From positions 1 through 64,000 of the forward strand of contig CALWEQ010000005.1 in assembly GCA_944377365.1 (NCBI GenBank): a DNA stretch of 64,000 bases. The letters run 5' to 3'. A program made the translations under genes and the position numbers. This DNA is from an uncultured Clostridia bacterium (GTDB taxonomy: Bacteria; Bacillota; Clostridia; Christensenellales; UBA1242). Within the stretch, counting starts at the first letter, position 1; the number at the start of each line of letters is the position of its first letter. Positions 1 to 64,000 of the stretch are shown piece after piece. Under the pieces are notes generated by a model, which made no database searches, had not been told where the DNA came from, and worked only from the letters and a program-made list of their open reading frames with translations.

Positions 1-118
1 AAAAACATTGATTACTCGTAAATATCACATGATATATGCTGGTGTGGCGGAAGGGGTCCCCAAAAACAGCTAAATGTTTAAGGGGTTCAGCGGCAGACGC
101 ATCGGACTTAAAGACATG
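1..118 (+). pseudogene. Degenerate tRNA-Leu copy with promoter-side flank
   Basis: Bases 1-52 match bases 136-187 with two mismatches, so the upstream flank and the 5' end of tRNA-Leu are present twice. In this first copy the tRNA-like sequence is interrupted after GGCGGAA by about 34 extra bases (53-88), resumes with CGGCAGACGCATCGGACTTAA, and then loses the anticodon stem and the T arm. It cannot fold as a tRNA. It is best read as a decayed tandem duplicate of the functional gene at 172. Confidence 0.7.
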
Positions 119-171
119 AGCAACAGAAGAATAGAAAAACATTGAATACTCGTAAGTATCACATGATATAT

Positions 172-257
172 GCTGGTGTGGCGGAACGGCAGACGCACAG
201 GACTTAAAATCCTGAGAGGGCAACTTCGTGTGGGTTCAAGTCCCACCACCAGCACCA
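172..257 (+). tRNA. tRNA-Leu (TAA)
   Basis: An 86-base class II tRNA with encoded CCA. Acceptor GCTGGTG pairs with CACCAGC, the anticodon stem CAGGA/TCCTG encloses loop CTTAAAA (anticodon TAA), there is a long variable arm, and the T arm is GTGGG TTCAAGT CCCAC. It reads UUA and UUG codons. A terminator follows directly. Both its 5' flank and its 3' end are duplicated nearby, which is unusual for a single-copy tRNA gene. Confidence 0.95.
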
Positions 258-355
258 AATAAAAACCGACATTCCTGTCGGTTTTTTTAATAACATTAAA
301 GGGACTTGAACGGGCGGTCAAGAAAAGTTGCAAGTATGCAAGTTTTCTCCGCCCC
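237..355 (+). repeat. tRNA-Leu 3' end plus flank, repeat copy 1
   Basis: The segment from the T loop of tRNA-Leu through the terminator, an inverted T-arm copy (GGGACTTGAAC, from 301) and a long imperfect hairpin (GGGCGG ... CCGCCC, about 311-355) recurs at 400-517, offset by 162-163 bases. The hairpin's inner arms are AGAAAAGTTGCA and TGCAAGTTTTCT around AGTA. Confidence 0.8.
263..288 (+). terminator. Rho-independent terminator of tRNA-Leu
   Basis: Stem ACCGACA / TGTCGGT with a 4-base loop, followed by six T. It lies just after the CCA end of tRNA-Leu. Confidence 0.85.
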
Positions 356-399
356 GGCGTGATAGCGGAAAGTACTTCTTGCCATGGCTTTCCGCGGAG

Positions 400-517
400 C
401 AAGTCCCACCACCAGCACCATAGGAAAACCGACAATCAGGTCGGTTTTTTAATAATATTAAAGGGACTTGAACGGGCGGTCAAGAAAAGTTGCAAGTATG
501 CAAGTTTTCTCCGCCCC
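400..517 (+). repeat. tRNA-Leu 3' end plus flank, repeat copy 2
   Basis: Second copy of the unit at 237-355. It begins with a 21-base exact copy of the tRNA-Leu 3' end including CCA (400-420), without the rest of the tRNA. It continues with a diverged terminator and the same inverted T-arm and hairpin. The 45 bases between the copies (356-399) are unrelated. The rest of 518-603 is AT-rich with nothing recognisable. Confidence 0.8.
425..450 (+). terminator. Second-copy terminator
   Basis: Stem ACCGAC / GTCGGT and a T run. This is a diverged copy of the tRNA-Leu terminator, following the orphan tRNA 3' end. Confidence 0.7.
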
Positions 518-603
518 AGAATTATACAAGTTTCAAAACAGGGCAAATATTAAAAAACTTTATAACCGTAACAATTAGCCTATAGTTTTTATAATAAAAG
601 TTT

Positions 604-1815
604 TTATATACATGAATTTTCCTTTTTATTCTTTTTTAATAAAAGCTCGCCATCTTTTACCTTATATTTTACTATTCTCACAATAATGAATGAACATAAT
701 AGAACACATTCTGTTAGATATGCAATATCAGTGCAATAAGCTGATACTAAAAACACCGATATCAAAACATTCACAACTCTTGCAATTAAAAAAATACAAG
801 AAGATAGAAAAACAGAGTACTCTAACTGTGTAAAAGTTTGTAAAATTGAAACATATGGCGTTATAAACATTTCAACTATTTTAAACACCAAATATATTAA
901 AACTAAAATAAATGATGCTTTATATAAATAACCAAGCAAAACCGCAAGCAAAATACTACTTATTGATAAAATTGTGGTGAATAAATAAGCATTTTTTAAT
1001 TCCCTCTTAAATTGATATCTTTGTTTTGACAAATCCACCTTGGTTACGGTAGAAATTGCACCCATGCTATCAAATTGGGCATCAGTAGCCAAAGCCACAA
1101 CGTTTAAAGCGGCCAAATATTGATCACCAGCCAAAAAGACAGTTTGAAAACCAAAAAAATATGTTATCGCCATAGAAATTGATGATAACATTTCTACCGC
1201 ATTATATTTTATATTCTTAACAAAAGAAAGTGAAATTCTAAACTTCTCGAATTGCCAAATGTACAATCCTACAACATAGCACAACAATATAGAAAGAGTT
1301 ACAATAAACGCAATCATTACATCAGGTATAATAATTGCTGATATACACACTAAAATAAAATTTAGAATGTTAAAAATAATTAGGTGAATATTTGCAATTT
1401 TTTCCTTATCTTCAAAATACAGTTTTTCTGTTATTAAAGAGAAAAAAACTTGTACTAAAAGTTGAGCAATACCGTATATAACAAAATCTTTATAATCTCC
1501 TATATTTTGACCAAAAAATGCTATATACTTATCTACAAATATTAACGGCAAAGAAAATATAACAATAGAAAAAATAGTACCCCAAAATATACTATTCCAA
1601 GTAGAATTTTTATCGTTCTCCTTGTTTTTCCTTATATTAGCTGCGGTTCCAAAAAAAGATTTCAACAATGCCCAAACAAATTGCATGGGATAAATCAAAG
1701 AAAATGCATTTACTATTTTACCATTATGCAAAATCATAGACAACGCAATCCACGATAAAATGGGTACTAAAGAATAGACAAAATAGCCACTACCGATTGT
1801 GAAAAGTCTTTTCAT
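604..1815 (-). CDS. MATE-like multi-pass membrane protein
   Basis: A 403-residue, strongly hydrophobic protein with about 11-12 predicted membrane helices and short polar loops. The overall pattern and the N-terminal SGYFVYSLVPILSWIA segment resemble MOP-superfamily (MATE or flippase) carriers, so export of a small molecule or lipid-linked compound is possible, but the substrate cannot be read from sequence. The C-terminus is Lys/Asn-rich. The start ATG has only a weak AAAGG seven bases upstream. It stands alone between two tRNA loci whose flanks are duplicated, so it could be an acquired gene. Family assignment is moderate; membrane location is confident. Confidence 0.6.
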   Translation of the reverse strand: MKRLFTIGSGYFVYSLVPILSWIALSMILHNGKIVNAFSLIYPMQFVWALLKSFFGTAANIRKNKENDKNSTWNSIFWGTIFSIVIFSLPLIFVDKYIAFFGQNIGDYKDFVIYGIAQLLVQVFFSLITEKLYFEDKEKIANIHLIIFNILNFILVCISAIIIPDVMIAFIVTLSILLCYVVGLYIWQFEKFRISLSFVKNIKYNAVEMLSSISMAITYFFGFQTVFLAGDQYLAALNVVALATDAQFDSMGAISTVTKVDLSKQRYQFKRELKNAYLFTTILSISSILLAVLLGYLYKASFILVLIYLVFKIVEMFITPYVSILQTFTQLEYSVFLSSCIFLIARVVNVLISVFLVSAYCTDIAYLTECVLLCSFIIVRIVKYKVKDGELLLKKNKKENSCI

Positions 1816-2005
1816 GTGTTAACCTTTATAAAAGAAATATTTAATAACATTTAGATTAATTTAACATAATATTGTTTAATTTGCAATTATTTTCATTTTG
1901 TTTTAACATTTAATCTAACCCTTTTAGTTTTTTATGAAATATATTTTTCAAATTAATAAAAAACAGTTGCTTTATTTTAAATTTTCTGCTATTATTATAA
2001 AGCAG

Positions 2006-2034
2006 TTGCAAAAATCATATGTTTCTCATAAATA
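2006..2034 (+). promoter_or_regulatory. Candidate promoter of tRNA-Gly
   Basis: TTGCAA, 17-base spacer, TAAATA, ending 10 bases before the tRNA 5' end, which fits a precursor with a leader of a few bases. Confidence 0.45.
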
Positions 2035-2044
2035 CTATCAGTAT

Positions 2045-2120
2045 GCGGGAGTGGCTCAGTTGGTAGAGCGTTGCCTTGCCAAGGCAAAGGTCGCGGGTTC
2101 GAACCCCGTCTTCCGCTCCA
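2045..2120 (+). tRNA. tRNA-Gly (GCC)
   Basis: A 76-base tRNA with encoded CCA. Acceptor GCGGGAG pairs with CTTCCGC, anticodon stem TTGCC/GGCAA with loop TTGCCAA (anticodon GCC), and T loop TTCGAAC. It reads GGC and GGU. It is followed by a terminator and by a duplicated 86-base flank. Confidence 0.95.
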
Positions 2121-2126
2121 TATTAA

Positions 2127-2212
2127 TTCTCAAAAAAGAGAACTTTTTTTATACAAATTAACAAGGATTTTTTTATTCGAACACGCTGACCTTCTACGAG
2201 CGAAGCGAGTGG
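2127..2212 (+). repeat. tRNA-Gly flank repeat, copy 1 (with terminator)
   Basis: An 86-base unit repeated exactly at 2248-2333 (offset 121). It starts with a terminator hairpin (TTCTC, A6 loop, GAGAA, T7; 2127-2150), then contains ATTCGAACA, which includes an inverted match to the tRNA T loop, and GCTGACC (2185-2191), which pairs with GGTCAGC at 2211-2217 just beyond this copy. Confidence 0.85.
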
Positions 2213-2247
2213 TCAGCAAAGGTTCGAGTGCTGTACTCCAAATGGAG

Positions 2248-2333
2248 TTCTCAAAAAAGAGAACTTTTTTTATACAAATTAACAAGGATTTTTTTATTCG
2301 AACACGCTGACCTTCTACGAGCGAAGCGAGTGG
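2248..2333 (+). repeat. tRNA-Gly flank repeat, copy 2
   Basis: Identical to 2127-2212. It is preceded at 2221-2240 by GGTTCGAGTGCTGTACTCCA, which looks like a decayed copy of the tRNA-Gly T arm and 3' end. The copy therefore repeats the arrangement tRNA end, terminator, inverted T loop. Confidence 0.85.
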
Positions 2334-2355
2334 CTTTTTAAAAGATGCTTTAATA

Positions 2356-3945
2356 TCAGGCTTTTAAAACTCTTGAACTATGACAAGTCAAATATATTAT
2401 TTGATATTTTTTTGATAATTCCGTTGTTAAATCGATGGCATTCTTTAATGTAGCGTCATCAAGGTTGACAAAAGGGTCGTCAAGTACAATAAATGGTTTG
2501 ACGTCTGTAAAAACACTTTCTACAAGTGCAAACCGTTTGCAAATCTCCACCAAATCTTTTGATCCTTGGCTTAAAAATTGTTTTTCCATCAATCCTATTG
2601 GCGTGTCCAATTTGATGTTAAAATCAAAATCTATTTGCATGTGCATGTTTTTATTCGATAAAACTGAAAGCATCTCGACTAATTTTTTTTGCATCGGCTC
2701 AACAAATCTAACAGAAATGTTCTGTTTTGCTTTTAAAATAAAATCTTTAACTAGCAAAAGCAAAGAGACTTTCTCTTCTAATTCTTTTTTTTGTTTGATA
2801 GCAAAATTTAAGTTGTTTTCTACTACTTCCACTTCATTTATATAACGCAAAATCTGTTCGTTTATATATGCTAATCGTTCTTCTAAAACAGCGATCTCTT
2901 TCTCTAAATCAGACCTTTGCTTAACAAATTCTGCATCTGCCTGTTCGAAGTGCAACTTTTGTTTAAGCGAAGAAATCTCATTTTCAAGTTCATCTTTTTT
3001 ATCAAAATGCTTACGTGTTTTAAAAATAAAAATCAAGCTTAAAATGATTAAAATTACACTAATCGCCCCAAAAACTGAACAAAGTATAACATTTGAATAA
3101 CTTAATCCACACGCAACAGCAAAAGCAATAAACAAGGCAAAAAATATCGCACTTAAAATTTTATTTCCCTTCGGCTTAGCACTATGACTTTGCTTTGTTA
3201 TTTTGTCATCTGTTTTAATTGTTTCATTATGACTACGATAATTAACATTATGTTTTAAAGAATTCAACTTTTCTTCACGAACTGAAATTCCCTCGGCGAT
3301 TATTTTTTTATTTTCTTCAAGTTCACGCAATTTCTCATTTAATGCTTCTTTTTTGTTTTGCACTTGATTTATTTCGATCATCGAAGGAATTTGATTTTTT
3401 AAATTTTTAATGCTTTTATCCAATTTGCCTATTGCCCCTTCACTTGCTTGCATATCAGCATTTAAACCATTTGCTCCGGTCAAAAACGCTCTAACTTCAT
3501 CATTGATTTCGCCTTCCAACTCTCCTTGTCCAAAGAATGTTGTCAAAGAAAATGTATCGCTTCCAACGCCAAAAATTTCTTCACCTAATCTAATCGAAAA
3601 ATCTCTGCTTATTGACCCAGATTTAACGTCAACAAGCTCAAATCTATCCCCTTCTGGCGTTTGAGAAAATGTTCGAAGAACCTTATAAACCTTGTCGTTG
3701 TGTTCAAAAATTATGCTACCACCATAAACGCCACCTTGCCAAGGCGCAAACCTTGACCTTTCTGCCACATAAGCTTTGAGCCTTCCTCGTTTCTCCATAC
3801 CATAAAACATAGCCTTTAAAAAACAAGCAAATGTCGTTTTTCCCCAACCGTTAGCTTGATTGATAATGTTTATTCCATCTTGAAAAACATAATCAAAATT
3901 TGACAATTTTCCAAAATTTTCTATATGTAAACTGAGGAGCTTCAC
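2356..3945 (-). CDS. SbcC/YhaN-like ATPase with two membrane helices
   Basis: An SMC/Rad50-type ATPase expected to act with the nuclease encoded just upstream in DNA end processing. The start is a GTG at 3945: it has AGGAGGTGG five bases upstream and overlaps the partner's stop as GTGA, giving 529 residues. Walker A-like QANGWGKTT lies at 30-38, with Gln where the first Gly usually sits. Coiled coils flank two adjacent membrane helices at about 263-309. The ABC signature LSQG is at 458-461 and Walker B IVLDDP at 486-491, with a D-loop following. It is about half the size of classical SbcC or YhaN. Sequence shows the ATPase; the membrane location and repair role are inferred. Confidence 0.8.
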   Translation of the reverse strand: MKLLSLHIENFGKLSNFDYVFQDGINIINQANGWGKTTFACFLKAMFYGMEKRGRLKAYVAERSRFAPWQGGVYGGSIIFEHNDKVYKVLRTFSQTPEGDRFELVDVKSGSISRDFSIRLGEEIFGVGSDTFSLTTFFGQGELEGEINDEVRAFLTGANGLNADMQASEGAIGKLDKSIKNLKNQIPSMIEINQVQNKKEALNEKLRELEENKKIIAEGISVREEKLNSLKHNVNYRSHNETIKTDDKITKQSHSAKPKGNKILSAIFFALFIAFAVACGLSYSNVILCSVFGAISVILIILSLIFIFKTRKHFDKKDELENEISSLKQKLHFEQADAEFVKQRSDLEKEIAVLEERLAYINEQILRYINEVEVVENNLNFAIKQKKELEEKVSLLLLVKDFILKAKQNISVRFVEPMQKKLVEMLSVLSNKNMHMQIDFDFNIKLDTPIGLMEKQFLSQGSKDLVEICKRFALVESVFTDVKPFIVLDDPFVNLDDATLKNAIDLTTELSKKYQIIYLTCHSSRVLKA

Positions 3946-5009
3946 AATTCCACCTCCTCTCCACGCAATGCAGAAATGCCAATTTTTATGCATAGATTCT
4001 TTTGACTTTCGGCTAATTTTGAATTTAAAATTAAATTTATCATTTCAGCTTTAAGCGAAAGTGTTTCTTTGCGATATTTTTCAATATCAATTCTTATCTT
4101 GCTCTCGTCCAATAATTCAAAATAAAAGAAACTATCAGCAAATTTTGATTTCAAAAGATCAATTTTTTTATCAAAATCTTCATCACATTCCCCTTTAAGA
4201 ATTATCCTAACAAAATTTTTTTTATCAATATCCTTTGTTTTAATCATAATTTCACTTTCTAGTTGCTTAAAAGAGCTTATATTATCTAAAAATATTTCTT
4301 CTTCAACAAATTCTCGTAAAACTTTAAAATCTTTACGCTCCCAACTTATTTTCCCATCTTGAATGTGCATAAGCACAAATCCTCGCTTGTGATCACCAAA
4401 ACCATATTTCCCACCATTACCAGAGTAAACCCATTCACCTCTATTATCTATCTTACCATTTAACCTCATGTGTATATGCCCCAAAGCAAGATAATCGATA
4501 TTCTTGTTTTTTACATCTTTTAAATCTAAATTTACCACTTCACCAGATTTAGAAGAGGTCAGATTTGCATGCAACATCATAATGTTAAATTTTTCTTCTT
4601 CAAAATCGATGATTAGCTTATTTTCGCTATTTTTTTGCAAGCTTGCTCCACCTATTACCACATCACCCAACTGATATTTTTGAAAATATGTAGGAAAAAC
4701 AATAAGATTCTTTGGAAGATTTTCTTCAAACAACAATTCATGGTCATGATTTCCTAAACAATAAAAAAACGTGATGCCTTCCGCTGAATTTATCTCATCA
4801 GTTATAAATTTAAAAGTGGATTTACGAACCGACATCTTATCGAAAAGATCTCCACATATTAAAACTGCAGACACCCCATTTTCTTTTGCAAAATTTACTA
4901 GCTCGGAAAAAAGCTGTAGCGATTCATCACGCAAAATACGATTTTTGTCGTTACCCACCAAATTATAACCGCCATCTAAATGAAGATCAGAAACATGAAT
5001 TATTTTCAT
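3942..5009 (-). CDS. SbcD/YhaO-like metallophosphoesterase (DNA exonuclease subunit)
   Basis: A 355-residue calcineurin-like phosphoesterase. Metal-binding motifs are D8-x-H10, G53-D54-LF-D57, G86-NHD, an H in MLH at 145-147 and GHIH at 177-180, with YSGNGGKYGFGD in place of the YPGS-type motif of SbcD. It is the likely nuclease partner of the downstream ATPase, with translational coupling through a 4-base overlap. The C-terminal 120 residues are Lys-rich and probably form the capping and partner-binding region. It has no Shine-Dalgarno site; a TATAAT ends six bases before the ATG, suggesting a leaderless transcript. The pair could equally be called YhaO-YhaN. Confidence 0.85.
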   Translation of the reverse strand: MKIIHVSDLHLDGGYNLVGNDKNRILRDESLQLFSELVNFAKENGVSAVLICGDLFDKMSVRKSTFKFITDEINSAEGITFFYCLGNHDHELLFEENLPKNLIVFPTYFQKYQLGDVVIGGASLQKNSENKLIIDFEEEKFNIMMLHANLTSSKSGEVVNLDLKDVKNKNIDYLALGHIHMRLNGKIDNRGEWVYSGNGGKYGFGDHKRGFVLMHIQDGKISWERKDFKVLREFVEEEIFLDNISSFKQLESEIMIKTKDIDKKNFVRIILKGECDEDFDKKIDLLKSKFADSFFYFELLDESKIRIDIEKYRKETLSLKAEMINLILNSKLAESQKNLCIKIGISALRGEEVEL

Positions 5010-5015
5010 GATTAA

Positions 5016-5043
5016 ATTATATCAAAAACTTGTCCACAAACAA
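5016..5043 (-). promoter_or_regulatory. Promoter of the sbcCD-like operon, leaderless type
   Basis: Minus strand: TTGTTT (5038-5043), 16-base spacer, TATAAT (5016-5021) with TGA just before it (extended -10), then only six bases to the ATG at 5009. There is no ribosome site between. Confidence 0.6.
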
Positions 5044-5046
5044 AAC

Positions 5047-5069
5047 AAAAAAACGCCAAAAGGCGTTTT
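5047..5069 (-). terminator. Terminator downstream of the 222-residue gene
   Basis: Stem AAAACGCC / GGCGTTTT with an AAAA loop and a T run on the minus strand, nine bases past the stop at 5078. Confidence 0.8.
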
Positions 5070-5077
5070 GCAATTTG

Positions 5078-5746
5078 TTAAAATCTTTGTGGAACAACTG
5101 AGCCAGATGCTGTCGGGTAAAGTGGCATATCAAACAAGCCTGGGCAAGCATTCACCCCTGTCCCCGCATGGCAAGGCGGTATAACAGGGTATCCATAAGA
5201 TGGCACAAGCACGTCAACCACTGCTGTCACTCTCAAAATTACTTGCAAGCAACCAGTAACAGTGAAAGTGTTGTCTGATGTATAAGACCCGATTTCACTT
5301 GAAAACACTGCGCTAGCTGTTATGTTAATTGGAGTAACAGAAGGTTGAGGAACATAAAGAATGACATTCTTGCTTACAGTTATTGTCGACCTGCCTGTTC
5401 CCAAAACTCCGTTTGCATCACGATAAGTAACAATCACTGGAACTGTAACAGTGGCACTAACATTGGCATAGTTTGGACAACTTTCCAATCTATCAACCAC
5501 CAAATCACTAACAACTGCACTTTCATTAGGCGCATTAACAGCCGAAATGTAAGTTAGCGGGGTTGCTGGCGAAGCCGGATTTAAATCTGTGACTGCAAGA
5601 ACAATACCCGTTTCAGTGCTCTGTGACACACAAGCATCAAAAACTTTTGTCGTTTCAATCAAGATTTTTTCACAAATCCCGTTCATTGGATTGCCCATTA
5701 ATGGGCCCGGGCGACTAGGATTTGTATTATTGATGTAAAAAGACAT
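5078..5746 (-). CDS. Unrecognised Val/Thr-rich Cys-containing protein
   Basis: 222 residues from the ATG at 5746, which follows AGGAGG at ideal spacing; the longer frame upstream is not needed. There is no signal peptide or membrane helix. An N-terminal stretch with ICEKILIETTKVFDACVSQ is followed by about 150 residues rich in Val, Thr, Ser and Ala with alternating hydrophobics typical of beta structure, then a Pro/Gly/Cys-containing tail. Six or so Cys residues could crosslink. Such composition is common in spore-coat and exosporium proteins, and the genome is a spore former, but no family was recognised and the spore role is only a guess. It is monocistronic with its own terminator. Confidence 0.55.
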   Translation of the reverse strand: MSFYINNTNPSRPGPLMGNPMNGICEKILIETTKVFDACVSQSTETGIVLAVTDLNPASPATPLTYISAVNAPNESAVVSDLVVDRLESCPNYANVSATVTVPVIVTYRDANGVLGTGRSTITVSKNVILYVPQPSVTPINITASAVFSSEIGSYTSDNTFTVTGCLQVILRVTAVVDVLVPSYGYPVIPPCHAGTGVNACPGLFDMPLYPTASGSVVPQRF

Positions 5747-5803
5747 TTTCCTACCTCCTGATTTGTCTACACATTTTAAGATATGCAACAGCGACAGAAT
5801 TTG

Positions 5804-6799
5804 CTAATATATTATTGTTTTGCCTCTAAATAAAGAAAAATTTGTTAAGACTTCGTAAGGTGATTTTTTTGTCCACTTTGCCATTTTGTCTGCATCGTCA
5901 AACATTTCAACATCACTACCAACTTTGACATTTCCACCAGTTACATCCACAAAACAGCTATCCATGCACATATATCCAACTATATTAAAAGATTTTTGGC
6001 CTATTGTTACTTTTAGTTTTTTCGAACTGTTTCTATCAAAGCCGTCACCATATCCGACCCCAACAACAGCAAGAGTCGTCCTTTTTTTTGCTTTGAAACA
6101 GCCGTCGTAACCCGCTTTTTCACCTTTTTCCAACGATCTTATTTGCAAAATTTGTGAATTTAAACTCATTACTTTTTTTAAATTTTTATCTCCATAGCCA
6201 TACAATCCAATTCCAACACGTAAAATATCGCACGGAAAGTTTTTTGCCCCGCTTCCTCCAAAACTCACATGTAAATTTTTATCTAAAAACTGCCTTGCTT
6301 GCAAAAAATCCTTATATTCATTTTTTGAAATAAAGTAATTTGTTGGCGCAGAAAAATGACCAGAAATTCCTGCAAAATCATGATTTTTGACCATTTCTTT
6401 TAATGAAGCCATCATTTTGTCATCTTTGCAGTTTATTCCGAAACGATTCATATTTGAACATAACTTAATAAAACATTTTTGAGTAACTTTTAATCTGATA
6501 GCTTTTTTTACATCTGCTAGCGAAACTGCTGTCAAATAATATTTTTTTGCATATGAAAAATCAGACACACGATCTAAAACAATTACTCGAGCTTTTGGAC
6601 ATACATTAACCACTTTTTCTGCTTCATCAATGTTTGAAACACCGTAAAAACTAGGTGCATCTTGCAATATTTTTACGACATCTTTTAACCCATGCCCATA
6701 TGCATCAGCTTTTACAACAGCGCAAACCTGAGGGGCAAAAGAATAAAAATGATTTAAATTGAAAAGCAAAGCTTCTCGCGACAAAAATTTTTTATTCAT
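5804..6799 (-). CDS. alr: Alanine racemase
   Basis: PLP enzyme that interconverts L- and D-alanine for peptidoglycan, supplying Ddl encoded at 33170. 331 residues, shorter than the usual 370-390. The PLP lysine is K30 in AVVKADAYGHG, the MNRFG substrate-binding motif is at about 117-121, the catalytic Tyr is Y231 in AGYDGCF, GYGDGFDR is at 249-256 (normally GYADGY.R) and CMD at 278-280. All catalytic residues are present, so it should be active. There is no Shine-Dalgarno site; a -10 box ends six bases before the ATG (leaderless type). In some spore formers alr products also act in spores, but nothing here shows that. Confidence 0.93.
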   Translation of the reverse strand: MNKKFLSREALLFNLNHFYSFAPQVCAVVKADAYGHGLKDVVKILQDAPSFYGVSNIDEAEKVVNVCPKARVIVLDRVSDFSYAKKYYLTAVSLADVKKAIRLKVTQKCFIKLCSNMNRFGINCKDDKMMASLKEMVKNHDFAGISGHFSAPTNYFISKNEYKDFLQARQFLDKNLHVSFGGSGAKNFPCDILRVGIGLYGYGDKNLKKVMSLNSQILQIRSLEKGEKAGYDGCFKAKKRTTLAVVGVGYGDGFDRNSSKKLKVTIGQKSFNIVGYMCMDSCFVDVTGGNVKVGSDVEMFDDADKMAKWTKKSPYEVLTNFSLFRGKTIIY

Positions 6800-6805
6800 A
6801 AAATT

Positions 6806-6835
6806 TTTATATTATTTTTTATAAATTTTTGTCAC
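6806..6835 (-). promoter_or_regulatory. Promoter of alr, leaderless type
   Basis: Minus strand: GTGACA (6830-6835), 18-base spacer, TATAAA (6806-6811), six bases, ATG at 6799. No ribosome site is present. Confidence 0.5.
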
Positions 6836-6889
6836 TGCTTTTTTAAAATTATATTAAATTAAAAACTAATTTTAGAAAATATTTTAAAA

Positions 6890-7669
6890 TTATTTTTTTG
6901 TCAAATGTTTAAATGCACATTCGCACAATTTTTCAGTGTCAAAAGCAAAAAACTTGTCTCCATTTAAATAAAACAAATATTCAACGTTTCCATTTTTGCC
7001 TGTAATTGGAGAATATGTAATGCCACTAATCTTTATGCCAAAGCTCTTCAAATAATCTGCAAATTCCGATAACAACTTTTTGTGAACTTTTATGTCTTTT
7101 ATAACTCCATTTTTCATTTTTGCAATCTCTCGTCCACATTCAAATTGCGGTTTAAAAAGAAGCACCATTGGTATGTTTGTGCCATATCTTTTTATTATTT
7201 CCGGGATTATTAGTTTTAGAGATATAAAAGACAAGTCACTAACAATAAATTCAACATCATCTATCTTTGGCGAGCCCCTAAAATCGCAACCCGACAAGTC
7301 TACTACATTAGGATTTGCTTTTATCTTTTCATCAAGTTGATTTGTCCCAACATCTAACGCATAAACCTTTTTTGCTCCATTTTCAAGTGCAACTTGCGTA
7401 AAGCCACCTGTAGAAGCGCCAATGTCTAGAACAGTCAAATTTTTTAAACTAACACCAAACATGTCTATCGCGCGTAATAATTTATAAGCACCTCGTGAAA
7501 CATAATTTTCGCTAGTTTTAATTTCAATTTTTTCGTCGCCACTTACTTGATATGAAGGCGCCTTTATTTTACCATCAACAAAAACCTTCCCCTCTATTAT
7601 TGCACTTTTAGCTTTTTCGCGAGAGGAAAAAAATTTGTTTTCTAACAAAAATTTATCTAATCTTTGCAT
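6890..7669 (-). CDS. tlyA: TlyA-family rRNA 2'-O-methyltransferase
   Basis: 259 residues: an N-terminal S4 RNA-binding domain (about 1-60, RLDKFLLENKFFSSREKAK) and a C-terminal FtsJ/RrmJ-type SAM domain with VLDIGASTGGFT, the SDLSF Asp, the KPQFE Lys and the VEYLF Glu of the K-D-K-E tetrad. Family members methylate cytidine 2'-OH in rRNA (TlyA/hemolysin family). In many Clostridia tlyA precedes nadK, argR and recN; here it is alone. It lacks a clear Shine-Dalgarno site, and the predicted transcription start is about four bases before the ATG. Confidence 0.9.
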   Translation of the reverse strand: MQRLDKFLLENKFFSSREKAKSAIIEGKVFVDGKIKAPSYQVSGDEKIEIKTSENYVSRGAYKLLRAIDMFGVSLKNLTVLDIGASTGGFTQVALENGAKKVYALDVGTNQLDEKIKANPNVVDLSGCDFRGSPKIDDVEFIVSDLSFISLKLIIPEIIKRYGTNIPMVLLFKPQFECGREIAKMKNGVIKDIKVHKKLLSEFADYLKSFGIKISGITYSPITGKNGNVEYLFYLNGDKFFAFDTEKLCECAFKHLTKK

Positions 7670-7680
7670 ATATGTTCAAA

Positions 7681-7709
7681 ATTTTAACACTTTTTTTGAA
7701 TTTTATCAA
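7681..7709 (-). promoter_or_regulatory. Promoter of tlyA, near-leaderless
   Basis: Minus strand: TTGATA (7704-7709), 17-base spacer, TAAAAT (7681-7686) preceded by TGT (extended -10). Eleven bases separate the -10 box from the ATG. Confidence 0.6.
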
Positions 7710-7710
7710 G

Positions 7711-7735
7711 AAAAAAAGCGATTTTATAAATCGCT
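7711..7735 (-). terminator. Terminator of the yloU-yloV operon
   Basis: Stem AGCGATTT / AAATCGCT with a 3-base loop and seven T on the minus strand, immediately after the yloV stop at 7739. Confidence 0.85.
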
Positions 7736-7738
7736 AAA

Positions 7739-9373
7739 TCATTCTAAACTTATCAAATAATAGTAAATAGGCTGTCCACCAAAAGCCACGGTAACTTCGC
7801 ACTCTGGGAAAGATGAAGCCAGTTTTTCCTGTAATGATTGCGCTTCTTCCTCTTTTATGTCTTCACCATAAAAGAGGGTTATGGTCATAACGTTGTCATC
7901 CATCATTTTAGCAACAAGGTCCTCTGTAGTTTGAGAAACTAAATTACCCTTTGCCAAAATCGCTTTGTCGTCAAGTCCAATAATTTCACCTGTGGTAAGA
8001 TCAAATCCATCAACGTGCGTGTCCCTAACTGCGTATGTGACAGATCCAGATTTAACATTTTTAATCGCGTCATTCATGGCCTCGGTGTTTTCTTCGACAG
8101 TCCCATCTGGATTAAATGCAATGGCAGCTGATATTCCCTCAGGAACGCTTCTCGTTGAAATGACCACCAAGTTTTTGTTTGTCAGTTCATTTGCTTGCTC
8201 TGCCGCAAGAACAATGTTTTTGTTGTTTGGGAAAACAAAGACCGTTCTAGCAGGCACTTTGTCTGCTGCTGCCGCGATGTCAGCTGCACTAGGGTTCATA
8301 GTCTGACCACCCACTATTATTTCGTCAACAGAAAGATCTTTAAATATTGCCGAAAGCCCATCACCAGGCGCGACAGCAACAATTCCCAAATTTTTAGTTT
8401 CTTCAACAGAATTTGCTTTTTTCTTTAATTCCCTGTTTTGCTCTCGCATGTTGTCGATTTTGACATTAATTATTTCACCAAGTTCAAGGGCAAAACCTAT
8501 GGCACGATTTGGTTCGTTTGAATGCACATGCACCTTAACAAGAGAAAGATCGCCAACACATATAACGCTATCTCCAATTCCCATAAGTTTTTCACGAAGC
8601 TTGTCAATGTCCGCTTCCGTTGTCTTTTTAAACATGTGCACGATCATAAACTCAGTGCAATAACCAAATTCGATTTCTTCAAGCTTTGTAATGTCTGCAA
8701 TTACATCATCAACTGTCTGTGGTTGTTTTTCATCGTCAAAAATTATGTCAAGATTTTCTTCACCCATCAAAAGTTTATAAAATCCGGTAAATATTATTAT
8801 TATACCCCGTCCACCTGCATCAACTACTCCTGCTTTTTTAAGGACTGGCAACATTTCTGGCGTTTGTTTTAAAATCTCTTCACCAGTTTCTAAAACCTTT
8901 TTTAGAAAAGTCTCGAAATTGTCGGTCTTTTTTGCAATGTTGACTGCATTTTCAGCCATAACACGTATTACGGTCAAAATTGTCCCCTCTTTTGGCTTTG
9001 TGACCGCTTTGTATGCTATGTTTGCGCCCTCTTGCATAGCTTTTGCAAATGTTTTTGTTGTTATTTCACTGTATTTTGCTGTGACCGAACAAAACCCTTT
9101 AAAAATTTGAGAAGTGATAACTCCACTATTGCCTCGCGCACCTTTCAATGCACCTTTAGCAAAAGATGCACTTATTTCATCAACATTTGTGCTTACACAT
9201 TTTCCAACCTCATTGACAGCGGACTTCATTGTCAAAAACATGTTTGTCCCTGTGTCTCCGTCTGGAACAGGGAAAACGTTTAAAGAATCCACATATTTTT
9301 TATTTTGCTCTAAAAGGCTGGCGCCTGCCACAATCATCTTACGAAAAGTAGGCCCATTTATTGACTTAATCAT
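7739..9373 (-). CDS. DhaL-domain fatty acid kinase-like protein (FakA/YloV)
   Basis: 544 residues. The N-terminal DhaL domain has VFPVPDGDTGTNM (about 32-44), whose Asp residues bind Mg-ATP, and a GARGNSGV motif. The long C-terminal half is typical of YloV/FakA. In characterised Firmicutes FakA phosphorylates fatty acids delivered by a FakB binding protein, feeding phospholipid synthesis. No FakB is in this window. AGGAGAG precedes the ATG. It sits directly downstream of the Gls24-family gene, the usual order (rpmB divergent from yloU-yloV), and shares its terminator. Older annotations call it dihydroxyacetone kinase-like. Confidence 0.88.
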   Translation of the reverse strand: MIKSINGPTFRKMIVAGASLLEQNKKYVDSLNVFPVPDGDTGTNMFLTMKSAVNEVGKCVSTNVDEISASFAKGALKGARGNSGVITSQIFKGFCSVTAKYSEITTKTFAKAMQEGANIAYKAVTKPKEGTILTVIRVMAENAVNIAKKTDNFETFLKKVLETGEEILKQTPEMLPVLKKAGVVDAGGRGIIIIFTGFYKLLMGEENLDIIFDDEKQPQTVDDVIADITKLEEIEFGYCTEFMIVHMFKKTTEADIDKLREKLMGIGDSVICVGDLSLVKVHVHSNEPNRAIGFALELGEIINVKIDNMREQNRELKKKANSVEETKNLGIVAVAPGDGLSAIFKDLSVDEIIVGGQTMNPSAADIAAAADKVPARTVFVFPNNKNIVLAAEQANELTNKNLVVISTRSVPEGISAAIAFNPDGTVEENTEAMNDAIKNVKSGSVTYAVRDTHVDGFDLTTGEIIGLDDKAILAKGNLVSQTTEDLVAKMMDDNVMTITLFYGEDIKEEEAQSLQEKLASSFPECEVTVAFGGQPIYYYLISLE

Positions 9374-9381
9374 GTTCTCTC

Positions 9382-9732
9382 CTACACTCTAACCCCGACA
9401 ACATGCACGTTGACGGAATCAACAATCATACCTGTAAAATTTTCAACACTATATTTTACCGATTTCTTCAACGACTCAGAAACGGCACTTATTGAAACAC
9501 CATACTTCATTATGCAGTAAACATCAATGAAAATACGGTTGTCCACATTGTGAATTTTAATACCTCGTGAATAAGACTCTTTGTTAAACAATTCTTTTGC
9601 GCTGTCTTTGAAAGTTTTTGAAACAAGGTCTACAACGCCATAGCAATCAAGCACAGCAAAACCAGCGACGACACGAATTGCATCATCGCTAATTGAAATA
9701 TTGCCGTAGTAATTGTTTGTATCAACAGTCAA
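9382..9732 (-). CDS. Asp23/Gls24 family envelope protein (YloU-like)
   Basis: 116 residues covering one Asp23/Gls24 (DUF322) domain, small and Val-rich, with GNISISDDAIRVVAG near the N-terminus and SVNVHVVGV at the C-terminus. The family is membrane-surface or stress associated, and YloU is regularly encoded with YloV/FakA, as here (nine bases apart). The start is TTG at 9732, chosen because GGAG lies seven bases upstream and there is no nearby ATG. It is divergent from rpmB with about 170 AT-rich bases between. Confidence 0.85.
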   Translation of the reverse strand: MTVDTNNYYGNISISDDAIRVVAGFAVLDCYGVVDLVSKTFKDSAKELFNKESYSRGIKIHNVDNRIFIDVYCIMKYGVSISAVSESLKKSVKYSVENFTGMIVDSVNVHVVGVRV

Positions 9733-9841
9733 TTTTTTGACTCCTTTTTAACGAGGTCAACAATATTTTACTATATAATAAATTTTTTTTCAAGCATTTT
9801 TAACTTATTTAAAAAGTTTAATAAAATTTTTAATAATTTTG

Positions 9842-9870
9842 TTGCAAACAATATTAGTTTATGTTATAAT
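9842..9870 (+). promoter_or_regulatory. Promoter of rpmB
   Basis: TTGCAA (9842-9847), 17-base spacer, TATAAT (9865-9870) preceded by TGT. A leader of about 25 bases with GGAGGTG precedes the ATG at 9904. Confidence 0.75.
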
Positions 9871-9903
9871 TGCATTGCTTAATCAGAAATTGGAGGTGAT
9901 AGT

Positions 9904-10089
9904 ATGTCAAAAGTTTGCGAAATTTGTGGACGTGGAAAGATGGCTGGAAAAAACATTAGTCATGCAGAAAATAAGTCAAATAGAACTTTTGAGCTTAACT
10001 TGCAAACCACAACCATAGAGGTTGACGGAAAACAAAAGAAAGTTAAAGCCTGCACAAAGTGCATTAAAACAGCAAGAAAATCAAACTAA
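9904..10089 (+). CDS. rpmB: 50S ribosomal protein bL28
   Basis: 61 residues, the normal bacterial length. It has a zinc-ribbon type with C5-x2-C8 and C50-x2-C53, so this is the Cys-containing zinc-binding form rather than the Cys-free paralogue. The ribosome site GGAGGTG is strong. It is a monocistronic unit with its own promoter and terminator and is divergent from yloU-yloV, the classical Firmicute arrangement. Confidence 0.97.
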   Translation: MSKVCEICGRGKMAGKNISHAENKSNRTFELNLQTTTIEVDGKQKKVKACTKCIKTARKSN

Positions 10090-10110
10090 CCTCTTTGTGA
10101 GGTTTTTTTT
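10088..10110 (+). terminator. Terminator of rpmB
   Basis: Stem ACCTC / GAGGT with a 5-base loop and seven T, overlapping the stop codon. Confidence 0.85.
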
Positions 10111-10390
10111 GACGCGTTTTAAAGGTTTTTTAATGCAACATTTAAATTACACGGCATTTTTTTGTCATACAAAAATAATGCATACGTTAAAGCAATCACC
10201 ATATGCCAAACGTAAAAGAGCTCTTTAAGCGTCTTTATCGTTTTTTACAAAAGGTTTTAAAAATGGACGCATCCATTTTGGTGCTTTTATGCAAATTATT
10301 GTAAATTTTGGATCTTCTTTTTTCATGTCAGTTTTATATGATAATATCAAAAAAATTGTGAAAATTTGATATCATAAACAAAAATGCATA
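10111..10390. other. Gene-free AT-rich spacer with inverted repeat
   Basis: No credible gene. It contains a short hairpin AAAATGGA/TCCATTTT near 10259-10277 and a larger inverted repeat whose arms TATGATAATATCAAA (10337-10351) and TTTGATATCATA (10365-10376) lie just upstream of the -35 box of the next gene, where an operator could sit. Confidence 0.5.
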
Positions 10391-10419
10391 TTGACAAAAC
10401 CCACATCGACTGTTAAAAT
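10391..10419 (+). promoter_or_regulatory. Promoter of the OB-fold-like gene
   Basis: Perfect -35 TTGACA, 17-base spacer, TAAAAT. The expected transcript begins about 11 bases before the ATG, leaving just room for the GAGGA ribosome site. Confidence 0.75.
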
Positions 10420-10436
10420 AGAATTGAGGATAAAAA

Positions 10437-11177
10437 ATGAAAGATATAAACAAACTAAGATTAATTGGAAAAGTTGTTTCTCCACCGGAAGTATACGATG
10501 GTGAATTTTCTCAAACAATGCAAAACGATGTGTATTTTAAATCAGTTATGAAAGTTTTAAGGAAGGTAGGAGCAACCTTCATAACTGTTTTATATCCAAA
10601 AGAATTGTTTGATTTTATGAAAACAGCTAGTGAATCAAATACAGACGTTTTTGCTCACGGCTCATTGACTTCTTGCTTTGACGACAATCACTTTAATATG
10701 CTTGTGCTACTTAATAAAGCTGAATATTGTAAGTATGATTTCACACCTACCAGGGCAAACATGTTTGTGCTTTCTGGGAAATTAATAAAATCCCCAAAAT
10801 TGTTTGCTTTGCCAAAGAAAAATGCTTATGGCCTTCTCATTAAAAGCTACAATAATGATGGGAAATATGAAAATATTCATGGCTCATTTCAAACACCAAA
10901 TGGCGCTGAGCCATTGTTAAACGAAGGAGATGACGTCGCATGCAAAGGCTATCTTTATGAAAAAATAGGATCAGATTTCAGATCTTTCTTTCAAAAAAGC
11001 GAAAAATACGATCCAGAAAAAAACTTTTTACGCCTAAAATTTCTCTATGTCGTACCGAAAGAAACTTTAACGCGAAAAAGCAAAGATGAATTGCACCATT
11101 TTGATAGCAACAATTTTGAAATTAAAAACGTTTTTTACAATCTTTACGAAGAAAAAGATTGCTTAAATAGACAATAA
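10437..11177 (+). CDS. Unrecognised protein, possible tandem OB folds (SSB-like)
   Basis: 246 residues, soluble. The two halves look alike: INKLRLIGKVVSPPEV near residue 4 and NMFVLSGKLIKSPKLF near 107 occupy the same place, and each half later has a matching strand (DVFAHGSLTS near 71 and DVACKGYLYE near 166) followed by a hydrophobic strand. The opening NKL.LIGKV.SPPEV pattern is like beta-1 of single-strand-DNA-binding proteins and PriB. I infer two OB folds that could bind nucleic acid or protein; no catalytic motif is visible. It has a strong promoter and GAGGA ribosome site, stands alone, and ends at a shared terminator. Function unknown. Confidence 0.6.
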   Translation: MKDINKLRLIGKVVSPPEVYDGEFSQTMQNDVYFKSVMKVLRKVGATFITVLYPKELFDFMKTASESNTDVFAHGSLTSCFDDNHFNMLVLLNKAEYCKYDFTPTRANMFVLSGKLIKSPKLFALPKKNAYGLLIKSYNNDGKYENIHGSFQTPNGAEPLLNEGDDVACKGYLYEKIGSDFRSFFQKSEKYDPEKNFLRLKFLYVVPKETLTRKSKDELHHFDSNNFEIKNVFYNLYEEKDCLNRQ

Positions 11178-11190
11178 TTAAATTTAAATA

Positions 11191-11215
11191 AAAAAACGGC
11201 ATGTGCCGTTTTTTT
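11191..11215. terminator. Bidirectional terminator between convergent genes
   Basis: Stem AAAAAACGGCA / TGCCGTTTTTT with T runs on both strands, between the convergent 10437 gene and spoIVA. Confidence 0.85.
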
Positions 11216-12693
11216 CAAAGCAAAATGCAAATTATTCCGCCACGCCCCTCGTTGACTATTCTGCCCAAAGTTTTTCTCATTTTTTTCTGCGCATCGGCAG
11301 GCATCATAATAATTTTTGAATTGATGTTTTCACCAATGAGTTCTGACAGCGTCTTTCCTAAAATGTTGGTTTGCCAAACTGCTTCAGGATTTTCTTGAAT
11401 TTGCATAGCCATGTCACTTACAAGATCTCTGCTTTGTTCTTCAGTCCCTACAAGCGGAGTAACCTCTGTCGCTACATCTACGCGCAAAATATGAAGGCTA
11501 GGAGCACTCGCTTTAATCTTAACACCATATTTTGAGCCTTGCCTAACAAGCTCTGGTTCAGCGATTTCGAAATCACTTGCAGTAGGAGCGACAATGCCAT
11601 AACCAGTTTCGCGAACTTGCGCAAGTGCCTCTTTAATTTTGTCATATTCAAGTTTGGCAACTGCAAGTTCTTTTATATAATTCATCAGCTCATAATCATC
11701 ATGAATTTCATATCCGCATTCTTTTGAAAGCACTCGGTAAAACAGCCCCTCTTTTGGTATAACACTAAATTTTACCGTTCCGTCACTCATTTCAACACTT
11801 GAAAATGTGATTGGATCGAAAGATTCGCTTTCAGTAAATGCAATTTTGCTTTTATCTACATCTGCTAATTTGTTCATCCCACTTGCAAAACTACGCATTT
11901 CTGATGCAATCTCTTGAATGATCTCATCATCGAATTCGAGTGCTTGAAGCCAACGTGGCATTTGAACTTTTATTGAAGTAACAGGAAATTCATACAAAAG
12001 CTTTTCAAAAACTTTGTCTATGTCGCTTTCCTTCAAATCAACCGCGTTTAAAGCTATGACTGGAACTGAATACTTTTCTTCTAGTGAAGATGCAAGCTTT
12101 TTGGCATCCGCCGAATTTGGAGATTTGCAGTTAAGTGCTATCACAAAAGGCTTTCCACTTTCCTTCATCTCTTTAACAACTCTCTCTTCTGCATCAACAT
12201 AATTTGGACGTGGAATATCTGTCACCGAACCATCGGTAGTCACAACTATTCCAACGGTTGAATGCTCTTTCATGACTTTTTGAGTGCCTATTTCTGCAGC
12301 TTGTTCGAATGGCATCTCTTCGTCACTCCAAGGAGTTTTGACCTTACGTGGTGCATCATTTTCAATATGCCCCATTGCTCCACTTACTAGATAACCTACA
12401 CAATCAATCAAACGAACTTTTAAATCTACTCCGTCATGAACGGTTATTTTTACAGCTTCGTTAGGAACAAATTTAGGCTGAGTCGTCATAATCGTTTTGC
12501 CGTCTGCTGATTGAGGAAGTTCATCAATAGCTCTATCTTTTGAATATTTACCGGTAATGTTTGGAACAACAAGTTTTTTCATAAATTCAGTGATAAAAGT
12601 TGATTTTCCCACCCTGACCGGTCCAACAACGCCGACATAAATTTCTCCATTTGTGCGAACACGTATGTCGTCGTATATCTTGAATTTTTCCAT
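11215..12693 (-). CDS. spoIVA: Stage IV sporulation protein A (coat basement ATPase)
   Basis: 492 residues, the same length I recall for the Bacillus protein. The N-terminal TRAFAC-class ATPase has Walker A GPVRVGKS at 24-31, and the C-terminus ends in the conserved GRGGIICILL. In characterised spore formers SpoIVA polymerises with ATP hydrolysis on the outer forespore membrane in the mother cell and anchors coat and cortex assembly. In Clostridia it is tethered by SipL, and a SipL-type gene is present at 43777. GGAGG precedes the ATG. A sigma-E-type promoter lies just upstream. der-plsY-(gpsA)-spoIVA is a conserved neighbourhood; gpsA is missing here. Confidence 0.96.
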   Translation of the reverse strand: MEKFKIYDDIRVRTNGEIYVGVVGPVRVGKSTFITEFMKKLVVPNITGKYSKDRAIDELPQSADGKTIMTTQPKFVPNEAVKITVHDGVDLKVRLIDCVGYLVSGAMGHIENDAPRKVKTPWSDEEMPFEQAAEIGTQKVMKEHSTVGIVVTTDGSVTDIPRPNYVDAEERVVKEMKESGKPFVIALNCKSPNSADAKKLASSLEEKYSVPVIALNAVDLKESDIDKVFEKLLYEFPVTSIKVQMPRWLQALEFDDEIIQEIASEMRSFASGMNKLADVDKSKIAFTESESFDPITFSSVEMSDGTVKFSVIPKEGLFYRVLSKECGYEIHDDYELMNYIKELAVAKLEYDKIKEALAQVRETGYGIVAPTASDFEIAEPELVRQGSKYGVKIKASAPSLHILRVDVATEVTPLVGTEEQSRDLVSDMAMQIQENPEAVWQTNILGKTLSELIGENINSKIIMMPADAQKKMRKTLGRIVNEGRGGIICILL

Positions 12694-12715
12694 ATAAGAC
12701 CTCCAAAGTTACCAT

Positions 12716-12744
12716 AACTTATGTCGCAAACAAGAAAAATATAA
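12716..12744 (-). promoter_or_regulatory. Candidate sigma-E promoter of spoIVA
   Basis: Minus strand: TTATATT (-35; consensus ends in ATATT), 14-base spacer, CATAAGTT (-10; consensus CATAC.AT-like). It lies 23 bases before the start codon and fits known sigma-E control of spoIVA. Confidence 0.55.
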
Positions 12745-12752
12745 CTCATTAA

Positions 12753-12786
12753 TAAAAAAAAGAGCGGTTGTCTTACTCGCTCTTAA
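12753..12786 (-). terminator. Terminator of der-plsY
   Basis: Stem AAGAGCG / CGCTCTT with an 11-base loop and a long T run on the minus strand, 10 bases past the plsY stop. Confidence 0.8.
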
Positions 12787-12795
12787 AAAGTTTGT

Positions 12796-13575
12796 TCATT
12801 TAATCTGCTCATCTTGATTTTCTTTTGATTTTTTAAGTTCTTCTTCTGCTAGTTTTTGCTCTTCTTCCGTAACTATAATTTCTTTTTCAGGTCTGTTTTC
12901 GCCGTCTTTCTCATGATCTTTTTTTCTAAAAACTTTGTTAACCTTTTCTCTAAAATTCGTTCTGTTTTCAATCCCTTTAAAAAACCTAACAAAATTTGAT
13001 CTATGCATAAAAACACACAACAAAAGATTGAAAACTATCAAAATGATGCAAATCCACCACCATAAAGGTTGCACAAGTGCCAACATTATTATCCAAGCCA
13101 CACCCGAAGAAAAAACAAAAATCATTGAAGCAATAAAGGCATAATCAACAAAATATAAAAATAGTGCACAAACAACAAACATAATAAGTCCAACATACCA
13201 AACAGGACTAAACATAAATATTCCTAGCAAGCTCGCAACGCCTTTCCCACCTTTAAATTTATATATTACAGGAAAATTATGGCCTAAAATAATTGCAGTG
13301 CCACTTACTAAAAAAGCCAACTGAGAGATGCCATAAGGGGCAAAAATAAAACCGCAAACAAAAGCTGTCACCCCTGCTTTTAAAGAATCCCCAAGTAAAG
13401 TTATAATTGCATAGCCAATACCATAAACGCGAAGCATGTTCATCGTGCCTGGATTTCCACTACCCTTTTGCGTAATATCTTCATTTTTTAATTCTCTAGA
13501 AAAAATCCTGGCAAAACTTATGTTTCCAATGAAGTAAGAAACAAAAAAAACCAAAATAAGCCAATAGTAAATCAT
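12796..13575 (-). CDS. plsY: Acyl-phosphate:glycerol-3-phosphate acyltransferase
   Basis: Membrane enzyme that makes lysophosphatidate from acyl-phosphate and glycerol-3-phosphate. It shows motif 1 (GSGNPGTMNMLR) and motif 2 (GHNFPVIYKFKGGKG) and about six membrane helices in the first 200 residues. At 259 residues it is longer than the usual 190-220: the extra C-terminal 55 residues are a highly charged Lys/Glu tail (NRPEKEIIVTEEEQKLAEE and onward) with no recognised domain, probably cytoplasmic. It overlaps the end of der by four bases (ATGA), so the two are translationally coupled. Function is confident, tail unexplained. Confidence 0.93.
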   Translation of the reverse strand: MIYYWLILVFFVSYFIGNISFARIFSRELKNEDITQKGSGNPGTMNMLRVYGIGYAIITLLGDSLKAGVTAFVCGFIFAPYGISQLAFLVSGTAIILGHNFPVIYKFKGGKGVASLLGIFMFSPVWYVGLIMFVVCALFLYFVDYAFIASMIFVFSSGVAWIIMLALVQPLWWWICIILIVFNLLLCVFMHRSNFVRFFKGIENRTNFREKVNKVFRKKDHEKDGENRPEKEIIVTEEEQKLAEEELKKSKENQDEQIK

Positions 13576-14882
13576 TCTTCCTCCTTAGACTTAACAATAA
13601 ATTTGATTGGCGTGCCAGAAAAATCTACTCTTTCTCTAAAACGGTTTTCTAAATAGCGTAAGTATGAAAAATTCAAAAGCTTTGGGTCGTTGACAAATAA
13701 AACAAAAGTAGGCGGATTGGTTGAGGCTTCAGTGATATATTTTATTTTTGCTTTTTTACCACTTTTCGTAGGTGGCTCAAAACTTAACAAAGCATCAGAA
13801 AGCATTTCGTTTAATTGTCCAGTCTTGATTCGTTTAGAAGCATTCTCATAAGCTTTTAAGACATTTGGCATTAAATCACCAAGTTTTGTCCCATTAAGTG
13901 CCGAAATAAAAACTGGCAAGTAATAATCCATGAATGCCAAATCTCTGTCTAAATCTTTAAGAATGTCATTTCGATTTCCTGAAAATAAATCAATTTTGTT
14001 TATGGCGACTACGCTAGGCTTTCCTGCCTCATGCACATATCCAGCGATGCGCACATCTTGTTCTGTCAATTTTTGGTCAGCTGAAAAGACTATTACTACA
14101 ACGTCTGCCGTTTCAATAGCTTTCATCGTTCTTAAAACGCTATAACCTTCAACAGATTCTTTTTCTACGCCCCGCGACCGTCTAAGCCCAGCCGTGTCGA
14201 CCAAGTAATAAGTTTTTTTGTTAAACTTAAAAGGCGTCATTACAGCATCTCGCGTTGTCCCCTCAACATCACTAACAACAACCCTTTTTTGACCAAGAAG
14301 TCTGTTTATAATACTGCTTTTGCCGACATTTGGCCTGCCAACTATTGCGATTTTAATTGTTTCGTCCTCGTCGCCCTGTGCATCTTTAGTAGGAAAATAT
14401 TTAACAATTTCGTCAAGAACATCTCCAACACCTTTTGATTGTTCGCAAGACAGTGGCAACGGCTCTCCAAGACCAAGAGAATAAAAATCATAAGTGTCAG
14501 CTTTTTCAAACCGATCGAGTTTGTTTACTACTAAAACAACGGGAGTTTTCGACACTCTAAGCTTTTTTGCGAGCATTTCGTCTGCAAGCGTAACACCTGA
14601 TTTTGCGTCGACAAGCATAACAATAACGGTGGCAATTTCCATAGCTATTTCTGCTTGTTGAGCAATTTCTTTTTGAAAAACATCACTGCTTTTAGGGTCA
14701 AGCCCCCCAGTGTCTATAAGCGTGAAATCTCTGCCTGCCCATTCTGCATCGGCATAAATCCTGTCCCTCGTTACACCAGGGGCATCATCAACAATGCTAA
14801 TTCTTTTGCCACAAATCTTGTTAAAAAACGTGCTTTTTCCGACATTTGGTCTGCCAACTACAGCCACAATAGGTTTATTCAT
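13572..14882 (-). CDS. der: Ribosome-assembly GTPase Der (EngA)
   Basis: 436 residues with the two consecutive GTPase domains diagnostic of Der. The first P-loop GRPNVGKST is at 10-18, with DTGG and NKLD later. The second P-loop GRPNVGKSS is near 182-190, with DTAG and NKID. A C-terminal KH-like domain follows. It acts in 50S subunit maturation. It leads the der-plsY operon. The start ATG has no Shine-Dalgarno site; an extended -10 box ends six bases upstream. Confidence 0.97.
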   Translation of the reverse strand: MNKPIVAVVGRPNVGKSTFFNKICGKRISIVDDAPGVTRDRIYADAEWAGRDFTLIDTGGLDPKSSDVFQKEIAQQAEIAMEIATVIVMLVDAKSGVTLADEMLAKKLRVSKTPVVLVVNKLDRFEKADTYDFYSLGLGEPLPLSCEQSKGVGDVLDEIVKYFPTKDAQGDEDETIKIAIVGRPNVGKSSIINRLLGQKRVVVSDVEGTTRDAVMTPFKFNKKTYYLVDTAGLRRSRGVEKESVEGYSVLRTMKAIETADVVVIVFSADQKLTEQDVRIAGYVHEAGKPSVVAINKIDLFSGNRNDILKDLDRDLAFMDYYLPVFISALNGTKLGDLMPNVLKAYENASKRIKTGQLNEMLSDALLSFEPPTKSGKKAKIKYITEASTNPPTFVLFVNDPKLLNFSYLRYLENRFRERVDFSGTPIKFIVKSKEEE

Positions 14883-14888
14883 GAAAAT

Positions 14889-14917
14889 ATTTTATCATAA
14901 CTATAAAAAAACACCAA
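14889..14917 (-). promoter_or_regulatory. Promoter of der-plsY, leaderless type
   Basis: Minus strand: TTGGTG (14912-14917), 17-base spacer, TAAAAT (14889-14894) with TGA before it, then six bases to the ATG at 14882. The rest of 14918-15169 is AT-rich spacer with no gene or clear signal. Confidence 0.55.
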
Positions 14918-15169
14918 ATATTATTAAGCGATAAACAGTTTTACGGGTTTATTTTATAAAGCAAAATTAACATGAATTATTTACATTTTTTATTTAATTA
15001 AAAATTAAAACTGGAAGCTTTCTACAATAATGACAATTTAGTCATACAATATTTCAAAAATGATTTTACAATTTTCTAAGATGAATGTTTCTTAAAACGT
15101 ATCAATTTAAGATTAGTCATCTTTTAAGGATTTTTATCGACAAAAAATTTCTTTCTATTTAGGCTAAAA

Positions 15170-17272
15170 TTATTTACATCTATTACAACCACGACATGAT
15201 CTAGATTTTCTAAACAGTGAAATTATTTTGATCACGCAAATTATGATTAAAACAAACAACAGTAAAAATAGTACAACTTTTGTGCCACCAAATTTTTCAA
15301 AGGTAAGTGCAACATTATAGACAAAAAGTGTAGTCAAATATGCCAAACAAAATTGCACTATTACAGCGAAAAACGTCCACTTTCTGCCAATTTCCTGTTT
15401 TAAAACAGCCATAGAAGACAAACAAGGACAATACAAAAGACAAAACACTAAAAATGAAAGCGCAACCGACGGTGTGGCGAAAAACACTACACTTTCAGGA
15501 TTTGAAAGCGATAAAGAAATTTCGCCCATGTTGGAAGCCAAATTAAACATAGCGATTGATGAAATGACAACTTCTTTAGCAACAACTCCTGCTATTAAAG
15601 CACTTGCAATTCCCCATGAACCAAAACCTAGCGGTACGAATATTGGAGCCAAAATTTTTCCCAAACTTTCAAGCATACTAACTCCGCCGTCTTTTGTCAC
15701 ATAACCGAATGAAAAGCTAAAATTCCCAAGCAACCAAACAATGACGTTCATTGCAATGATAAGTGATCCAACCCTTATTAAAAATGTTTTAACATTGTCC
15801 CATAAAACGTTAGTCATTCTTTTTATCCCACCAAAACGATATGGTGGAAACTCAAGGATAAAAGATTGTTCCTTGCTTTTTAAAATTGTTTTTTCGTAAA
15901 TATAACTTAACAAAAGAGCTATAATTAACCCTAAAATGTAGAGCCCTAGGATTACAAAAACGTTGTTAGCACCAAAAAAAGCACCACCAATAACTACATA
16001 AATTGGAAATTTGGCACTACAACTCATGTACGGTGTCAACATCGCCGTCTTAATTTTCGCCTTTTTATCATCCATGTTGCGTGCAGTCAATATTGCTGAT
16101 GTTGAACAACCAAAGCCCATTAAAAGCGAATAGACGCTTTTCCCGGAAAGCCCCAACTTACCAAACAAATCTTCACAAGCAAATGCAACTCTAGAAAGAT
16201 AACCACTGTCTTCTAAAAATGATAAAAACAAAAACAGTAGTGCCACTTGTGGCAAAAAGGACAGCACCGTGCCGACACCACCTATTAATGCTTCCGATAT
16301 CAATCCATAGACCCAACTTCCTTCACCAAAAACTGAAGCTGAAATTTGATTGACAAATCTAGCGATTGTGTTGTCTAAAAGGCTTGTCAATCCTTCTGAG
16401 AGCCACTTGCCTATTGAAAAAAACGTAAAATAAAACACTCCGCAGAGTATCAATAAAAACAAAGGAAAAGCCAAAAACCTATTCAAAACTATTTTGTCAA
16501 TCTTACTTTCGCCATAAACTTTCCCAGAATGTTTCACGCATTCCGATTTAATCTTTTCAATAAAATCATATCTGGTTTTTGCTACAATTTGTATGGAATT
16601 TTTAAACACATTGTCAACATTTGTGTTCACTTTCAACAGTCCTATTACGTCTTCATCCTTTTCAAGCAACTTTATAGCATAAAATTCTTTTCTGTCCACC
16701 TGAATGTTAAAAGGCAACATTTTCGCAAGTGATTGAACATAACTAGGCTCAGGCGCAATTTTGTACGGTTGCAACAATGCTTTTTTTAAACTTTCGATAT
16801 TGTCACCAGTCTTAGCATTAATAGAAAAAACAGGTATGTTTAAAATACTTGACAGCTTTTTGCAGTCTACCTTACAAATTGGACGTTTGTCCATGCAATT
16901 CACTACCAAAACAACGTCTAAACCATACTCTAAAAGCCCCAAAGTTAGCGAAAGATTTCGTTCTATGTTGTTTTGATCACAAATGTTAATTATTTTTGTT
17001 TTGTTGTGCGCCTTAATATAGTCTATCGCAACTTTTTCTTCATAGCTAAGTGCACTTAATGAGTAAATTCCAGGCAAATCAACCAAACGAAAAGTTTTGT
17101 CAAAGCACGAAAAATTTTTACCCTTTTGTTCGACAGTAACGCCATGCCAATTCCCAACATGTTCGTTAGATTTTGTCAAAAGATTAAAAAGGGTCGTCTT
17201 GCCTGTGTTAGGATTGCCCACCAGCAAAATTTCTTCAAAGGGTTTAGCTTCGTAAAAATCGCATTTTTTCAT
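15170..17272 (-). CDS. feoB: Ferrous iron transporter FeoB
   Basis: 700 residues: an N-terminal G domain (P-loop GNPNTGKT at 19-26, GVTV, DLPG, NCMD, SINAKTG), a helical linker and a C-terminal polytopic permease with about 8-9 helices. It imports Fe(II) across the membrane with FeoA. The second gate region TPYMSCSAKFPIY matches the family. The first reads GFGCSTSAILTARN where classical FeoB has GFGC.VPA, so the Pro is missing. The C-terminus ends in a Cys cluster (SCRGCNRCK), which may bind metal or replace FeoC. It overlaps feoA by four bases. Confidence 0.93.
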   Translation of the reverse strand: MKKCDFYEAKPFEEILLVGNPNTGKTTLFNLLTKSNEHVGNWHGVTVEQKGKNFSCFDKTFRLVDLPGIYSLSALSYEEKVAIDYIKAHNKTKIINICDQNNIERNLSLTLGLLEYGLDVVLVVNCMDKRPICKVDCKKLSSILNIPVFSINAKTGDNIESLKKALLQPYKIAPEPSYVQSLAKMLPFNIQVDRKEFYAIKLLEKDEDVIGLLKVNTNVDNVFKNSIQIVAKTRYDFIEKIKSECVKHSGKVYGESKIDKIVLNRFLAFPLFLLILCGVFYFTFFSIGKWLSEGLTSLLDNTIARFVNQISASVFGEGSWVYGLISEALIGGVGTVLSFLPQVALLFLFLSFLEDSGYLSRVAFACEDLFGKLGLSGKSVYSLLMGFGCSTSAILTARNMDDKKAKIKTAMLTPYMSCSAKFPIYVVIGGAFFGANNVFVILGLYILGLIIALLLSYIYEKTILKSKEQSFILEFPPYRFGGIKRMTNVLWDNVKTFLIRVGSLIIAMNVIVWLLGNFSFSFGYVTKDGGVSMLESLGKILAPIFVPLGFGSWGIASALIAGVVAKEVVISSIAMFNLASNMGEISLSLSNPESVVFFATPSVALSFLVFCLLYCPCLSSMAVLKQEIGRKWTFFAVIVQFCLAYLTTLFVYNVALTFEKFGGTKVVLFLLLFVLIIICVIKIISLFRKSRSCRGCNRCK

Positions 17273-17493
17273 TTTACCATTATCCCACTTGCAATGTCAG
17301 ATTTTAGTGTCAATTCATAGTCTCTTATTTCAATTAGCAAAGCTTTTTTTAACAAAGATTTTGCTTTGACTCGAACACTTTGCCCCATAGTTAATCCCAA
17401 GTCGCACAATCGACGCAAAATCTTATCAGAAAGATTTTGATATCCACAAATGTATAATTTTTCGTTTAATTTTGCTTGAGTCAAATCCAACAT
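17269..17493 (-). CDS. feoA: FeoA SH3-like iron transport protein
   Basis: 74 residues covering one FeoA domain (SH3-like fold): ICGYQNLSDKILRRLCDLGLTMGQSVRVKAKSLLKKALLIEI. It is a cytoplasmic partner that regulates FeoB and is the first gene of feoAB. There is no Shine-Dalgarno site in the 30 bases upstream; an AT-rich -10-like TATATA lies six bases before the ATG. It is divergent from nrdR with 99 bases between. Confidence 0.9.
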   Translation of the reverse strand: MLDLTQAKLNEKLYICGYQNLSDKILRRLCDLGLTMGQSVRVKAKSLLKKALLIEIRDYELTLKSDIASGIMVK

Positions 17494-17499
17494 AAAAAA

Positions 17500-17528
17500 T
17501 ATATATTAATATATTTAAAATTTTAAAA
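17500..17528 (-). promoter_or_regulatory. Possible feoAB promoter/operator
   Basis: A 14-base palindrome ATATATTAATATAT (17501-17514) covers the -10-like TATATA (17500-17505), and a poor TTTTAA sits at the -35 position. A repressor could bind here (iron or manganese regulator), but AT-richness makes chance likely. Confidence 0.3.
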
Positions 17529-17545
17529 CCTTTGAAAAAATTTTG

Positions 17546-17574
17546 TTGCTTTTTTTTGCTATATGTGGTATTGT
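17546..17574 (+). promoter_or_regulatory. Promoter of nrdR
   Basis: TTGCTT, 17-base spacer, TATTGT preceded by TGG (extended -10). The AAGGAG ribosome site follows. Confidence 0.45.
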
Positions 17575-17592
17575 TAAGCAAGGAGAAAACAA

Positions 17593-18036
17593 ATGAGATG
17601 TATATATTGTGGAGGAGAAGAAAGCAAAGTTTTAGATTCTCGCTCAAATTATGAAACAAATTCAATAAGAAGAAGACGCGAATGCCTTCGTTGTGGAAAA
17701 CGATTTACAACTTACGAAACAGTTGAAGTTATGCCAATTTTAGTGATAAAATCTGATGGAAGCAGACAGCCATTTGACATAAACAAAATCAAAAACGGCA
17801 TTATAAAAGCTTGTGAAAAAAGACCTGTTTCGCTTTCACAAATAGAGCAGGTCGCTATGGACATAGAAAAAAACTTACAAAACAATTTTTCACAAGAGGT
17901 AGCCTCATCAAGAATTGGTGAACTTGTCATGGAAAATTTGAAAAAGTTGGACGATGTCGCTTATGTTAGATTTGCCTCAGTTTACAAACAATTTAAAGAT
18001 ATCGAAAGCTTTAAAAAATTGCTACAAGATTTATAA
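17593..18036 (+). CDS. nrdR: Transcriptional repressor NrdR
   Basis: 147 residues, typical length. An N-terminal zinc ribbon (C3, C6, C31, C34) with the basic [15 protein letters not shown] is followed by an ATP-cone domain ([20 protein letters not shown]). NrdR senses ATP/dATP and represses ribonucleotide reductase genes; none are in this window. AAGGAG lies nine bases before the ATG. It converges on ylmC across a shared terminator. Confidence 0.97.
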
Positions 18037-18070
18037 AAAATTAAGTTGCAAAAAGCAACTTAATTTTTTT
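18035..18070. terminator. Bidirectional terminator nrdR / ylmC
   Basis: Long perfect stem AAAAAATTAAGTTGC / GCAACTTAATTTTTT with a 5-base A loop. It overlaps the stop of each convergent gene. Confidence 0.9.
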
Positions 18071-18344
18071 TATCGCTTAAAATGTATGGGTTTTGATTTG
18101 GCGAGCCTCCGTAAATTTGCACAAGAATTGCATCTTCTCCAACTTTCACTATTTGATTAAGTGGAATAAAAAATTCTGCACCTGACTTAAAAACGTTCCA
18201 AAATGATTTTTCTCCAGGGACGATTATCCCCGTCACACAGCCATTCGAAAGATTTAGAGCTACATCTATTATATGCCCTAACCTGCGTCCGTCAACAACA
18301 TTGACGACTTCTTTACACCTTAATTCCATAAATGAAGTTTCCAT
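18060..18344 (-). CDS. YlmC/YmxH-family PRC-barrel sporulation protein
   Basis: 94 residues (or 89 if the second ATG is used). PRC-barrel-like: MELRCKEVVNVVDGRRLGHIIDV then GCVTGIIVPGEKSFWNVF and FFIPLNQIVKVGEDAILV. Family members are linked to sporulation and lie downstream of spoIIGA-sigE-sigG in many spore formers, as here. Molecular function is not established. Neither candidate start has a good ribosome site; alignment of family N-termini favours the second Met. Confidence 0.8.
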   Translation of the reverse strand: METSFMELRCKEVVNVVDGRRLGHIIDVALNLSNGCVTGIIVPGEKSFWNVFKSGAEFFIPLNQIVKVGEDAILVQIYGGSPNQNPYILSDKKN

Positions 18345-18391
18345 TGATTTAGATATATGAGATTATATCTTTCAAAATGACAATTTTCGAC

Positions 18392-19168
18392 TTAACCGTC
18401 TATTTTTTCTTTTATGGCTTTAAGTGCATTTTTCTCAAGCCTTGACACCTGCGCCTGAGAAATGCCAACCTCCTCACTGACTTCCATTTGGGTTTTTCCA
18501 ATATAATATCTTAAAATCAAGATTTGCTTTTCTCTTGGGGCAAGTTTTTTTATGGCGTCCTTTATAGCTATCTTTTCATAAAGACTTTCATCACTGTCTT
18601 TTAAATTAGAAAGTTGATCTTGCAATTCGATTGTGTCTGCGCCGTCCGAATATACGGGATCGGACAAAGAGATAGTGTCACTGATAGCGTCCAAAGCAAA
18701 GGTTATAGTTTTTGCTGGAACATTTAAATAACTTGCGATATCTTCAACCGTTGGCTCGACTATACTTTCTTTTGAAAGTGTTTCTTTTGCCTGCAAGGAC
18801 TTGTATGCTATATCCCTAAGAGATCTAGAAACTCTTACAGAATTGTTGTCTCTTAAAAATCTGCGTATTTCCCCGACTATCATAGGCACTGCATATGTCG
18901 AAAAACGCACATTTAAGGTTTCATCAAAATTGTCTATGGCTTTCATAAGCCCGACACAACCAACTTGAAACATGTCATCGGCTTTATCAGATCTTCCTGA
19001 AAATCGTTGAACTACTGACAGAACAAGCCTTAAATTTGCAACCACAAATGCTTCCCTAGCAAACTCATCTCCAGATTTGACTTTTTTCATAAGATTTAAG
19101 ATGTCGTCATTTGACAGCTTTGGTAAATATGCGGTGTTTATACCAGAAATCAAAACTTTGTTGGACAT
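18392..19168 (-). CDS. sigG: RNA polymerase sigma-G factor
   Basis: 258 residues with sigma-70 regions 2, 3 and 4. The N-terminal KVLISGINTAYLPKL matches the conserved sigma-G leader (VEICGV.TS.LPVL in Bacillus) that is not found in sigma-F. Region 2 has DDMFQVGCVGLMKAIDNF and the helix-turn-helix near the C-terminus is TQMEVSEEVGISQAQVSRLEK. It controls late forespore genes such as sleB and ypeB elsewhere in this window. GGAGG precedes the ATG. It follows sigE by 135 bases that contain a sigma-F-like promoter. Confidence 0.95.
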   Translation of the reverse strand: MSNKVLISGINTAYLPKLSNDDILNLMKKVKSGDEFAREAFVVANLRLVLSVVQRFSGRSDKADDMFQVGCVGLMKAIDNFDETLNVRFSTYAVPMIVGEIRRFLRDNNSVRVSRSLRDIAYKSLQAKETLSKESIVEPTVEDIASYLNVPAKTITFALDAISDTISLSDPVYSDGADTIELQDQLSNLKDSDESLYEKIAIKDAIKKLAPREKQILILRYYIGKTQMEVSEEVGISQAQVSRLEKNALKAIKEKIDG

Positions 19169-19187
19169 AGATTAATCCTCCAACAAA

Positions 19188-19216
19188 CATTTTCTCCTAA
19201 ACAAAAACTTTTATTC
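19188..19216 (-). promoter_or_regulatory. Possible sigma-F promoter of sigG
   Basis: Minus strand: GAATA (19212-19216), 14-base spacer, GGAGAAAATG (19188-19197), close to the sigma-F -10 pattern gGnAAnAnTR. The -35 and spacer are one or two bases off consensus. Known biology: sigG is first transcribed by sigma-F. Confidence 0.35.
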
Positions 19217-19303
19217 TTGTTAAAATATTTATGACAAAAATCGCCAATCAAACATCTTTTTTGCTAAATTCTATTAATTTTTGCAGAATTAAACGTCAAA
19301 TTG

Positions 19304-20032
19304 TTAAAAATTAAGTTTTGACAATTCTTTTTTCATTTTTACCAAAATCTTTTTTTCTATTCTAGAAATATAGCTTTGACTTATTCCGAGTTTGTCTGCG
19401 ACTTCTTTTTGAGTAAGTTCGTCTTTCCCTTCTAAGCCAAATCGCAATATCATAATTTCTTGTTCGCGCCGTTCAAGTCTACTTAGTATTTGCCAAATTA
19501 GTTCTTTGTCCGCAGAACTATCCATCGCAGTTGAAATTTCATCTGTTTCGCTAGCCATAATGTCCGCTAGAAGAAGCTGGTTGCCTTCGCCATCCTCTGA
19601 CAGCGGTTTGTCAAGACTGACCTCACCTTTGACTTTTGAAAGCTTTCTTAATTGCATTAAAAGTTCGTTTTCAATGCATCTTGACGCATATGTCGCAAGT
19701 TTGATGTTTTTATCGCTACGAAAAGTCTTAACCGCTTTAATAAGTCCAACCGAACCTATCGAGATCAAATCTTCAAATTCAATGCCAGTATTCTCAAATT
19801 TTTTTGCGATGTAAACTACAAGGCGTAGATTGTGCTCGATAAGTTTTTCCTTGGCAAATTCACTGCCCTGCTCTGCTTGCTTGACCAAAATGCGTTCTTC
19901 CTCTGCATCAAGAGGCAATGGAAGTGCTTCATTTCCACAAATAAAACAAACAATTCCCTGCACCGATGAAAAATTTTTTTTACAAAATATTTTCCAAAAG
20001 AATGATTTAACCAAATATAAAAGATGTTTCAT
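19304..20032 (-). CDS. sigE: Pro-sigma-E sporulation sigma factor
   Basis: 242 residues. It begins with an amphipathic, membrane-associating pro-sequence (MKHLLYLVKSFFWKIFCKK, about 27-30 residues), followed by the conserved GNEALPLPLD and regions 2-4 (NLRLVVYIAKKFENTGI, DLISIGSVGLIKAVKTF, helix-turn-helix LTQKEVADKLGISQSYISRIEK). SpoIIGA removes the pro-sequence to activate it in the mother cell. GGAGGG precedes the ATG, 11 bases after the spoIIGA stop, so the two form an operon. Confidence 0.96.
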   Translation of the reverse strand: MKHLLYLVKSFFWKIFCKKNFSSVQGIVCFICGNEALPLPLDAEEERILVKQAEQGSEFAKEKLIEHNLRLVVYIAKKFENTGIEFEDLISIGSVGLIKAVKTFRSDKNIKLATYASRCIENELLMQLRKLSKVKGEVSLDKPLSEDGEGNQLLLADIMASETDEISTAMDSSADKELIWQILSRLERREQEIMILRFGLEGKDELTQKEVADKLGISQSYISRIEKKILVKMKKELSKLNF

Positions 20033-20043
20033 CTTCCCTCCAA

Positions 20044-20856
20044 TTAAGCAAGACTGCTGTGAAGCAATACCCCCGAGTTTAAATTTCTTGAAAAGTCTGC
20101 CATGCTAAGCCCCAGTAAAGTGTTTTTAAATATTTTGGCGTGCTGTCCCTTTTCAGAAATTGTAAGCCTGTCTGCCATAAAAACTAGCATTTCACCGCTT
20201 GACAGCGCTGAGCCGACATTTACAAAATGACCATATGGAAGTTTTTTTGCTTTTTCCTTTTTTAACAAAAAATATAAATAGTCTTCTCCCACAATTTTTT
20301 GAAAAACTTCTTTTGATATCAGCACAATTGGCGCAGATGTAATTGGGTCATACAAAACATTTCCCGTATCAAAATATCCAATCTCTTCGACAACCTTATC
20401 TTTACATTTTATTTGAACACTACACGTGAAGCTGTCTATAATCCGTTTTTTTGATAATTTTCCGAGAAGCAAAGAAACAAAAAAATATACTACTGCACTG
20501 ATTAAACATATTAAAAACGTGCTCAGCGAACCAAACCAACCGTTTATCATATAGCATGCTCCGCCAAAAACAAAAGTTAAGAAAATTAGACCGAATCCAT
20601 AAAAAAAGAAATCTTTAAAAGTCTTAACAGGAAAACTTATGCTTGTCATGATTATGCCAACCAAAACGGTAGCAATAATTTGAACTAAAACAGGAAAATT
20701 AAAAAGTGGCATGACAATAGCCATTATGCTTGCAAACAAACAACTCACAAACCACCATTTTGGTTTGACTTTAAAAAGCTTTGCGCAAGATTTGATGATA
20801 AAATAATTTATTACCATGTTTACAACAAGAGCATATTCAATGACTATTTCCATCAC
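20044..20856 (-). CDS. spoIIGA: Sigma-E processing peptidase SpoIIGA
   Basis: 270 residues. The first 135 form five membrane helices; the C-terminal half is an aspartic-protease domain with the catalytic D163-TG in YFDTGNVLYDP. It cleaves pro-sigma-E at the septum when signalled by SpoIIR (43161). AAAGGAGG is a strong ribosome site. It is the first gene of spoIIGA-sigE. Confidence 0.93.
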   Translation of the reverse strand: MMEIVIEYALVVNMVINYFIIKSCAKLFKVKPKWWFVSCLFASIMAIVMPLFNFPVLVQIIATVLVGIIMTSISFPVKTFKDFFFYGFGLIFLTFVFGGACYMINGWFGSLSTFLICLISAVVYFFVSLLLGKLSKKRIIDSFTCSVQIKCKDKVVEEIGYFDTGNVLYDPITSAPIVLISKEVFQKIVGEDYLYFLLKKEKAKKLPYGHFVNVGSALSSGEMLVFMADRLTISEKGQHAKIFKNTLLGLSMADFSRNLNSGVLLHSSLA

Positions 20857-20882
20857 GCCTCCTTTGGATAACGCAATTTTAA

Positions 20883-20950
20883 ATTATGCAACGAAAAAAA
20901 CATAACAATATTTTCGCGAGTTGAAGTAAATAATGTTCCATTTTGTAGAA
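20883..20950 (-). promoter_or_regulatory. Possible Spo0A-controlled spoIIGA promoter
   Basis: On the minus strand CATAAT (20883-20888) could be the -10 box. TGTAGAA on the plus strand at 20944-20950 differs by one base from the 0A box TGTCGAA and lies about 70 bases upstream of the expected start. This fits known Spo0A activation of spoIIG, but one imperfect 7-mer is weak evidence. Confidence 0.3.
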
Positions 20951-20967
20951 TTAAACATTTGTACAAC

Positions 20968-20995
20968 AAAAAACGCCTTTGATATGGCGTTTTTT
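20968..20995 (-). terminator. Terminator downstream of ftsZ
   Basis: Stem AAAAAACGCC / GGCGTTTTTT with an 8-base loop. It separates ftsAZ from spoIIGA; about 155 AT-rich bases lie between it and the ftsZ stop. Confidence 0.8.
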
Positions 20996-21152
20996 AATAC
21001 ATCTATTTTACAAAAATTTTAATAAGCAAAATTTTAAGACACGAAATCAAAGATAAGGCAACTTGTTATTTTACTTATTGAAAAAGTCTAAGTTTATTAA
21101 ATGTTTTGACAAAATAAGAATATTATTAAAGAGAATATTGTTTATGAAATTT

Positions 21153-22328
21153 TTACTTCTTTTTGCTTCTAAGTTGTCTTAACCAAGCAGGTACTGAGGC
21201 GTCTACATCCACTCGTGAAGAAGCCACATTGTCGTCCTTTTTAATAGATACTTCTGCTTTTTGTTGCTCTTGCATATTTTTAAGTGAGCCAAGTCCTTTT
21301 ACTCCTTCTTTTTCTGCAAAGTCAGGATTAAAATCTCGCGCCTCTTCAGCATTTTCATCTTTAGGTTTTTCTTCTGGATTTGGGAAACCTGTTGCAATTA
21401 TAGTAACTTCAAGCTCGTCATTCATATCCATGTCAATGCTATTACCAAAAATAACAACACAACTTGGGTCAATTACTTCTTGCACAAGCATAGCAACCTC
21501 ACTAACATCTTCTTGTGTTAAATCTATGCCACCTTTTACGTTCAAGAGCAATCCTTTTGCACCTTCAATAGTCGTTTCAATAAGAGGGCTAGCAACTGCC
21601 TGTTTAACGGCTTCCAAAGCTTTGTTTTCCCCTTTACCATGACCTATGCCCATATGTGCAAGTCCTTTGTTTTGCATAATAGTTTTAACGTCAGCAAAAT
21701 CAAGGTTTATAAGTCCCGGTTTTGCGATCAAATCTGATATTCCTTGAATGCCTTGACGCAAAACATCATCGGCATATCTAAATGCTTCCAAAATAGGAGT
21801 CTTTTTAGGAACGATTTGGAAAAGTCTTTCGTTTGGAATAATTACCATTGTGTCAACATATTTTTTTAATTCTTCAATACCCTTGTTTGCATTTTCTGCT
21901 CTAACTCTGCTTTCAAAAGCAAAAGGCTTGGTCACCACTGCGATCGTAAGTATTCCCATTTCTTTTGCAATTCTAGCCACAACAGGTGCTGCACCTGTTC
22001 CAGTTCCTCCGCCCATACCAGCTGTGATGAAAACAAGATGAGCTCCTTTAAGCATTTCAGTTATATGCTCCTTGCTCTCCTCTGCCGATTTTTGTCCTAC
22101 CTCAGGTATACCGCCAGCCCCAAGTCCTCCTGTAAGGCGCTCACCAATTTGCAATCTAACTGGTGCTTTGCTTACTACCAAGGCTTGCTTGTCGGTGTTT
22201 ACTGCAACAAATTCAGCTGAATCAACACCTGCTTCTATCATTCTGTTGACAGCGTTGTTGCCTCCGCCACCAACGCCAACGACTTTTATTTTAGCGAATG
22301 AGGTTACATTATTGTTGTTGTTTTCCAT
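21153..22328 (-). CDS. ftsZ: Cell division GTPase FtsZ
   Basis: 391 residues. Tubulin-like GTPase that forms the Z ring. N-terminal [11 protein letters not shown] is at 19-30, the tubulin signature GGGTGTG at 106-112, and the T7 loop [11 protein letters not shown] follows. A charged linker of about 60 residues leads to the C-terminal peptide [13 protein letters not shown], the partner-binding motif (compare IPTFLRNR). AGGAGA precedes the ATG. It follows ftsA and precedes spoIIGA, the standard order. Confidence 0.98.
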
Positions 22329-22390
22329 TTTCGTCTCCTATTTAAAAAAATTATAATTGATTTTCACATATTTTGCAAGCAAATTTGCGT

Positions 22391-23512
22391 TTAATCACAA
22401 TTTTTAATTGCAAAGTCTGCCACCGAATATATCACTGCTTCTTCTGGTTTGTTTAAGCCTGGAAATGGCACTTTACCAAATGCAATGTTTTTGCTTATGC
22501 ATTTTGCAAGAAAGTCTTTTCCTCCTTTGATTTTGCTTACGCCTCCTCCTATCAAATAAATAGGCATATAATTCACGAGCGAAACACCTTGCATTATTAA
22601 GCATTGATTGATAGCCGAAGCAATCGTTTCAAGACGATAAGAAACCACTTTGTTTGCATCATCTTGAAGCACTCTTTCCACTTTTCCTTCTGCTGTGATT
22701 AAATCATAATAATCAAGTGGCTGTGCTTCTACAGATATTACAACCATCTTTTTTAATCTTTCGGCATTTTCAAAAGAAAGATCAAATGCTTCTGACAAAT
22801 CGCTAGTCACATGGCCACCACCTATAGAAAATGAAGTTAAACTAGTTAAGCCATTTCCTTTTACATAGGCAACGCTCGTTGAAAGATGTCCAACATCGAC
22901 AACCAGCGCTCCCTCTTCTCTTTCTTCTTCTGGAACAACACAAAGTGCTGAAGCCAATGGCTCACTTATGTATTCAACATTTATGAAACCAAGGTCTGCT
23001 AAAATGGAATTAAAACTTTTTATTAATTTCGTTTGACAAGTAATAATAGAAAACTCTGCGGACAAATTTCTGCCTTTCTTGCCGATTGGATCTATCATTT
23101 TGACATCATCAACAAAATATCCTAAAGATGAAGAACTTACAATCTCTACTTCTGGAGATTTAATTTTCTCTAATACCTGTGCGTTAAGTAGATCCAAATC
23201 ATTTTTTGTAACTTTTCCCAACCCCTCTACATTTATTGAAGATGATGCGAGTTGAACGTTGGTCATTTCAGCTGGCAATGCAACAAAGATTTTTTTGTAA
23301 TATTTATTTCTAACAAAATCAATAGAATTAAAAAGGTCAAACATTACTGGCGCCAACTTTGACGGCTCAACAAATTCTCCTTGATAATATCCGTCATAAT
23401 TTTTTACCGCCAGATCCTTTACAAACAAAGAATTATTCAGCCCAGGCCTAGCAACTATAACCCTAAGCTGTGATGATCCTACTTCTAAAACTACAACTTG
23501 TTTTGTTTTCAT
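22391..23512 (-). CDS. ftsA: Cell division protein FtsA, no C-terminal amphipathic helix
   Basis: 373 residues with the actin-like fold: N-terminal VVVLEVGSSQLRVIVA, an inserted SHS2 domain, ALVVDVGHLSTSVAYV (phosphate 2) and IYLIGGGVSKIKG (adenosine motif). FtsA normally tethers FtsZ to the membrane through a short amphipathic helix at its C-terminus after a linker; here the protein ends in YSVADFAIKNCD directly after the actin fold, so no such helix is visible. AGGTGA precedes the ATG. Placement between divIB and ftsZ supports the call. Confidence 0.88.
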   Translation of the reverse strand: MKTKQVVVLEVGSSQLRVIVARPGLNNSLFVKDLAVKNYDGYYQGEFVEPSKLAPVMFDLFNSIDFVRNKYYKKIFVALPAEMTNVQLASSSINVEGLGKVTKNDLDLLNAQVLEKIKSPEVEIVSSSSLGYFVDDVKMIDPIGKKGRNLSAEFSIITCQTKLIKSFNSILADLGFINVEYISEPLASALCVVPEEEREEGALVVDVGHLSTSVAYVKGNGLTSLTSFSIGGGHVTSDLSEAFDLSFENAERLKKMVVISVEAQPLDYYDLITAEGKVERVLQDDANKVVSYRLETIASAINQCLIMQGVSLVNYMPIYLIGGGVSKIKGGKDFLAKCISKNIAFGKVPFPGLNKPEEAVIYSVADFAIKNCD

Positions 23513-23594
23513 TTGTTCACCTGCTTTTATTTTAAACTATAAATATTAATTTGTCAAACAAAATTTATAAATATTTATTTTTTTGCATACATTT

Positions 23595-24407
23595 TCATAT
23601 GCTCACTTTTTCACCTTGATATGTTAAATAAAAATAACATGTTTGTCCCTGTTGAGCAGAACCAATATAATTGTTTATGTGAATTTGGCTTGATTTTACG
23701 ACATCTTCGTCAAGCACGTTTGTTAAAGAATAAATTTCGCCTAGCACAGCATAAAATTTTGCAAGTTTGTCTTCTAATAGGTATGAATAATTGTGTAAAA
23801 ACACTTCTCTGCCAGAATATAAAGTCAGTTTCAAGCCCATTTCATTTGTATGATATATTTCATTTTCACTTTGAAAAAACTCAACACTTTTAAAAGTCGA
23901 CAGGGCTTGCTCAGGCGTCCTGTTGTTCGACAAAACAGCGTCGTAAAATTCTTTTAATCCTTCGATTTCTGCAAAATCACCTACCGATAAATTAAATTCG
24001 CCATCCAACGAGATCAGACCGTCAGCACTATCACAATCTTCTAAAACTTTTAAATCTTTGTCAAGTTTTAAAAATGAGTCACCACTTTTTATAGCATAAA
24101 ACCCCGTTCTCTCTGCCAAATGAAAAACTAATGTGTAAGGAAATTTTGTTTCAATATTTATTACTTCCATGTATGGATAACTTTTTTCAAGCTTGTCCGT
24201 GATTTCTTTCTTGTTTAAAAACATAATATTTTGACCTTTGCTTAAATTTGATGTTTTTAAAATTTCTTCTGATGTATAAGTGTTTTCAGCGCTTGTCCGC
24301 ATATCTATTTCAACTTTTTGAACTGTAAAAAGAGTGAATGACAAAATTATAATAGTTATGACTACCACTAAAACACAGCTTAAAGCGATTATCCACTTTT
24401 TTTTCAA
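23595..24407 (-). CDS. divIB: Cell division protein DivIB/FtsQ
   Basis: 270 residues: a short Lys-rich cytoplasmic start, one membrane helix (about 5-30), then an extracytoplasmic POTRA-like domain beginning VQKVEIDM and a beta-rich domain. It scaffolds the division complex with FtsL and DivIC. The sequence of this family is poorly conserved; the call rests on topology and on its place between murA and ftsA. It overlaps murA by four bases. Confidence 0.85.
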   Translation of the reverse strand: MKKKWIIALSCVLVVVITIIILSFTLFTVQKVEIDMRTSAENTYTSEEILKTSNLSKGQNIMFLNKKEITDKLEKSYPYMEVINIETKFPYTLVFHLAERTGFYAIKSGDSFLKLDKDLKVLEDCDSADGLISLDGEFNLSVGDFAEIEGLKEFYDAVLSNNRTPEQALSTFKSVEFFQSENEIYHTNEMGLKLTLYSGREVFLHNYSYLLEDKLAKFYAVLGEIYSLTNVLDEDVVKSSQIHINNYIGSAQQGQTCYFYLTYQGEKVSI

Positions 24408-25660
24408 TCTTCCACCCTTTCTATATCTGCGCCTAAAACGGACAGTTCTTTTTCTATTTGATGATATCCTCTGTCGACGTGTTTAGATCCTGAAACCGTT
24501 GTATATCCTTCTGCCACCAAACCCGCAAGTATTAAAGATGCAGTTCCTCTTAGTTCCATTCCACTCACAGAAGCTCCATAAAGTTTATCAACGCCTCGAA
24601 CAAAAGCAACCCTATCTTTTATATGTACGTCTGCTCCCATCTTAACAAGTTCTGGCACATGTTTAAACCTTGATTCAAAAACATTTTCGCAAACCATACT
24701 GCTTCCCTTACTTATGGTTTGTAAGGCAAGAATTTGAGCCTGCAAATCGGTTGGCAGACCAGGATAAACAGAGGTTTCGATTTTCCCCAAAGACAAAGGC
24801 TTTCCATCTGCTTGCACCCTAATTTTATCACCTTTAGCATAAATCTTGCAAGCAGTTTTATCTAGTTTGTCTATCAATGACGCGAGATGCTCTGCTTTTA
24901 CCCCTTTAAATGTAACATCACCGCCACACATCGCAGTTGCAATAATGTAAGTGCCCGCCACAATTCTATCTTTAATAGGGTCATAATCGCCCCCTGTCAG
25001 TCTTTCTACCCCCCTAATTATTATTTTACCCGTCCCAGCGCCAGAAACTTTTGCGCCTAGCTTTATCAAAAAGTTTTGCAAATCGACAATCTCAGGCTCA
25101 CGCGCAGGGTTTAAAATTTGAGTTTCTCCTTTAAGAAACACGCTTGCCATCATCAAACTTTCAGTTGCTCCAACACTTGGAAAATCCAAAACAATTTGAC
25201 CCGCACTCATCTGTGAGGCATCACAATAGATGTAGCCATGCCTTTCACTCACTTTAACACCGAGTTTTCTAAACCCAGCCAAATGAATATCAATAGGCCT
25301 TGCCCCTATCTCACACCCACCGGGATAAGCTACTCTTGCCTTTTTAAATCTGCCTAAAATCGGCCCAAGCATAAAAATAGAGGAGCGCACTTGTGAAGCC
25401 AATTCGCTTTCAATGTTCCAAGAAGAAATTGTTGATGGATCTACAACCAAATCAAAACCTTCTTTGTTTATGTTTGCTCCCAAACATTCTAATATTTTGC
25501 ACATGCTCTCTGTGTCTGAATAATAAGGATAATTATGTAAAACAATTTTATCATCACAAAGCACGCATGCTGCCAGTATCGGCAAATACGCATTTTTGGC
25601 AGCCGTAATGTTTAACTCACCAAAGAGTTTACGCCCGCCATGAATTAAAAACCTAGCCAT
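24404..25660 (-). CDS. murA: UDP-N-acetylglucosamine 1-carboxyvinyltransferase
   Basis: 418 residues. First committed step of peptidoglycan synthesis: transfer of enolpyruvate from PEP to UDP-GlcNAc. K22-N23 (AAKNAYLP) and the catalytic loop C116 in PGGCEIGARPIDIH are present, so the enzyme keeps the fosfomycin-sensitive Cys. AGAGGA precedes the ATG. It is translationally coupled to divIB. Confidence 0.97.
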   Translation of the reverse strand: MARFLIHGGRKLFGELNITAAKNAYLPILAACVLCDDKIVLHNYPYYSDTESMCKILECLGANINKEGFDLVVDPSTISSWNIESELASQVRSSIFMLGPILGRFKKARVAYPGGCEIGARPIDIHLAGFRKLGVKVSERHGYIYCDASQMSAGQIVLDFPSVGATESLMMASVFLKGETQILNPAREPEIVDLQNFLIKLGAKVSGAGTGKIIIRGVERLTGGDYDPIKDRIVAGTYIIATAMCGGDVTFKGVKAEHLASLIDKLDKTACKIYAKGDKIRVQADGKPLSLGKIETSVYPGLPTDLQAQILALQTISKGSSMVCENVFESRFKHVPELVKMGADVHIKDRVAFVRGVDKLYGASVSGMELRGTASLILAGLVAEGYTTVSGSKHVDRGYHQIEKELSVLGADIERVED

Positions 25661-25810
25661 CTTTTCCTCTTTTGAATTACTTTTTTACTCACAATCTATT
25701 GTATGTAAATATAAGATAGTTGGTTCTTTTAAATAAGAAATTCTGTTAAAAACAAAGGCTTTTAAATTACTAATGTCAAAGTTTGAGATTTTAAAAAATT
25801 ATGCTTTAAT

Positions 25811-26596
25811 TTATTTATTAACTGAAAATTTAGATATGCTCTCTTTAACTTTCTTTTCGGCAAATTTTAAAATTTTATCATTATTCGCCACAATAAAATA
25901 TTCAACGCCCTTCAATTTTTTGTTTACAGTCGGCAAATTGTTCTCTTGGCACATCAGCATACCTGGCATTAAATCCCACTCGCTAATTTTGTGTTTAACA
26001 ACTATATACGCACCAAACCCTTTGCGCAGTATATTTGCAAATCCCCAGCATGAACATCCCATCATACGAATATTTAAAATATTTTTATTTAACTCAGACA
26101 TAAAAAACAATATAATTTCTTTTAAATTATCATTATGAGGCAAAGACGGAATATCGATGAGCGCTTGCCTTAAATCAATGTCTTTTTGGGTAACAACTTT
26201 CTTACCATTTAGCAAAACCCCATCACCCCTTATGCACGTGTAAAGCTCATCGTAATATGGCAAATAAATCATTGAAAACTTGGTTTCACCTTCATTAAAA
26301 AAAGCTAATTGAATGCCACATTCTTTAAAACCATTAGCGTAATTATGCGTTCCATCAATAGGGTCAATTACCCACGTTCTATCTTCTAGTTTTGCATCAT
26401 TACATGTTTCTTCGCTCAAGATATTATCATTAGGAAAATGTTTTTTAATAACGCTAATAAAATATTTCTCACATTGCAAATCATTGTCTGTAAAATAATC
26501 GAAATCTGCTTTAAAATTAATATTTTTACTGCCCTTCAAAAAAATCTTTTTCCCTGCAAATTTAATTGCCTTTTTAATAATATTAAATTCTTTCAT
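25811..26596 (-). CDS. Inositol monophosphatase family protein
   Basis: 261 residues. Metal-binding motifs ILSEE (Glu), WVIDPIDGTHNYANG (Asp-Pro-Ile-Asp-Gly-Thr) and the C-terminal WDLMPGML define the IMPase/FBPase/CysQ superfamily, acting on small sugar or nucleotide phosphates; the substrate cannot be told. GGGAG lies six to ten bases before the ATG. It lies downstream of the HD-domain gene and upstream of murA, inside the stretch that replaces murG, and is rather AT-rich and Lys/Asn-rich. Confidence 0.88.
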   Translation of the reverse strand: MKEFNIIKKAIKFAGKKIFLKGSKNINFKADFDYFTDNDLQCEKYFISVIKKHFPNDNILSEETCNDAKLEDRTWVIDPIDGTHNYANGFKECGIQLAFFNEGETKFSMIYLPYYDELYTCIRGDGVLLNGKKVVTQKDIDLRQALIDIPSLPHNDNLKEIILFFMSELNKNILNIRMMGCSCWGFANILRKGFGAYIVVKHKISEWDLMPGMLMCQENNLPTVNKKLKGVEYFIVANNDKILKFAEKKVKESISKFSVNK

Positions 26597-26676
26597 AACC
26601 TACTCCCAGCATATATTAACACAAATTAAATTTTACAACAAATCTTTAAATTAAAGATATAAATCAAATCATCTCT

Positions 26677-26835
26677 TCACCATAACTCCTTCAAGCTTTT
26701 ATATCTCATTCTTTTAATTTTTTCTTCAATAAATGCTTGCTGGTATAACCCCGTTGCTGAAATTAAACCATCCAGCACGATTTACTTGCTCATAGTAAAC
26801 TCACGCACCTTTTTAATTTTATCTTGAAGATTTAT
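26677..26835 (-). pseudogene. Short degenerate coding remnant
   Basis: On the minus strand one frame reads INLQDKIKKVREFTMSK, a stop, then IVLDGLISATGLYQQAFIEE and IKRMRYKSLKELW before a final stop at 26677. The composition is protein-like on both sides of the internal stop, so this looks like the decayed end of a gene. I do not recognise the family. No other gene is seen in 26597-26840. Confidence 0.35.
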
Positions 26836-26840
26836 TCATA

Positions 26841-27410
26841 TTATTTTGTAACATAATTGTATAAAAATTTAATAAGATCAATCATTGCCTCATCATAGAG
26901 TTCTTTACTTTCATTTAAACATAAAATTTTATTTTTAAGATTTGGCAGTAACTTCATTATCTCATTTAATTTATAATCGTTTTTTAAACAATTTTTCCAT
27001 CTATTTATTCCTAAAAAAGCAAGTTTGTCTGCATCTTTTAAAATTTTTCCTTCAATACTTTTGGGTTTCATATTCCATTTATGAAATCTTATAGCATTGT
27101 TACATTTTTTTACAAAATTTTTGTCATATTTCTCTTCTTTTAATACTTTTTCTAAAAGTTGTGAACTAAGAAGTTCATGCCCTTTATCTTGATGCAATCT
27201 TCCAACATCATGCCAAAATATTGAAATGACTAAACAATCTAAATCAGCTCCATAGTTGTTTTTGTCTATTATTTTTTGTGCAAAATCAAGTACATCAAGC
27301 GTGTGGCCATAACAATGCTCAGGATCAGTTATTTTTTTTAATTGTGATATCGCCACTTTAATTACTTTTATATGTTTATTTTTAATATTTAAAAAATTAA
27401 TGTTTCTCAT
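26841..27410 (-). CDS. HD-domain phosphohydrolase
   Basis: About 190 residues from the ATG at 27410. It carries the metal-binding HD signature: H in CYGHTLDVL, the HD pair in ISIFWHDVGRLH, H in KGHELLS and a later Asp in KDADKLAFLG. The family hydrolyses nucleotides or phosphoesters; substrate unknown. A longer frame could start at a TTG at 27446, but the -10 box TATAAT lies inside that extension and only seven bases before the ATG, which argues for a leaderless start at 27410. It is Lys/Asn/Ile-rich, more AT-biased than the cell-wall genes around it. Confidence 0.8.
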   Translation of the reverse strand: MRNINFLNIKNKHIKVIKVAISQLKKITDPEHCYGHTLDVLDFAQKIIDKNNYGADLDCLVISIFWHDVGRLHQDKGHELLSSQLLEKVLKEEKYDKNFVKKCNNAIRFHKWNMKPKSIEGKILKDADKLAFLGINRWKNCLKNDYKLNEIMKLLPNLKNKILCLNESKELYDEAMIDLIKFLYNYVTK

Positions 27411-27417
27411 AATTTTA

Positions 27418-27446
27418 ATTATATCTTTATAATCAATAAAAATCAA
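27418..27446 (-). promoter_or_regulatory. Promoter of the HD-domain gene, leaderless type
   Basis: Minus strand: TTGATT (27441-27446), 17-base spacer, TATAAT (27418-27423), seven bases, ATG. No ribosome site. Confidence 0.55.
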
Positions 27447-27462
27447 GTTTTTTTTGTTTTAA

Positions 27463-27587
27463 TTCTTACTCTGCCTTAAAACATTCAAGCACACCCCAAT
27501 CCCTGCCATAAACATCATGACCGATGTCCCACCACTTGAAATGAATGGAAGTATCAACCCTGTTAAATAAATTGAGCCTGTCACAAC
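27463..27587 (-). pseudogene. Relic of the ftsW 3' end
   Basis: In frame it encodes VVTGSIYLTGLILPFISSGG followed by TSVMMFMAGIGVCLNV and LRQSKN, about 80-85% identical to the last 40 codons of the intact ftsW at 28381, but with no start and no upstream ftsW. It lies on the far side of the HAD gene, so the HAD gene is flanked by two copies of the ftsW tail. Confidence 0.85.
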
Positions 27588-27630
27588 AAGTTGTTACACT
27601 ATAAATTAGCAAAATTTCTTTAAGTTAATT

Positions 27631-28275
27631 TCAAATTTTTATTAAATAATCTGAATTTTTAATCTTATCCTCATTCATTTTTGTTTCAATTCCTATTGTT
27701 TTCATTCCTAACTCATGAGCTACATCAATGGTCGATGCCGAGTCCTCAAATATTACAATATCACAAAAGTCAACATCCTTAATATATTTTGAAAAATTTT
27801 CAAGAAAATATTTTTTCGATATTTTCATTTCAGGCAAGCAAAATATTCTTTGAAATTTATTAAGAATTTTTTTAGATTTTAAAACATCTTCTAATATCAT
27901 TTTGCACTGATTGGATAATATATAAAATTTTTTTTGCTTGTTCTTCAATTTTTCAATCTCAAAAAAATAATCAAAAATCTCAACTTTATTATCTAGCAAC
28001 AAATCTCGGGCCACAATTTGCTTTTTTAGTACAACATCATTTATATCAAAATCCACACCATTCTCTTCCTTAAACAAATTATAAATCTCCTCGTCGTTTT
28101 TCCCTAAATACTTTTGAAAACTAATGTTATCTAAACGAACTTCTCTCTTCAAAATTGAAGACATAATCATGTTATGAGCATTAATATGATAAGGCTCCGA
28201 ATCTATCAAAGTCCCGTCAAAATCAAATATAAAACATTTGCAATTTTTTAATATTTCCAACATTTGTTTATCCAT
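27631..28275 (-). CDS. HAD-superfamily phosphatase (beta-phosphoglucomutase-like)
   Basis: 214 residues from the ATG at 28275, preceded by GGTGAG. Motif I is FIFDFDGTLIDSE (nucleophile Asp about residue 17-18), a helical cap follows, then motif II LSNQ and motif IV VIFEDSASTIDVAHELG. It probably removes phosphate from a small metabolite; the substrate is unknown. It is inserted between ftsW and a relic of the ftsW end, with AT-rich, Lys/Asn-rich codon content unlike its neighbours. Confidence 0.85.
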   Translation of the reverse strand: MDKQMLEILKNCKCFIFDFDGTLIDSEPYHINAHNMIMSSILKREVRLDNISFQKYLGKNDEEIYNLFKEENGVDFDINDVVLKKQIVARDLLLDNKVEIFDYFFEIEKLKNKQKKFYILSNQCKMILEDVLKSKKILNKFQRIFCLPEMKISKKYFLENFSKYIKDVDFCDIVIFEDSASTIDVAHELGMKTIGIETKMNEDKIKNSDYLIKI

Positions 28276-28380
28276 AAATCTCACCAGTCCGAATCAATAA
28301 TATCCATGGTTTTTTTAGTATATCACAGTAATAAAAAAAAGCATACAATTTGAAAACAATTTGTGTACATTTACTTTTTA

Positions 28381-29481
28381 TTAAATATTATTCTTATTAC
28401 TCTGCCAAAGCACATTCAAGCACACCCCAACACCTGCCATAAACATCATAACCGATGTTCCACCACTTGAAATAAATGGTAGTGGCAACCCCGTTGGCGG
28501 GATTGAGCCTGTTACGACTGCAATGTTTAAAAGTGTTTGAATGGCAATAACAAAGCCTACACCTGCCGCCAAAAGCGCCCCAAAACGATCAGGTGCATTT
28601 AGCGCTATTTTAATTAATAAAATTATCAAAGCTAAAAACACTAATATTAAAGTGATGCAACCAATTAACCCTAATTCTTCACCAATAATCGAAAAAATAA
28701 AGTCGGATTCTGCAAAAGGTAAAAACAAGTATTTTTGTCTAGAATTAAAAAGCCCAACCCCAAACCAACCACCAGAGCCAAGTCCATACAAAGATTGAAT
28801 AAGCTGAAATCCTTCACCTTGTGGCGACGCCCAAGGATTGATAAAAGCGAAAAGTCTTTTTAATCTGTATGGTTCTGTTGCAATCAAGATCGGAACCAAT
28901 GCACCTGCTGGAATAGAAAACATAATGGTATGTTTTTTGCTTATGCCCCCAATAATCAGCAAAAACAATGTGGTAAATGCCAAACACATAGTAACCGACA
29001 TGCTCGGTTCTAACATAACAAGCGCACAAAAAACAAGCGCAACAAAGACCACCGGCAAAAGCCCTTTTAACGTTTTAATTTTGTCGTGATTTTCTGATAG
29101 ATAGGCACTTGCAAAGATTATTAATGCAAACTTAGCAATTTCTGAAGGCTGAATAGATATGCCAAAAATTGAAACCCACCTTTTAGCCCCGTAATTTTCG
29201 ACGCCAATACCAGGAATAAAAACTAAAACCAAAAGAATGACTGTGATTAAAACCAGCCACCATTTAAATTTTTTAAGTTTGTGATAATCAAAAAAAGATA
29301 GAGCGATCATTAAGGCGAAGCCTAAAACCACACCAAAGATTTGCTTATACAAGAAAAACGCGTCGTTGCCGTAATGGTAATTTGCTGAATAACAACTTGC
29401 AGAGTAAACCATTATGCAACCGAAAATGCTCAATCCTAAAACAATAAAAACAACAAGGAAATAATTGCTTTTAGTTTTCAT
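28381..29481 (-). CDS. ftsW: SEDS peptidoglycan polymerase FtsW
   Basis: 366 residues, about ten membrane helices. SEDS motifs include VENYGAKRWVSIFGISIQPSEIAKF and the C-terminal GSIPPTGLPLPFISSGGTS. It polymerises septal glycan from lipid II together with a class B PBP (none in this window). Its start overlaps the end of murD by 11 bases. Its last 40 codons are also present as a relic at 27463. The usual next gene, murG, is absent. Confidence 0.95.
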   Translation of the reverse strand: MKTKSNYFLVVFIVLGLSIFGCIMVYSASCYSANYHYGNDAFFLYKQIFGVVLGFALMIALSFFDYHKLKKFKWWLVLITVILLVLVFIPGIGVENYGAKRWVSIFGISIQPSEIAKFALIIFASAYLSENHDKIKTLKGLLPVVFVALVFCALVMLEPSMSVTMCLAFTTLFLLIIGGISKKHTIMFSIPAGALVPILIATEPYRLKRLFAFINPWASPQGEGFQLIQSLYGLGSGGWFGVGLFNSRQKYLFLPFAESDFIFSIIGEELGLIGCITLILVFLALIILLIKIALNAPDRFGALLAAGVGFVIAIQTLLNIAVVTGSIPPTGLPLPFISSGGTSVMMFMAGVGVCLNVLWQSNKNNI

Positions 29482-30763
29482 TCACTAGCTCCGTAAATAT
29501 CTGTCCACGAACGGCATATGATGAAAACTCATCAAAACTTGCACACCCTGGTGACAAAAGCACAACATCGCCGTTTTTCGCCTCCTCCTTTGCACACAAA
29601 ACGGCTTCTTGCATAGTTGTAAAATTTTCGGCGCAATAATTAAATTTTGAAGCAACGTTAAAGATTTCTTCTCCTGCTTCACCAAAACAATAGCATTTTT
29701 TTATTGTAGGATTTTGAGAAAAAAGCTTTTCAAAATTTAGGCCTTTATTTTGTCCCCCTAAAAGCAATAACAAATTTTTTGCATTTAAACTTTCTATCGC
29801 CATTTGCACGCATGCAATGTTTGTCGCTTTTGAGTCATCGACAAATATTACTCCATTCTTTTGACCAACATAGCTCAACCTGTGAGGCGCTGGCATAAAA
29901 CTTGCAATCGCCTCTGCTATAATTTTAGGTTTGATTTTAAATTGCGAAGCCATTGCTACCGTTGCCATAACGTTTTGATAGTTCTTTATGCCCAAAAGTG
30001 GCACTTGACTTAAAGATATAACTCTTGTTTTGCCGAGATAAATACTTCCATTTTTGATATAAACACCTTTTTTTAATGGATTTAATGAAAAAAAACAAAG
30101 TTTTTTAGGTAATTTTAGTTTCATGACGTATTCGTCATCTAAATTTACAACACCAACCTGTGAAGATTTGTAATTTTGAAAAATCTTATTTTTTACTTTT
30201 AGGTATTCTTCAAACGAACCATGCCTGTCTATATGATCCTCTTGCAAATTTAATACGCAAGCAAGCTCTGGCGAGAAAGCCTTTGATGTTTCCAACTGAA
30301 AATTAGAAACTTCGCAAACAATAAAACTTTTTTTTGTCGTTTTTCTTGCAATGGCGCTTATTGGCAAGCCTATATTTCCACAAACAAAAGTCTCTTTACC
30401 TGCTCTTTCAAAAATTTTACCAAGCAAACTTGTGGCCGTCGTTTTACCATTCGTGCCTGTTATAGCCAAAATGTGTCCTTTGCAAAATTGACTACCTAAA
30501 TCGAGTTCACTTATAACAGGGATTTTCTTTGCAAGAAAGTTAGACAAAATGCTATTGCCTCTAACCATTACGCCTGGGCTTACAACCACTAAATCATAAT
30601 TATTTAAAAGAGGTTGGTCGTCAAAGCAAAACAAACCCCTATCTCTTTTTTCGTCATCATAAATGCTCACACATGCACCTAAGCTGTGAAGAAGCTTGCC
30701 TGCAGCCTGACCACTTCTGCCCAGACCATAGACAAGCACCCTTTTGCCTTTAAAATTTTTCAT
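29471..30763 (-). CDS. murD: UDP-N-acetylmuramoyl-L-alanine:D-glutamate ligase
   Basis: 430 residues from the ATG at 30763, chosen because AAAGAGG precedes it and MKNFKGKRVLVYGLGRSG matches the family N-terminus; the frame is open further upstream but that part overlaps mraY. The ATP loop is AITGTNGKTTATSL. It adds D-Glu to UDP-MurNAc-L-Ala in the cytoplasm. It lies between mraY and ftsW. Confidence 0.96.
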   Translation of the reverse strand: MKNFKGKRVLVYGLGRSGQAAGKLLHSLGACVSIYDDEKRDRGLFCFDDQPLLNNYDLVVVSPGVMVRGNSILSNFLAKKIPVISELDLGSQFCKGHILAITGTNGKTTATSLLGKIFERAGKETFVCGNIGLPISAIARKTTKKSFIVCEVSNFQLETSKAFSPELACVLNLQEDHIDRHGSFEEYLKVKNKIFQNYKSSQVGVVNLDDEYVMKLKLPKKLCFFSLNPLKKGVYIKNGSIYLGKTRVISLSQVPLLGIKNYQNVMATVAMASQFKIKPKIIAEAIASFMPAPHRLSYVGQKNGVIFVDDSKATNIACVQMAIESLNAKNLLLLLGGQNKGLNFEKLFSQNPTIKKCYCFGEAGEEIFNVASKFNYCAENFTTMQEAVLCAKEEAKNGDVVLLSPGCASFDEFSSYAVRGQIFTELVNEN

Positions 30764-30776
30764 AAAAACCTCTTTG

Positions 30777-31733
30777 TTAGAAGTATAACTCCATAAAAAG
30801 ACAGCTTGCGCAAACAAGGCTTGTCACAATTATATATATTGTAACAATTCGGTTTTCATGCACTCCTTTTTTTTCAAAATGATGATGAAGAGGTGCCATT
30901 AAAAAGACTCTTTTTTTAGTTTTTTTATAGTAAACAACCTGTATGATGTCGCTTAAAGCAGAGAGGACAAACATTATTCCCATAAGTGGCAAATAAAGGG
31001 CTTTCCCGGAAAAGAGCGCCAAACATGAAATAAATCCACCAAGCGCCAACGACCCTGTGTCGCCCATAAAAATTTTTGCGGGATATGTGTTGAACGCAAG
31101 AAAAGCTAAAATTCCCCCACAAACAGCAAAAGACGAAAGTGCCAAATTGTCAAACCCACTTATTGCCAAAATAGCACCAAAAAACAACAAATAAATTAAA
31201 CTAACCCCTCCTGCTAGTCCGTCAAGACCATCTGTCAAGTTTACGCTGTTTACTGTCGCTAAAAAAACAAAAATTGCAAAAGGGATAATTCCCCAGCCTA
31301 GATTTATGCTTAGTCCAAAAAAGTCTAAGCTTGTCCCAACTCGATAATATATCAAAAAGGCAATCATAATTGCAATAGTAAATTGACCTATGAGTTTTTG
31401 ATAAGGTTTTAAGCCTTCGTTTTGGTGAAAATGGATTTTAATAAAATCATCTAAAAAACCAAGCAAACCAAATGCGACCATGACTAGCAAGCTTGTCCAT
31501 GCAAAAAAGCTGTCCTGCCATAGAACGACTGAGCAACTTGCCAAACTTGCAAATATGAAAATGATACCACCCATAGTCGGAGTTCCAGATTTTGACGAAT
31601 GACTTTCAACATAATGCAAAACAGTTTGTCCCAACTTGTGCTTGCGACAAACGGATATCACAAATGGAGCTATCAAAAGCCCCACTAAAGTAGCACAAAC
31701 GAAAACAATTAATATTTTTAAGCTTAAATTCAC
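30777..31733 (-). CDS. mraY: Phospho-MurNAc-pentapeptide transferase
   Basis: 318 residues, ten membrane helices. Active-site motifs LGFLDDFIK, NLTDGLDGLAGG and APLHHHFEKKG are intact. It makes lipid I from undecaprenyl phosphate and UDP-MurNAc-pentapeptide. It overlaps murE by four bases. Confidence 0.97.
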   Translation of the reverse strand: MNLSLKILIVFVCATLVGLLIAPFVISVCRKHKLGQTVLHYVESHSSKSGTPTMGGIIFIFASLASCSVVLWQDSFFAWTSLLVMVAFGLLGFLDDFIKIHFHQNEGLKPYQKLIGQFTIAIMIAFLIYYRVGTSLDFFGLSINLGWGIIPFAIFVFLATVNSVNLTDGLDGLAGGVSLIYLLFFGAILAISGFDNLALSSFAVCGGILAFLAFNTYPAKIFMGDTGSLALGGFISCLALFSGKALYLPLMGIMFVLSALSDIIQVVYYKKTKKRVFLMAPLHHHFEKKGVHENRIVTIYIIVTSLVCASCLFMELYF

Positions 31734-33133
31734 TTTTCACCTTTCCCTTTTTGAAGCAATCTTTCCACAACCTCAAAATCATCATATGGCACTTTTGTTC
31801 CAGCTATGTCTTGATATTTTTCTCCACCTTTGCCCGCAATAATCACAGCATCATCTTTTTTTGCTAATGAAAGGGCTACTTTTATAGCCTTTTCACGATT
31901 TGGCTCAACGTAAATTTTGCACTTTTTGTTCACCTTTTTAAGAATATCTTTAATGATTAAATTTGGATCCTCAAATCTCGGATTATCGCTTGTCAAAACC
32001 ACTTGATCGCTTAAAGTTGTTGCAATTTTGCCCATAACTGATCGCTTTTTTTTATCACGATTGCCACCACAACCAAAAACTGTAATCACATCACCTTTCG
32101 CGAGTGGCTTGACGTTTTGTATAAGATTTTTTAATCCATCTGGTGTATGGGCAAAATCTATTACAATTTTTTTATTAAAAGTATTTTTAACATTAAAGCG
32201 ACCCTCAACTGCATTCATGCTTGAAAGACCTTTAATTATATGATGTGCATCAATATCTTCACATATGCACACGCAAACACTTGCCAAGGCATTTAGAATG
32301 TTGTAAGAACCACTTAATTTGATTTTGCTTTGAAAAGAAAATTTTGGTGTATGACAAAAAAACACATTTTTGTCAAAACTTGAACTTAAAACTTTTGCAT
32401 ACACTTCATTATCAGAATTGAATCCATAAAACATTGTAGGCAGAGCGACTTTTCTAGTAAATTCATTTCTTTTTATGCAATCGCCACACACAACGGCGCG
32501 CTCAGTTTGACTAAAAATTTTATACTTTGCTTTTTTATATTTTTTCATACTTTTAAAAAAGTCAAGATGATCTTGCGTTATGTTGGTTAAAACTGCAACA
32601 TCAAATTTTACTCCAGCAAGTTTTTCAAGAGCCAAAGCATGCGCAGAAACTTCCATAACTACATACTCTGCTCCTTTTGCATAAAAAAGAGCAAAAAGTT
32701 TGTGTAAAACATTTGGATCAGGAGTTGTTAAACCGTCAGTTTCAAATCTTTCGCCTTCAAAAAACGCTCCCAAAGTCCCAATGACAGCCACCTTCTTTTT
32801 CGCACTTTTTAAAATGTTAGCAATAAAATTAGTGGTTGTAGTCTTCCCGTTTGTCCCAGTAACACCTATTATTTTCATATGATCACATGCGCACCCGTTC
32901 TTTTCTTTTTCTATTAGCGCCCAAGTTTTTCGCGCATTTTTGACGACCACGCAACAATCCATCCCATAACTCTTTTCTGCTAAAATCAATTTTGCGCCTC
33001 TTTTAAGAGCTTGACGGATTTTCTTTTTCCCGTTCTGTTTTTTCAATAAAACAAAAACATCACCACGGCAAACCTTCTCACAATCAACACAGATATTCAT
33101 ATTTTTGAACTTTGCAAAATCAAAACCTTTCAT
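31730..33133 (-). CDS. murE: UDP-MurNAc-dipeptide:meso-diaminopimelate ligase
   Basis: 467 residues. The ATP loop is VTGTNGKTTTTNF. DNPR at 383-386 is the signature that selects meso-diaminopimelate rather than lysine, so the peptidoglycan of this organism is predicted to be A2pm-type. GGGG precedes the ATG. It follows ddl by 36 bases and is coupled to mraY. Confidence 0.96.
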   Translation of the reverse strand: MKGFDFAKFKNMNICVDCEKVCRGDVFVLLKKQNGKKKIRQALKRGAKLILAEKSYGMDCCVVVKNARKTWALIEKEKNGCACDHMKIIGVTGTNGKTTTTNFIANILKSAKKKVAVIGTLGAFFEGERFETDGLTTPDPNVLHKLFALFYAKGAEYVVMEVSAHALALEKLAGVKFDVAVLTNITQDHLDFFKSMKKYKKAKYKIFSQTERAVVCGDCIKRNEFTRKVALPTMFYGFNSDNEVYAKVLSSSFDKNVFFCHTPKFSFQSKIKLSGSYNILNALASVCVCICEDIDAHHIIKGLSSMNAVEGRFNVKNTFNKKIVIDFAHTPDGLKNLIQNVKPLAKGDVITVFGCGGNRDKKKRSVMGKIATTLSDQVVLTSDNPRFEDPNLIIKDILKKVNKKCKIYVEPNREKAIKVALSLAKKDDAVIIAGKGGEKYQDIAGTKVPYDDFEVVERLLQKGKGEK

Positions 33134-33169
33134 TAATAACCCCTAAACGTTTTTAAAACTAATTTTTAT

Positions 33170-34261
33170 TTATTTTTTTGCATATTTATTCATTTGCTGA
33201 CTTTGCTTAAAAATGTCTAATGCATTTGACTGATACGAAAATGACAATTGTGTTTTTTCTTTGAAATATGATATTGTGTTTTCGACCAGCTCAACAACCG
33301 TTTCTCTCGTATTGCCAAACAAATATCCTGCAAGTGATCCTGGCACAGTGTTAACTTCGTTTACATAAAGCGCATTACCCTCCATCAACAAATCGACTCT
33401 TACAAGCCCCTCACATTCTAGTTTTTTTGCAACTTGTAAAGAAAGTTTTTGCAATTCTTTTTCGAGTTTTTTAGATTTAACTTCAAAAGAACAAGGCTTC
33501 TCATTTAAATACTTTTCATCAAAGGAATAAAATTTTTTACTCTTTATTTCTTGTGGTTTTGAAAGAATGTATTTATCTCCAAAAACCATCACAGCGCAAT
33601 TAAATTCTCTTTTATTTTCTATAAATTTTTCAAATAACAACTTATTATCATACATTTTTGCACTTTCTATTGCTAGATCTAATTCTTTTTCATTTTTGCA
33701 TACTGCTATCCCCACACTGCTTCCAAGTCGCGCAGGCTTGACAATAATAGGAAATGAAAGCGATTTAAACAGACGCTTTTTGTCTATTTCATCACTATTC
33801 ATGCACACGCCTTCTACGACAGGCAATCCATAATAAGAAAGCAAGATTTTTGTAAGATTTTTGTCATAACATACGGCACTTGACGTCAGATTCGGACAAG
33901 TGTAAGGTATGCCAGCCATTTGCATAACACCACTTATAGCACCGTCTTCACCATTAGCACCGTGCAAACAAATCAGTGCCACATCGGGCTTAAAAGTTTT
34001 CTTTCTATGCTTTTTAACTAAAACACATCTGTTGTTAAAATCAATCAAAACCTTTTTTGGCTTTTTTGCAAGTGCAAAAAAATTTGCATAAATATTAATA
34101 TCATCCGCGTTTTCGCAGGTCCACCATCCACCATCTTGATCTATGTAAACTGCGAAAGTTTTAAACTCATTTCGCACCGCATTCATGACTTGCAGACCAG
34201 TAATTATAGATATGTCTCTTTCAACACTTTTCCCACCATAAATAAGTAAAACTTTTTCCAT
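33170..34261 (-). CDS. ddl: D-alanine:D-alanine ligase
   Basis: 363 residues. The ATP-grasp ligase N-terminal domain starts VLLIYGGKSVERDISIITG, with LHGANGEDGAISG, the KPARLGSSVGI loop and the C-terminal NEVNTVPGSLAGYLF. It joins two D-Ala produced through Alr, giving the MurF substrate. An additional C-terminal extension of about 30 residues is Gln/Ser/Lys-rich. Its position between murF and murE is consistent with a dedicated cell-wall operon. Confidence 0.96.
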   Translation of the reverse strand: MEKVLLIYGGKSVERDISIITGLQVMNAVRNEFKTFAVYIDQDGGWWTCENADDINIYANFFALAKKPKKVLIDFNNRCVLVKKHRKKTFKPDVALICLHGANGEDGAISGVMQMAGIPYTCPNLTSSAVCYDKNLTKILLSYYGLPVVEGVCMNSDEIDKKRLFKSLSFPIIVKPARLGSSVGIAVCKNEKELDLAIESAKMYDNKLLFEKFIENKREFNCAVMVFGDKYILSKPQEIKSKKFYSFDEKYLNEKPCSFEVKSKKLEKELQKLSLQVAKKLECEGLVRVDLLMEGNALYVNEVNTVPGSLAGYLFGNTRETVVELVENTISYFKEKTQLSFSYQSNALDIFKQSQQMNKYAKK

Positions 34262-34272
34262 TTATTGCCCCT

Positions 34273-35694
34273 TTATTTTATATTGTCTGGAAGGTCGTTT
34301 TCAAAAAGCACAACGCTTCCTTTTTGCAAAATATTATGCAAAATTTCGACTTGCGTAGATCTGCTTTTAGCAAAATGAATTTTTGCTTCTTTAAGTCCTC
34401 CAGCTTTTGCTCCCATATATAGTGCCGTTTGATTGACCTTGTTCATAATGATAAGTTCGTCACAAACACTAGCTATCATTTTGCCAAATTTATAATTTAA
34501 TTCATATTGCCTTTCTCCCTGCTCTATAAACCCTGGTGTAATCACAATTTTTTGCCCATTAAACATACTAACCACTTTTAATGCTTGCTCTGCCCCATTC
34601 AAATTAGAATTGTAAGAATCATCTATAATAGTGGAAATAGGTGTTTCGATAATTTGCAATCGATGTGGAAACGGTTTTAGTTTTTTTGCGACTTTTGCGA
34701 TTGTTTGCTCATCGACTCCCAATATATATGCCATAGTAGACGCCAAAACAAAGTCATTTAAAATCAACTCTCCAATAATTTGAGTTTTAATTTCAACCGT
34801 TTTTTTGCCTAAATGCAACTTAAAGCGACTTCCCGCAGGCGAAACACATAGATCTTCTAAATAAGAAAAACCTTGCTTTTGCAAGCAACACTTCTTTTCA
34901 CCATGATATTTGTCATACAACTCACAAGTCAATTCGTTTGAGCAATCAAACACTATAAAGCCACCATTGCACATATGCTCACATAATTCATACTTGGTTT
35001 TTTTTATTTCTTCAACACTCTTAAACGTTTCCAGATGTTGTTCACCAATTGCAGTCATTATTCCGTAGTTTGGTTTTAACATTTCCATCAATTCTGCGAT
35101 GTCTCCTCTCTTACGTGCCCCCATTTCGACGATTAAGATTTCATCATCGTTTTTCAAAAATTCGATTGCAGTTTTACACAGTCCCATAGGAGTATTGTAA
35201 TTTTTAGGAGTTGTGCAAACAGAAAATCTTTCTTTTAAAATTTGATAAAGAAAATTCTTTGTTGAAGTCTTACCAAAACTACCAGTAATTGCAATTTTTA
35301 TTCCTCGAAAATTTTTTAATATATTCTTTGCTTTGTTGACATAACACTTTTTAATAAAATTTTCAAACGGCAACAATATTAAAGCGCACAACAAAAACAA
35401 TGCTTGCGCTACTATCAACTCAACTACCATGCAAATAACAATAATCCAAAATTGTTGTATAAGCAAAAAAATCAAAAGATTAATGCTTAAAAGCAATAAA
35501 AAATATAAGACTATTGTTCTTAACATTCTTTTAGTAAACATCAACCTATTTTTACCGCCAAACTGCTGGGGCATATCAAAATAATGAGTGAATTGAAAAG
35601 CTATATTGTAGCCCGACAGCTGTAAATTTTTCGCGAAAGGATAAGAGATTAAAAAGAAAAAGATGCTAAATAAAATTGCAAAAAAAATGTTCAT
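34273..35694 (-). CDS. murF: Membrane-anchored MurF-type Mur ligase
   Basis: 473 residues. Residues 1-110 hold three membrane helices (about 2-20, 58-79, 81-108) in place of the usual MurF N-terminal UDP-binding domain. The Mur ligase core follows: P-loop GSFGKTS at 138-144, EMGARKRGDIAEL, GEQHLETF, PFPHRLQI and DDSYNSNLNGAEQAL. MurF adds D-Ala-D-Ala to the UDP-MurNAc-tripeptide. Its place directly before ddl and murE supports that role, but the substrate of this membrane form is inferred. MurT-type ligases are an alternative, though no GatD partner is present. Confidence 0.82.
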   Translation of the reverse strand: MNIFFAILFSIFFFLISYPFAKNLQLSGYNIAFQFTHYFDMPQQFGGKNRLMFTKRMLRTIVLYFLLLLSINLLIFLLIQQFWIIVICMVVELIVAQALFLLCALILLPFENFIKKCYVNKAKNILKNFRGIKIAITGSFGKTSTKNFLYQILKERFSVCTTPKNYNTPMGLCKTAIEFLKNDDEILIVEMGARKRGDIAELMEMLKPNYGIMTAIGEQHLETFKSVEEIKKTKYELCEHMCNGGFIVFDCSNELTCELYDKYHGEKKCCLQKQGFSYLEDLCVSPAGSRFKLHLGKKTVEIKTQIIGELILNDFVLASTMAYILGVDEQTIAKVAKKLKPFPHRLQIIETPISTIIDDSYNSNLNGAEQALKVVSMFNGQKIVITPGFIEQGERQYELNYKFGKMIASVCDELIIMNKVNQTALYMGAKAGGLKEAKIHFAKSRSTQVEILHNILQKGSVVLFENDLPDNIK

Positions 35695-36410
35695 TTTTTC
35701 TCCTTTAAAAATTTTAATAAAAGTTCAACAATTTTAATTGGCCTATCTTCAAAGCAAAAATGCCCTGCATGCTCGACTACTTCTAATGTTGAATTCTTGA
35801 TTAGTTTATTTAAACGTTTTGCCATATATAATGGGGTTACTTCATCTTGTTTACCAAAAATTATCAATGTAGGAGCTTTGATTTGATAACAATACTCTTC
35901 TAAAAAAGTGTTTACTACACTGACAAATGTAGATCTGCACTCTGGGTCTAAAGCACGGTAATCACTCGATCCAGCGTTTTCTTGTAATATGTTTAACAAT
36001 TTAAAAATTTTATACTTTAACACACTAAAATGGTATTTTAAACTTCTTTTTGGCTTCATGCCTGCACTGTCTAAAAGTATGAGCTTATTTACAAGCTTTG
36101 GTGTTAATGATGCCATTATTAGCCCTATTCTGCCACCAAAGGAATGCCCGATAACATTGCATGATTTTATATTTAAATGCTCACATAATGATATGACCAT
36201 GTTTGCATAAGTAAATATAGTCCAACTTTTAGGCATCTCGCTTTTCCCAAACGGCGGGAGGTCGATTGTCAGCCATTTGAATTTGTTCAATTTAGATTGA
36301 ACAAAGCTAAAAGCATCGCCATTTTGACCCCAACCATGCAAAAATAAGCAAATTTCTCCTTTGCCTGTTAATTTGTAATGAATTTTGACTCCACAATAAA
36401 CAAAAAACAC
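35691..36410 (-). CDS. Alpha/beta-hydrolase
   Basis: 239 residues. Oxyanion region FLHGWGQNG, nucleophile elbow GHSFGG (Ser), acid in FGKQDEVTP and His in VEHAGHFCFEDRP give a complete catalytic triad. There is no signal peptide, so it is cytoplasmic; the substrate is unknown. It leads the large cell-wall operon and overlaps murF by four bases. The start is the GTG at 36410 because the nearby ATG is out of frame; there is no good ribosome site, and CATAAA lies seven bases before it, so this too may be leaderless. Confidence 0.85.
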   Translation of the reverse strand: MFFVYCGVKIHYKLTGKGEICLFLHGWGQNGDAFSFVQSKLNKFKWLTIDLPPFGKSEMPKSWTIFTYANMVISLCEHLNIKSCNVIGHSFGGRIGLIMASLTPKLVNKLILLDSAGMKPKRSLKYHFSVLKYKIFKLLNILQENAGSSDYRALDPECRSTFVSVVNTFLEEYCYQIKAPTLIIFGKQDEVTPLYMAKRLNKLIKNSTLEVVEHAGHFCFEDRPIKIVELLLKFLKEKK

Positions 36411-36463
36411 ATGATTATTTATGATTTACAACCTTTTGTTGTCACTTTCATATTAAAAACATT

Positions 36464-36491
36464 TTGTTTTTTTATAAAAATTTGCTAAAAT
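36464..36491 (+). promoter_or_regulatory. Promoter of spoVG
   Basis: TTGTTT, 16-base spacer, TAAAAT preceded by TGC (extended -10). It looks like a housekeeping promoter rather than the sigma-H type known in Bacillus. Confidence 0.5.
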
Positions 36492-36537
36492 ACTTTCAAG
36501 GTTAAAAACCAAAATTAAAAAAGGAAGGTATACTCAC

Positions 36538-36807
36538 TTGAAAATCACAGACGTTAGACTTAGGTTGGTAACAAAGGACGATTCAAAATTAAAAGGAGTT
36601 GCTTCAATAACTATTGATGACTGTTTTGCAGTTCATGACATAAAAGTTATTGATGGCAAAGATGGTCTTTTCATTTCTATGCCAAACAGAAAAAGACCTG
36701 ACGGTGAATACAATGACATCGCTCATCCAACAAACACTGAAACAAGAGAAGCAATAAAAAACGCTGTTTTATCCGCTTACGAAAAAGAATTAAACAAAGC
36801 CGAATAA
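36538..36807 (+). CDS. spoVG: SpoVG family regulator
   Basis: 89 residues, full family length: MKITDVRLRLV, FAVHDIKVIDGKDGLFISMPNRK and YNDIAHPTN. A small site-specific DNA/RNA-binding protein with pleiotropic roles in sporulation, division and virulence in Firmicutes. The start is TTG at 36538, with AAGGAAGG nine bases upstream and the family N-terminus beginning there. Monocistronic, with its own promoter. Confidence 0.95.
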   Translation: MKITDVRLRLVTKDDSKLKGVASITIDDCFAVHDIKVIDGKDGLFISMPNRKRPDGEYNDIAHPTNTETREAIKNAVLSAYEKELNKAE

Positions 36808-36874
36808 TGTTTAAAAGCATTTTCTAGTTTGTCAGGTGGCAAAAATTTCTATTTGCTTACTTTTATAGTGTAAA

Positions 36875-36902
36875 AAAAGAGACTCATTAATGAGTCTCTT
36901 TT
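36875..36902. terminator. Bidirectional terminator spoVG / surface protein
   Basis: Perfect palindrome AAAAGAGACTCAT / ATGAGTCTCTTTT around TA, with T runs on both strands. Confidence 0.9.
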
Positions 36903-36969
36903 GTTTTATTAAAATTGTAAAACTTGTTTTTTTAATATTCAAAAATGTTTTATATTTTAAAGCGGTATT

Positions 36970-39900
36970 TTATGCTACTTGCGCAATCTCATCTTTTCCT
37001 ACACCTTGATCGGTCTCAGCCCCACTGTCAGTCTCACCCAATGTATCTTCTGTGCTGTAATCAATCTCATCGTCTTGTGCTTGATCGTTTGGAGTTTCTT
37101 CGCCAGGCACTTTTGAGTCAGAAACTTCTTCACCAGGCTCTTGTGTGCCTACGTTCTCCCCATTTGATGTCTGGTCAGTTTCATTCCCATCTTCATTTGG
37201 GGTTTGGTCTGTAATTTGCGTGTCATCGCCAGAAACATCTTCGCCTGGATTTTCTTCGCTAGGTATTTCGGGATTAGCAACATCGCCTCCAGGAGTTTGC
37301 TCTGGATTTGTCACATCTTCACCAGGAGTTTGCTCTCCTTGATTAGGCGCTTCGCCTTCCACGTTTTGCCCATTTTGTGCCGTCCTTACTTGCGCGTCAT
37401 AGCCTACTGCGTTCACCGGCAAAACATAGTAATTGGTATCTATGCCGTCTGTCGAGCTTATACTCCAAACTTTTTCATCAAATCCTGCGCTTATCAAAGC
37501 CATTCCATTGCCAGAAACTTCTGAACTTGCAGCTAAAATTCCATCTGTTTCTTCACCTTTAAAACCTTTCCACCACCAAACGAAATAAGCTTGCATTTCT
37601 GCGTTAGTTCCATTTATGATTACATAAGGAGCCAAATGTCCATTAACTAAACCCGTTTGCAAATATAATGGAAACATTTCTAATATATCAGATATGTTTA
37701 TGTTTGAACCAGATTGATTGTCATTTAATGAGCCATTTACGCTCCCGACAATTATAGAATTCTTAATTGTCCCAAATTTATCACTACTAAGTCTAAATGC
37801 CGACATCGTTTCAGCATAAGTTTTCCCCTGACCTGAAAATGCCACGTCGATATAGCTTTTCTCAATCAAAGAACCTTTTCGAAGATAAACAACCATGCCT
37901 GTCTGCACGTTTTTCCCATTTATTGTTGTGGCAGACATGCTATTTCTAATTGTTCCATTAAGTGTTACTGCAAACCCGCCAGCATAATTTCCAATGATTT
38001 CAACTGTTTGGTCAAGATAACTTTCTTCTATCAAGCCGTTTACAATTCCAGCAAATCCACCAACCGTAGAAGCATTGATGATAATAACCTTAGCAGATGA
38101 ATACTTAACAACAGTTCCCTCACCAACAAAACCTGCAATTGCCCCTGCAACAATATTTTTATTTTCTAATCTAAATTGTATGTTGTTTGCCTGATCTCCA
38201 ACTACCGAACTTTCTATTTGGCTTCCTGCTTCTGCTTGATAACCAACTATGCCACCAGCATATGCAACTCCGCTATATAAACTAGCTGAAATTGTAAGGT
38301 TTTTATCTACCCAAACGGATTTGATTTTGCCAAGATTTAGCCCTGTCGCTCCCCCGACATATAACGTGTCATTTTGCTCTGCAACTGGTGCTACAATCGA
38401 AATACTCCCAGCATAACCGGATTCTATCGTTCCGACATTTTTACCAACATATCCACCAACGTACATTACTGCACTGTTTTCTTCTTTAATATTAATATTT
38501 CCACTTGTTCCAATCAATTTTTGTGTTAAAAATTCAGTATCAGCAAATATGTCTGCAACATTTATAGGCTCATAAGTAGGAGCAACGGGTTGCTGATTAT
38601 TATTAGAAGAATCACCATCATTTGTAGAACCTTCTTCATTTGCCACACCCTCGTTTTGCTCACCATCGTTTTCATTTCCACTATCTGTTGAATCATTTGT
38701 TGTTTTTATGCTTGATACGCTCGACAGCCCACTTAGTGAAGCACTCTCCTCTGAAGCGATATAATAAAGCGTTTCATTATAAACATTATAACCGTTAACT
38801 ACAAACATTGCGTTGCCCTCTGCATCGACGATAGCACCGGCATTAGCCAAAGGCAAATAAAATTCTCCATCTTTTTCATACAGATCATATGGAAGAGAAT
38901 AAAGCATGTTTATATTACAGTTTAAAATTGAACCACTATTATAACCTGCAATAGCACCAATATATTTTTCACCTGTTAAGTTGAAATTGACAACTGTACA
39001 GTTTTCTATTGTGGCGCTATCATTAAAACCGACAATCCCTCCTGTTATCGGGCCACCATTAATCGTGAGGTTGTAAACATAGAGTCCTTGAATCTTTGTC
39101 GTTACGCCTGCTGTATATGCAAAAATTCCAACATAATCATCATCGCTTTCTATTTTTACATTCCTCAAAACAATCAAACCACCATCTTCTGTTAATATTT
39201 GTCCCATAAACGGATTGGTCTTTGTCCCTATTGGTGTCCAGTTTTCATTTTTTAAATTCATAGAAATCACATCTGTAACTAAATAAGTAGTGTTCGAAGA
39301 TGGGTTTTGACGCATTTGATTGAATGCTATTTCCAATTCTTCTTCAGTTTTGATTTCAAAGGTCTCTCCATTTAATGGAAATTGTTGATATTCAGCGTTT
39401 TTATTGATGAATATTTCATTTTGTGAAATAATCCAAATGTTGCCACTGTCTTTTTCTGTGCCTACATCCCATGTGCTTCCTTCGTGTGACGTGAATGTTT
39501 GCGCGTCAGTAACAACTGAATGTGATATTTGGTTTACAAAATACCGTGCTTGGGATGGATTTTCATTTGATATTTTTACTGTATCCAAATGAATATAATA
39601 AGGAGACAAATTTGATTCTGCAATGTAAAGAATCATATTATAATTTCCTCGTGCATTGTAAACATCACTTATTCCATAATACGCACCAAACACGCCTCTA
39701 ACTTTTGATGTAGTGTTTCTAACCCCTGAGATATATACAAGACAATTTGCCACGTAACTGTCGTATGCTTCTCCATCAACAACATCACAATTTGATATGC
39801 CAGCAACACCACCGAAATAAGAATAAGTGTCATCTACTCCATCTGCTACTGCAATATTTAGTTCGCTTGTTTTTATTTTGCAATTGAACACGACTCCTCC

Positions 39901-40809
39901 GTCGTTATATCCAACCGCTCCGCCAGCTACCCACTTTGATGTGATTGAAACATCAGATGTACACATGTTTATTTGTGCATAATTCGAACTTCCCGCTTCA
40001 TGCTTGTTTAAACCACAAATTCCACCTGTATAAGCCATTTCAGCTTGAGAATTTACCACTTTGCTGTTTTTAATTTCACATTTTCCAATTAAGCCATAGT
40101 TTACACCAGCGACTACACCAGCATAGTTGTATTCGCCAGAAACGGTTATATTTTCAAAAACAACATTTTCAATTCTTCCAGTGCTACCAATGCCAGCAAA
40201 AAAGCCACCTACAGCAACATCTTGAACATAGCCTTGTTGCGTAACTTGTGCATTTTTAATTGCGTAAGAGTTGTTTCCACCACTAAGCGAACCTGTAAAC
40301 AAAGCCAAACTAGCCTTGCCATTTTCAACAGTTACTCCTATTGGAAGCATTTCTCCACCAACATCTATATCATTAGTCAGTTGATAGCAGTCCGTGAGCG
40401 CCCATTCTCCATTGCCAACCTTTTTTAAATCGTCAACATTTCTAATATACCATGGAGACAGCGAAGTCCCATTTCCTACATAACAAGAAACGTCAAAATT
40501 AGAATAATTTTCATTTGATGAAGTAAATTTTATAGTTACAATTCCCGCCTCATTTGCAGTGATTGTCCAATTTTCCAAATCAACAATCATATCAAATTCG
40601 CTTTGAATGCTATAAGTAAAATCAGTGTGAGGTGAAGGGTTTTTATATTCTAATGGAATAGGCAGTGTTTCGCCTATGTTCATATAATAGACAGAATCAT
40701 CTGCAATTGTTGAAGTGATTTCTTCGTCATTTCTAACTACATAATAAATTGTAATTCCACAGGTTACCACAACAATTGCAACCATAATATACATAAGAAG
40801 CTTTTTCAT
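36970..40809 (-). CDS. Large GLUG-repeat surface protein
   Basis: 1279 residues. An N-terminal membrane helix (about 4-26) acts as signal anchor. A beta-rich region up to about 1150 contains many short repeats of the GLUG type (GGIVGFN, AGGIVGYQ, GAIAGFVG, GGFAGIVNG) spaced by strands with I..C.. or I.NS, suggesting a right-handed beta-helix. A Ser/Asn/Gly/Asp-rich linker (about 690-760) splits it. The last 130 residues are an acidic Pro/Gly/Glu/Thr/Asp spacer with repeats like NPGEDV and TPGEDV, nearly Lys-free, and no LPXTG or SLH anchor. Probably a cell-surface adhesin held by the N-terminal helix. GGAGG precedes the ATG. Function is inferred from architecture only. Confidence 0.75.
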   Translation of the reverse strand: MKKLLMYIMVAIVVVTCGITIYYVVRNDEEITSTIADDSVYYMNIGETLPIPLEYKNPSPHTDFTYSIQSEFDMIVDLENWTITANEAGIVTIKFTSSNENYSNFDVSCYVGNGTSLSPWYIRNVDDLKKVGNGEWALTDCYQLTNDIDVGGEMLPIGVTVENGKASLALFTGSLSGGNNSYAIKNAQVTQQGYVQDVAVGGFFAGIGSTGRIENVVFENITVSGEYNYAGVVAGVNYGLIGKCEIKNSKVVNSQAEMAYTGGICGLNKHEAGSSNYAQINMCTSDVSITSKWVAGGAVGYNDGGVVFNCKIKTSELNIAVADGVDDTYSYFGGVAGISNCDVVDGEAYDSYVANCLVYISGVRNTTSKVRGVFGAYYGISDVYNARGNYNMILYIAESNLSPYYIHLDTVKISNENPSQARYFVNQISHSVVTDAQTFTSHEGSTWDVGTEKDSGNIWIISQNEIFINKNAEYQQFPLNGETFEIKTEEELEIAFNQMRQNPSSNTTYLVTDVISMNLKNENWTPIGTKTNPFMGQILTEDGGLIVLRNVKIESDDDYVGIFAYTAGVTTKIQGLYVYNLTINGGPITGGIVGFNDSATIENCTVVNFNLTGEKYIGAIAGYNSGSILNCNINMLYSLPYDLYEKDGEFYLPLANAGAIVDAEGNAMFVVNGYNVYNETLYYIASEESASLSGLSSVSSIKTTNDSTDSGNENDGEQNEGVANEEGSTNDGDSSNNNQQPVAPTYEPINVADIFADTEFLTQKLIGTSGNINIKEENSAVMYVGGYVGKNVGTIESGYAGSISIVAPVAEQNDTLYVGGATGLNLGKIKSVWVDKNLTISASLYSGVAYAGGIVGYQAEAGSQIESSVVGDQANNIQFRLENKNIVAGAIAGFVGEGTVVKYSSAKVIIINASTVGGFAGIVNGLIEESYLDQTVEIIGNYAGGFAVTLNGTIRNSMSATTINGKNVQTGMVVYLRKGSLIEKSYIDVAFSGQGKTYAETMSAFRLSSDKFGTIKNSIIVGSVNGSLNDNQSGSNINISDILEMFPLYLQTGLVNGHLAPYVIINGTNAEMQAYFVWWWKGFKGEETDGILAASSEVSGNGMALISAGFDEKVWSISSTDGIDTNYYVLPVNAVGYDAQVRTAQNGQNVEGEAPNQGEQTPGEDVTNPEQTPGGDVANPEIPSEENPGEDVSGDDTQITDQTPNEDGNETDQTSNGENVGTQEPGEEVSDSKVPGEETPNDQAQDDEIDYSTEDTLGETDSGAETDQGVGKDEIAQVA

Positions 40810-41019
40810 AATTCCTCCGTCTAGATTATATCTTATCTAGAACAGTTTGTCAATACCGATTTTTTGAATTCTTACAGCTTTTTATGATAACTCAAAATTA
40901 TTTTCTCAAATCATTAATAATATATTTTTAAATGATAATCACAAAATATTATTTACACGTAAAACCTAAACTGTTGTTGAAATCATTACAAAATTTTTGC
41001 TTTCTTGAAATTAAGTGTT

Positions 41020-41048
41020 TAAAAAAGCATATCGTTTTGATATGCTCT
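41020..41048 (-). terminator. Terminator of sleB-ypeB
   Basis: Stem AGCATATC / GATATGCT with a 5-base loop and a T run on the minus strand, five bases after the ypeB stop. Confidence 0.85.
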
Positions 41049-41052
41049 TGTT

Positions 41053-42438
41053 TTATAAAAGTTTGTTGCCGTCAGCGGTTTTTACAACTTTTAAAACATT
41101 TTCTTCTTCGCCCGTTGTGGCATTAAGATAAAAATAATACGTAGCTCCATTCTTTTCACATTCGTATTCAAAACATATTATTTCTTTGTTGTAATCGATC
41201 GGAGCAAGAACTGTTCGCATATTTTTGACTGTCATTTGACTAGGCAACCTGTCTTTAAACGCACTTGGAGAAAGCTTCGGTGTTGAAAGATTGCGATCTG
41301 TGTGGTTCATAAAATAACTCGTCGCATCATATCCTATCACCGTTCCGCTACCAAGATCGACTTTGACTTTTACTAAATCAGGATATAAAACTATGTTGCT
41401 TTGCATTGGAGCGAGATTGTAATACATGCAATTTTCTAAGCCATCTTTCCAAACGATTTGTGGATCATTTACACCATTTTCTTTCGCAAAGTCAACAGCA
41501 ATTTTTTGAGCAGATTGCTCATCAATGTTTTTTTCTCCAGTTTCACTGCCTCTGCCACTGACGGTCAAAACGTGACCGCCAATTTTAGAAACTTGAACAA
41601 ACAATTTTTGTGAATCGGTGTTGACAACGTTATATGTAAAAGTTTCAAAGCGCGAATTGATTTCACCTGCATAATCGATAGTTGCCACATTTTTAAAACA
41701 TCTTTCAATTTCTGTTTTGCATTCCTCTTTGTTTTTTCGTTCTCCTGAAAGCCCTTTAACAGTTTTATCCAATGTCGAATCAGAAAACGGTCCATCGTAA
41801 ATCATCACTGGATAATCCATGTTGTCTCCCTTAATTTTTGACATTTCAATTGTAAAATTGTTGTAATCTCCGTCCAACATTAAACTTTGATTTAAAATAG
41901 AATAGTTGTTTTGAACTTTTTTTGAAAATTCATTTATTTGTTTTTTCATGTCCTTTACGCTTTTGTGAAGCTTGTCTATCGTGTCAAGATCAGTTTGTTT
42001 AAGGGCCTTGCCTTGCACTAAAGAATCCGCAAGGGTTTGTGAGTAACCTCCAAGCTGATTAATAAATTGCACACTCTTTGAAAGCGAATTTCTTGAAATT
42101 GGCAAACCTGCAATTGCATTTTGAGCAAGCTTTGAATTTGAAGCAATTTCACTTAACATCTTTTTTTGATATGTAGGGCTGTTGGATGCAAGCACTTTGC
42201 TTAATTTTGTTTCAACATTGTTTACGCTTTCAACAAGATCATACATGTTTTTTTGATAAACATTTTCAAGTTGAACTTCGTAATTCATTCTTTGTGATTC
42301 GCTTGTCCCAAATGCAACCGCCAAGCAAACAGTTGAAATTCCTAAAACTGCTGTCGCAATTGACAAACCTATAACAACTTTTTTTGAATATTTTTTTCTT
42401 TTAGGCTCACTAGCCAAAATGTCTTTTTCTTTTTTCAT
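41053..42438 (-). CDS. ypeB: Germination protein YpeB
   Basis: 461 residues: a Lys-rich start, one membrane helix (about 22-46), a long helical N-terminal domain, and a C-terminal region with PepSY-like repeats ending in the FYLNATTGEEENVLKV type motif. In Bacilli YpeB is needed to hold and stabilise the spore cortex lytic enzyme SleB in dormant spores. It directly follows sleB (10 bases), as in most spore formers, and has an AGGAGG ribosome site. Confidence 0.93.
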   Translation of the reverse strand: MKKEKDILASEPKRKKYSKKVVIGLSIATAVLGISTVCLAVAFGTSESQRMNYEVQLENVYQKNMYDLVESVNNVETKLSKVLASNSPTYQKKMLSEIASNSKLAQNAIAGLPISRNSLSKSVQFINQLGGYSQTLADSLVQGKALKQTDLDTIDKLHKSVKDMKKQINEFSKKVQNNYSILNQSLMLDGDYNNFTIEMSKIKGDNMDYPVMIYDGPFSDSTLDKTVKGLSGERKNKEECKTEIERCFKNVATIDYAGEINSRFETFTYNVVNTDSQKLFVQVSKIGGHVLTVSGRGSETGEKNIDEQSAQKIAVDFAKENGVNDPQIVWKDGLENCMYYNLAPMQSNIVLYPDLVKVKVDLGSGTVIGYDATSYFMNHTDRNLSTPKLSPSAFKDRLPSQMTVKNMRTVLAPIDYNKEIICFEYECEKNGATYYFYLNATTGEEENVLKVVKTADGNKLL

Positions 42439-42448
42439 TTAAATCCTC

Positions 42449-43120
42449 CTATATTGCAAAAACGTGTTTGCCTATTGTTACAACAGTAGTTCTTGAAAAT
42501 ATCCACTCGCTTGTCGCTGTCGTAGGGTTGTAATAATAAAGACAACCATATGTAGGATCCCAACCATTCATAGCATCTTTTGCTGCACTATATGCTGTGC
42601 TGTTTGGCTCGAGGTTTATCTGTCCGTCATGCACTGCGGTAAATGCCCAAGGCTGATAAATCACCTCCGCTATTGTATTTGGAAATTGTGGACTTTCTAC
42701 CCTGTTTAAAACAACTGCTGCGACAGCAACTTGCCCTTCGTATGGCTCGCCTCTAGCTTCTGAATAAACACATTTTGCAAGTAAGTAAAGATCGCTCCCT
42801 GATTGCGCGACTTCTTCTGAATTTAAAGTAACGCCAAGTGCTGATGCGGTTTTTGGCCCTACTATTCCATCAGCTGTTAGGCCATTTGCTTTTTGAAAAG
42901 CAATAACGGCACTCCTCGTTCCTTGTCCATAAACGCCATCAACACTACCTTTATAATAGCCGAGTTCTTTAAGTTTTTGTTGAATTGCTTTGTTTTCAGA
43001 AACCGTTGTGGCAACGCAGACACCTATCCTATCCGAACCTCCCAATGTTGTCTTAGCAAACGCTACAGGTGAAGCTAGCATGATGACGCCCAAAGCAAGC
43101 GACATGATTTTTGTTTTCAT
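42449..43120 (-). CDS. sleB: Spore cortex-lytic enzyme SleB
   Basis: 223 residues from the ATG at 43120, which has AAGGGGG at good spacing; the seven residues upstream are not needed. A signal peptide (about 1-23), a PG_binding_1 domain (IQQKLKELGYYKGSVDG and onward) and a catalytic Hydrolase_2 domain with the Glu in YSEARGEPYEGQVAVAAVVLNR. It is a lytic transglycosylase that degrades cortex muramic-lactam peptidoglycan in germination. It lies between spoIIR and ypeB. Confidence 0.95.
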   Translation of the reverse strand: MKTKIMSLALGVIMLASPVAFAKTTLGGSDRIGVCVATTVSENKAIQQKLKELGYYKGSVDGVYGQGTRSAVIAFQKANGLTADGIVGPKTASALGVTLNSEEVAQSGSDLYLLAKCVYSEARGEPYEGQVAVAAVVLNRVESPQFPNTIAEVIYQPWAFTAVHDGQINLEPNSTAYSAAKDAMNGWDPTYGCLYYYNPTTATSEWIFSRTTVVTIGKHVFAI

Positions 43121-43160
43121 TTTTCCCCCTTGATATTGCAATTAACTTAACACAAAAAAA

Positions 43161-43682
43161 TTAAGTTACACTATTAATTATTTCCCAAATTTTTGAAATA
43201 TAAACATAATTTGTCGAATTTTCACTTTTTGTAAAACAAAATGCCGGATACACTAGGCACCACCAATTGTCGCCTTCGCCAGAACCTAAATCTAAAATTA
43301 CTGCTTCATATTCACCAGCAGGAAGTGTTATGTCATCATACACGCGAGTTGGAAATTTTTCTGTGGCAATGCGCGTTTTGCCTTGATAGTCAAAACCTTC
43401 GCTTTCAAGCACTGCATCTGCAACTGCATTTAGATATGAAATGTTGTTTTCAATAATGTTTTTTGCTTCTTCTTTCGTTTTAGCTTCGCTTAACAATGGT
43501 ATGAGACTTTCCACTATCGCATCTTTAACCAAATATTTAACTCTTTGGTCATCCACTGAATTAGAGTTTGCGCGAATGTGTATTCGTAAATATTCTGTTT
43601 GGTTTTCTTGTGTAAACAGTGGTGCACAAGCCATTAAGGCTCCTAAAATGAAAACTGAAATTATACAAACAATCCATTTCAT
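43161..43682 (-). CDS. spoIIR: Stage II sporulation protein R
   Basis: 173 residues: an N-terminal signal sequence or anchor, then the conserved LRIHIRANSNSVDDQRVKYLVKDAI. It is secreted from the forespore and triggers SpoIIGA to process pro-sigma-E. The ribosome site GGGAG lies seven bases before the ATG and is part of the 3' arm of the terminator-like hairpin. No clear sigma-F promoter was found just upstream. Confidence 0.94.
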   Translation of the reverse strand: MKWIVCIISVFILGALMACAPLFTQENQTEYLRIHIRANSNSVDDQRVKYLVKDAIVESLIPLLSEAKTKEEAKNIIENNISYLNAVADAVLESEGFDYQGKTRIATEKFPTRVYDDITLPAGEYEAVILDLGSGEGDNWWCLVYPAFCFTKSENSTNYVYISKIWEIINSVT

Positions 43683-43712
43683 AAAAAAACTCCCTTTTCA
43701 AAAAGGAGTTTT
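43683..43712 (-). terminator. Terminator-like hairpin just before spoIIR
   Basis: Minus strand stem AAAACTCC / GGAGTTTT, followed by a T7 run that ends at the spoIIR ATG. It can end sipL transcripts and also contains the spoIIR ribosome site in its 3' arm. Confidence 0.7.
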
Positions 43713-43776
43713 GACTGGAAATAAGTTTTAAAGTCGCTTTTTTTTTAAAATTTTAAGGTTTTTTTAAGTTATTTTG

Positions 43777-45291
43777 TTATTTGGCTTTTTGATAAAATAT
43801 CAAAACGTCGCTATTCGATTGCAATGGAAAAGACAATTCTGGGTTTTGCCTAGCCACATCACTTTCTCTAACTCTGCTAGATTTTGCAACATCCCAAAGC
43901 GTGTCGCCCTCTTTAGCAAACACTACTTGCATTGCACAATCAGGGTCAGGCAATTTCTCTCCAATATCAGCAGAAGATATCACCGCAGACACATCGTCAT
44001 CACTCAATGAAACAATAGCTTTAATTTTTGCATCGAAGAAAAGCTCTCTTCCTTTTTTGACAACGACATCAACATCTGTCAATACCGCATCAACATTCAA
44101 CATCGTCTCATCATTTGCTTTTGTTTTGTCGGAAATAGAAAAAGGAACTTCAATTTCGACAGAGCTAATCGAACTGCTCTCATCATTTAAATACACAACA
44201 CATGTTTTTGCTATGCCATCAATAGTAATCTCGCCATTTTGTACTGAGGCGTTTGTAATTTCTGCCGAACTTCCAAATGTGAATAGTATTTTATCAACAC
44301 GAGGTTGGCTTTCATCCAATGTTAATGAACCATCTATTTTGCCATCAACAAATTCCAAAGGCAATAATTTTGACATGTTGAAGCTCTCAGTAGAAACTTC
44401 CATTTCATGAGTTAAACTATATAAATCTTCTATGGTTTTAATGGAAATTTCCTCATAAGCGAGCGCAGTAATGCTAAATGGTACGTTTATTATTATTTTT
44501 GTTCCTCTATCTTCATCTTCAACTTCAACTTTTACATCAGAATTTAAAATTTTTGCGAAGGCTTCAACTAAACTCTCTCTCGTCGCTCCTTCAATCTCTA
44601 ATTCCTCTTTGAATGAATCATAAAGTTGAACTGAATCAAATCTATCATCCTCATCAATAAACAAAACTTTTGTAAAAATATCGCCACTAACAGAGACAAA
44701 GTTTATACCAGCTTCCGTATTTTTGACAATGACCCCTGTCTCTGTCCCTAAAACCTTTTTAACTTTTTGCCTATGAGAATGTTCTAACGTCTCGTTTGCT
44801 TGACTTGTTGCACTCCCAATAAATCTTACAACGGATATGTCTTCTTCTTTGACACAAACATCGTCGTCTGCTGTCGACAAAGCATTGATTTGTTCGCTCG
44901 AGATCAAAATGCCGGATTGCTCAAGTGTAATGCTTATTCTAGCTTCTGAGCCAGAAACGGAATCAATGTTGTAGTCAATAACTCTCAATTTTATTATTGC
45001 TTTTTCTCCAGCGCGAATTGAATCATCGGCGAATTTTGATGATATTGGGCACGATGAAAAAGCACTGGCTACTTCGCCGTTTTCAAGGCTGTAAATCATG
45101 CAGATGTCTACATGTCCCGTAAAACTAACGTTACCCTCGCTTACCTCTTGATTGTCATCAGTTGCAAAGATAGAAACCGCTTGCACCCTAGCTATTTCTC
45201 CATCAGCGTTTACGACGCAATTGACGCTAATTTCGCCTTTTGGTAGGTGCGTCTTTCTAACAACCTTAAAATTATTTGATTCAAACGACAT
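43777..45291 (-). CDS. sipL: SipL-type SPOCS and LysM spore-coat morphogenesis protein
   Basis: 504 residues: an N-terminal region and two or three SPOCS (DUF3794) beta domains (repeats of FSITALAYEEISIKT and VPFSISDKT.ANDET type), then a C-terminal LysM domain (VVFAKEGDTLWDVAKSSRVRESDVARQNPEL). SipL in Clostridioides binds SpoIVA through its LysM domain and is essential for coat localisation; size and domain order match. No signal peptide, fitting a mother-cell cytosolic protein. GGGGGA precedes the ATG. It is divergent from veg. Confidence 0.85.
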   Translation of the reverse strand: MSFESNNFKVVRKTHLPKGEISVNCVVNADGEIARVQAVSIFATDDNQEVSEGNVSFTGHVDICMIYSLENGEVASAFSSCPISSKFADDSIRAGEKAIIKLRVIDYNIDSVSGSEARISITLEQSGILISSEQINALSTADDDVCVKEEDISVVRFIGSATSQANETLEHSHRQKVKKVLGTETGVIVKNTEAGINFVSVSGDIFTKVLFIDEDDRFDSVQLYDSFKEELEIEGATRESLVEAFAKILNSDVKVEVEDEDRGTKIIINVPFSITALAYEEISIKTIEDLYSLTHEMEVSTESFNMSKLLPLEFVDGKIDGSLTLDESQPRVDKILFTFGSSAEITNASVQNGEITIDGIAKTCVVYLNDESSSISSVEIEVPFSISDKTKANDETMLNVDAVLTDVDVVVKKGRELFFDAKIKAIVSLSDDDVSAVISSADIGEKLPDPDCAMQVVFAKEGDTLWDVAKSSRVRESDVARQNPELSFPLQSNSDVLIFYQKAK

Positions 45292-45404
45292 ATATTTCCC
45301 CCTAAATTTTGTTTACGCTAGTATTCTATTAATGAAAAATGCCAAGTATTCCAAATGTTTAAAAAATTATTTTTTTGTCAACAATCATGTCAAGCGAGGT
45401 AAAA

Positions 45405-45641
45405 ATGAAAAGACCCACCGATCAGTTGTTAAATGTTAAAGAAAAGATTGCCTCATTAAAAGGCATGGAAATAGAAATGAGCATAAATCGCGGAAGAAAA
45501 AAGTTTGACAATGTCAGTGCAACCGTAGCAGATGTCTACCCTAGTGTTTTCACGGTAAAGATAAAAGGAGTTAAACAGCCATTGCAAACATTTTCTTATT
45601 TTGACGTGCTATGTGGAAATATAACAATTCAAAGCAGTTAA
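45405..45641 (+). CDS. veg: Veg family protein
   Basis: 78 residues from the ATG at 45405, which has GCGAGGT seven bases upstream; the ten extra residues of the longer frame are unlikely. VKEKIASLKGMEIEMSINRGRKK and an SH3-like C-terminal part match Veg, a small conserved Firmicute protein linked to biofilm regulation and spore outgrowth in Bacillus. Divergent from sipL. Confidence 0.92.
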   Translation: MKRPTDQLLNVKEKIASLKGMEIEMSINRGRKKFDNVSATVADVYPSVFTVKIKGVKQPLQTFSYFDVLCGNITIQSS

Positions 45642-45664
45642 ATAAAAAATTCACCTGTTTTGTT

Positions 45665-45692
45665 TTGATTTTAAAAATTTTGTTGCTATAAT
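45665..45692 (+). promoter_or_regulatory. Promoter of the MFS gene, leaderless type
   Basis: TTGATT (45665-45670), 16-base spacer, TATAAT (45687-45692) preceded by TGC (extended -10), then six bases to the ATG. No ribosome site. Confidence 0.6.
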
Positions 45693-45698
45693 TTTCTT

Positions 45699-46931
45699 AT
45701 GAATGAATCTGTAAAGATCAACAAAAGAAAAGCTTTGCTTTTTAGCATTTATCGAGGGCTAACAGCCGATTGGTTTTTTATTTATGCAATTGACAGCATT
45801 TTTTACAGTGAAGTAAAGATGATGTCTTTTTCACAAATTTCTTTAATTGCGACAATTGCATCATTGAGTTACATTTTAATTTGTTTGCCAACAGTCAGAT
45901 TAGTAAGAAAAATTGGAACGGTGCGCTCAACGCAACTGGGGACTGCTTTATTTTTAATTTCAGCCGTCATGATGGTGTTTGATCCCATTGTAATCTACAT
46001 TTCACAACCTGTTTTTATGTTTGGAATGGCATTAAAAAATTCCAGCGATTCAAAAATTCTAAAAGACAACCTAAAAATGTATGGTCTTAGTAAAGATTAT
46101 TCAAAACACACGAGCATTTCCAAATTTATATGGACATTTGTAAATGCCATTTCCACTATTCTATCTGGATTTATGTTTGATCTATGGCCATACTCACCAA
46201 TAGTAGCAAGTTGTGTTATTATGTTAATAATGTTAATTTTATCGTTCTTTGTAAAAAATGAAAAAGAATCATTTAAAAAAGCAAACAATTTGCCTCCTCA
46301 TAATGTTAAAATTGAAAAATTTGAATTCTTTAAACTATTTAAATATAGGACAACATGGCTATTGTTTTTCTTTGCAATATTCTTTTACGGTTTTGTTGCT
46401 GGAGGAATGGATATAGCAAAATTACCATTTCAAGAGTTAAATTTTTCTACAGTAACGATAACAACAGTTTGCTTGATAGCTTATTTTTTAAGAGCTATCA
46501 CTGCATTCGCTTTTGGATTTATATATGAAAAATTGAGATTTAATTCGATCTATATTGTCATATCATTATGTTCAATAGGAGCTTTAATGCTGGGGCTTGG
46601 AGGTATTTTGTCCGCAGGCACAACCGCATTAATCATAATGGGAATTGGAATTGCATTGCTTTACTCTTCAAGAGACCCGTTCAACTTGATACGAGAAGAT
46701 TTTGTTATGAACAGCAATGGCCTGACAAAACGACAAACATTGTTACAGATTACTTCAATTGGCTCTTATTTGGGTAGATTAATAATAACTTTAGTAATCA
46801 GCATCGTTTTAAACTATCAGACAATATTTACAGTCTTTTTACTTCTTCTTGCTCTAACTCCTTTTTGCATAGTAATTTCAGTGCTTTTAAGAAGAAAACA
46901 AAAAATAAACAAATATGAAATGTTTTATTAA
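45699..46931 (+). CDS. Major facilitator superfamily transporter
   Basis: 410 residues with 12 membrane helices and a central cytoplasmic loop (about 190-215), the MFS plan; a short RLVRKIG motif after helix 2 corresponds to the usual loop 2-3 signature. Substrate unknown. It stands alone, with a leaderless-type promoter; a second in-frame Met is not close. The 3' end is followed by about 85 AT-rich bases and a bidirectional terminator. Confidence 0.8.
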   Translation: MNESVKINKRKALLFSIYRGLTADWFFIYAIDSIFYSEVKMMSFSQISLIATIASLSYILICLPTVRLVRKIGTVRSTQLGTALFLISAVMMVFDPIVIYISQPVFMFGMALKNSSDSKILKDNLKMYGLSKDYSKHTSISKFIWTFVNAISTILSGFMFDLWPYSPIVASCVIMLIMLILSFFVKNEKESFKKANNLPPHNVKIEKFEFFKLFKYRTTWLLFFFAIFFYGFVAGGMDIAKLPFQELNFSTVTITTVCLIAYFLRAITAFAFGFIYEKLRFNSIYIVISLCSIGALMLGLGGILSAGTTALIIMGIGIALLYSSRDPFNLIREDFVMNSNGLTKRQTLLQITSIGSYLGRLIITLVISIVLNYQTIFTVFLLLLALTPFCIVISVLLRRKQKINKYEMFY

Positions 46932-47018
46932 TACTTTAAAATGATATCCACAAAACATTAATATATTTTAGATTATAATAAATAATAAAATACAAAAATA
47001 TAATTAAAAATAAAATAT

Positions 47019-47042
47019 AAAAACGCTTTTAAAAAGCGTTTT
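47019..47042. terminator. Bidirectional terminator MFS / rpe
   Basis: Stem AAAACGCTTTT / AAAAGCGTTTT with flanking A and T runs. It serves the convergent MFS gene and the end of the priA-rpe cluster. Confidence 0.8.
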
Positions 47043-47709
47043 ATTTTTGGCACTTTAATTTTTTTATAGCATTATTTTTGTCCGACGAATTGTAAACAAA
47101 ACTGCCACTAACAAGAATGTCCGCTCCAAATTCTGCAAGAAGTTTGCAATTTTGATCATTGACTCCACCATCAACTTCTATTTTAAAATTTAACCTGTTT
47201 TCTGTCCTAAACTCGTTTAATTGCGACAATTTTTTGTAAACGTCTGTTTGTAATTTTTGTCCACTTGCACCTGGCTCGACCGACATAACCAAAACAATAT
47301 CAGTGCCATATAAAAAGTTTTTTATTTCTTGTATTTGCGTCTTTGGTTTAAAACTTAATCCGCATAAGCACTTTTTTGACTTAATAAAATTTAAGGTGCC
47401 AATTATATCGCTTTTATTTTTAAATGCTTCATAATGCACCGTGATAATGTTCGCACCTGCTTCAACATATTTTTTTACCAAATCTTTTGGCTCGTCCACC
47501 ATAAGATGTACATCCAACATTATCAAACTTGAATCATTAATATTTTTAACAAGTTCCTCATCAAAATTTTGTTTTTCAACAAATTTTCCATCCATGATAT
47601 CGCAATGAAGCATATCAGCTTTGTCTTGCATGAAACGTGCATATTCAATTATCTCCTGAATGCTATTTATTGGATCTGTGGAAACAGAAATGTCAACCTT
47701 CTTCTTCAT
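47041..47709 (-). CDS. rpe: Ribulose-phosphate 3-epimerase
   Basis: 222 residues, TIM barrel. CDIMDGKFV and DVHLMVDEP (metal His and Asp), and VEPGASGQ then EVDGGVNDQN with a phosphate-binding end. It converts ribulose-5-P to xylulose-5-P. GGGGAG precedes the ATG. It follows rsgA by one base, the usual Firmicute order. Confidence 0.96.
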   Translation of the reverse strand: MKKKVDISVSTDPINSIQEIIEYARFMQDKADMLHCDIMDGKFVEKQNFDEELVKNINDSSLIMLDVHLMVDEPKDLVKKYVEAGANIITVHYEAFKNKSDIIGTLNFIKSKKCLCGLSFKPKTQIQEIKNFLYGTDIVLVMSVEPGASGQKLQTDVYKKLSQLNEFRTENRLNFKIEVDGGVNDQNCKLLAEFGADILVSGSFVYNSSDKNNAIKKLKCQK

Positions 47710-47710
47710 A

Positions 47711-48547
47711 TTATCTCCCCTTGCTGTTCAAAGCATTAAACAACTTTACATAACTATTATATCTTTTCTTATCAATTTTCCCAAAATTTAACGCACTTTT
47801 AACGCCACATTTTTTTTCTGCAATATGATTGCAAGAAGCATATTCACACTCGTCAATAAATTGAGCAAACTCATCAAAACACCTGTCTAGCAAATTTTTG
47901 TCAACATCAATAAGACTTTCATCAAGTTTTGAAAAACCCGCTGTATCTGCCATATAATCATTTTTACCGACATTATATAAAGTTACCATTCTTGTGGTCT
48001 GTTTGCCTCTGTCAGTTTTAACTGAAAGTTCTCCTATTTTTTCTCGTTGTTCACCTAAAATTGCATTTATTAGTGATGACTTTCCAACTGCGCTTTGCCC
48101 TGCAAAAGCACAAACGCCTTTTACGTGTTTCAAAATTTGTTTTACATCTTCATCTTTCGCGCTAACAAAACAAATTGGAAGAACATTTTTATAAGTTTTT
48201 TGCAAATCTTTTTTTAAATCTTCATTCAATATGTCTTTTTTGTTGACTATCAGAACAGGACTTATGTCATTTGCCTTACAAAACGTAATCAATTTGTCGA
48301 TTAAATAAAAGTCTGGCTTAGGTGTGCTTGCTAATACAATAAACATTTTGTCAAGGTTTGCTATTGGAGGTCTGACTAGCAAGTTTTTACGAGGCAAAAC
48401 CTTTTCAATCGTTTTTTGTTTTTCATCGTACTCAACGACGTCTCCAACAAAGATTCCATCATTTTTCAAATTTTTTCTTGCCAAAAAAGCTTCATCACCG
48501 ATGAAAAATAAATTGGCATTTTTCTTTACTACTAGACCCGTTTTCAT
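47711..48547 (-). CDS. rsgA: Ribosome small-subunit biogenesis GTPase RsgA
   Basis: 278 residues, circularly permuted GTPase: OB fold first, then NKKD at 102-105, the P-loop GQSAVGKS at 150-157 and DTAG, and a C-terminal zinc-binding domain (CEYASCNHIAEKKCGV). It matures the 30S subunit. It overlaps rlmN by four bases. prkC and stp, which often sit between rlmN and rsgA, are absent. Confidence 0.96.
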   Translation of the reverse strand: MKTGLVVKKNANLFFIGDEAFLARKNLKNDGIFVGDVVEYDEKQKTIEKVLPRKNLLVRPPIANLDKMFIVLASTPKPDFYLIDKLITFCKANDISPVLIVNKKDILNEDLKKDLQKTYKNVLPICFVSAKDEDVKQILKHVKGVCAFAGQSAVGKSSLINAILGEQREKIGELSVKTDRGKQTTRMVTLYNVGKNDYMADTAGFSKLDESLIDVDKNLLDRCFDEFAQFIDECEYASCNHIAEKKCGVKSALNFGKIDKKRYNSYVKLFNALNSKGR

Positions 48548-49575
48548 GACTCCTCCGCCATAACTTGTCTTCTAAGTTGTCCACAGGCGCCACTTATATC
48601 CGCGCCCATAGTCCTTCTTTTAGTAGCATTAATTTTGCATGAAAGAAGTCTATCTAAAAACAATTTTACTCGTTTTTCATCTGATCCCAACAAATTTTTT
48701 TCTTTGACATAATTTAGAGGAATAAGATTTACTAGACATGGCAACCCTTTCAAAAGCGAAGCCAACTCGTCAGCATCTTTTAAACTGTCGTTTTCACCTG
48801 CAACAAGAGCATATTCAAACGCAAATCTCCGTCCAGTTTTTTCAAAATAATATTTACATGCTTTTATGATTTGCTCAATCGAATAAGCTTTTGCAATAGG
48901 CATAATTTTTCGCCTTTTTTCATCACTTGTCGAATGTAAAGAAATTGTGAGATTTACGCAAAAACCGTCATCAGCCAACTGATAAATTTTTGGCACAAGC
49001 CCGCAGGTTGACAAAGTGATATTCCTTTGACTAATGTTTATACCTTCATTGGACGAAACGAGTTTAAGAAATTTTGTGACATTTTCATAATTATCAAGTG
49101 GTTCTCCCATTCCCATTAAGACAATGTTGGTCACTTTTCGATTTTTTACATTTCCGCCTTGGTCCCTGTTAACACACAACACCTGTTGTAAGATCTCTCC
49201 GGCGCTAAGGTTTCTCTTAAGTCCGTTCATCCCCGACGCGCAAAAAGCACATCCCATGCGACAGCCAACTTGAGTTGAAACACAAAGAGTGTTGCCATAT
49301 TTATATTGCATGAAAACGCCTTCAACGATTTCTCCGTCAGAAAATCTAAAAATGTATTTTGTCGTGCCATCCACACTTTTTAATTTCCTTAAAATACAAA
49401 AACAAGGATAATCTTTTGCAATCTTATTTTTAAAAGAAGCTGAAAGATTTGAAATTTCTTCAAGATTTTTTGCCTGCAAAAGTGCATCAAAAAGTTGTCC
49501 ACCTCTGAACGCCGGCTCCCCCAACTGCTTAACATATTCAATTGTTTGGTTCTTATCAAAATCAAGAAGCATCAT
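48544..49575 (-). CDS. rlmN: 23S rRNA/tRNA adenine-C2 methyltransferase RlmN
   Basis: 343 residues, radical SAM. The cluster cysteines are C105-x3-C109-x2-C112 (CRMGCAFC), followed by GMGEPLDNY; near the C-terminus a Cys in ISGACGQL is the methyl-carrying residue. It methylates A2503 of 23S rRNA and A37 of some tRNAs. It overlaps fmt by 14 bases. Confidence 0.97.
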   Translation of the reverse strand: MMLLDFDKNQTIEYVKQLGEPAFRGGQLFDALLQAKNLEEISNLSASFKNKIAKDYPCFCILRKLKSVDGTTKYIFRFSDGEIVEGVFMQYKYGNTLCVSTQVGCRMGCAFCASGMNGLKRNLSAGEILQQVLCVNRDQGGNVKNRKVTNIVLMGMGEPLDNYENVTKFLKLVSSNEGINISQRNITLSTCGLVPKIYQLADDGFCVNLTISLHSTSDEKRRKIMPIAKAYSIEQIIKACKYYFEKTGRRFAFEYALVAGENDSLKDADELASLLKGLPCLVNLIPLNYVKEKNLLGSDEKRVKLFLDRLLSCKINATKRRTMGADISGACGQLRRQVMAEES

Positions 49576-50470
49576 TCACCTTCAACAAGCCATGATATCC
49601 ATTTAAGAATGCATTGCCACTCATCTTTTTCCCTGTTGGCGAGATTAATTCTAAAATCTCGACAGCTCCGTTTTTGCAACCTATCACAAAACTTTTCTTC
49701 TCGTCTAAAACAGTGTTTTCATCACATTTTTTTTCTGAAAGTTTCGCTTTTAAAACCTTTATTCGATTTTTGTCTAAGAAGAAAAAACATCCAGGATTGT
49801 GAGCCAACCCACGCACCTTGCCGTATATTTTGTCGGCCTCATCATAAAAATCTAAAAAGCCATCTTCTTTTTTTATCAATTTCGTAAAAGTAGGCTCTCC
49901 TATCTGTTTATGAAAGACAACTTTTTGATTTTTAACTTTATCAAGTGCCTTTAACAACAATTCACAACTAATCTTTGACAATTTTGTTTCTAACGACACA
50001 TAATCGTCGTCATCATCAATTTCAACACGTTGCTGTTCAAGAACATCTCCCGCGTCCATTTCATAAACCATGCGCTGAATTGTAACGCCAGTAAATTTTC
50101 GATTTTGCATAAGCGCGGTCTGGATAGGTGTAGCGCCTCTTAAATCGGGCAAAAGTGATGGATGAACATTTATGCCAAACCCAAGATTTAAAAATTCTCG
50201 CGACAATATTTGTCCAAATGATGCAGTAACAAAAAGATCAAAATCTAATTTCTTGATTTCTTCAACATGCTGATTGACTTTTTCAAATTGTAATACCTTG
50301 ATCCCTTTTTCTAATGCAAACACTTTTGCTTCTGGCATATGCATCTTGCCTCCACGATCAGCTTTGCGATCTGGTTGACAAATGACAGCGACGATTTCAT
50401 GCCTCGCTTCATACAAACTTTCCAAAACGTTTCTAGCAAACTGTGGCGAACCCAAAAACAAAATTTTCAT
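49562..50470 (-). CDS. fmt: Methionyl-tRNA formyltransferase
   Basis: 302 residues. N-terminal formyltransferase domain with GSPQFARNVLESL, the catalytic HPSLLPDLRGATPIQTAL segment and ALMQN...TGVTIQRM, then a C-terminal OB-like domain. It formylates initiator Met-tRNA. It overlaps def by four bases, so Fmt and its opposite deformylase are co-translated. Confidence 0.97.
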   Translation of the reverse strand: MKILFLGSPQFARNVLESLYEARHEIVAVICQPDRKADRGGKMHMPEAKVFALEKGIKVLQFEKVNQHVEEIKKLDFDLFVTASFGQILSREFLNLGFGINVHPSLLPDLRGATPIQTALMQNRKFTGVTIQRMVYEMDAGDVLEQQRVEIDDDDDYVSLETKLSKISCELLLKALDKVKNQKVVFHKQIGEPTFTKLIKKEDGFLDFYDEADKIYGKVRGLAHNPGCFFFLDKNRIKVLKAKLSEKKCDENTVLDEKKSFVIGCKNGAVEILELISPTGKKMSGNAFLNGYHGLLKVNDAS

Positions 50471-50940
50471 TTTTTACCATACTTTTTAAAATATTTTTCA
50501 TTATTTTTACTTTTATCGACATAAAGTATCCCATTCAAATGATCTATTTCATGGCTTGCACATCGTGCGAAATACTTTTCTCCGCTTATTTCAATATTAT
50601 AACCATATCTGTCCTTTGCCTTTACAGTAAGCTTTGCAGGTCTTTTTACGATGTCCGAAAAATTTGGAACGCTCAAACACCCTTCTTCTTCCTCTTGCTC
50701 CCCTTCACTGGCAATTATTTCAGGATTAATCAGCTCATAAAAACTTCCACCAAGATCCATTATAACAACCCTTTTAAAAACTCCCACTTGTGTTGCTGCA
50801 AGTCCCATGCCATTATTGGCATACATCGTATCACGCATATCTTCTAACAATTCAAAAAGGTCGTCATCGAAATCAGTGACAGGTTTTGCAATCTTCCTTA
50901 ATCTTTCGTCTCCATACTTTAAAACTTTTCTTTTAGCCAT
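50467..50940 (-). CDS. def: Peptide deformylase
   Basis: 157 residues. Active-site motifs GMGLAATQ (44-51), EGCLS (86-90) and HEIDH (130-134) with all metal ligands. It removes the N-formyl group from new proteins. It sits between priA and fmt. Confidence 0.97.
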   Translation of the reverse strand: MAKRKVLKYGDERLRKIAKPVTDFDDDLFELLEDMRDTMYANNGMGLAATQVGVFKRVVIMDLGGSFYELINPEIIASEGEQEEEEGCLSVPNFSDIVKRPAKLTVKAKDRYGYNIEISGEKYFARCASHEIDHLNGILYVDKSKNNEKYFKKYGKK

Positions 50941-50949
50941 ATTTTCTCC

Positions 50950-53124
50950 TTAACTCATGCTTTCTGGATTGACTTCAAAAAACACACTAGACTTTAAATT
51001 TTGGTCAGTACATTTAAAAATTTCATTTTCTATCTCATCGCTATTTGTCAACAGCAAACGTATTACGACTTGATATCTATAAGAATTTTTGATCTTCTTA
51101 ATTGGTGATTTCATTGCGTCCATGTATATTATGTCATCAAAATATTTCTCCCGCACTTTTAATAGTTTATTATAACACAATTTAAGTTCATCGCGAACAA
51201 CATTTTCATCTGGGTGAGCAAATAAAATACGAATAATTTTAGAAAAAGGTGGAAAGACAGCAGTTTTTCTTAAATTTTCTTCCTTTTTAAAAAAACCTTT
51301 GTAATCATAATTAGCTGCAAATCTGTAAACGTAATGTCTTGGCGAATAAGTTTGCAAAACAACCTTACCTTCACTTTTGCTTCTACCAGCTCTACCTGAA
51401 ACTTGCGTAATAAGTTGAAAACATCTTTCAGTACTTCTATAATCACCACGATACAAACTTTGATCGGCATCTATTATTCCAACCAAAACAACGTCTTCAA
51501 AATCATGCCCTTTTGCAATCATTTGTGTCCCCACCAATATGGCAGGTTTACTCTCCCGAAATTCACTCAAAATCTTTTCGTGCCCGTTTTTTCTTGAAGT
51601 TGTGTCATTGTCCATTCGCAAAATTTTAACGTCTGGAAAGATCTCTTTTAATTCGCTTACAACTCGTTCAGTCCCCACTGCGCCCTGCTTAATTTTATCG
51701 GAACCACAATTTGGACACCGATCAAGAGCCTTGTACTGTTTTCCACAATAATGACATTTCAATCTGTTGTCTTCGCGATGATAAACAAGGTTTACGTCAC
51801 AAGATTGACATTTCGCAACGTATCCACACTCTCTACACATCATAAAAGAAGAAAAGCCTCGTCTGTTAATAAAAATCATGGCCTGCTTTTTTTCGTTTAC
51901 AACATTTGCTAAATCTGAAATTAATTGAGATGAAAATATTCCGGAGTTGCCCGCTCTAAGCTCATTCATCATGTCCACAATTTGTATTTTAGGCAACTCC
52001 TTGCCATTCGCTCTCTTTGGCATTTCAATCAATTTAACTTTCCCTTGTTTTGCCTGCTCATAAATGTCTACACTCGGAGTTGCACTGCCTACAACAAGCG
52101 GGCAATTATTATATTCCGCCCGAAATTTGGCAATCTCAAAAGTGTCATATCTTGGATTTGACTCAGATATGTAAGATTGTTCATGTTGCTCATCAATGAT
52201 TATTATGCCGACTTTGTCAAGTGGCGCAAAAATAGCCGAACGAGCACCAACCGCCACACTTGCCTCTCCTGAAAACAAACGTTTCCACTCATCAAATCTT
52301 TCCCCCGCCGAAAGACTGCTGTGCAAAACCGCAACATTATCTCCAAATCTAGATTTAAAGTTGGCCATTACCTGAGGCGTCAGAGATATTTCTGGCACAA
52401 GCATAATTGCATTCTTGCCTTTTTCTAAAACACGTGAAATCAAATTCATATAAACTTCAGTTTTTCCACTTCCGGTAACACCATGTAAAAGATAAATGCC
52501 GTTTCCCCCTACAGACTGCACAGCATTTTTTTGCGAATCATTTAAAACAACCTTTTTCTCTTCTTTTTGAATTGAAGCTGGCTTCCTTAAACATCTTTCT
52601 AATTCGACTTTAACAATTCCTTTTTCTAACAAAGCATTGACCGCACTTTGTCCAAACTGTTTTTTTAAATCCGATAATTTGATTTTAGGAATTTCTAATA
52701 AAGCTTCAACAATTCTTTTTTGGACTTTTGCATTTTTCAATAGCTCTGGTGAAAAGTTTTTCGAAAGTGTTGCCCATCTTATAAACAATTCACGAACTTT
52801 TCCTTCCCTAATTTCACTTGGAACAAAAAGTTTTAAAACACTTGTCAGTCTTAAATGAAATTTGTTGCACATGAAATTCATTAAGCTTAACATTTCCGAT
52901 TTTATGATAGGTTCATCATCTAGTTTTGCAACTATGTCTTTTACTTTCTTTTCATCAAAAGAGGTGTTTTCTTTTAAGTCAACAACAAACCCTTGCATCA
53001 TTCTAGCACCAAATGAAACTAAAACGCGATCTCCCTTTTGAATTTTTATATCAGGTGGCACACGATAATCGAAGACTTTGTCTAGTGCCTTTGTGTCCTG
53101 ATCAATAATAACAGATGCAAACAT
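50950..53124 (-). CDS. priA: Replication restart helicase PriA
   Basis: 724 residues: an N-terminal DNA-binding part, a DEAD-type helicase with Walker A GVTGSGKTEVYM and Walker B DEQH (usually DEEH), a zinc region with the series CRECG..CQSC..CHYCG..CPNCG, and the helicase C domain (GTQMIAKGHDF, QVSGRAGR). It reloads the replisome at stalled forks. Its own promoter overlaps the preceding terminator. coaBC, the usual gene between rpoZ and priA, is missing. Confidence 0.96.
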   Translation of the reverse strand: MFASVIIDQDTKALDKVFDYRVPPDIKIQKGDRVLVSFGARMMQGFVVDLKENTSFDEKKVKDIVAKLDDEPIIKSEMLSLMNFMCNKFHLRLTSVLKLFVPSEIREGKVRELFIRWATLSKNFSPELLKNAKVQKRIVEALLEIPKIKLSDLKKQFGQSAVNALLEKGIVKVELERCLRKPASIQKEEKKVVLNDSQKNAVQSVGGNGIYLLHGVTGSGKTEVYMNLISRVLEKGKNAIMLVPEISLTPQVMANFKSRFGDNVAVLHSSLSAGERFDEWKRLFSGEASVAVGARSAIFAPLDKVGIIIIDEQHEQSYISESNPRYDTFEIAKFRAEYNNCPLVVGSATPSVDIYEQAKQGKVKLIEMPKRANGKELPKIQIVDMMNELRAGNSGIFSSQLISDLANVVNEKKQAMIFINRRGFSSFMMCRECGYVAKCQSCDVNLVYHREDNRLKCHYCGKQYKALDRCPNCGSDKIKQGAVGTERVVSELKEIFPDVKILRMDNDTTSRKNGHEKILSEFRESKPAILVGTQMIAKGHDFEDVVLVGIIDADQSLYRGDYRSTERCFQLITQVSGRAGRSKSEGKVVLQTYSPRHYVYRFAANYDYKGFFKKEENLRKTAVFPPFSKIIRILFAHPDENVVRDELKLCYNKLLKVREKYFDDIIYMDAMKSPIKKIKNSYRYQVVIRLLLTNSDEIENEIFKCTDQNLKSSVFFEVNPESMS

Positions 53125-53132
53125 AAAATCCT

Positions 53133-53162
53133 TAAAAAAATCTATTGCTTTTCAGCAATAGA
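53133..53162 (-). terminator. Terminator between rpoZ and priA
   Basis: Stem TCTATTGCT / AGCAATAGA with a 4-base loop and T7 on the minus strand; its upstream half overlaps the predicted priA transcription start. Confidence 0.8.
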
Positions 53163-53191
53163 ATTATAACATAAAACACAAAAATTGTAAA
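53163..53191 (-). promoter_or_regulatory. Promoter of priA
   Basis: Minus strand: TTTACA (53186-53191), 17-base spacer, TATAAT (53163-53168) with TGT before it (extended -10). Confidence 0.65.
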
Positions 53192-53234
53192 TCCTAAAAA
53201 ACCTTGTTAAATTTTAGAAAGTTTAAAACAAAAA

Positions 53235-53432
53235 TTAGACATGACTTGGCACAACTTTCTTTTGAAACACTTCTTCACAAGCAAGACTAATAGCCTTCTT
53301 GTCCATATTTTCGAGCTCCAATCTGTGCACGGTTGCGATTTCTTTAGCTCTTTTTGTTATAATTGTGCAAAGCACATATCTGTTTCCTCCAGCGTTTCTA
53401 ACCAAATCATCAATTGGCGGTTCTATCATCAT
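53235..53432 (-). CDS. rpoZ: RNA polymerase omega subunit
   Basis: 65 residues from the ATG at 53432, preceded by GAGGTG; the much longer open frame upstream is hydrophobic AT-rich sequence without a start signal. MMIEPPIDDLVRNAGGNRYVLCTIITKRAKEI followed by KKAISLACEEV is the omega pattern (AI.EA). It promotes RNA polymerase assembly. The usual upstream neighbour gmk is absent. Confidence 0.9.
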   Translation of the reverse strand: MMIEPPIDDLVRNAGGNRYVLCTIITKRAKEIATVHRLELENMDKKAISLACEEVFQKKVVPSHV

Positions 53433-53586
53433 AATATTCACCTCAAAAATAAATTTACTTGAATATTTTAACACAAACATTAAAAAAAGTAAAGCATAAA
53501 AATGATGTAAAAGTTTAAAAAAAAGAAAAAAGTAAAAATTTTTAACATAAAAATGCATAAAAAATTTAACAAATTACTTTAAAAAT

Positions 53587-53616
53587 AAAAAAATACTGAC
53601 TTTTTAGTCAGTATTT
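53587..53616 (-). terminator. Terminator of ppdK
   Basis: Stem AATACTGAC / GTCAGTATT with a 6-base loop and a T run on the minus strand, just past the ppdK stop. Confidence 0.85.
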
Positions 53617-53620
53617 TTAT

Positions 53621-56248
53621 TTATTTTCTAGGATTTTTAATGTTTGCTTGTGCTGCAGCAAGTCTGGCAATAGGAACACGGAAAGGTGAACAAGAAACAT
53701 AATTCAATCCTGCGTTGTGGCAGAATTCAACACTTGATGGATCACCACCATGTTCGCCACAAATTCCAAGTTTAATGTCAGGTCTTGTGCTTCTGCCAAG
53801 GTCTGCCGCCATTTTTACAAGTTTTCCAACACCATTTTGATCTAATCTTGCAAATGGATCGCTTTCAAAAATCTTCTTTTGATAGTAAACATCCAAAAAT
53901 TTTGCTGCATCATCACGACTAAATCCGTAAGTCATTTGTGTTAAATCATTTGTTCCAAAAGAGAAGAATTCTGCCGTTTTCGCGATTTCGTCTGCTGTAA
54001 GAGCAGCTCTAGGAATTTCTATCATAGTTCCAATCTTGTAGTGAAGATCAGCTTTTTTCTTCGCAATAATTTCGTCAGCCTTTTTAGCAACTATATCACG
54101 AACATATTTAAACTCTTTTGCATCACAAGTAAGTGGAATCATTATTTCAGGCACAATGTCATAGCCTTTGCTTTTCTTAACTTCAATAGCTGCTTCAATA
54201 ACTGCTTGTGTTTGCATCTCTGCGATTTCTGGATATGTTACTGCAAGACGAAGACCACGATGTCCCATCATAGGGTTAAATTCATGCAATCCAACGACCG
54301 TCTGTTTCAAGCTTGCAAAAGACAAGCCCATTTCTTTTGCGAGAGCTTTAATTTCATCATCAGTATGAGGCAAAAACTCATGAAGAGGTGGATCCAAAAA
54401 TCTAATTGTAACAGGTTTGCCTTGCATAGCTGTATAAAGACCTTTAAAGTCTTTCTTTTGCATAGGAAGAAGTTTTGCTAACGCCTTCTTTCTCTCTTCG
54501 ACTGTTGTTGCTACAATCATTTCGCGAACTGCCATAATTCTGTCAGTTTCAAAGAACATATGTTCTGTTCTGCAAAGTCCAATACCTTCTGCCCCGAAAT
54601 CAAACGCAACTTTTGCATCTCTTGGGTTGTCAGCATTTGTGCGAACTTGAAGTTTGCGATACTTGTCCGCCCATTGCATAATTGTTGCAAATTCGCCTGA
54701 AATTTTTGCTGGTTCTGTGGCAACGGCACCGTCATAAATTTTACCAGTAGAACCGTCAAAAGAAAGCAAATCACCTTCTTTAAATGTTTTTCCGCGCAAA
54801 GTAAATGACTTTTCATCATCAGCAAACTTTATGGCACTGCAACCTGCAACGCAAGCTGTTCCCATACCACGAGCAACAACGGCTGCATGAGATGTCATTC
54901 CGCCACGTGCTGTCAAAATTCCTTGAGAAGCTGCCATTCCTTCGATGTCCTCTGGAGAGGTCTCTAAACGAACCAACACAACTTTTTCTTTCTTCGCAGC
55001 CATCTCTTTTGCACGCTCTGCTGTAAAGCAAATTTTTCCACAAGCAGCTCCAGGAGAAGCTGGAAGCGCTTCTGCCAAAACTTTTGCTTTTTTAAGCGCA
55101 GCAGCTTCAAATTGAGGGTGCAACAATGCGTCCAATTGTTTTGGATCAATCATAGTGAGTGCTTCTTTTTCAGAAATCATTTTTTCGTGAACTAAATCAA
55201 CGGCTATTTTTAAAGCTGCCTTTGCTGTTCTCTTACCATTTCTAGTTTGAAGCATGTAAAGTTTGCCTTTCTCGATAGTAAACTCCATGTCCTGCATGTC
55301 ATGATTGTGCTGTTCAAGTTTTTTAGCTATATCCACAAATTGTTTGTAAACAGCTGGATTTTGCTTTTTAAGTTCTGAAATAGGCATAGGTGTTCTTATT
55401 CCCGCAACGACATCTTCGCCTTGTGCGTTCATAAGGTATTCACCATAAAACTCATTTTCACCTGTTGCAGGGTTACGGCTAAAAGCAACACCTGTTCCGC
55501 AATCATCTCCCATGTTGCCAAACACCATGGATTGAACGTTGACAGCTGTCCCCCATTCATAAGGAATGTCATGCATTCTTCTGTAAACATTTGCTCTGTC
55601 ATTATCCCATGATCTAAACACAGCTTTAACAGCTTCAATTAATTGAACTTTTGGGTCTTGTGGGAACTCTTTGCCAAGCCCTTTCTTGTAAAGATCCTTA
55701 AAAAGTTTTACGATTTCCTTTAAGTCATCAGCAGAGAGGTCTTTGTCAAATTGAACATGTTTTTTCTCCTTAATGCTGTCAAGAATTCTTTCATATTTAG
55801 ATTTGTCTTGCATCATTACGACGTCAGAAAACATTTGAATAAATCTTCTGTAAGAGTCATAAGCAAATCTTGGATTTCCTGTTAAAGCAGCAAGTCCTTC
55901 AACAACTTCATCGTTGAGTCCTAAGTTTAAGATTGTGTCCATCATACCTGGCATTGAAACCCTTGCCCCAGAACGAACAGAAACGAGAAGTGGATTTTTC
56001 TTGTCTCCAAATTTCTTTCCAGTGATTTTTTCGAGTTCACTGAGTTTGGAATTGATTTGATTGATAATTCCATCATTGATTTTTCTTCCATCATTATAGT
56101 ATTGAGTGCAAGCTTCAGTGGTAACAATAAAACCTTGTGGCACAGGCATTCCAAGTTTTGTCATTTCAGCAAGGTTAGCCCCTTTACCGCCAAAAAGCGC
56201 TTTGTTTTTCCCATCAGCTTCTTTGAATGCATAAACAAATTTTTTCAT
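53621..56248 (-). CDS. ppdK: Pyruvate, phosphate dikinase
   Basis: 875 residues from the ATG at 56248, which has AAAGGAG upstream and begins KKFVYAFKEADGKNKALFGGKGANLAEM. N-terminal ATP-grasp domain, central swivelling phosphohistidine domain with GGMTSHAAVVARGMG (catalytic His), and C-terminal PEP/pyruvate TIM barrel (GICGEHGGDP). It interconverts pyruvate and PEP using ATP and phosphate, in anaerobes often in glycolysis in place of, or beside, pyruvate kinase. Monocistronic with its own promoter and terminator. Confidence 0.97.
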   Translation of the reverse strand: MKKFVYAFKEADGKNKALFGGKGANLAEMTKLGMPVPQGFIVTTEACTQYYNDGRKINDGIINQINSKLSELEKITGKKFGDKKNPLLVSVRSGARVSMPGMMDTILNLGLNDEVVEGLAALTGNPRFAYDSYRRFIQMFSDVVMMQDKSKYERILDSIKEKKHVQFDKDLSADDLKEIVKLFKDLYKKGLGKEFPQDPKVQLIEAVKAVFRSWDNDRANVYRRMHDIPYEWGTAVNVQSMVFGNMGDDCGTGVAFSRNPATGENEFYGEYLMNAQGEDVVAGIRTPMPISELKKQNPAVYKQFVDIAKKLEQHNHDMQDMEFTIEKGKLYMLQTRNGKRTAKAALKIAVDLVHEKMISEKEALTMIDPKQLDALLHPQFEAAALKKAKVLAEALPASPGAACGKICFTAERAKEMAAKKEKVVLVRLETSPEDIEGMAASQGILTARGGMTSHAAVVARGMGTACVAGCSAIKFADDEKSFTLRGKTFKEGDLLSFDGSTGKIYDGAVATEPAKISGEFATIMQWADKYRKLQVRTNADNPRDAKVAFDFGAEGIGLCRTEHMFFETDRIMAVREMIVATTVEERKKALAKLLPMQKKDFKGLYTAMQGKPVTIRFLDPPLHEFLPHTDDEIKALAKEMGLSFASLKQTVVGLHEFNPMMGHRGLRLAVTYPEIAEMQTQAVIEAAIEVKKSKGYDIVPEIMIPLTCDAKEFKYVRDIVAKKADEIIAKKKADLHYKIGTMIEIPRAALTADEIAKTAEFFSFGTNDLTQMTYGFSRDDAAKFLDVYYQKKIFESDPFARLDQNGVGKLVKMAADLGRSTRPDIKLGICGEHGGDPSSVEFCHNAGLNYVSCSPFRVPIARLAAAQANIKNPRK

Positions 56249-56277
56249 AAAAATCTCCTTTTTTGTGTTACCTAAGT

Positions 56278-56305
56278 AGTATACAAAAATCGCTAGTTTT
56301 TTCAA
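56278..56305 (-). promoter_or_regulatory. Promoter of ppdK
   Basis: Minus strand: TTGAAA (56300-56305), 16-base spacer, TATACT (56278-56283). A leader of about 24 bases with AAAGGAG follows. Between here and 56480 the sequence is AT-rich with no gene. Confidence 0.65.
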
Positions 56306-56480
56306 AATAATTTTGCGATATTTTTACCATTATTTTTAAATTTTATTATTAAAAATAAATAATGTAAAATTGAAAAAATATTATATAAATGTTAATATTT
56401 AGAAATGATTAATTTAAGATTACAGTAGAAATAATCATTGTCTATAATAAACATTTGTATATTAAGCGTATTCTCATCTT

Positions 56481-56530
56481 CTGCAAATAAAAAAAACTCG
56501 GACAAACCGAGCAAAAGCTGGGGTGGCAGG
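56481..56530 (-). repeat. tRNA-Gln flank repeat, distal copy
   Basis: About 50 bases that repeat the junction at 56634-56681. On the minus strand it reads CCTGCCACCCCAGC (the tRNA-Gln 3' end), four bases, then the terminator CTCGG..CCGAG with T8 (56489-56512) and ATTTGCAG. The rest of the tRNA is absent. Confidence 0.8.
56489..56512 (-). terminator. Second-copy terminator (tRNA-Gln)
   Basis: Minus strand stem CTCGG / CCGAG with a 5-base loop and T8. It follows the orphan tRNA-Gln 3' end. Confidence 0.75.
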
Positions 56531-56640
56531 GTCGACGCGTTAAGAAAACTTGCCTGTGTGCAAGTTTTTAGCCAAAGACGGGAATAAACTCGCTTTATTC
56601 CCCGCCCGAAGGGGTGAACCGTAGGTTCAAATCCTGCAAA
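56531..56640. other. Hairpin-rich insert between duplicated tRNA-Gln ends
   Basis: On the minus strand, immediately after the tRNA terminator, there is an 18-base exact inverted copy of the tRNA T arm (CGTAGGTTCAAATCCTGC on the plus strand, 56620-56637). Two hairpins follow: GGGAATAAA / TTTATTCCC and AAAACTTGC / GCAAGTTTT. No open reading frame is credible here. Confidence 0.75.
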
Positions 56641-56664
56641 TAAAAAAACTCGGACAAACCGAGT
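56641..56664 (-). terminator. Terminator of the tRNA operon
   Basis: Minus strand stem CTCGG / CCGAG with a 5-base loop and T7, directly after tRNA-Gln(TTG). Confidence 0.85.
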
Positions 56665-56665
56665 A

Positions 56666-56740
56666 TGGCTGGGGTGGCAGGATTTGAACCTACGAATGCA
56701 AGAGTCAAAGTCTTGTGCCTTACCACTTGGCGACACCCCA
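56666..56740 (-). tRNA. tRNA-Gln (TTG)
   Basis: 75 bases with encoded CCA. Acceptor TGGGGTG / CACCCCA, anticodon stem CAAGA/TCTTG with loop CTTTGAC (TTG). It reads CAA. Last tRNA of the minus-strand operon. The T arm and the 3' end are copied downstream. Confidence 0.95.
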
Positions 56741-56759
56741 TCAATTTAATTTAAAGTAA

Positions 56760-56947
56760 AAAGTCAATTTTGATCGCCACGACGTTATCTATGAGCAAAA
56801 GGTCCGGAGGAGATTTTGCGAATGGCCAAATCTCACGCACGCTCCCTTGCTCGAGATTTCGACCGGGACGTTCCGGGTTCGTCCGCAGGATGCGGAGCAA
56901 AGTTTGAAAAACTTTGCAAGCACCGGGTGGGCAAAATGCCATGCATT
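56760..56947. other. Spacer with inverted copy of the tRNA-Lys 3' end
   Basis: On the minus strand, directly after tRNA-Lys, AAATGC-ATG-GCATTT and then TGCCCACCCGG can pair with the tRNA's own GGGTGGGC acceptor strand. A further hairpin GCAAAGTTT / AACTTTGC and a second T-arm-like CGAACCCGG occur. No gene is seen. Confidence 0.65.
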
Positions 56948-57023
56948 TGGTGGCCCACCCGGGGCTCGAACCCGGGACCCCTTGATTAAAAGTCAAGTGC
57001 TCTACCGACTGAGCTAGTGGACC
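56948..57023 (-). tRNA. tRNA-Lys (TTT)
   Basis: 76 bases with encoded CCA. Acceptor GGTCCAC / GTGGGCC with a G-T pair, anticodon loop CTTTTAA (TTT), T arm CCGGG TTCGAGC CCCGG. Followed by an inverted copy of its 3' end. Confidence 0.95.
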
Positions 57024-57069
57024 ATCTTCGGTAATAAATATGTGCAAATTTCACTGCAGTAATTTGCAT

Positions 57070-57144
57070 TGGCTGGGGTGGTAGGATTTGAACCTACGAA
57101 TGTTGGAGTCAGAGTCCAATGCCTTACCGCTTGGCGACACCCCA
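57070..57144 (-). tRNA. tRNA-Gln (CTG)
   Basis: 75 bases with encoded CCA; anticodon stem TTGGA/TCCAA with loop CTCTGAC (CTG). It reads CAG. Nearly identical to tRNA-Gln(TTG) outside the anticodon arm, so the pair arose by duplication. Confidence 0.95.
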
Positions 57145-57166
57145 TCAAGTGGCGTCAAATTAAATA

Positions 57167-57243
57167 TGGGGTGATCGAAGGGGATCGAACCCTTGACCTC
57201 TAGAGCCACAATCTAGCGTTCTGCCAACTGAACTACGACCACC
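57167..57243 (-). tRNA. tRNA-His (GTG)
   Basis: 77 bases including the G at -1 that pairs with discriminator C73, and encoded CCA. Anticodon stem CTAGA/TCTAG with loop TTGTGGC (GTG). Confidence 0.95.
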
Positions 57244-57246
57244 ATA

Positions 57247-57323
<77 letters not shown>

Positions 57324-57327
57324 CCGT

Positions 57328-57401
57328 TGGAGCGGGTGAAGGGAATCGGACCCTCGCAACCAGCTTGGAAGGCTGGGGTTCTACCACTGAACTACACCCG
57401 C
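57328..57401 (-). tRNA. tRNA-Gly (TCC)
   Basis: 74 bases with encoded CCA. Acceptor GCGGGTG / CACCCGC, anticodon stem CCAGC/GCTGG with loop CTTCCAA (TCC). First gene of the operon. The T loop is TCCGATT: position 55, T in almost every tRNA, is C here. Confidence 0.93.
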
Positions 57402-57422
57402 ACGCATTTTGGCGACTAAGTA

Positions 57423-57451
57423 AATATATCACAATCACCAAAATTTGTCAA
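57423..57451 (-). promoter_or_regulatory. Promoter of the tRNA operon
   Basis: Minus strand: perfect TTGACA (57446-57451), 17-base spacer, TATATT (57423-57428) with TGA before it. It lies 22 bases before tRNA-Gly(TCC). Confidence 0.8.
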
Positions 57452-57480
57452 CGGTTTTACATAATTTTACAAATCCAAAA

Positions 57481-58353
57481 TCAAATTCTTTTAAGAATGA
57501 TTTTACCACCTTCCATTAGGACGGCAATAGGCAGTTTTTTAATTCTTATTGCTTTAATTGTGGCAAGAGCAAATTGATAAGCAATTCTTAGTTCGCGAGA
57601 AGTTGGTTTCGATCCTCTTTGTAAATAACCAACAACAAAAGCCCGTATTTCCGCAGGTTTAATCTTTTCACTTATCGTTTTACACAATTTGTTGACATCA
57701 ACAATGTTTTCTCGCAGAATTATAGAAGTAGATTTTTCTTTTGAATAATTTTTTTTAATTGCTTCTATGATTTTTTCTTCGTCGAGTTGACTTTCTTCCG
57801 CTATAACAATGTCTGGTTTTACGAGTCTAGCTGCAGTTTTTGCTATGTTTCCACTGTGTCTTCCCATCGTTACAAAAACACAACTTCGTGAAAAGGCCTC
57901 CATGCTAGGCATAACATTGTTGTAGACGTAACAAACACTTTCAACGGCTGTGTCAAAGCCAATAGAATAATCATTTTCTTCAACATCATTATCTATTGTA
58001 CATGGAACGAACACCGCTTTAACTCCAGCTTTCTCCATTTCGACAACCGCTTTTTGAGAACCATTCCCACCAAGCACAACAACAGCATCATATGCTTTTG
58101 CATTTTCAACAGCCTTTTTAAAGACGTCTTTTTCTTTAAACTCTGGAAATCTTGCGGAAGTAATGCAACATCCTGCACTGTTTGCATGTTTTAAAGTGTC
58201 GAAGTATTTTATTGGATAAATTTCATTTTCATAAAGTCCTCTAAAGCCCCTTTTGCACGCATAAAGATCCTTCCCAAAATGTTGAGCGAGTTTTGAAATG
58301 AATTTATTCATTCCAGGCGCATCTCCACCACTTGCCAAAATTAAAACTTTCAT
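57481..58353 (-). CDS. pfkA: 6-phosphofructokinase-family protein with altered Mg-ATP motif
   Basis: 290 residues, shorter than the usual 319. N-terminal GGDAPGMN (9-16), the catalytic region PCTIDND (117-123, normally PGTIDND), MGRHSGNIA and VGYLQRGSKPTSRE all fit PFK. The Mg-ATP motif GGDGS reads GGNGS at 95-99, with Asn for the metal-binding Asp. It should phosphorylate fructose-6-phosphate, but this change could lower activity, change the phosphate donor or mark a regulatory paralogue. AAGGAG precedes the ATG; it follows dnaE, the usual Firmicute order (dnaE-pfkA). Confidence 0.82.
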   Translation of the reverse strand: MKVLILASGGDAPGMNKFISKLAQHFGKDLYACKRGFRGLYENEIYPIKYFDTLKHANSAGCCITSARFPEFKEKDVFKKAVENAKAYDAVVVLGGNGSQKAVVEMEKAGVKAVFVPCTIDNDVEENDYSIGFDTAVESVCYVYNNVMPSMEAFSRSCVFVTMGRHSGNIAKTAARLVKPDIVIAEESQLDEEKIIEAIKKNYSKEKSTSIILRENIVDVNKLCKTISEKIKPAEIRAFVVGYLQRGSKPTSRELRIAYQFALATIKAIRIKKLPIAVLMEGGKIILKRI

Positions 58354-58373
58354 ATTTCTCTCCTTTTATATAA

Positions 58374-61300
58374 CTACATATTTTTTGGTGCCCAAACCTT
58401 GACGTTGTCAACTCCGAGCAAACCATAAAGTTCATTTAACAGATAATTTCCCGTTTGCACTTTTTGACGAAAGGCAAAAGGCCTGTTTGTTGATGTGCAT
58501 TTTATAACTACCTCTGTGTCACCTGGATATGACTTTAAAACAGAAGTAACTTTTGTGAAAAGATCGATGTCTTTTGTGTCAAGTTTTAAGTATAATTTTT
58601 GATCCTGCTCATGCTTTGATTCTTCATGTTTCCTTTTCCAAGGAATTATTTCTTCCGCTGTTACACTAGGAGTGCCATTTCGCATAGAGATTCGACCTTT
58701 TACTGTTATCAGCGCTTCCTCGTCGATAAAGGTTTTAAATTTTGGATAGACATTTGCAAATAATGAAACTTCAATAATTCCATTTAAGTCTTCAAGTTTT
58801 ATGAAAGCCATCTCCTTTCCATCTTTCATAATCTTTCTTTTTTCTGTTACAATGCCACCGCAAGTTACTTTCATACCATCGTAAACTTGTTCGTAAACTG
58901 CTTCATCTTCTAAGCCTTCGCTTTCTTCATCTCCTAGTTCTTCCTCCTTTGGAGCAAGCATGTCAGATGTGAGGTTGAATTTTTCATAGTAATCCATATA
59001 ATCGTCAAGCGGATGCCCTGAGATGTAAATCCCTACAATATCTTTTTCAAACTTTAATAGCGTTTCTTTGTTGTATTCTTTTATGTCTGGCCAATCAAGG
59101 CTGTTGAATTCTTCTTTCATTTCAGAAAATGAATCAAACATAGAGAACTGACCAGTCTTTTTGTTTTTGCTATCTCTAATAGCTCTGTCAACAGCAACTC
59201 CGTAAACCGCCATAAGTTGTGATCTAAATTTTCCAAAACAATCAAAAGCACCACTGACAATCAAACTTTCAAGCACACGTTTGTTTAAAACAGGAATAGT
59301 AGCACGAGAAATAAAATCTTCGAAACTTTTAAACTCCCCACCGTTTTCTCTTTCCTTTATGATTTCATCTATAACGGTTGAACCGACCCCCTTTAAAGCT
59401 GCCAGTCCAAACCTGATGTTTCCGTTTTCTGTCTTAAAATAAGTTCTTGATTTGTTTATATCAGGTGCAAGCACTTCAATGCCCTCTTTTTTAGCAAAAG
59501 CTGTGTATTTTTTTACTTCATCTAGGTTGGTTATCCTATTGTTAAGAACAGCTGTCAAAAGTTCAACTTCGTAATAAGTTTTTAAATAAGCGGTTTGATA
59601 ACCAAGATAAGCATAAGCGGCAGCATGGGATTTGTTGAAAGCATATTTTGCAAATTCTGCCATCTTGTCGAAAACCTTTTCTGCGACCTCTCTTTTATGG
59701 CCTAATTTAACTGCTCCTGGGATGTGCACTCCCGATTTTTCGTCATCATATCCATCAACAAACTTGACTCTTTCAGCAGCAATTTTTTCTACTTGTTTTT
59801 TACCCATTATTCTACGAATGTTGTCCGCTTGCCCCAGTGTAAAACCAGCCATAACCTGAGTGATTTTCATAACTTGTTCTTGATAAACGATGCACCCATA
59901 AGTTACGTCCAATATGCTTTCTAGACAAGGGTCATCATATTTGACAGCGCTAGGATCTTTTTTACATCGCACAAATTCTGGAATTGAATCCATTGGTCCT
60001 GGTCGATATAAAGAAATGCCGGCTATAATATCGTCCATGCAAGTTGGCCCCAAATCTTTCATAAATCGCTTCATGCCCGCACTTTCAAGTTGAAACACTG
60101 CGTCAGTCTTGCCTGCAGAAATAAGCTCAAAAACCTTTGGATCATCATATTCCATATTGTAAAAATCGATTTCTAAGCCATGATTTTCTTTGACATAATC
60201 AAGAGCTTTTTTGATATCAGTCAATGTTACTAGCCCAAGAAAATCCATTTTTAAAAGGCCAAGATGCTCTATTTCAATCATGTCAAATTCTGTAACTATT
60301 TCATCACCATTTCTTGCGAGTGGAACAAATGTGTCAACTGCCTCTGGGGCGATAAGCACACCGGCCGCATGCATACCGCAATTTCGTGGCACGCCTTCAA
60401 CCTTTATAGCCATGTCCACCATTTTTTTAATTTGAGGGTCGTCTTCATAAGCCTGCTTTAATTCTGGAATGACAAATTTTTCGTATTTTGGATCCTCTTC
60501 TCTGCCGAAGTAATATTTTAAAACTGGTTCGTTCTTTTTTAAGCCATCTGGTGGAAAGTTTGGAATCTCTTTTGCAAGTCTATTGACGTCAGCAAGAGGA
60601 ACCCTTAAAACACGCCCAATATCACGTAACGCGTTTTTTGCTTTCATCGAACCAAATGTTACTATGCCGGCAACATGATCGGCGCCATATTTTCTCTTAA
60701 CATATTCGATGACTTCACTTCGCCTATCTTTACAAAAATCGACGTCAAAATCGGGCATTGAAACACGCTCTGGGTTTATAAATCTTTCAAAGAACAAATT
60801 ATATTTTATGGGGTCAACTTTCGTTATACCAATGCAATATGCCACCAAACTCCCCGCACCCGAGCCACGTCCTGGCCCTACTGGAATACCATTTTGACGA
60901 GCATAATTGATATAGTCCCAAACAATCAAGAAATATTCAACAAAGCCTTGCTTTTTAATTAGCCCTAGTTCTTCTTCCATTCTATCAAGAAGATTTTGCG
61001 TTATGTTTGGATAAAGCTTTTTTAATCCTTCATATGCCATACGCCTTAAATATTCATATGAGGACTCTCCTGTTTCAGGAATGTAATTAGGAATATAATT
61101 CTGCCCAGATGGAAGCCCATATTTTCTGTCTATCTTTGAATTTTCAAACATAGATTTTGTTTGAATGATAACATCACATTTGTCAGCAATCTCCAAAGTG
61201 TTTTCAAGGGCCTCTTCAAAACCAGGCAAAGCTTCCAGCATTTCCTCGTAAGTTTTATAATAAAACTCATCAGTGGCAAATTTAAGCCTGTCAGTTTCGT

Positions 61301-61979
61301 CAACGAATTTATGCATAGCAACACACATCAAGGTGTCTTGCAATTCACTGTCTTCACGATTTAAATAGTGAACGTCATTTGTCGCAACCAATTTAATGCC
61401 CAATTCTTTTGCAAGTTTAGTCTGCCCAAGAATGACTTCTTTGTCTTCTGGCAAATTGTGATTTTGAATTTCAATATAAAAATCATCACCAAACAGATTT
61501 TTAAACCAAATGGCAAGCTCACGCGCCTCGTCAAACCTTCTTTGTAAAATAAATTTTTGTAGATGACCCGCCAAACAAGCTGAAAGGCATATAATTCCTT
61601 CATGATATTTTTCTAAAAGTTTGTAATCTATTCGCGGTTTGTAGTACATTCCCTCCACATGAGCAATGGAAATTAATTTCAGAAGGTTGTGATAACCTGT
61701 GTTGTTTTTAGCAATCAAAATTAAGTGCCCCGTGTCTTCTCGTCCGCTTTTGTTAAGATGGTCTTGACATATGTAAAATTCGCAACCTATTATAGGCTTT
61801 ATACCTGCTTCAATGCAAGCTTCATACATTTTTATAGTTCCAAACATATTGCCATGATCAGTCATAGCAACTGCACGCCAGCCACGTTCTTTGGTCATTT
61901 TTACAAGCTTTTTTATCCTTGCTAAACCGTCAAGCAAGCTATATTCTGTGTGAACATGCAAATGGACGAATTCTTTCAT
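58374..61979 (-). CDS. dnaE: DNA polymerase III alpha subunit DnaE
   Basis: 1201 residues: N-terminal PHP domain (HLHVHTEYSLLDG, from residue 6), PolIII palm with GPGRGSGAGS and the catalytic PDFDVDFC, fingers and beta-clamp region, then a C-terminal helix-hairpin-helix and OB fold (VTCGGIVTEKRKI). It is the replicative polymerase of the DnaE type; in Firmicutes a PolC is normally also present elsewhere. GGAGAG precedes the ATG. It lies between whiA and pfkA. Confidence 0.97.
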   Translation of the reverse strand: MKEFVHLHVHTEYSLLDGLARIKKLVKMTKERGWRAVAMTDHGNMFGTIKMYEACIEAGIKPIIGCEFYICQDHLNKSGREDTGHLILIAKNNTGYHNLLKLISIAHVEGMYYKPRIDYKLLEKYHEGIICLSACLAGHLQKFILQRRFDEARELAIWFKNLFGDDFYIEIQNHNLPEDKEVILGQTKLAKELGIKLVATNDVHYLNREDSELQDTLMCVAMHKFVDETDRLKFATDEFYYKTYEEMLEALPGFEEALENTLEIADKCDVIIQTKSMFENSKIDRKYGLPSGQNYIPNYIPETGESSYEYLRRMAYEGLKKLYPNITQNLLDRMEEELGLIKKQGFVEYFLIVWDYINYARQNGIPVGPGRGSGAGSLVAYCIGITKVDPIKYNLFFERFINPERVSMPDFDVDFCKDRRSEVIEYVKRKYGADHVAGIVTFGSMKAKNALRDIGRVLRVPLADVNRLAKEIPNFPPDGLKKNEPVLKYYFGREEDPKYEKFVIPELKQAYEDDPQIKKMVDMAIKVEGVPRNCGMHAAGVLIAPEAVDTFVPLARNGDEIVTEFDMIEIEHLGLLKMDFLGLVTLTDIKKALDYVKENHGLEIDFYNMEYDDPKVFELISAGKTDAVFQLESAGMKRFMKDLGPTCMDDIIAGISLYRPGPMDSIPEFVRCKKDPSAVKYDDPCLESILDVTYGCIVYQEQVMKITQVMAGFTLGQADNIRRIMGKKQVEKIAAERVKFVDGYDDEKSGVHIPGAVKLGHKREVAEKVFDKMAEFAKYAFNKSHAAAYAYLGYQTAYLKTYYEVELLTAVLNNRITNLDEVKKYTAFAKKEGIEVLAPDINKSRTYFKTENGNIRFGLAALKGVGSTVIDEIIKERENGGEFKSFEDFISRATIPVLNKRVLESLIVSGAFDCFGKFRSQLMAVYGVAVDRAIRDSKNKKTGQFSMFDSFSEMKEEFNSLDWPDIKEYNKETLLKFEKDIVGIYISGHPLDDYMDYYEKFNLTSDMLAPKEEELGDEESEGLEDEAVYEQVYDGMKVTCGGIVTEKRKIMKDGKEMAFIKLEDLNGIIEVSLFANVYPKFKTFIDEEALITVKGRISMRNGTPSVTAEEIIPWKRKHEESKHEQDQKLYLKLDTKDIDLFTKVTSVLKSYPGDTEVVIKCTSTNRPFAFRQKVQTGNYLLNELYGLLGVDNVKVWAPKNM

Positions 61980-61987
61980 TATCTCTC

Positions 61988-62953
61988 CTAACTTAATTCT
62001 TTTGCAATTTTTAAGAGCTTGTTAAGTCTATGATTTAAGCCACTTTTTGAAAGTTTTATTGATGAAAGTTGTAGTAATTCATCTAGGCTCTCTTCGGGGT
62101 TGGCTAGCCTTAACATAGCCACTTCTTGTAATTCTTCACTTAGACTATCGAGACCGATTGTTGAAATGATTGTGTTTATTGCAGAAATTTGCTTTAAACT
62201 AGCGTCCACGGTCTTTGATATGTTTGCGTTTATGCAGTTGACTTGTCTGTTGACTAAATTACGCTTTTCACGAGTACTTATTTCAACTGAAAGCGCGAGC
62301 ACACTTTGATTTGCGCCCATCAAAGCCAGCAAATCTTTTACAGCCTCTGCTTCCTTAAAGTATAACACATAAGTGCTTTTTCTAGTAATAAGTTTTGACA
62401 TTATTCCAAATTCAAACAATAAACTTGACAAATCACTTAAGAAATCATGATTTTTAGAAGAAAATTCTATGTGATAACCTGTTGAACTTGCTTTTTGCAA
62501 TTCCGACTCGCCAAGTTTAATCGCAGATGTTCCACAGCCAATATAAGCTCCTCTAATAAAAGCTTTCTTTGTCTCATCGCTACAAACGATGTTGCTGTCT
62601 ATACCAAAGTTTAATGACAACTGACCCCCATCAACATTTGTTATTCCACAGTCTTGTAAAATTTGTTGCGCACTTTTTTTGGGAAAAGTAATTCGATAAT
62701 AAGTGGTTTTATTTATGACATAATCATCTTCAACATCAAGTTCTAAAAAATCACCATAGAGCATATGACAAAGTTTGTTTAATAATGGGTATAGTTCGTT
62801 TAAATCTGTCAAAACAGATATTTGCATTCCATCGCTACTTTTGCTCAATTCTCCGCATCCATGAAAAAGCCCCGATAAAAATGCAAATGCTGTGTCAGCA
62901 TTTTCTGTCGAGTTTTTTATTAGTTCTAATTTTGTTTCGCGTGAAAAACTCAA
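61988..62953 (-). CDS. whiA: WhiA-family DNA-binding protein
   Basis: 321 residues from the TTG at 62953: AGAGGT lies upstream, MSFSRETKLELIK matches the family start and the TTGA overlaps the stop of the PHP gene. An LAGLIDADG-like N-terminal domain is followed by a C-terminal helix-turn-helix (LDELLQLSSIKLSKSGLNHRL). It affects sporulation in Streptomyces and division and membrane composition in Bacillus. rapZ and yvcK, which normally precede it, are missing here. Confidence 0.93.
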   Translation of the reverse strand: MSFSRETKLELIKNSTENADTAFAFLSGLFHGCGELSKSSDGMQISVLTDLNELYPLLNKLCHMLYGDFLELDVEDDYVINKTTYYRITFPKKSAQQILQDCGITNVDGGQLSLNFGIDSNIVCSDETKKAFIRGAYIGCGTSAIKLGESELQKASSTGYHIEFSSKNHDFLSDLSSLLFEFGIMSKLITRKSTYVLYFKEAEAVKDLLALMGANQSVLALSVEISTREKRNLVNRQVNCINANISKTVDASLKQISAINTIISTIGLDSLSEELQEVAMLRLANPEESLDELLQLSSIKLSKSGLNHRLNKLLKIAKELS

Positions 62954-63717
62954 TTTTGACCTCTTTTCTTTTGAAATAATGGAAGCTTGTCTAAATTTAC
63001 AATTAAACTTGTTGGCAAATTCAGCCTGTAAATTAAATTTATCGCCCTGTTGCACTCTCCCACTCTTTCTGGAGAATGAGCATCAGAATCTACGACAAAT
63101 TTCACTCCTTCACCCGCCATTGTCAGTATTTCATCGTCAGTGAAATTAATGTGTTTTCCATTAAGTTCGATTAAAACGCCTTTTTGCTTTGCAAGCTTTG
63201 CCACTGCAAGCGTGTCAGTAGGACAACCAAAATTCAAATGAGTGATTATGTCAATAGGGTATTTGTCTAATGCTTTTAAGAATGCAGATGTGTTGCGAGC
63301 GATTCTACTTTCACTAGCCCTATATGGTGAACAAAGCATATTTACAGCCTGAAGTTGTAAAAAGTCTTTCATTGTTGGTGTTTTTACAAGCTTATGAAAA
63401 CCCATCAATATTATGTCTAATTCATCATAATCTGATTCTTTTAAATCTACCTGTCCATCAGTTGAAATCAAATTTGATTCAACCCCCAACAATATGTCAA
63501 CACCTGTAACTTCTTTAGCGTTTAAAATTTCTTCTCGCACCTGAGGAATAAGTTTCCTGTTAAATGAAAAAAACATGTGATTAAATCCATGGTCAGTAAT
63601 TGCGATTTGTTTTAAGCCTTTTTCTGCAGCAACAGTGGCATTTTGTAAAATTGTGCCTTTTGCATGATTTAGTCTTGAATAAATTGTATGAGTGTGATAA
63701 TCGCCGTGTAAAATCAT
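62950..63717 (-). CDS. PHP-domain phosphatase/phosphoesterase
   Basis: 255 residues. Metal-binding motifs DYHTHTIYS, ITDHGFNHMF, GVESNLI, ITHLNFG and the final VDSDAHSPERVG define a YcdX-type PHP phosphatase. Such a gene commonly sits between murB and whiA in Clostridia. AGAGGT precedes the ATG. The substrate is unknown. Confidence 0.92.
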   Translation of the reverse strand: MILHGDYHTHTIYSRLNHAKGTILQNATVAAEKGLKQIAITDHGFNHMFFSFNRKLIPQVREEILNAKEVTGVDILLGVESNLISTDGQVDLKESDYDELDIILMGFHKLVKTPTMKDFLQLQAVNMLCSPYRASESRIARNTSAFLKALDKYPIDIITHLNFGCPTDTLAVAKLAKQKGVLIELNGKHINFTDDEILTMAGEGVKFVVDSDAHSPERVGECNRAINLIYRLNLPTSLIVNLDKLPLFQKKRGQN

Positions 63718-63794
63718 AGAAACCTCTCAATTGATTTTAGTATATCAATTTCGCACAAGTTTTGCAAGCAACGTAAAGGATATTAAAAAAATAT

Positions 63795-64000
63795 CTATTT
63801 TACAACAACAAGTTCTCTTTCAAAGTTGTATCCTCTTTTTTTTGCATAATCCTCAACATAATTAATTAAAAATAGCACGTCATCACTTTTTGCTTTGTCA
63901 AAATTCACAATAAAACCAGCATGTTTATCAGATATCATAGCCCCGCCTTTTTTCAAACCTTTAAGCCCCCACTCATCTATCAATTTTGCAGGTAAGAAAT
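63795..64000 (-). CDS. murB: UDP-N-acetylenolpyruvoylglucosamine reductase, C-terminal part (runs off the window)
   Basis: About 68 C-terminal residues are visible; the gene continues beyond 64000. FLPAKLIDEWGLKGLKKGGAMISDKHAGFIVN is the conserved MurB C-terminal segment (LIE..GLKG...G.A..S..HA.FI.N, containing the active-site Ser). It reduces UDP-GlcNAc-enolpyruvate after MurA. Its place upstream of the PHP-whiA-dnaE genes is common in Clostridia. Confidence 0.9.
   Translation of the reverse strand, partial: FLPAKLIDEWGLKGLKKGGAMISDKHAGFIVNFDKAKSDDVLFLINYVEDYAKKRGYNFERELVVVK

Follow-up and report, generated by a model that had tools for sequence, protein, structure and literature searches.

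Why should several tRNA genes of one small bacterial genome be accompanied by copies, some inverted and some direct, of their own ends? The question arises from the first 64 kb of contig C5 (hereafter the window), part of an 852-kb genome in 10 contigs (G000) from an uncultured gut bacterium of the Clostridia. A preliminary description had noted an inverted copy of the T arm or acceptor after the Leu, Gly, Gln and Lys tRNAs, and such a copy was found at all four. Across the whole window, direct repeats of at least 16 bp at a spacing of 60-400 are confined to the Leu, Gly, Gln and Lys tRNA loci, and the single inverted repeat of at least 14 bp at a gap of 30-300 is also located at these tRNAs.

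The tRNA loci of the window

The first array follows tRNA-Leu(TAA) and has these features:

1-134, + strand: 5'-side repeat, leader plus 5' part of tRNA-Leu, with the GGGGTCCCC hairpin in the D loop
172-257, + strand: tRNA-Leu(TAA), host gene of the array (ARAGORN)
258-288, + strand: intrinsic terminator, hairpin and T run, between tRNA-Leu and the first unit (from the sequence)
301-311, + strand: inverted copy GGGACTTGAAC of the tRNA-Leu T arm (reverse complement of nt 63-73), the 5' side of closing stem P1
312-399, + strand: core H2, with P2 hairpin GGGCGG..CCGCCC, CGGCGTGATAGC, P3 and GCGGAG (covariance model R1)
400-420, + strand: direct copy of the tRNA-Leu 3' end from T-loop C56 to CCA, exact at 21/21 nt
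421-462, + strand: terminator spacer, copy 2
463-517, + strand: second inverted copy (463-473) and truncated H2 core, with no direct copy after it

The second group lies at tRNA-Gly(GCC):

2045-2120, + strand: tRNA-Gly(GCC), host gene (ARAGORN)
2176-2191, + strand: inverted copy of the tRNA-Gly T arm with one mismatch and one indel (from the sequence)
2221-2240, + strand: degenerate direct copy of the tRNA-Gly 3' end, GGTTCGA...CTCCA (from the sequence)
2248-2333, + strand: truncated second unit, 86 bp identical to 2127-2212

The remaining two tRNA genes are near the other end of the window, on the minus strand:

56948-57023, - strand: tRNA-Lys(TTT), host gene (ARAGORN)
56923-56932, - strand: inverted copy of the tRNA-Lys acceptor/T-stem 3' strand, in a decayed unit without a direct copy
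56873-56881, - strand: second short inverted piece of tRNA-Lys (CGAACCCGG)
56666-56740, - strand: tRNA-Gln(TTG), host gene (ARAGORN)
56642-56665, - strand: terminator between tRNA-Gln and its unit
56620-56637, - strand: inverted copy of the tRNA-Gln T arm (reverse complement of nt 47-64), perfect over 18 nt
56531-56619, - strand: core H4, of which a reversed copy lies upstream of tRNA-Lys(CTT) in the same genome
56517-56530, - strand: direct copy of the tRNA-Gln 3' end, 14 nt, CCA lost
56490-56511, - strand: terminator, copy 2

The periods are 162-163 at Leu(TAA), 121 bp at Gly(GCC), where the repeat is perfect over 86 bp, and 152-153 at Gln(TTG), in agreement with the unit lengths of 163, 121 and 153 given in the preliminary description. 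Its sequence of an insert followed by a direct 3'-end copy holds at Leu and Gln, each with a second terminator, and does not hold well at Gly, where the direct copy is degenerate; a good direct copy is missing in some units, namely those of the window's Gly and Lys genes and parts of G131 and G203. The motif GCAAGTTTTCT, reported as common to the Leu and Gln inserts, is present in both, and it is weaker evidence than it seemed, the two inserts belonging to different core families.

Two neighbouring observations belong here. Tandem 134-bp repeats of the leader plus tRNA-Leu 5' part, with the D-loop hairpin, occupy positions 1-171 of the window and also the end of contig C3 (L081), and the two contigs are probably neighbours separated by this repeat. 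Adjoining the Gly array, at 2356-5009, are genes that from their ORF translations resemble SbcC/SbcD, a DNA hairpin nuclease; their position is probably due to chance.

A layout rule on both sides of the gene

The units are non-coding, measure about 75-290 bp and follow one order: the gene, a spacer or terminator, an inverted arm copy, a hairpin core, and a direct copy to the mature tRNA end. The direct copy begins inside the tRNA gene and normally ends exactly at CCA. Around that starting position the tRNA sequence reappears, reverse-complemented, as the inverted copy. Of 47 flank copies, 31 have an inverted copy across the start, as do 28 of the 32 whose inverted-copy score is at least 10. 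T-arm starts are seen at Leu, Gln, Glu, Ser, Lys and Arg, anticodon-arm starts at Thr and D-loop starts at Leu; 26 of 39 start points lie in or at loops, against an expected 38% (p 0.0002).

The preliminary description had confined the copies to tRNA 3' ends, a restriction that has to be given up. Mirror-image units stand upstream of tRNA-Ser(GGA) in G016, G023 and G005, of tRNA-Arg(TCG) in G000 and G021, and of tRNA-Lys(CTT) in G000 and G413, and further units lie behind tmRNA. In the 5' units the order is a direct copy of the 5' part, beginning at about nucleotide 1, then the core on the opposite strand, the inverted copy, the leader and the tRNA. The polarity from inverted copy through core to direct copy is therefore fixed to the unit, not to transcription.

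Own-end copies occur in the flanks of roughly 10-26% of tRNA genes in five genomes of the order, far above mismatched controls. In G000, a direct copy of at least 11 nt lies within 400 nt of 10 of the 38 tRNAs and an inverted copy at 8 of 38, compared with 11 direct and 25 inverted copies among 1342 tRNA/flank pairs when the flanks of other isotypes in the same genome served as control; the tRNA-specific layout first described at several loci is thus real and genome-wide. Direct copies of at least 11 nt were counted at 8/37 tRNAs in G016, 8/41 in G021 and 7/35 in G023 (same genus) and at 3/28 in G029 (another family). The search of related genomes for own-arm copies, suggested at the outset, turned up own inverted copies in all four of these relatives, at 4, 3, 5 and 2 tRNAs, respectively. 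Because the clostridial genomes are probably metagenome assemblies, which break at such repeats, the unit numbers are lower bounds.

Core families and their hosts

The inserts sort into several recurrent core families: H1, H2, H4, and others at Asn/Gly/Met and at Lys. Core H1 consists of the GGGGTCCCC hairpin, GGAG, a stem and GACGCA, and H2 of GGGCGG..CCGCCC, CGGCGTGATAGC and GCGGAG. H4 is common to the Gln 3' unit and the Lys(CTT) 5' unit of G000, in opposite orientation.

An alignment of nine H2 units was made into covariance model R1. Compensatory change is seen at 12 of 33 pairs (doubly compensated), including closing stem P1, which is built from both tRNA copies. Searched with this model, whose E-values are rough, 59 of 396 genomes of the order, in 24 of its 142 genera, contain H2. 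Within the loci fetched, 72 of 99 matches are directly behind a tRNA (67) or a tmRNA (5), all on the same strand, and most of the remaining matches border a contig edge or follow a recognisable tRNA tail. The hosts comprise 21 tRNA species besides tmRNA, with arms tailored to each gene. The direct copy typically runs from C56 to A76 and is identical at 21/21 nt in 28 units; 29 of 45 first units sit behind a terminator.

At one tmRNA host (L344, G381:C36) the inverted copy is complementary to about the last 24 nucleotides of the tmRNA, CCA included, and the core is a chimera of the H2 5' half and the GGGGTCCCC hairpin. Identity with a known Rfam RNA or ribozyme was considered and dropped, no match reaching the gathering score and the weak matches being those of chance. 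The same applies to weak matches to the Rfam tmRNA at unit loci, the real tmRNA hosts having been found separately.

The RtT repeats of E. coli

The repeats at E. coli tyrT have been recognised as an oddity for decades. They correct the preliminary description, whose author knew of no named family with this exact layout: the 178-bp repeats of tyrT/tyrV (RtT, RF00391, rttR) run, like the units described here, in the order inverted copy, core, direct copy. At tyrV of strain K-12, tRNA-Tyr is followed by a spacer, the inverted copy GGGGAAGGAT, the core and the direct copy AATCCTTCCCCCACCACCA (T loop to CCA), three in tandem, and the Rfam span of RtT takes in the stretch from inverted to direct copy. 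At tRNA-Pro (proK) the RtT core is kept with Pro-specific arms. Strains of E. coli have 0-4 units at tyrT, and the proK unit was matched over at least 80% of its length in 2635 of 5426 E. coli genomes (about half).

In E. coli as in Clostridia, then, tandem units behind a tRNA end in a copy of its own 3' end, an inverted T-arm copy stands ahead of the core (in E. coli at Tyr and Pro), unit number varies, and the core recurs at another tRNA with matching arms. The E. coli repeats differ in having another core sequence and in lying only 3' in the loci seen, whereas the clostridial units have several core families, D-loop and anticodon-loop starts, 5' mirror units and tmRNA hosts. The RF00391 covariance model, which scored 133-137 bits on the E. 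coli control, had no match at gathering score in the window or in the unit loci examined. Although RF00391 misses the clostridial units, RtT is a tested member of the architecture; since the tyrT and proK repeats obey the rule, the kind is already known. In E. coli, RtT RNA is set free from tRNA transcripts, and Actinobacillus homologues gave Northern signals (PMC4986893).

Probable spread of cores and copying of arms, and change in unit number

When cores were compared using one unit per genome and tRNA, the nearest H2 core belonged 22 times to a different tRNA in its own genome and 6 times to the same tRNA in another genome, a within-genome similarity reached by 0 of 2000 genome-label shuffles. 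The Leu and Ser units of G023 illustrate this clustering, with cores identical in kind and arms that differ.

The arms follow the host. At positions where direct copy and tRNA mismatch, the inverted copy sides with the tRNA 19 times and with the direct copy 2 times, and the inverted arm beside a G023 Leu pseudogene perfectly mirrors the adjoining mutated T arm. Both observations fit arms that would be written from the local gene. A closing stem maintained purely by pairing between the two arms is contradicted by the same 19-to-2 division where the arms diverge. It was also considered that the inverted copy, complementary to the tRNA 3' end, might be a primer-binding site, a reading rejected on the ground that this copy usually ends before CCA.

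Presence and absence were compared as the preliminary description had proposed, and whole units do differ in number, both between sister species and between E. coli strains. The sister species G413 (CALVOH01) has one extra H2 unit at Leu(CAA), placed exactly at the T loop / C56, in downstream sequence otherwise 99% identical, and has one unit fewer than G000 at Gly(GCC) (the window's second copy), at Met (77 bp) and at Val (151 bp); these differences are unpolarised, and loss through recombination between direct copies would look alike.

At tRNA-Asn of G023 (L153), two downstream terminator copies differ by an inversion of the hairpin loop (GTGTC-GTTT-GACAC and GTGTC-AAAC-GGCAC), which is a template-switch signature. 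Template switching creates and maintains stems in other settings (PMC8794818).

Comparison with known systems

Islands targeted to tRNA and tmRNA genes, such as those in Islander, likewise leave a displaced tDNA fragment that starts in a loop and finishes at the gene end. Their known subsites are the anticodon loop, the T loop and the T/acceptor junction, and among the fragments of island-split tDNA the 3' ones are commoner than the 5' ones (PMC4383910). The units do have a tDNA fragment in the right order and orientation; they have no integrase inside, because at <300 bp they are too short for one, they carry no cargo and fall far below the >2 kb of an island, and they possess an inverted copy and a conserved core in addition.

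REP/REPIN and other small palindromic repeats are also short, non-coding, hairpin-forming, multi-copy and probably mobilised in trans. Unlike them, the units are bound to tRNA/tmRNA ends and have host-copied arms, and G000 has no Y1/RAYT transposase. Indeed, neither the Y1 transposase domain PF01797 (present in 4 of 25 relatives) nor the reverse transcriptase domain PF00078 (present in 8 of 25) has a match in G000, so a retroelement or Y1/REP mobility encoded by this genome was discarded. Three full-length tyrosine-recombinase ORFs are present in G000, none of them tied to units. Template-switch (quasipalindrome) mutations likewise yield reverse-complement copies of an adjacent stem, but alone they cannot bring a conserved core to another locus. 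To the attC of integron cassettes the arms bear a resemblance only.

What the units may be

We give about an even chance to the reading that these RtT-like tRNA-tail units are non-coding micro-elements which spread within one genome from one tRNA or tmRNA gene to another, changing in number by whole units. The copying mechanism that we infer would work as follows. The core would move to a new tRNA by recombination at a short shared block, from the T loop to the gene end, carried out by host homologous recombination or by a tyrosine recombinase acting in trans. The direct copy would be the displaced gene end left by this recombination, much as at tRNA-targeted islands; template switching during replication, with the neighbouring tRNA arm as template, would produce the inverted copy, and the arms would be re-templated at every host gene. 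We favour a non-autonomous element at the DNA level because polarity is fixed on either side of the gene, because there are mirror units and spread within genomes, and because whole units are gained or lost and most first units (29/45) stand behind a terminator. The original idea of tiny tRNA-targeting elements or template copying is to that extent upheld, through the common layout, the tRNA-specific copies and the species-specific presence. Against the micro-element reading stand the facts that no insertion event was caught in action, that no enzyme is tied to the units and that some units are without a good direct copy; sequence conservation in the core and covariation in the stems might, besides, reflect a function as RNA.

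Such a selected RNA role, as proposed for RtT, is the main rival, and we regard it as unlikely. The units would then be small structured RNAs that arise by processing of tRNA transcripts and are kept uniform through gene conversion, with P1 needing both arms. The conserved core, the 12 doubly compensated pairs including those of P1, the retained mature CCA end and the E. coli and Actinobacillus RNA data (PMC4986893) all speak for it, yet it has to contend with the 29 of 45 first units behind a terminator, with 5' unit cores on the strand opposite to the tRNA transcript, with inverted arms that track the tRNA and not the partner where P1 partners diverge, and with sister species that differ in presence. 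It is quite improbable, in our judgement, that the units are a mutation by-product of tRNA genes that stall replication, formed by tandem duplication and foldback template switching without movement between loci. Conserved cores common to 21 tRNA species and tmRNA across many families would go unexplained, as would the grouping of Leu and Ser cores by genome, even though every unit is quasi-palindromic, tandem copy number changes exactly, and G023 offers both the inverted terminator loop at tRNA-Asn and the Leu pseudogene whose mutated T arm has a perfect foldback copy. Least probable, and very much so, is that the direct copies are attachment-site debris, displaced tRNA ends from lost tyrosine-integrase islands. 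Like the fragments of island-split tDNA, of which the 3' kind is the commoner (PMC4383910), they do extend from the anticodon or T loop as far as the gene end, and the genome has its three full-length integrase ORFs; but neither an island nor an integrase separates gene from copy, the spacing is <300 nt, islands have neither inverted copies nor conserved cores, and the D-loop starts fall outside the three known subsites.

Returning to the micro-element reading, a wider form of it is possible, if somewhat doubtful: that the units are widespread, unrecognised micro-elements that insert on either side of tRNA and tmRNA genes and write direct and inverted copies of the host at each insertion, RtT being the first seen. 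If true, self-adapting arms would be a new mode of spread. The E. coli tyrT oddity becomes one case of a rule across many Clostridia genera, the tRNAs of most amino acids, and tmRNA. The units account for many partial tRNA copies, which annotation tools may wrongly take for tRNAs or for the ends of islands, and the covariance model allows units to be found elsewhere. A question is thereby made testable: do small structured elements travel from one RNA gene to another, re-copying their arms from each new host?

A dispersed hairpin and recombinase genes near tRNAs

The hairpin GGGGTCCCC(R)AAAAY..RTTTTTGGGG, with GGAG-stem..stem-GACGC frequently after it, forms a conserved structured repeat of dispersed occurrence (L173-L252; for example L193:3765, L210 and L187). 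It is absent from Rfam. Copies turn up in Clostridia, in Bacteroidales and here and there in other phyla, most of them away from tRNAs. As a tRNA-targeting signal it was rejected: 21 of 88 copies are within 400 nt of a tRNA, and the inverted-core-direct flanks are missing at most other copies.

Tyrosine-recombinase genes lie close to tRNAs at three places in G000: C10:3271-3780 at Ile(GAT), C7:60761-61336 at Arg(CCT) and C3:147076-147402 at Lys(CTT). Ordinary tRNA-targeted islands may thus also be present in this small genome.
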